A DNA stretch of 20,257 bases, from IMG/VR virus record IMGVR_UViG_3300042939_000109, positions 1 to 20,257 of that record; one strand, 5' to 3'. This document shows, piece by piece, positions 1 to 20,257 of this stretch (within the stretch, counting starts at the first letter, position 1; the number at the start of each line of letters is the position of its first letter). The position numbers were made by a program, and so were the translations under genes. Below the pieces are notes generated by a model that was given only the letters and a program-made list of their open reading frames with translations, was not told the DNA's origin and did not search any database. This DNA comes from a virus.

Positions 1-261
1 GTGCTCCGGTCTGATGTCACCCTTGCCGCCGCGACGGTCCTTTTTGCCCTGCATCAGGCACAGCACGTCGCCGAAGAACAGGGCGTGGCCGTTGCGATCC
101 TGCATCTCATTGAGATGCCTGGCGAACAGCGCCCGGTCGCACTTCGGGTTGTCTAGGTGGATGTCTGAGGCCAGCAGGAAGGTCGCCGTGTCGGTGGTGA
201 CCTCATAGGGAATCCGTATCTCCAGCAGCTGAGGCGAGAGCCTGGTGGCGGTGATCGTCAC
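1..261 (-). CDS. Calcineurin-like metallophosphoesterase, partial (C-terminus beyond left edge)
   Basis: The minus frame opens with a GTG at 259-261 and stays open for 87 codons to the window edge. The start overlaps the TGA of the HNH gene by four bases (GTGA). The translation contains SDIHLDNPKCD at about residues 32-42 and FFGD at 62-65, followed by MQGKKD. The first two are the metal-binding DxH and GD blocks of calcineurin-like phosphoesterases, and the MQGK segment recalls a phage-borne subgroup. The family hydrolyses phosphoesters with two metal ions in the cytoplasm; the substrate is unknown. The last GNH(D/E) block would lie outside the window. The residue at the fourth position after GD, often Asp in GDxxD, is Cys here (residue 68). 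Family assignment is from motifs only. Confidence 0.8.
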   Translation of the reverse strand, partial: MTITATRLSPQLLEIRIPYEVTTDTATFLLASDIHLDNPKCDRALFARHLNEMQDRNGHALFFGDVLCLMQGKKDRRGGKGDIRPEH

Positions 262-599
262 GGCTCAAGGGCTGGGGATACTTCAGTGTGCGGACTACTA
301 CCAACCCACCCATCAATCCGCGCCGCACGCTCTACGCAGTGCCAGTCCTGGGCCTCAAACCACTCCCGCCAGTCCGTCGAAGACTTGGCCCCGTTGCACC
401 GGCGGCAGGCTGGCACCAGGTTCTCAGCCACCGTCAGCCCGCCCCGGGAGCGCGGCAGCACGTGGTCAAGGGTGTCCGCCGGGTCGGTGCAATACGCGCA
501 CTGGCTAGCCCAGGCCTCGAAGATCCGGCGGCGGAATCGGGCCTTGGTGATTTTCTTGGGCTGGAGCTCGGTCTGGTTGATCTCGTGACCGAAGGGCAT
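258..599 (-). CDS. HNH endonuclease
   Basis: A 113-residue protein with a compact HNH zinc-finger nuclease core. C34-x2-C37 (CAYC) and C65-x2-C68 (CRRC) are two zinc-binding pairs. Between them lie D45-H46 in LDHVLPRSRGG, with the catalytic general-base His, and N60 in AEN, followed by CNGAK at 68-72. The core is preceded by a basic RFRRRIFEAW stretch, usual for this family. HNH proteins nick or cut DNA. In many siphoviruses one cooperates with terminase in packaging, while others are free-standing homing-type enzymes. This one lies at the lysis end, not beside the terminase in this window. The start ATG at 597-599 overlaps the lysin stop by one base (TGATG), so it probably belongs to the same transcript. 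Confidence 0.93.
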   Translation of the reverse strand: MPFGHEINQTELQPKKITKARFRRRIFEAWASQCAYCTDPADTLDHVLPRSRGGLTVAENLVPACRRCNGAKSSTDWREWFEAQDWHCVERAARIDGWVGSSPHTEVSPALEP

Positions 600-1885
600 C
601 AGCGCTCAGCGATGACTGCCCATCCCGTGTTTGCGCCTTCCACCATCCACCGTGGGCCGAAGTTCCGCCGGCTGTACCTGGCGAACCGGGCCACGCCTCC
701 CAGGGTGGCGCCGCTCACCAGATCGGCCTCACCGAACGGGTCGTGCACGACCAGGTGATCCTTCGTGTAGCCCACCACGATCAGCCAGTGGCCACCGCCG
801 GAGGGTGCCGACACCGGGCCGCGGTGCAGGAACCCGACCGGCACGGGCACGCCGCGGTTGATCTGCTGCTCCAGATCGGCGAACCCGGCCACCTTGTTGA
901 ACTTCGCCCGGATCCCGAAGCTCGACAGCGCCCGAATCTGCGCGGTCGGGTCGGTGGTGTCGCCGTACTGCTGGACCCGCTTCAGATACTGATCGTCGCC
1001 ATTGGCGCCCTTGAGGGTCTCGGGCTTGAGGTACTGCAGCAGCATGGCGCAGCTGGAGCTGAAACACATCCGCGCCGCCTGGGCCCGGTCGGCGCTGTCC
1101 ATCTGCGCGTACCAGGGCACCTGCAGCGGGTTGCCGTGGCCGCCCTGCTGCTGCAGCTCCACCACCGGCCGCCCCGCCTGCGAGATTGCCGCCACTGCTC
1201 GGGCGAAGTAGGCCTCCCGATCCGCCAAGCCGTTGGCGGGGTCGCGGCCGTTGACTTTTGCCGAAACCTGCCGGCAGCTGGCGCCCTGATCCACGAACGC
1301 ATTGATCGCGTTCAGGTGCCACCAGAACCCGGCGCTGGTGAAGGGATACCGGATCGACACGTAGGACGCCCCGTCCATCACGTCTGGGTCTTTGATGTAG
1401 TCGGCGAAGCGCTGGTAGTTGTAGCGGCCCGTGAGCTGAATCGCCCCGGCGCCTCTGAACCGGCGACCGTCACCGGTGCGGGTGTTCCCCAGGTCCTGCC
1501 GGCCTTCGTAGGCGTCGCCGCTGGCGAGCTCCAGCATCCACCGCAGGCCGCCGGATTCGTGGCCGACCTGGGCCAGGAAGTGCCGGATCCTCGCCGGGGT
1601 GTTGATCGCGAATCTCCGCAGGCAGGAGTTGAGATCCGCCAGCTGCGACGCGCTGGGCGATCTGGTGAACACCGCCGCGGCCTGGGCCATTGTCACCAGC
1701 TCGGCGGGCGGTGCCGGCGCTGCAGGGCTGCCCTGTGCCCGCCAGCCGTCCGTGAACTCCTGCAGAATGTCCGGGTGATCCCTCAGGCGTTCATCCAGTC
1801 GGCCCAGGGCAGCCAGCTGGTGAGGGGTGATGGTACCGGCGCGGGCGAGATGCTCGGCGGCGCCGCGAACGGTGGCGAAAGTCAT
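599..1885 (-). CDS. Two-domain endolysin: GH19-type glycosidase plus C39-like cysteine peptidase
   Basis: I place the start at the ATG of 1883-1885, which forms an ATGA overlap with the preceding small gene. The open frame continues 35 codons upstream but that part is arginine/proline-rich and overlaps another gene. The 428-residue product has a helical N-terminus (1-55), a proline/alanine linker, and a chitinase-class GH19-like domain (about 65-235). That domain carries HESGG at 109-113 with candidate catalytic E110, EGR with E127, and RFRGAGAIQLTGR. A second domain (about 250-428) looks like a C39-type papain-fold peptidase: MCFSSSCAM at 273-281 with candidate nucleophile C274, GGHWLIVVGY with H366, and HDPFG with D382. 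GH19 phage lysins cleave peptidoglycan glycan strands. The peptidase could cut peptide stems or cross-links, which is inference. No signal peptide is seen, so release would need a holin. Confidence 0.88.
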   Translation of the reverse strand: MTFATVRGAAEHLARAGTITPHQLAALGRLDERLRDHPDILQEFTDGWRAQGSPAAPAPPAELVTMAQAAAVFTRSPSASQLADLNSCLRRFAINTPARIRHFLAQVGHESGGLRWMLELASGDAYEGRQDLGNTRTGDGRRFRGAGAIQLTGRYNYQRFADYIKDPDVMDGASYVSIRYPFTSAGFWWHLNAINAFVDQGASCRQVSAKVNGRDPANGLADREAYFARAVAAISQAGRPVVELQQQGGHGNPLQVPWYAQMDSADRAQAARMCFSSSCAMLLQYLKPETLKGANGDDQYLKRVQQYGDTTDPTAQIRALSSFGIRAKFNKVAGFADLEQQINRGVPVPVGFLHRGPVSAPSGGGHWLIVVGYTKDHLVVHDPFGEADLVSGATLGGVARFARYSRRNFGPRWMVEGANTGWAVIAER

Positions 1886-2034
1886 TTCAGATCGGGCAGG
1901 CGGTCGCCAGTGGCGTGATCGGCGCGGCGGTAGAGCCGGCGCCAGGTGGGCTTGACGACCAGCTCTGCAAAGCCGGTGGTGAGGGTCCACATCGCCAGCC
2001 CCAGCAGCAGGTCAGCGTTCGGGTGCAGCGTCAT
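1882..2034 (-). CDS. Small membrane protein in lysis cassette (holin-like candidate)
   Basis: A 50-residue open frame starts at ATG 2032-2034 in an ATGA overlap with the gene before it and ends at 1882 in an ATGA overlap with the lysin. It is nested in a longer artificial frame, but these two couplings define it. One hydrophobic segment (about residues 9-27, LLLGLAMWTLTTGFAELVV) is followed by a basic tail beginning KPTWRRLYRR. A single short membrane span with a positively charged C-terminus directly before an endolysin is a common holin or holin-accessory layout. No family was recognised, so the role is inferred from size, topology and position. Confidence 0.7.
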   Translation of the reverse strand: MTLHPNADLLLGLAMWTLTTGFAELVVKPTWRRLYRRADHATGDRLPDLK

Positions 2035-2297
2035 GCGTCGGGGTCGGTGGGTCGGCTGGATTCGCGGCGGTGGAGGGCCGGGTTCTTGGTCCAGTACCCC
2101 ACGACCCCGCCCGCAGCCGCGCCCAGGGCTAGGTCGGAGGCGCGGGTGATCATGCTGTGGCCGGTCATCCAGCAGCTGTCCAGATCCTTGCCAGCCACAC
2201 GGCAATCGATGATGTAGCCGACGCCGCCGACGATCGCCAGGCCGGCTGTCACGGCCCCCAGCCACGCAGGTGCCTGGCGGGTCATGCCGGGTTTCAT
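2031..2297 (-). CDS. Membrane protein in lysis cassette (holin candidate)
   Basis: An 88-residue protein with two hydrophobic stretches: about residues 12-31 (AWLGAVTAGLAIVGGVGYII) and about 55-69 (LALGAAAGGVVGYW). A Cys- and Asp-containing loop lies between them and the C-terminal tail is polar. The first start codon (ATG 2295-2297) forms an ATGA overlap with the upstream gene; a second Met at residue 5 could give a dual start, as in some holins. Two spans, small size and position just ahead of the lysin make it the best holin candidate of the three small genes here. Both spans are glycine/alanine-rich. I recognise no named family. Confidence 0.75.
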   Translation of the reverse strand: MKPGMTRQAPAWLGAVTAGLAIVGGVGYIIDCRVAGKDLDSCWMTGHSMITRASDLALGAAAGGVVGYWTKNPALHRRESSRPTDPDA

Positions 2298-2485
2298 TTT
2301 CCCGCCTCCGACCGTCGCTCTACGTCCCTGAGCCGCTCTTCGTGGTCTCTGAGCATCTCCTGAATCCCCCCAAGGATGGTGGTGGTTCGGGCCTCGAATC
2401 TGCCCAGGCCGTTGGCGATCTTCCAGAGGGCTGTGACTCCTGCGCCGCAGAGGCCGAGAGCGGCAACAACGAACTCGGGTCCCAC
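2294..2485 (-). CDS. Small protein with N-terminal membrane span and coiled coil (lysis accessory)
   Basis: A 63-residue protein from a GTG at 2483-2485. It has one hydrophobic span (about residues 5-22, FVVAALGLCGAGVTALWK) and then a charged helical tail with IQEMLRDHEERLRDVERR, a probable short coiled coil. The layout recalls phage inner-membrane lysis accessories such as haemolysin XhlA-type or i-spanin proteins, though sequence identity to either is not evident. The start is uncertain: the frame is open back to the stop of the previous gene at 2528-2530, and an in-frame CTG at 2510-2512 would add the residues MTTDTTAAP. No ribosome-binding site clearly favours either start. Confidence 0.75.
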   Translation of the reverse strand: MGPEFVVAALGLCGAGVTALWKIANGLGRFEARTTTILGGIQEMLRDHEERLRDVERRSEAGK

Positions 2486-2527
2486 TGGTGCTGCGGTTGT
2501 ATCTGTGGTCAGTCTGCGGACCCCGCC

Positions 2528-2899
2528 CTAGATCACCTGCAGTAGCTGCACCGTCACGTCGAACAGCAGGCCGCTGCGGTGGGTTTCCGCAGGCTCAGCG
2601 GCATAGACCCAGGCCGTGCCAAGCGGCACGATGTTCGCCGGGTCGCTGTGGCCTGCCCAGATCACGTTCGGCAGCAGGAATGAACGGGCGCCACCGTGCT
2701 GCCCCCGGTAGTGGTTGCGGATCTCCTGGGCCTGGTCCTGGCCAATCGTTTCGTAGACCAGCTCCAGGTTGACGCCGTAGCGCGTATCGCCATGCAGGAA
2801 CCGCACCGAGCCGCCGCCGAAGCCCGTCTCGGTGGTGACGGGGAACAGGCCGAAGCCGTAGCGGCGCTTGGAGGGTCGAACCGCCGGGAAGCTGGCCAT
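2528..2899 (-). CDS. Minor tail protein, paralogue of the adhesin N-terminal domain
   Basis: A 123-residue protein starting at ATG 2897-2899, with its TGATG overlap to the upstream gene. It aligns over its length with the first 125 residues of the LamG adhesin encoded at 3347-4687. Shared landmarks in order are FPA, PSxR, a GF.G segment, QAxxIxNHYxGxxG, RSFxLP, a W-Y-A box and a final hydrophobic strand. This order (glycine-rich start, an alternating strand, then GG.xSFxLP) also resembles lambda gpM-type minor tail proteins that bind the tail tip. That comparison is by pattern only. Its position after the tail tip and adhesin genes supports a role in the distal tail. It could be an independent subunit or a competing partner of the adhesin N-domain. 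Confidence 0.82.
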   Translation of the reverse strand: MASFPAVRPSKRRYGFGLFPVTTETGFGGGSVRFLHGDTRYGVNLELVYETIGQDQAQEIRNHYRGQHGGARSFLLPNVIWAGHSDPANIVPLGTAWVYAAEPAETHRSGLLFDVTVQLLQVI

Positions 2900-3315
2900 C
2901 AGTTCTGCAGGGTAATCACGCTGCTGCCGACGCTGAAGGTGGTGTTACTGGTGGTGACGTTCCCTCCGAAGTCGTTGTAGAACACCAGCAGATCATTGGC
3001 CGCGGTGCCCGTGGACTTGTAGACCACGGCGCCAGCAGCGGTGATCGTTGAGCTGGCCCAAGATTCGGCGGCGAACGTCAGCGTGGTGCGGTCGTTCGCG
3101 TTGTCGCGGGCCACGGTGCAGGTCACGGTCTTGCCGCCAGCGGTGTATCCGCCCGATGCCGCCACCTCGTTGGTCACGTCGGCCCGGTCGGCGTGCGTGT
3201 CTTTGTTCGGGGTGTAGCTGCTGGTCACCAGCATCATCTTGAAGGTGTTGGTGTCCAGGTCGATGTTGCCCCGGGCCAGGTCTTCGTGGAACGAGTTGTA
3301 GATCAGGCTGGCCAT
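2899..3315 (-). CDS. Phage structural (tail-associated) protein
   Basis: A 138-residue protein starting MASLIYNSFHEDLARG. The pattern IDLDTNTFKMMLVTSSY, then DVTNEV, GGYTAGGKT, SWASSTITA, AVVYKS and NDLLVFYNDFGG, is widespread among siphovirus virion-associated proteins of unknown exact role, usually encoded near tail fibre genes. It is predicted all-beta, with no membrane span or signal peptide. It follows the LamG adhesin after a 31-base spacer and is translationally coupled to the next gene. I am confident that it is a phage structural-type protein but not about its precise place in the virion. Confidence 0.85.
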   Translation of the reverse strand: MASLIYNSFHEDLARGNIDLDTNTFKMMLVTSSYTPNKDTHADRADVTNEVAASGGYTAGGKTVTCTVARDNANDRTTLTFAAESWASSTITAAGAVVYKSTGTAANDLLVFYNDFGGNVTTSNTTFSVGSSVITLQN

Positions 3316-3346
3316 GGTGGTCTGGGGTTTGGGGTCAGGCTAGGGA

Positions 3347-4683
3347 TCAGGAATCAGGGAACGGCGCAGTCGGTGGAGTGAAGTTGGCGGTGTAGCGGGC
3401 GACGCCTTTGGTGATGCGCACTTCGTCGATGTAGCCAACAAAATACCTAGGCGACACACTGGAATCTCCTAGCCTGATTTTGGATAGCGTCAAAGTGGAG
3501 CTATCAGTCTTGGTGCCTAAGCCTACTCCGTTTTTGTAAAGCGTGCTAACGCCTGAACTTCTAACCAGGGCAATATGGTTCCATTCATTCAAATCAAAAG
3601 AAAGACCGGTAGCGAATAGAGCGCCACCGTTTAGCTGCACTCCTGGGGCAAATGAGCTTGCCCTAATAAGCAAATTGCTTTCGTTGTTTGCTGATAGAAC
3701 TGTATCAAGCTGAGTGCCGCCCATGCCTGTCCTAAAAACCCAAAACTCAATTGTAAAATCTCCGTCGAAAGTAAATGCACTATTGCTCGGTGTAATAATT
3801 GCGCCACCGCTAACGAAATTGCCTGATGACCCGCCAAACTTCGACTGCGCTGTCGATACCGTCACCGTGCCGCTTTCGATTGACATCGAAAACGCATTTG
3901 AACTGCTGTCTGTAAACGTCGTCGAGCCGTTGCTGCCATCCATGTGCAGCAGCAGCGAGACGTTAGCGAAGTTGGGATCTGTCGAGGATGTCCCGCCATC
4001 TGCTGCTCCAGCTACCAGGCTCAGGCTGATAGTTTCGTTAATTCCAAGCGCTCCAGTATTTGCGGATCCTCCTATGGCAAATCCTAAATACAAGGCTCTA
4101 CTGATTCCATCAATCTCAACATCACCGAACACCTCGCCAGGCTCTAGCGACAGCGCAATGGTTTTATTGATGCCGTTCAACGCAACAAACGCCGCGCCTC
4201 CGGCCACGGACAGCGTAATCGCTTCGCTGATCCCGGGCGCATACTCGCCACTATTAGCAGCGCCAGCGCTCAGCCGCAGCCGCAGGAACAGGTCGGCGCC
4301 AACCACGCTGGCGGCAACAGGCGGTACGGTCTCAAGCGTCAGGCTGACGTTGTGGCCACCGCAGGGGAGATCCTCAACTGAGCCTGGCCCCGCGTACCGC
4401 CAGATGTAGTTGCCTGGCACGTAGTCGGTGATGCTGCCGTAGCTCACCACCTCAGTCGGCAGTGCGAACGACCTGAACTCGCCGCGCCGGCCGTTGTAGT
4501 GGTTCCAGATGTCCAGCATCTGCGCCTGTGTTAGGCCCAGGAATGTCAGCCGCAGTTGTGCCGACAGAAAAACATTGCTGTGCCTGACGCGATTCTGCGC
4601 GCCGCTGAATCCGCTGAATGCCGTGGCAGGATACTCGCCAGGGGTGAAGGTGCGAGAGCTTGGGATTAAGGCGGGGAAGGTGG

Positions 4684-4687
<4 letters not shown>
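3347..4687 (-). CDS. Tail adhesin with gpM-like N-domain, repeat stalk and C-terminal LamG domain
   Basis: The start is ATG 4685-4687, in an ATGA overlap with the J-like gene, giving 446 residues; seven upstream codons in frame were left out. Three parts are visible. Residues 1-125 are a paralogue of the protein at 2528-2899. Residues about 131-235 hold degenerate repeats of about 21 residues, beginning GISEAITLSV, GINKTIALSL, GISRALYLGF and GINETISLSL. Residues about 238-446 are a concanavalin A/LamG-like beta sandwich (SLLLHMDG, FTIEFWV, WNHIALVRSSG, YIDEVRITKGVARY) common at phage tail tips as a sugar-binding module. A likely job is receptor binding at the distal tail, with the N-domain anchoring. 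The LamG part is clearly less GC-rich than its surroundings (26 of 60 bases at 3661-3720). Confidence 0.88.
3983..4297 (-). repeat. Degenerate ~21-residue tandem repeats in adhesin stalk
   Basis: In the adhesin, GI-x2-x-I-x-LS-like units begin at residues 152, 172, 194 and 215, spaced 20, 22 and 21. A weaker related unit lies at 131-151 (FLRLRLSAGAANSG). The units look like short beta-strand modules linking the anchor domain to the LamG head. DNA identity between units is low, so the duplication is old or selected only at protein level. Confidence 0.7.
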
Positions 4688-6989
<2,302 letters not shown>

Positions 6990-6993
<4 letters not shown>

Positions 6994-7451
6994 AACCGGC
7001 ACCCCACGCCCATGAGCGCTGTCGTCAGTGTGCGGGGCGGCACTGTTGCGCCGACCGGGGCCAGTGCGCTGCCGAGCTCCAGGGTGAACGAGGTGACCGT
7101 GGCGGCAGCGCCCACCACCTGGCCGTTGAACTGGGCCACGAGCTCCTGGCCTGCCACTGGGCCAGCAGCTGCGGCGAAATTATCGAACTGGTAGACCTGC
7201 AGCTCAGCGACCCAGCCTGCCGCCCGCGCCCGCTCGCACACCACCACGGCCCGGGGTGTGGCGGGGAGCCGGACGCTGATCGCCTGCTCCGTGCCGCTGT
7301 CGCCCTCCACGAAACCGTCAGCGATCAACGCCACGTAATCCCACTGCGCTGAGCTCCAGGTCACCTGCGTGGACCAGTACGACTGCCAGCGCTCACGCAC
7401 GATTCCCGATGCGTCGGTGAGCTTGAGGAACTGCGCCTGTGCCCTGGCCAT
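6990..7451 (-). CDS. Minor tail protein between tape measure and tail tip (unknown family)
   Basis: A 153-residue protein beginning MARAQAQFLKLTDASGIV, with a GGAG at suitable distance before ATG 7449-7451. It starts three bases after the tape measure stop and ends in an ATGA overlap with the J-like gene. The sequence is mixed alpha/beta, with WQSYWSTQVTWSSAQWDYV near the N-terminus and an alternating hydrophobic region further on (VTSFTLELGSAL). I see no membrane span or nuclease/peptidase motif. It is the only gene in the slot where lambda has L, K and I plus M, so a baseplate or distal tail role is likely from position only. Confidence 0.72.
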
Positions 7452-7454
7452 CGC

Positions 7455-9446
7455 TCAGCTCCACCCCAGCGCGGTGCGCGCCTGTGGTGTGCGCAGGGTG
7501 CCCACCACCTGCTCAGCGACCTGCTGCAGGCCCCGTTCAAAATCATCCATCGAGACCCAGCGGGAGCCGTCCTGCTGCTGCATCACCGGGCCCGTGGTGA
7601 CGTTGATCTGTGGGGTGGTGGCGCGGGTGGGAGTGCTGGTGGAACCGCTGGAGGGAATCACGCTGCCGCCCCTGGCGCCGCCCAGGAAGCGGGAGCTGGC
7701 GGCCTGCATCTTGGACTCGGGAATGATGTACTCGCGCTCGCGGCGCTCACCCACCAGGGCCAGGGTGGGGCGATCGACAATGCCACCTTCGGCGAAGGCG
7801 GGGACGGGCAGGATCGGGACTCTGCCGATGGGGCTCCTGCCCACGGCAACGGCCAGCCGGTTAAACGCGTCGATCAGCACGTTCACTAGGCCGCCTACTC
7901 GGTTCACGGCATTCACCACGAACGTGAGCATTCCGCGCACGGCGTTCTGGATTCCGGTGATCATCCCGTTCCATATCCCGCTGACGAACGTGGCCACGCT
8001 CTGCATTGCCCGAGGCAGGAACTCGGTCAGGGTTGACCAAGCGTTGCGGATCGGTTCGACCAGATAGGTTTTGAACGCTTCACCCATGGCAGTCCAAATA
8101 CCCACCACCGCATCACGCCACGTATCGACGATGCCTTGCAGGGTGGAGAAATCGCCGCTCCAGATCTTGCGGATTTCATTGCCCCATGCCTTAATTGCGC
8201 CGGTGAGGGTGTTCAGGCTGGCGGTGACGATGCCCACCACCGCATCCCACAGCCGCACGAACGGCTCGCGGGCGAACTCCGTCCACTTCCACAGCCAGGA
8301 GACAAACTGCGTCAGGGGCTCGCGGAACGCAATCGCCATGGCCACCACGGCGGCGATGGCCAGCACGGTCCAGCCGACGGGGCCAGAGAAGAATGCGATC
8401 AGGCCGGGGAGCAAGGTGGCCGTGAACCATCCGAGCAGGCCCAAGAATGCCGCCTTGATCGCCACGATGGCAGGCACCACGGCGCCAGCCCAGCCGGCGA
8501 TGGTGGCGCCGATGTTCAGGCTGCCAATAATCATCATCGCCTGGCCAATCCCTGTGATAACTGAAGCGACCGGGCCCGCCGCTACAGCAAATGCAACCAG
8601 CGCAAGCGCCGTTGTCTGGATTGGCTCGGGGAGCTGGGCGAAAGCCGTAACCAGTGACGTGATGCCGCGCACAAACGGCACAAGAATTGGCAGCAGATTC
8701 TCGCCCAGCTCGGTTCGCAGATCCTTTAGCGCTTTGTCAAACTCCTGCATTGCGGTCGGCGGCGGCGGCACGATTTTGTTCAGTTCGGCGGCGGCTTGAA
8801 TCATCACCTCCGTTGTGATCTTGCCCTCGCTGCCCAGTTTTTTGATTTCGGACGCCGACACGCCCATCACCTTGGCCACGGCTTGGCCCACAGCAGGCAT
8901 TCGCTCCATGATCGAGCGGAGTTCGTCGCCCTGCAGCTTGCCAGATCCCAACGCCTGGCTCAGCTGAAGCAACACCTCACTGGTGTCGTAGGTCGAGAGG
9001 CCGACTTGCTTGGCGGCCTTGTTGACGCCAAAGAACACCGTTTCTATGTCCTGCAGACTGACACCCATCGGCCGCAATCTGCCGTAGAGATTGGTCACGG
9101 CATTCTGCGCTTCAACGTTGCCGAGGGCGAACTGTTCTGCCGCACGCGCAGCCACATCAGTCACGTCCGCTACCTCGCCGTATTGCTTGGCAAGAGCGTT
9201 GATCCTGATGCTGGACTGCTCAGCCTCAATGCCGGCATTCAGCAGGGTGCGCCCAACAGTGGCGAGGCCGATTGTTGCGGCAACGTCAGCAACGCCGCGC
9301 AAGGCGCCGCGCATTTGGCCGAAGGGGGAAACAGAAGCACCGGCGGACTTGCCAACGCCGGCCAGATCGGCGCCGAGTTTCTGCAGGGCATTGCCGCCGT
9401 CAACCTTGGCGACGATCCTCAGGACGGCATCCATGTTCATCGCCAT
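7455..9446 (-). CDS. Tape measure protein
   Basis: A 663-residue protein. Residues about 70-215 match the tape measure domain seen in many siphoviruses: LYGRLRPMGVSLQDIETVFF, LLQLSQALGSGKLQGDELRS, IMERMPAVGQAVAKVMG and LGSEGKITTEVMIQA. A long run of hydrophobic helices follows (about 270-375, including VVPAIVAIKAAFLGLLGWFT), as expected for proteins that enter the host membrane during DNA injection. Near the C-terminus is AFAEGGIVDRPTLALVGERR, a motif common at the end of tape measures. Length sets tail length; at about 0.15 nm per residue this gives a tail near 100 nm. The start ATG overlaps the chaperone stop as TAATG, with AGAGGGA upstream as a plausible ribosome-binding site. Confidence 0.96.
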   Translation of the reverse strand: MAMNMDAVLRIVAKVDGGNALQKLGADLAGVGKSAGASVSPFGQMRGALRGVADVAATIGLATVGRTLLNAGIEAEQSSIRINALAKQYGEVADVTDVAARAAEQFALGNVEAQNAVTNLYGRLRPMGVSLQDIETVFFGVNKAAKQVGLSTYDTSEVLLQLSQALGSGKLQGDELRSIMERMPAVGQAVAKVMGVSASEIKKLGSEGKITTEVMIQAAAELNKIVPPPPTAMQEFDKALKDLRTELGENLLPILVPFVRGITSLVTAFAQLPEPIQTTALALVAFAVAAGPVASVITGIGQAMMIIGSLNIGATIAGWAGAVVPAIVAIKAAFLGLLGWFTATLLPGLIAFFSGPVGWTVLAIAAVVAMAIAFREPLTQFVSWLWKWTEFAREPFVRLWDAVVGIVTASLNTLTGAIKAWGNEIRKIWSGDFSTLQGIVDTWRDAVVGIWTAMGEAFKTYLVEPIRNAWSTLTEFLPRAMQSVATFVSGIWNGMITGIQNAVRGMLTFVVNAVNRVGGLVNVLIDAFNRLAVAVGRSPIGRVPILPVPAFAEGGIVDRPTLALVGERREREYIIPESKMQAASSRFLGGARGGSVIPSSGSTSTPTRATTPQINVTTGPVMQQQDGSRWVSMDDFERGLQQVAEQVVGTLRTPQARTALGWS

Positions 9447-9814
9447 TACAGTTTCCCTCTTTTTGCGGGCTTCGGCTCAGCGGCCTTGTTGATCAGTTCC
9501 TTAGCGCGGCTCTCCATGATCTGCAGATCCTCCAGAGCCTGGCGCCGGTTACCCACAGCGTAAAGATCCATCATTTGCAGGACTACGCCATAATCCAGGC
9601 CGATCACACCAGAGCCGCCAACCCTCCACTGGGTCTGGCACTGCAGGAACAGCATCACGGCGTCTTCGTGCTCGGGCCAGACCTCGAACTGCTTGGGCTT
9701 GGTCACGCTCTCCGGCAGACAGGATGCGTCCGCTCCGTAGGCCTGCAGGTCCGCCAGTAGGTCGTCATTGGCGCCGCCGTCACCGCCCCACCAGTGATCG
9801 ACAGCGCCCGTCAG
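9446..9814 (-). CDS. T-domain extension of tail assembly chaperone (GT), DUF1799-like, made by -1 frameshift
   Basis: This frame has no convincing start of its own. The GTG at 9704-9706 lies inside a frame that stays open back into the upstream chaperone gene, where the slippery run AAAAAAC sits right before the TGA. Slippage by -1 at 9814-9820 joins the 123-residue upstream product to 122 more residues starting LTGAVDHWWGGDGG, for a 245-residue fusion. The extension contains FEVWPEHEDAVMLFLQCQTQ and GLDYGVVLQMMDLYAVG, resembling DUF1799 proteins found between tail tube and tape measure genes. In lambda the equivalent GT protein binds tape measure and tail tube subunits during tail assembly. 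The fused form is inferred from sequence, not shown experimentally. Confidence 0.88.
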   Translation of the reverse strand: MTGAVDHWWGGDGGANDDLLADLQAYGADASCLPESVTKPKQFEVWPEHEDAVMLFLQCQTQWRVGGSGVIGLDYGVVLQMMDLYAVGNRRQALEDLQIMESRAKELINKAAEPKPAKRGKL

Positions 9815-10182
9815 TTTTTTCTCTTGGCCACCTCCATGGACTCAAACCATGCCTTAACAATCTGGCCCGCGATGGTGGGAAGCTCCAGCAATTGGCCTAG
9901 GGCTGACTCACTGAAGGGGACTTCCTTGCCAGTGTCGTCACTGATTCCACTCCATCCAATCAGGATCTCGCAAGGAATCTTGGCCATCACTTGCTCATCT
10001 TCAAGCTCGCCCTTTCCGGCGTCAATCGCTCTCGCTAGCCTGATGATTTCATCAATTCTTGTCTGCGGCAGCCGCTTGAACTCCGCATCAAACGAGTGCT
10101 TTTCACGCCGGCCGCCATCAACCGGGATCAGCAGAGGGACCGGCCAGGTGTACGAAGCCGACTGCTTCAGAACGAAGGACAT
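9811..10182 (-). CDS. Tail assembly chaperone (G-like, zero-frame product)
   Basis: A 123-residue protein between tail tube and tape measure genes, ending AKRKN then TGA. It contains FDAEFKRLPQTRIDEIIRLA, then CEILIGWSGI, and VPFSESALGQLLELP, a layout typical of siphovirus tail assembly chaperones. In the lambda pathway this short form is made in excess and a minor frameshifted form carries the extra T domain. The zero-frame stop lies directly after the slippery heptamer. There is no clear ribosome-binding site in the 26-base spacer before ATG 10180-10182. Confidence 0.9.
   Translation of the reverse strand: MSFVLKQSASYTWPVPLLIPVDGGRREKHSFDAEFKRLPQTRIDEIIRLARAIDAGKGELEDEQVMAKIPCEILIGWSGISDDTGKEVPFSESALGQLLELPTIAGQIVKAWFESMEVAKRKN
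9814..9820 (-). promoter_or_regulatory. Programmed -1 ribosomal frameshift slippery site A AAA AAC
   Basis: On the minus strand the codons AGA AAA AAC TGA place A AAA AAC in the exact X XXY YYZ register, immediately before the zero-frame stop at 9811-9813. After slippage the reading continues CTG ACG GGC and stays open for 122 residues through the DUF1799-like region. About five bases downstream, GGCGC can pair with GCGCC about 35 bases further on, with an inner TCAC/GTGA pairing, so a stimulatory stem is possible. Gene order (tail tube, chaperone, tape measure) is the classic location for this recoding. Confidence 0.9.
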
Positions 10183-10208
10183 GGGTGTTCAGTGAGTGGT
10201 GGAGGAAA

Positions 10209-11153
10209 TCAGGTGAGCACCAGGCTCATCTCGTTGTTGGCTGCAGTCGCCTGCGCCATGTAGGGCACGTTGAGCATCTGAATCCCGTCGCTGTCGCTGT
10301 AGGTCGGGGAGTCAATGTTGCACTGGCCCATGCTCAGGGTCACGATGTTCCCTGCGGTCTGGCCGTGCTGCCAGGCGATGGTGCCGGTGGCCTGGCTGAT
10401 CACCTGGGCGAAGTAGTCCTTCTCACCAGAACCGGAGCCGATCACCGGGGCCTCAATCACCGCTTCGCCAGAGGGCAGGCGGTTGGTGATGGGGTACTGC
10501 TGCGTGCAGCCCGCCAGCTGGCGCAGGGGGATCTCGTTGCCCAGGTTCAGGGTGAAGGATTCCATGCAGGCCGTGGTCAGGCCCAGGATGTTCACGCTGG
10601 TGGTGTTGGCGTTGTTGACGATCACCGGCGTCGCCTGATTGGCGAAGGTCGGGGTCAGCTGGGCCTCGGTGGCGGCAGCCACGTACTCACCGAAGAACTC
10701 GAAGCTGATCCTGGGAATCTCGCCGGCCGCCAGGTTGAAGGTGGCGTTGCCACGGCAGCCCTTCAGGCGGTGGCGGTTGCCGTCGTTGTTGAAGTCGAAC
10801 GACACGCCAACGATCCCGGTCATCGCCGGGGCGTAGGTCACTGAGGTGGTGGCCACCACCGTCTCACCGAACCCGCAGGCCCGCAGCAGCCGGCCCCAGC
10901 GAGGGGCAGTGCCGGCCGTGCCCGATCCCGCCAGTTCCACGTCAAAGGTGACCGTGCCCACCCGCTGGCCGACGATCTTGGGCCGGTTGCCGAAATACGG
11001 CAGCACCAGCTCGCGATCGATCAGGCCTGCGTCAAGGGGCTGACAGTCCAGGTTCTGCACCAACAGGGCATCGGTGCCGGCGACCGTCTCGAAGGTGCCG
11101 TAGCTCGCCTCCACTGCCGCCAGCAGAAGGCGCCTATGCGTCGATTTCGTCAT
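10209..11153 (-). CDS. Major tail tube protein
   Basis: A 314-residue protein lying between tail terminator and chaperone genes. The N-terminal part has AAVEASYGT, DALLVQNLDCQPL, LIDRELVLPYFGNRP, VTFDVELAGSGTAGTAP and WGRLLRACGF, recurring features of a family of siphovirus tail tube subunits. The remainder is beta-rich with no membrane span. It would polymerise around the tape measure as hexameric rings. It is longer than many tube proteins, so an extra surface domain after residue 150 is possible. The start ATG at 11151-11153 lies within the last 20 bases of the small upstream gene, which suggests coupled translation. Confidence 0.92.
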   Translation of the reverse strand: MTKSTHRRLLLAAVEASYGTFETVAGTDALLVQNLDCQPLDAGLIDRELVLPYFGNRPKIVGQRVGTVTFDVELAGSGTAGTAPRWGRLLRACGFGETVVATTSVTYAPAMTGIVGVSFDFNNDGNRHRLKGCRGNATFNLAAGEIPRISFEFFGEYVAAATEAQLTPTFANQATPVIVNNANTTSVNILGLTTACMESFTLNLGNEIPLRQLAGCTQQYPITNRLPSGEAVIEAPVIGSGSGEKDYFAQVISQATGTIAWQHGQTAGNIVTLSMGQCNIDSPTYSDSDGIQMLNVPYMAQATAANNEMSLVLT

Positions 11154-11295
11154 TGCTCGGAGCGGGGGCAGGGGTGGGCATCACGCACTCAGCGGGCTTG
11201 CAGTCCTGGTCGATCCACTTGCCGGTGGCCTCGTCCAGCAGATAGCTGCCGCCATCGGTCGGCCGGGGGTCAGGCTCAGGTTTGGATCGCGCCAT
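11134..11295 (-). CDS. Small phage protein between tail terminator and tail tube genes
   Basis: A 53-residue frame from ATG 11293-11295 to TAG at 11134-11136, overlapping the tail tube start by 20 bases. The product reads MARSKPEPDPRPTDGGSYLL at the N-terminus, continues through a DEATGKWID segment and a pair of cysteines, and ends in a proline/alanine-rich tail. Similar tiny acidic, proline-rich proteins occur beside tail tube genes in other phages and none has an assigned role that I know. It fills the only gap in the tightly packed tail operon, which supports it being real. No clear ribosome-binding site is visible. Confidence 0.68.
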   Translation of the reverse strand: MARSKPEPDPRPTDGGSYLLDEATGKWIDQDCKPAECVMPTPAPAPSNDEIDA

Positions 11296-11324
11296 GCGGA
11301 GGGGTGAGGTTCCGTAGTTGCAGC

Positions 11325-11765
11325 CTATGGAGCGCCCACGCTGAGATCCGTCACGCTGGTGCGGTAGCGGATCCGGTACGACAGCACCTCCACCACAGCG
11401 GCGCCATCGGCGGCATCGAACCCCGGGTTGCGGCTTAGGGGCCAGATGTCCATCGCCAGCCCACCTAGGCTGCGATCGGCCATTAGGAGGCTGTGAACGG
11501 ACTGCACGACGGGATCCGCCACCTGGTCAGGGATCAGGCCACGAGCGTAGACGGCGACCACCAGCGTCAGGGTGTGGTCGATTTTGCAGGTGCTGACGGC
11601 CTCGGGACCGGATGACTCAGGGCCGGGCTCAACGATCACCGACGGCGATTCGCTGCGGCTGAAAGCCTCTTGGCGGCTTCGATACACCCGCCCGCTCACG
11701 CCGCTGGTGGCCGCCAGGGTGGTGTCGATGTGGGCGAGGATTTGTTCGCGTTTGGTGGTGGTCAT
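11325..11765 (-). CDS. Tail terminator / tail completion protein
   Basis: A 146-residue protein placed directly before the tail tube, as lambda U is. Features include an amphipathic start (REQILAHIDTTLA), GRVYRSRQEAFSR, PSVIVEPGPES, a strand THTL-like LTLVVAVYARGLIPDQ, DPVVQSVHSLLMADRSLGG and a C-terminal YRIRYRT. This pattern occurs in siphovirus proteins that cap the finished tail and join it to the head. Assignment as U-like or Z-like cannot be settled without a structure search. Start ATG overlaps the upstream stop as ATGA. Confidence 0.85.
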   Translation of the reverse strand: MTTTKREQILAHIDTTLAATSGVSGRVYRSRQEAFSRSESPSVIVEPGPESSGPEAVSTCKIDHTLTLVVAVYARGLIPDQVADPVVQSVHSLLMADRSLGGLAMDIWPLSRNPGFDAADGAAVVEVLSYRIRYRTSVTDLSVGAP

Positions 11766-12610
11766 GGGATCGCCGCCGCGATGGCGTTGATCAGAGCGGT
11801 CACGCGGGCGTCGAGCAGGGCGAGGTTTAGGGATTCGCCGATGCTGTAGAAGGCTAGGCGGGCGTTTGAGAAAGCAGCGGGGGATCCTTGGTTATTTAGA
11901 GCAAATACCCAATTTGTTATGTTGTCAGCAGTCGTAGAAGCTGATGCAGTTATTGCGTTGGAACCAGATATGCGAGCAGTGTACTCGCTTCCTGAACTTC
12001 TTGAAGCGCCAATGAGGGTCGGCGTGTTTAGCGAAGCTGTGCCGACATCTTGAAAAGTATCTGTGCTGGGTAGGCTCCTAAATCGGCCAGCCGTGCCCGT
12101 AAATCCTAAAGTTGATGTACCCGCAAAAGACACAGTAGATCTACCACCCAAAAATAATTGAGACGTTAATGCGGCTAGGCTCGCATATACGCAAGCGTGG
12201 CGATTATTCTGCGGGTCAGCATTGTTATTCCTGTTGCTGTTCAGATAATTATCTGTTCCGTTTCCCGCCGTCCCCGTCCTTCGGTTGTAGTTCCATCCGC
12301 CTTCCGTGCCAAACCGAGTCGGCGCCGCCCCCACCAACGGCACCAACGCACCAGCCAGCGTGCGGGCACCGGCCATGATCGGCGCGGCCTTGATGATGCT
12401 GTTGGCTTGGCTCAGCACGCCGCCGCTGGTGCCTAGGTCGCCAACGTTGATCGAGTCGCGGATGAACACGTCGTAGGCGTCACGCACGCCAACCTCTAGA
12501 CCCAGCGTGTTGCCCGCTGCTACGTCAGCAGCAACCACCCGGTCGATGTAGTCCTGAACAGGGCCGATGTAGGCGCTAAACCTCCCCGTTCCAACCCAGA
12601 TAATCGCCAT
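11762..12610 (-). CDS. Putative virion structural / fibre-associated protein
   Basis: A 282-residue protein. The N-terminus has QDYIDRVVAAD and VGVRDAYDVFIRDSI. The central part includes ARTLAGALVPLVGAAPT, YNRRTGTAGNGTDNYLNSNR and NNADPQNNRHACVY, a composition seen in phage surface proteins with a carbohydrate-binding style beta fold. The end reads AFYSIGESLNLALLDARVTA. Bases about 11880-12290 are AT-rich compared with the gene's flanks (24 of 60 at 11881-11940 against 46 of 60 at 12901-12960), so the middle may be a separately acquired module. It is coupled by TGATG and ATGA overlaps to its neighbours. The function is inferred from architecture and position and is uncertain. Confidence 0.72.
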   Translation of the reverse strand: MAIIWVGTGRFSAYIGPVQDYIDRVVAADVAAGNTLGLEVGVRDAYDVFIRDSINVGDLGTSGGVLSQANSIIKAAPIMAGARTLAGALVPLVGAAPTRFGTEGGWNYNRRTGTAGNGTDNYLNSNRNNNADPQNNRHACVYASLAALTSQLFLGGRSTVSFAGTSTLGFTGTAGRFRSLPSTDTFQDVGTASLNTPTLIGASRSSGSEYTARISGSNAITASASTTADNITNWVFALNNQGSPAAFSNARLAFYSIGESLNLALLDARVTALINAIAAAIP

Positions 12611-13275
12611 CAGTCCACCCTCTCCCAGATCAGCGATTCCTGTTCAGGCGTCGCGGGATCATCCGACAGGAACTGCCCGCCCTCGCCACGGGCTTGCGTC
12701 ACCACCCACAGATCGCCGGCAGCGTCCACCCACTCCTGACCCGCGCTCGCGGCGGCAGGCCGCAGGGAGCCGCCCAGTGCAGCCACGAATCCATCGGGCA
12801 GGTGGAGGGCTATCGCCAGCCCGCGAACCTCCTGCAGCAGCTCGGCGGACACCAGCCCCAGCCGGCGTAGGCTCAGCCAGGCCGCTCGAAAATCGTCCAC
12901 GTCACCGCCGCCGGCAGCGGTAAGCAGGGTGGCAGGCAGGCTGAGCGCTGCAGCCGGGGCTGTGCTCAGCCCGCCGCCCAGCAACGCATTGATGGCGGGG
13001 TGGCTCAGCAGAGTGCGCTTAAACGTCCTCCAGTCAGCAATTGGCGCAGGCTCCGGGGTGTCCACCACGCTCCAGCCCCATCGCCATTCGCCAGCCTCCA
13101 GGTCCACCGTGCGGGTCTGGCTGACCTGCTGGCCGGCGCCGGGCTCAGGGGGAGCCTCGCGCACCACACGGAGCACTGCGTAGCGGGGGTCGAGCTGCTC
13201 GACCGGCTGATCATCCGCTCTGGGGTAATCCCGAACCTGAGCGGTCTGGGTGTCGAACAGGACGAGGTTTCTCAT
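12610..13275 (-). CDS. Hypothetical phage protein, resembling tail fibre assembly/attachment factors
   Basis: A 221-residue protein. The first 70 residues (LFDTQTAQVRDYPRADDQPV, then LDPRYAVLRVV) look like an N-terminal region shared by phage proteins next to fibre genes. Residues 80-175 are leucine/alanine-rich and helical (ADWRTFKRTLLSHPAINALL, LSLRRLGLVSAELLQEV). The end, GDLWVVTQARGEGGQFLSDD followed by PATPEQES, resembles the tail of many phage accessory structural proteins. It lies between two fibre-like genes in a TGATG-coupled run, so it may help assemble or fold them. I do not recognise a definite family. Confidence 0.72.
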   Translation of the reverse strand: MRNLVLFDTQTAQVRDYPRADDQPVEQLDPRYAVLRVVREAPPEPGAGQQVSQTRTVDLEAGEWRWGWSVVDTPEPAPIADWRTFKRTLLSHPAINALLGGGLSTAPAAALSLPATLLTAAGGGDVDDFRAAWLSLRRLGLVSAELLQEVRGLAIALHLPDGFVAALGGSLRPAAASAGQEWVDAAGDLWVVTQARGEGGQFLSDDPATPEQESLIWERVD

Positions 13276-14525
13276 CAGGCCCTCCGCACGAACAGCGAAA
13301 CCTTCAAGCCCGCACCGGCCACCGTGCTACCGATCTGGTCAATATCGATGCTGATCTCGGCGTCGTCCGCCAGGCTGGAATCCGTGATCGTTGCGGCGCT
13401 GGCCGCGGTGGTGCTGCTGAACTCGGTGGCGTCGATGCTGAGTTTCGTGCCCAGCACGCTGGCGCCTGCCTCGTTCACGTCCACGATCAGCGTGCTGCCG
13501 GTCGGCGCTGTGTTCACATTGGCCCGCACCGCCAGCAGCGTGGCAGCAAACGGCATCCTGAATCGAATCCTGTTGGTGCCGGTGGTGAGGGCGGTGGACT
13601 CATCGCCTACCGGGATCACGATCACGTCATCCGGCAAGTTTTGATTTTTCCACAGCCCATCTGATGCCAGCCGGAGCACCTGCCCGGTGGTGGCGCCACT
13701 CAGCAGCACATCATGCAGCTCGGCCAGCTCAAGGCCGTTGTCCACCTTGACGTAGAGGATCCCTGCGGCGCCGGCTGCCTGCTTCACGCAGTAGCCGCAC
13801 ACCACGCCATGCGCCGGCTGGGTTGGGCGGGTGGTCGTTAGCTGACCGGCAGTTTCGCTCAGCCAAACGATCTGCCCCTCAGTGAGCGTTGCGGTGCTGA
13901 TTCCGTCCAGCAGGCCCACTGCTACGACATATCCGTTGGCGTTGATTCCGATCTCTTCCTGCGCCAGGCCGAGCGTCTGTGACGTCGTCGCCTCTGTGCT
14001 CGCGTCAGCCAGCGCCACTGTGAGGGTGGTGCCGCTGCTGCCGGTCTGGTAGACCGCCGCGCCTTTCGGGATCAGAACACCGGAGTTATTGCGCACATAC
14101 TTGCGCACCAGCGTGGCTGAATCGACCGCGATGCTGTCGAGCTTGGTCTTGTCCGCAGCACTCTGCAGGCCCGCCAGAGTGGTAGTGGCTTGAGGCAGCG
14201 TCACATCCGCCCCTGTGCTGCTGGCAAGCAGCCTGCTGGAGGCGGTGTAGCTCAGATCTGTGCCCACATTTTCCTGGGCGCCAGCCTCAATCCCGTCAAG
14301 CTTTGCTTTGTCGGCTGAGGCCATTAGGCCGGCCGCACTGGTGGTTGCCACGGGCAGCGCCACATCAGCACCTGTGGAGCTCGCCAGCGTCCGGGTGGCG
14401 GCGGTGTAACTCAGGTCTGTGCCAGCCGCCTCAATCCCATCCTCCAGCTTGTCTAGGTTGCCATCATGCTCCGCCGCCGTAAGCGGCGTGCCCTTGACCA
14501 GTCGCCGGGTCAGATTCAGCGTCAT
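13275..14525 (-). CDS. Fibre-like structural protein with tandem repeat
   Basis: A 416-residue protein. Residues 35-79 and 88-132 are near copies (GTDLSYTA, LASSTGADV, ADKxKLDxI), a 53-residue period typical of trimeric fibre shafts. A central domain follows (GVLIPKGAAVYQTGSSGTTL, ATLTEGQIVWLSETAG). Residues about 310-416 form a beta-rich end domain with FRMPFAATLLAVRANVNTAP and STLIVDVNEAGASVLGTKLS, which recurs in phage fibre or decoration proteins. It starts four bases inside the connector stop (ATGA) and ends in TGATG. Position between head-tail connector and tail terminator is unusual for a tail fibre, so it might decorate the neck or head instead. Confidence 0.82.
   Translation of the reverse strand: MTLNLTRRLVKGTPLTAAEHDGNLDKLEDGIEAAGTDLSYTAATRTLASSTGADVALPVATTSAAGLMASADKAKLDGIEAGAQENVGTDLSYTASSRLLASSTGADVTLPQATTTLAGLQSAADKTKLDSIAVDSATLVRKYVRNNSGVLIPKGAAVYQTGSSGTTLTVALADASTEATTSQTLGLAQEEIGINANGYVVAVGLLDGISTATLTEGQIVWLSETAGQLTTTRPTQPAHGVVCGYCVKQAAGAAGILYVKVDNGLELAELHDVLLSGATTGQVLRLASDGLWKNQNLPDDVIVIPVGDESTALTTGTNRIRFRMPFAATLLAVRANVNTAPTGSTLIVDVNEAGASVLGTKLSIDATEFSSTTAASAATITDSSLADDAEISIDIDQIGSTVAGAGLKVSLFVRRA
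14130..14423 (-). repeat. Two-copy ~53-residue tandem repeat in the fibre-like gene
   Basis: Residues 35-79 and 88-132 of the fibre-like protein align with about two thirds identity by eye, with shared GTDLSYTA, LASSTGADV and ADK.KLD.I. The DNA copies are about 159 bases apart and have diverged at synonymous positions. The repeat resembles shaft units of phage tail fibres and could vary in copy number in relatives. Confidence 0.8.
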
Positions 14526-14878
14526 GCGAACACCCCGGCCTCAAAAACGCCTTCCAAGTACACCGTAAAGACGGCCTCAATCTTCTCCAGCAGCACGATC
14601 GACAGCAGCCCGTCAGCCATCCGCATCGGCTCGTGCCGCACCTTGTACAGCCCGCCGTCCACGGTCACCTGGTCGCCGTAGGCCAGGCTGCCCAGCTCGG
14701 AGGTTTTGATGGTCAGGGCGTTCTCCAGGCTCAGCACCTGTTCATCCAGCGTGATCTCCGTCTTCCGGTCAAACATGCCGAAGGTGCTTACCGCGCCGAA
14801 CTCAACCACCACTCGGCCCAGCCGCCTGGATGTGGCCTCCCACATCCGCAGATGCAACCTGTCCCAGGGGTTGGCCAT
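14522..14878 (-). CDS. Head-tail connector (head-tail joining, FII-like)
   Basis: A 118-residue protein between the decoration protein and fibre-like genes. Sequence blocks include MWEATSRRLGRVVVEFGAVS, FDRKTEITLDEQVLSLEN, ALTIKTSELGSLAYGDQVTV, DGGLYKVRHEPMRMADG and a final LLEKIEAVFTVYL. The arrangement of a strand, a LxxGDxVxVDGxxYxV box and short beta hairpins is like lambda gpFII and other head completion proteins that bind the portal ring and take the tail. No catalytic or membrane features are seen. It is preceded by a GC hairpin and overlaps the next gene by ATGA. Confidence 0.8.
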   Translation of the reverse strand: MANPWDRLHLRMWEATSRRLGRVVVEFGAVSTFGMFDRKTEITLDEQVLSLENALTIKTSELGSLAYGDQVTVDGGLYKVRHEPMRMADGLLSIVLLEKIEAVFTVYLEGVFEAGVFA

Positions 14879-14892
14879 GTCAGAAAGTCAGA

Positions 14893-14912
14893 GGCCCCGC
14901 CTGAGCGGGGCC
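14893..14912 (-). terminator. GC hairpin between decoration and connector genes (attenuator or mRNA-end candidate)
   Basis: On the minus strand GGCCCCGC, a 4-base loop TCAG, and GCGGGGCC form a perfect 8-bp stem. It lies in the 42-base gap between the decoration gene stop and the connector start. The bases after the stem (TCTGACTTTCTGAC) contain only short U runs, so intrinsic termination would be weak or partial. Such a stem could reduce expression of downstream genes relative to capsid genes or protect the upstream mRNA end. Confidence 0.6.
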
Positions 14913-14920
14913 AGGGTTGG

Positions 14921-15253
14921 TCAGTTGTCAAGCAACACCCGCACTGTCGTCGCCGCCTGAGCAGCGACAGCCAGCGCATAGCCCACCTTCTTGCGGCTGC
15001 CGGAGCTGTCAGTACCGGACACGCTGCCGGAGCTGAAATACACCGGGCCGCCGGCGGTGGTGGCATCGCCAGACGCGGCGGTGAGCTTGGGCAGGGTGAA
15101 CACACCCTCCAGGGCCAGGGTGCCGGTGGCGCCATTGGCCACGTCGGTCACGGCCACGCCGTGGAGATCACCCACCTGCACCAGCTGGCCGCTGGTGATG
15201 GTGGCGCCGGCGGTGAACTCGATGTACTTGCCGTCTTGGACGTAGTTCTTCAT
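14921..15253 (-). CDS. Capsid decoration/cement protein (DUF2190 family)
   Basis: A 110-residue protein starting MKNYVQDGKYIEFTAGATIT, with a glycine-rich LVQVGDLHGVAVTDVANGA, then EGVFTLPKL, GGPVYFSSGSV and KKVGYALAVAAQAATTVRVL. These match the pattern of DUF2190 proteins, small beta-barrel decoration proteins next to capsid genes in many siphoviruses. They strengthen the expanded capsid shell, as lambda gpD does. The 30-base spacer to the capsid gene is AT-rich with no evident ribosome-binding site. Confidence 0.93.
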   Translation of the reverse strand: MKNYVQDGKYIEFTAGATITSGQLVQVGDLHGVAVTDVANGATGTLALEGVFTLPKLTAASGDATTAGGPVYFSSGSVSGTDSSGSRKKVGYALAVAAQAATTVRVLLDN

Positions 15254-15283
15254 GGAATTAATGCAATGGGGTTAGAAATGGAA

Positions 15284-17263
15284 TCAGACGTTCTTGGAGC
15301 GGTAGAACCCGCGGAAGTCCTTCACCGCAGCGCCGAAGTCAAATCGGGCCAGCAGTTCCACACCATCGGGGTCGCGCTTCTCGGTGGTCGTCACCGTGGG
15401 GCCTTCCTCGCCGGCCAGGTAGCCGTACACGATGCCCTCCACAGCGCCGGGGCTCACGGCCAGATACCACACATCGGCATTACCGTCGAGGCGAGGCTCA
15501 ACGATCAGCTCCATGTTGGCGGTCTGGGCATTCACCACAGGGCCGTTGTCGCCGGTGCGGGCGGAAGGTGCGAAACCGGACGGGAACAGGAACTGCAGAG
15601 CGGTGCTCTCCAGATCCGAGGGCACCATTAGATAGGAAGGCGTGAGGTTGATGGTGTTGCCAGCCAGGTCGGTCTGCTTGCGCATGGCCTTCTTCGCGGT
15701 GTTGAACCCGCTGGTGGTAATCGCCAGGCCGGTGGAGCCGCCCATGTTGTTGTGGGCTGCATTGAACAACGCCACGCTGTCCACGCTGGTCACGGCGTTG
15801 CCGGTGATCAGGCCCCAGATGATGTTGCTCTCAAGGCGGCGGAATCCGCGGCCGAGCATCTCAGGAACACGCTCCAGAGCGCTCAGATCATCGTTGATGA
15901 TGGCCTGGCGGGTAACGGTCACCTTGCGGGCGTAGGTGGCCAGCTTCCAGGTGTGCTGGGCCTCAACCAGAGTGCCGGCCTTGTACTCGCCGCCTTCGAG
16001 CAATGCCTCAGGGGTGAGTGCGCCAGCCACGATCAAATCGTTGGCGTTTTTGAAGTCGGGCAGGTTGCGCTGACGGGCGATCGGTCGCCAGGTGTGGGGC
16101 TCCTCCTGATAGGCAGCGTCGAGAGTCTTGCCGGCCAGGTTGGAGAACAGCAGCGGGAAGTCGCTGGTGCTGTGGAAACCACGGCTGACCAGTTCGGTCT
16201 TGCTCATGCCCCGGGTGTTGGTGCCGCGGGATTCCAGATACTGGCGGGTCAGTTCCAGCAGGGTGTAGGAGCGGAACTCGCGGCCCAGGTCGGCGTCGTC
16301 ACCCTTGAGGGTGCCGGGACGGATGCGGGCCTCCAGGCCCAGGCTGATGCCGCGCATCAGGGTGTCGCCGCTGTCGCGGGTCACCTCGACGCGGGCGGGA
16401 TGACCCAGAGGGGCGGGGCCGTCAGCGGCGCGGGTGTCGCCGCCCTCAAGGCGCAGGCGCATCAGGCGCACGGCCTCACGGCTGCACTCGGTCACGGTCT
16501 TGCCGGAGCGCACCAGCTCATCAGTCTGGGCGTCGGTCAGGCCAGCATCGCGGCCGAGACGCAGGATCTCGTTTTCGCGGCGGAGTTCGGAAGCGGTGCG
16601 CTGCAGCTCGGCGTCTGCGGCGGCCACGGGGGCGGGGGAAGGGGAAGGATCGGCAGCGCGGGCCTGGGTTGCAGGCTGCTGCTCAGCCGGATCACCTCCG
16701 GCCTGGCTGTTCAGGTTGTCGGGCATGGAAGTGTCCGGTGCGGATGATTGATTGCGGGTTTGCGCTTTCGCGTCGAAGGGCACGCCCACCAGGCTGAGCT
16801 CCATTGGCTCCCAGTCCAGTGCGCGGTAGGTCGGCGGTTGGCCATCGGCGCTGCGGATCGGGTCAGACCACCTGTGGACCTGATACCCAACCGAGACATT
16901 GCGGATGATGCCGCTCGCCACATCACGGAAGATCGGCTCCACCTCCGCACGCTCCGAAAAACGCACGCGGGCCCGGCCCTCTCCGTTTTCAATCCAGGCC
17001 CGCTCCACCACCCCGAGGATGTTGGACAGGTCGGCGGATTGATGGCTGTTCAACAGCGCGGCGCCGTTGTTCAGCCGGTCGAGGCGCACGGCATCGGTGC
17101 TCATGTCGAGCTCCTCAAACCAATCGCCGTCGAACCAGGAAGCACGCCGCCCCCGGGCGCCCGTGGTCCAGGTCAGCTCGATGGTGCGAGCATCAGGATT
17201 CAGCGTCGCCGGCTGAAAAGCCGCACGCCGCATGTCACCGGGCTGGGGGTGTTGGTACTCCAT
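15284..17263 (-). CDS. Prohead protease-major capsid protein fusion
   Basis: A 659-residue protein starting at ATG 17261-17263. Residues about 15-168 are an HK97-type (S78/U35) head maturation protease: ALLNSHQSAD with candidate catalytic H74, a FSERAEVEPIFRDVASG block, IRNVSVGYQVHRW with candidate nucleophile S124, and MELSLVGVPFDAKAQ. Residues about 170-290 are proline/alanine-rich with a predicted coiled coil (ELQRTASELRRENEILRLGR), likely the scaffold-type delta region. Residues about 300-659 are the HK97-fold capsid protein (ending FDFGAAVKDFRGFYRSKN). After shell assembly the protease would cut itself and the delta region away. An internal Met at residue 180 could start a protease-free form. 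It follows the portal after a 16-base spacer with GAGG upstream. Confidence 0.92.
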   Translation of the reverse strand: MEYQHPQPGDMRRAAFQPATLNPDARTIELTWTTGARGRRASWFDGDWFEELDMSTDAVRLDRLNNGAALLNSHQSADLSNILGVVERAWIENGEGRARVRFSERAEVEPIFRDVASGIIRNVSVGYQVHRWSDPIRSADGQPPTYRALDWEPMELSLVGVPFDAKAQTRNQSSAPDTSMPDNLNSQAGGDPAEQQPATQARAADPSPSPAPVAAADAELQRTASELRRENEILRLGRDAGLTDAQTDELVRSGKTVTECSREAVRLMRLRLEGGDTRAADGPAPLGHPARVEVTRDSGDTLMRGISLGLEARIRPGTLKGDDADLGREFRSYTLLELTRQYLESRGTNTRGMSKTELVSRGFHSTSDFPLLFSNLAGKTLDAAYQEEPHTWRPIARQRNLPDFKNANDLIVAGALTPEALLEGGEYKAGTLVEAQHTWKLATYARKVTVTRQAIINDDLSALERVPEMLGRGFRRLESNIIWGLITGNAVTSVDSVALFNAAHNNMGGSTGLAITTSGFNTAKKAMRKQTDLAGNTINLTPSYLMVPSDLESTALQFLFPSGFAPSARTGDNGPVVNAQTANMELIVEPRLDGNADVWYLAVSPGAVEGIVYGYLAGEEGPTVTTTEKRDPDGVELLARFDFGAAVKDFRGFYRSKNV

Positions 17264-17279
17264 GCCCTCAGGCTATGGA

Positions 17280-18713
17280 CTACTCCTGAGCTTCCGGTTC
17301 CTCACCCTCGGCAGGCGCTGCAGATCGACCGGCTGCAGCCGTCATGCCATCCACGCTGAGCGCCAGGCCCTTGCCGCGGGCGTTGGCCATGTCGGCCTCC
17401 AGTTCGGCCATCACTTCGGCGGGGATGAACCCAAGGGAGCGCTGCACTTCGCTCAGGCTCATAAATCCAGCCTTCACACCCTCGATCAGCGCGGTGATCT
17501 CCTTGGCCGGGTCCACCAGTTCGCGACGGGGCGGGGTCCAGATCATGCGGCGGGGGCCACGCACCTGAGATAGGCGGGCGGCCTCGTTGAACCAGCGATG
17601 CACCGGGTCGAGCACCTGCGGGATTGTAATGTTCCAGCGCCAGGCTGCGACGTTGCGGTGGAACTCCAGCCACCCCATGCGGGCGCTACTGAAGTTCACG
17701 TCCGACAGGATGCCGGTCAGGGCCTCGAATGTGATCCCGTAGCCCGCCGCCACCGCGTGGAGGTGGTGTTTCTGGTGGCTCACGTAGTCCGGCGACTGGG
17801 GCGGGTTGGCGAAGGTGATCTGCTTGCCATCGGGCAGGATCTCGATCGCGCCCGGCTCCAGTGTTTCAGTGAGCGCTGTGGTGCTGGCCAGGTCACTGGG
17901 CTCGTTGGAATAGACAAACGCTGTGAAACAGGCCGCGATCTTCGTTTTCAGCAGCATCGCCTGGGTGATGTCGTCAATATCCCGCAGGTGGAGCAGCACG
18001 GCTGACCCAAAAGGCACGCCGATGGCCTGCCCGGGGCGGTTCACTTCGTAGGTGTGGATGATCTCCGACGCAGGCACGAAGTCGCTCTGGATCTTCACCC
18101 CGTTCCATTCGGTCTCGCCCGGGTGGGTCTGCCGGATCCAGTAGCCCTCCAGCCGGCCGTCGCGGTCGTACTGCTGGCCGAACTTGATCCGGCTGCCGTC
18201 GTCCCGGCTGAAATCCAGCATGTCGGGCTCCATCACCTGCAGCCGCAGGCCCACCAGCCCCTGATCAGCCATACGCTCATCCATCCGGCGGCGGATCAGG
18301 CAGCTGCCGCGCACGGCGGTCGTTCTCGCGATCAACGACTGCAGGCCGTACCAGTTCAATTTCCCGGCGTAGTCGCACTCGATCGTGTCCGCCCAGTCGT
18401 TCCAGGCCTGCTCATACCGGCGGCTGCCACCCTGCGGGCTGCCGATGATGCCATCCCCCACCCAGTTGTTGACGATCACCCGAACCGCACGATTGGCCCA
18501 AGGGTTGGAATCCACCAGATCCTGGTGCCGGCGCGTCAGCAGCCGCCAGGCGGTGCGGATGTCAGCATTGGGCCCGCCGTTGCGGGTGTACCAGTTCTCT
18601 GTGCGCCTGGATTCCTTTGCCGACTCAAACGCCCGCAGGTGGGTGATGGCCAGCTGTTTCTGTGCATCCTTCAGCGCCAGCTCCAGCTGATCGCGGGTGG
18701 GTCGCTTGGCCAT
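17280..18713 (-). CDS. Portal protein (lambda gpB family)
   Basis: The start is ATG 18711-18713, which makes a TGATG overlap with the gpW-like gene and gives 477 residues; the open frame continues 68 codons upstream but that extension is arginine-rich out-of-frame gpW sequence. N-terminal SAKESRRTENWYTRNGG and TAWRLLTRRHQDLVDSNPW, then VNNWVGDGIIGSP, are characteristic of lambda-type portals. Later blocks are MEPDMLDFSRDDGSRI and EVNRPGQAIGVPFGSAVLLH. Twelve copies would form the DNA channel at the capsid vertex and bind terminase and connectors. The C-terminal part is proline/glutamate-rich. AAGAGGGAC just before the start provides a GAGG ribosome-binding site. Confidence 0.95.
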   Translation of the reverse strand: MAKRPTRDQLELALKDAQKQLAITHLRAFESAKESRRTENWYTRNGGPNADIRTAWRLLTRRHQDLVDSNPWANRAVRVIVNNWVGDGIIGSPQGGSRRYEQAWNDWADTIECDYAGKLNWYGLQSLIARTTAVRGSCLIRRRMDERMADQGLVGLRLQVMEPDMLDFSRDDGSRIKFGQQYDRDGRLEGYWIRQTHPGETEWNGVKIQSDFVPASEIIHTYEVNRPGQAIGVPFGSAVLLHLRDIDDITQAMLLKTKIAACFTAFVYSNEPSDLASTTALTETLEPGAIEILPDGKQITFANPPQSPDYVSHQKHHLHAVAAGYGITFEALTGILSDVNFSSARMGWLEFHRNVAAWRWNITIPQVLDPVHRWFNEAARLSQVRGPRRMIWTPPRRELVDPAKEITALIEGVKAGFMSLSEVQRSLGFIPAEVMAELEADMANARGKGLALSVDGMTAAAGRSAAPAEGEEPEAQE

Positions 18714-18910
18714 CAGTCCCTCTTGAAGCTGGCGTAGTGCCGGCGGCGGCCGGCGCCGGCGATGCCGAGCTCCTCTTCCATGGTCGCCTTGAGTTTCATC
18801 ATGTCGGTCAGGTTCCGGTACGAAACCTGCCGGCCGTTGCTGCTGACGGTGGTAACGCCCTCGGCAATCGCAGCCACTAGGTCGTCGTACTGCTGCTGCG
18901 TGAATGCCAT
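18713..18910 (-). CDS. gpW-like head-tail joining protein
   Basis: A 65-residue protein between terminase and portal genes, exactly where lambda W sits. It begins MAFTQQQYDDLVAAIAEGVT and continues with a strand (GRQVSYRNLTDMM), a helix with MEEELG and a basic C-terminus (GRRRHYASFKRD). The gpW fold is two helices with a beta hairpin; the protein closes the portal and allows head-tail joining. A strong ribosome-binding site, GGGGAGGTG, lies six bases before ATG 18908-18910, better than others in this operon. Confidence 0.92.
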   Translation of the reverse strand: MAFTQQQYDDLVAAIAEGVTTVSSNGRQVSYRNLTDMMKLKATMEEELGIAGAGRRRHYASFKRD

Positions 18911-18915
18911 TGGAC

Positions 18916-18923
18916 ACCTCCCC
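18916..18923 (-). promoter_or_regulatory. Strong Shine-Dalgarno site for the gpW-like gene
   Basis: The minus strand reads GGGGAGGT with six bases (GTCCA plus neighbours) before the ATG at 18908-18910. It is the clearest ribosome-binding site in the window and lies in the 21-base gap after the terminase stop, so it marks the gpW start with confidence. Confidence 0.8.
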
Positions 18924-18931
18924 GGTTCAGG

Positions 18932-20257
18932 CTACCGAGCGAGCCAAGTTCCCTTGCGGCGCTCGACGGCGGCAGGGGCGGCAGGGGCGGTGAGCTGCTG
19001 CGCGAGGCGATCCCACATCGTCCCCCGGGCGTACCTCCTAGACACCAGCTGCAGCGCGGCATAGGCCATCCGCGTGCAGTCGCCGCCCTCGTCGCGGCTG
19101 CCGGGTGGGCACTTCCACTCGTAGACCGTCTGGCCATTTTGGCGCTTGGGCAGCTTCTTCCACGGGAACACCTCCGCCAGGAACTGATCAGTCGAGGCCT
19201 CGCCGAAGTGCAGATAGCCAGGTCCAGGTGTTTCCTGTCTCAGCCGGCCCTGCAGGTGCTGAATGCTGGTGTCATAGCCCACCGGATACAGCAGCACATC
19301 GCGCCGGGTGGAGGCCTGATTCTTCCGGTCAACAAACACAGCCTTGCCCTTGTCAATCAGCGGCCGACCCTTGCCTGAAATGCCCTTCATGGGCGCCCAC
19401 TTGCCCGCTCGGGTGCGGCACCAGTCGCGCACTTCCTTGGTCGCCAGGCCGCCATCGTCAATCCCGCCAAGGGCGATCTGCAGCTCTACGCCATCCTCCC
19501 GGCGCCAGCGGGTCTCGCTGATCGCATCGAGCTGATCAAGGGTCTCGGTCTGCTGTGGGTCGCCGTCGATCTCGTAGTGGGCAATGTGCCAGCCCTCTTC
19601 GCCGCGGCCCCATCCCCAGACGGTCAGCACCAGCCGTTCGCCCACGGCGCCGCCGCCGCCCTGCACGTCCACGCCGGCGGTGAGCAGCAGCACGCCACCG
19701 GGCACGGTGCCGGCCGGGTAGCCGTTGCCGGCCTCCGCATCCTCGCGGCGCTTGGTCAGCCCCTCCACGTTCAGCTTGCCGGCGAGGGTGTCTTCCCAGG
19801 GCAGGCCCAGCACGGTGTTGTGGAAGGTCTGCATCAGGTCGGGGTCGCCCTTGCGCATCATCTCCAGCGCCTCCTGGTACTCCCGCACCAGCACGTCCCA
19901 GTCGGCTGCCGGTGAGTAGCTGTAGGCCGCCCAGATGTGGAAGCTCACCAGGCCCGGCACTTGGGAGACGGCCGTAGCCCGCCACTCACCCCGCTCCACC
20001 ATCCAACGCTTTTTGCTGTGGGGGATCAGCTCGTGACAGTTCTGGCATTCGTACTTGCCGGCATCTTCGCCCTCCTTTCGCATCTGCTCCCACCGCAGCG
20101 TCTGGTGATCGCCGCAGAACGGGCAGGGCGCATAGAACCGCCGCTGATCACCCTTCAGGAACCACTGCTCGGTCTTGCCGCCCACCTCCGCCTTGAAGAT
20201 CGGCGTGCCGCCAATGGCAATCTTCCGGTCCCAGTAGTAGTCCGCCCGGTTCCGGCC
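18932..20257 (-). CDS. terL: Terminase large subunit (lambda gpA family), partial (N-terminus beyond right edge)
   Basis: The frame is open for 441 residues from the window edge to TAG at 18932-18934. It starts inside the protein, with ADYYWDRKIAIGGTPIF; the Walker A ATPase part lies outside. Next is a zinc-finger-like block, YAPCPFCGDHQTLRWEQM with a second pair CQNC. The C-terminal nuclease region has GVDVQGGGGAVGERLVLTVW with a candidate metal-binding Asp, GDPQQTETLD, GGIDDGGLATKEVRDWCR and KGISGKGRP. These are the gpA-type terminase landmarks. The protein binds DNA with a small subunit, drives packaging and cuts the concatemer. No small subunit is visible in the window, and it probably lies to the right. 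Confidence 0.95.
   Translation of the reverse strand, partial: GRNRADYYWDRKIAIGGTPIFKAEVGGKTEQWFLKGDQRRFYAPCPFCGDHQTLRWEQMRKEGEDAGKYECQNCHELIPHSKKRWMVERGEWRATAVSQVPGLVSFHIWAAYSYSPAADWDVLVREYQEALEMMRKGDPDLMQTFHNTVLGLPWEDTLAGKLNVEGLTKRREDAEAGNGYPAGTVPGGVLLLTAGVDVQGGGGAVGERLVLTVWGWGRGEEGWHIAHYEIDGDPQQTETLDQLDAISETRWRREDGVELQIALGGIDDGGLATKEVRDWCRTRAGKWAPMKGISGKGRPLIDKGKAVFVDRKNQASTRRDVLLYPVGYDTSIQHLQGRLRQETPGPGYLHFGEASTDQFLAEVFPWKKLPKRQNGQTVYEWKCPPGSRDEGGDCTRMAYAALQLVSRRYARGTMWDRLAQQLTAPAAPAAVERRKGTWLAR

Follow-up and report, generated by a model that had tools for sequence, protein, structure and literature searches.

The analyzed window is a virus record of 20,257 bases, a single virus contig, in which the genes examined lie on the minus strand. 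They encode, among others, the terminase large subunit, a lambda-type portal, a capsid protein, head-tail attachment and tail terminator proteins, the tail tube, a chaperone, the tape measure protein, an HNH endonuclease and a C39-like peptidase. The capsid gene belongs to a single 659-aa ORF (15284-17263), with the capsid domain confined to residues 357-656; the first half of this ORF may be a fused protease. Another gene (4684-7002) encodes a 772-aa protein with a run of 19 glycines at residues 516-534 (window 5401-5457). In the tail region, the genes follow the order tail tube, chaperone, DUF1799 and tape measure, with the chaperone gene placed between those of the tube and the tape measure as in systems of the lambda G/GT type (Table 1).

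Table 1 Features of the chaperone locus and its two neighbours (window coordinates)
Feature	Position	Strand	Details
Tail tube protein (Phage_tube_2), upstream neighbour	10209..11153	-	PF18906, E 3.4e-18
Zero-frame tail assembly chaperone gene	9811..10182	-	123 aa; 3' end AGA AAA AAC TGA
GGAGG, Shine-Dalgarno-like, candidate stimulator	9831..9835	-	10 nt upstream of the heptamer
Slippery heptamer A AAA AAC	9814..9820	-	in register, flush with the stop
Zero-frame stop codon TGA	9811..9813	-
Predicted stem-loop, candidate stimulator	9770..9808	-	10 bp, 1-nt bulge, 6 bp, 6-nt loop
-1 frame extension after the slip	9446..9814	-	122 aa, DUF1799 (PF08809); its stop precedes the tape measure gene
Tape measure protein (TMP_3), downstream neighbour	7455..9446	-	PF20155, E 6.6e-31; TIGR02675

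The heptamer reads GTTTTTT on the plus strand and AAAAAAC on the minus strand, and its codons are phased as a tandem -1 slip requires. The -1 frame opens nine codons ahead of the slip, at 9841, and remains open until 9446; the earliest ATG, GTG or TTG in it is the GTG at 9706, codon 37 past the slip. A fusion of the two frames would be 245 residues long (123 + 122), with the junction peptide ...AKRKN/LTGAV. An earlier sequence-only reading of this DNA had pointed to the in-register heptamer directly before the zero-frame TGA, to a -1 frame open for 122 residues downstream and lacking a good start of its own, to a DUF1799-like segment within it and to a possible downstream stem. The heptamer proved exact in sequence and coordinates, the ORF coordinates bear out the open frame and the length of the fusion, and the late position of the first candidate start agrees with the lack of a good one. 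The segment does match PF08809, with an E value of 3.6e-19 and 69.2 bits against a cut-off of 26, and a stem is indeed predicted, starting 5 nt after the heptamer. The in-register heptamer, the stop codon and the open -1 frame are therefore real. The GGAGG element was absent from the features listed in that reading.

The 123-aa zero-frame protein matches PHROG 313, "Tail assembly chaperone", over residues 40-110 (E 2.9e-6) and, better, PHROG 569 (E 8.8e-19), which is labelled tape measure; it has no Pfam match. The -1 segment matches PHROG 680. Neither the chaperone half nor the -1 segment has a match in NCBIfam, and Rfam gave no match within 9600-10000 up to E 1. Both parts are modelled with high scores (pLDDT 90.4 for the chaperone, mean pLDDT 91.9 for the -1 segment). 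Compared with viral proteins, the model of the -1 segment matches the "tape measure chaperones" of phages Solomon (210 aa, E 6.6e-5) and Scapp (236 aa, E 2.7e-3), the lengths of which fit fused forms; the chaperone of Solomon is reported to have been identified together with a programmed frameshift (PMC8407766). Weak structural matches are also seen with the chaperones of phages Colossus (E 0.038) and Loki (E 0.089). Superimposition of the chaperone model onto the HK97 chaperone 2OB9 gives a Z score of 2.8 and an rmsd of 5.4 over 82 aligned residues with 4% identity, and ranks below unrelated rows. Foldseek found no PDB match to this model at E 0.001 or better, a PDB sequence search with both profiles returned chance-level matches only, and the best VIA-align scores (3fgx, Z 5.2, and 5ir0, Z 4.4; for DUF1799, Z 4.0) are all too weak to use.

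Conservation of the junction and exchange of the heptamer

Four scans of viral contigs, two of them keeping the best 80 each, together with eight phage records and the window yielded 288 loci, five of which were left unpaired (no upstream ORF found in three, no DUF1799 hit in two). The 283 paired loci were merged by identical 120-nt junctions into 168, including that of the window (143 when merged by the 60-nt core). A further set of 47 representatives less than 75% identical, with named phage records excluded, was used for alignments: A4 retains 45 of them (all but L209 and L286), A5 retains 46 (all but L287) and A6 retains 44 (all but L114, L117 and L118). In 167 of the 168 distinct junctions, DUF1799 is read in -1 relative to the chaperone and a slippery heptamer lies in the overlap, a result in line with the sequence-only reading, which had proposed aligning related chaperone pairs at this site. 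The heptamer is A AAA AAC in 125 junctions, G GGA AAC in 41 and A AAA AAG in one, and it is flush with the stop codon in 165 of the 168, all 165 carrying one of the two former sequences. This conservation is not an effect of selection of the loci since the scans did not require a heptamer; the loci are nonetheless related. Clustering leaves 44 representatives at 70% identity, 43 of them with a heptamer flush with the stop, and 11 at 40%, 10 of them with one.

Coincidence accounts poorly for such an arrangement. When this gene's codons were shuffled 20,000 times, a classic heptamer, any one of four, occupied the two final codons in 0.055% of the shuffles, and the chaperone gene is alone among the 18 window genes examined in having an XXXYYYZ heptamer flush with its stop. 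Codon frequencies predict about 6e-5 flush heptamers per site, against the 43 seen in 44 representatives (less than 70% identical); in the rest of these representatives' chaperone genes, XXXYYYZ motifs occupy 10 of 4,947 codon positions. The window has another in-register G GGA AAC, at 12260-12266 in the gene 11762-12610, which was dismissed as chance, the -1 frame there being open for only 3 codons. That the window is a single virus contig would leave room for a chance arrangement, a pseudogene or a sequencing indel splitting one ORF, but the same -1 step recurs in 167 of the 168 junctions, as well as in the S-CBS1, S-CBS3, S-LBS1, RcapMu and T1 records, so that we regard this explanation as having a negligible chance of being correct and reject a sequencing artefact as the main cause.

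Departures from the common pattern are few. In L264, the junction (chaperone stop at locus 2882-2884) carries an A9 run with DUF1799 in the +1 frame, which may reflect either an indel in one contig or its assembly, or a lineage that moved to transcriptional slippage; this locus was excluded from the clustering, hairpin, SD, start-codon, helix, tree and placement analyses and from the selection counts. L051 (about 3350-3381) has lost the G GGA AAC typical of its clade and ends at a later stop, six codons upstream of which an A AAA AAG is located; its -1 frame is nonetheless kept. Among 12 further named phages, of which HK578 and JLBYU27 are near-copies at the junction, the -1 geometry is found in all 12 and a canonical heptamer in nine, flush with the stop in eight of those nine, T1 included. 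The remaining three, Koroua, VAC112 and AHS24 (L292, L293 and L299), keep the -1 geometry and have no XXXYYYZ heptamer in the overlap.

The composition of the heptamers bears on transcriptional slippage, by which RNA polymerase would add an A within the A6 run and give a share of mRNAs with the fused frame. One extra A would indeed yield the identical -1 frame, and L264 offers a longer run with another frame. The run in the window is, however, just A6, and transcriptional realignment is cited for A runs of more than 7 (PMC3711429); moreover, 41 of the 167 relatives carry G GGA AAC and no run that long, which excludes a long homopolymer as the general cause, and the hairpin and the GGAGG element fit ribosomes. 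Transcriptional slippage was rejected as the main explanation and appears very improbable.

Heptamer identity was mapped on a tree of 86 representatives built with the heptamer codons removed; it is a quick tree, with SH-aLRT support only and some long branches. At least nine changes of heptamer are needed, with slipperiness kept, and the starred branches alone force at least four changes for each of the two main types. The window belongs to an 11-row clade in which nine of the other rows have G GGA AAC and the tenth A AAA AAG. Compared with L018, it shows four adjacent differing bases in and beside the heptamer, flanked by 19 identical bases before and 30 after. That three bases of a motif are replaced repeatedly at one place, with slipperiness kept, argues strongly for selection on the slip itself. 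Two heptamers repeatedly exchanged at a fixed site also provide a natural series for what a phage frameshift signal must keep.

The position of the heptamer also varies little. A median of 23 codons of the -1 frame is open before the stop, and random placement in the overlap would give about 19 flush heptamers versus the 165 observed in 167 junctions. We tentatively propose, as an idea with a minor share of the probability, that the slip site of the DUF1799 chaperone family is locked to the stop codon, that the stop codon, through slow termination, may contribute to the signal alongside the hairpin, and that the two heptamers may swap as units by short recombination, as hinted by the four adjacent differences between the window and L018. 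The lock could alternatively come from shared descent of the position or from hairpin spacing. L286, L051 and ZDD2 are without it. This coupling of heptamer and stop, with the repeated heptamer swap, is possibly the new point of this analysis.

Probable translation of the -1 frame ahead of GTG 9706

The stretch between the slip and GTG 9706 was analyzed for selection in the 29 of 167 junctions that have equal spacing, 25 of them unique, over 35 codons. In the 25 unique sequences, pN/pS is 0.18 in the -1 frame versus 1.59 and 1.79 in the other frames, and stop codons are absent from the -1 frame but average 2.1 (the gene's own stop counted) and 3.3 in the others. Judged by these codon patterns, purifying selection acts on the gap before the GTG in the -1 frame and in no other. 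Its 36 codons align from the slip onward in many relatives, and both predicted helices at the start of the -1 segment, residues 2-10 and 16-25, fall within it (block pLDDT 94, 74 and 92, block 11-20 being less sure).

These properties bear on the possibility that two separate proteins are made, the downstream ORF starting at GTG 9706 or being re-initiated after the TGA. Such a start would give 86 aa still holding most of DUF1799, and separate ORFs of this kind are annotated in S-CBS1, S-CBS3, T1 and others. The codons ahead of the GTG are, however, conserved as protein (pN/pS 0.18, measured over 35 of the 36), they align from the slip and hold the predicted helices, no ATG, GTG or TTG is present before the slip or up to five codons after it in 134 of the 167 junctions, and an independent start leaves the heptamer unexplained. 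We consider separate synthesis to be highly unlikely, and the GTG 9706 start was rejected as the main explanation. With DUF1799 very probably expressed as a frameshift extension, annotations that start at a downstream codon cut off conserved residues.

The sequence-only reading had held that homologues with a separate start for the downstream frame and no conserved slippery site would speak against a frameshift. The window has the heptamer and is without an early start; among the relatives, an early start codon in the -1 frame occurs in 33 of 167 junctions, including the near relatives L003, L004, L047 and L098, and three of the 12 further named phages lack a canonical heptamer. A second, independent start is possible in the relatives with an early start codon.

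Candidate stimulators

The stem-loop follows the heptamer after a 5-nt spacer. The 74-nt stretch folds at -32.9 kcal/mol, with a z score of only -1.45 against dinucleotide shuffles. A stricter control sampled synonymous codons, keeping the -1 protein and its codon pool; by this measure, the z score is -3.03 for the window and averages -1.56 in the 44 representatives versus -0.34 in 132 control windows (p 4e-9). An uninterrupted helix of at least 7 bp starting 3-10 nt after the heptamer is found in 35 of the 44, compared with a null mean of 12.0 and a maximum of 20 of 44 in 200 draws; some members, e.g. L058, L258 and L259, have no such stem.

No stem covariation above shuffles was detected on 15 close relatives, and RNAalifold returned no consensus pairs on the 44 divergent sequences, in our opinion because the stem occurs in several registers: among the 35 sequences with at least 7 bp, the pair sums are 39 in 16, 42 in seven, 48 in four and others in eight. 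When a single register is considered (columns 7-15 with 26-34), the covariation score of 0.284 is reached by none of 500 shuffles and exceeds all slid versions (best 0.223 at +3), and 72.7% of the cells are paired versus 66.7% when shuffled. Neither double-sided pair changes nor pair types in this register stand out, values as high being reached in 51 and 188 of the 500 shuffles, respectively. The single-register score is support for the structure, not proof of it, since related sequences can exceed shuffles without any structure.

The GGAGG element is predicted to form a duplex of -10.6 kcal/mol with the anti-SD sequence. In the 44 representatives, the SD-like element shows a mean excess over the synonymous control of -0.92 kcal/mol versus +0.34 at control sites (p 1.3e-5), a small effect, and in nine of them the site is weaker than -4 kcal/mol. 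These results make the hairpin a likely stimulator and the SD-like element a possible one.

Proposed mechanism and comparison with known systems

Gene order, the -1 geometry, the heptamer, the lack of an early start, conservation, codon-level selection and a hairpin beyond its controls all agree in supporting a programmed -1 frameshift that gives a chaperone and its extended form, and the site is very probably a ribosomal frameshift site of the lambda G/GT type. Termination at the TGA, the expected fate of most ribosomes, would give the 123-residue chaperone. A fraction of them would be held by the stem-loop, perhaps also by pairing of GGAGG with 16S rRNA, and would move one base backwards at A AAA AAC, with re-pairing of the Lys and Asn tRNAs in the -1 frame; the shifted ribosomes would then read through DUF1799 and produce the 245-residue fusion, presumably a minor product. 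On the lambda model, the tape measure protein would be coated by the short form, and the long form would use its DUF1799 tail to bring in tail tube subunits; both would depart before the tail is complete. The anatomy, the conservation, the codon-level selection in the -1 frame and the hairpin excess over controls are observed, whereas slippage in the host, its rate, what each stimulator contributes and what the two forms do are inferred. Counting against the frameshift reading are the three named phages without a heptamer, the +1 geometry of L264, the lack of covariation on close relatives and of RNAalifold consensus pairs and the modest z score against dinucleotide shuffles, as well as the report that in E. 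coli A AAA AAC shifts much less readily than A AAA AAG (PMC5009743).

Lambda-type -1 shifts in tail chaperones are reportedly treated in Xu 2004 and Levin 1993, and the lambda heptamer is said to be G GGA AAG. These shifts are described as well established in a review (PMC5009743), according to which the lambda G/GT shift, also -1, occurs towards the end of the chaperone gene and yields a low-level fused form that links the tape measure and the major tail protein, as proposed here. The window differs from lambda by its A AAA AAC, its DUF1799 extension and a shift flush with the stop. The same review lists both heptamers for haloarchaeal viruses. In the Acinetobacter phage Loki, A AAA AAC or G GGA AAC is printed flush with the stop at gp12/gp13, but an extra gene separates the chaperones from the tape measure (PMC5313236). 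The Caulobacter phages phiCbK (AAAAAAC) and Colossus (GGGAAAC) carry the same two heptamers in related phages (PMC3556154). The 11 records to which the chaperone half of the window has matches include neither Loki nor any Caulobacter phage. In Burkholderia phage KL1, GGGAAAC is immediately upstream of the TGA at gp18/gp19, with a stem-loop predicted in the next 35 bases, and a further tail gene precedes the tape measure (PMC3483164).

The best named matches of the chaperone half are the cyanosiphoviruses S-CBS1, S-CBS3 and S-LBS1, all with A AAA AAC TGA and a -1 DUF1799; the frameshift is unmarked in all three annotated stretches, and their records, like that of T1, show DUF1799 without a join. 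Genes 49/50 of Rhodobacter phage RcapMu form a homologous pair already annotated in the record with a "potential -1 frameshift" and with DUF1799, but the heptamer is G GGA AAC and the upstream half is 28% identical. Another study lists DUF1799 as a separate gene after the chaperone and nowhere uses the word frameshift (PMC9658991). Among the sampled titles and abstracts on S-CBS1, S-CBS3 or cyanophages and frameshifting, none describes this shift, and we do not claim that it is unreported. The locus is an ordinary but well-conserved instance of the known lambda G/GT-type mechanism, in an unannotated virus related to marine and freshwater cyanophages. The case is strong that an environmental cyanophage-like group and many DUF1799 chaperones express the domain as a frameshift extension.

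A further parallel lies outside tail chaperones. The E. coli dnaX signal carries its SD-like element at a spacing of 10 nt, and the window holds comparable parts, GGAGG 10 nt upstream of the heptamer and a stem-loop 5 nt downstream. With its SD-like element, A-rich heptamer and downstream hairpin, the dnaX signal works alike without being a member of the same group (PMC3711429); its heptamer is A AAA AAG, and it serves another gene and purpose.
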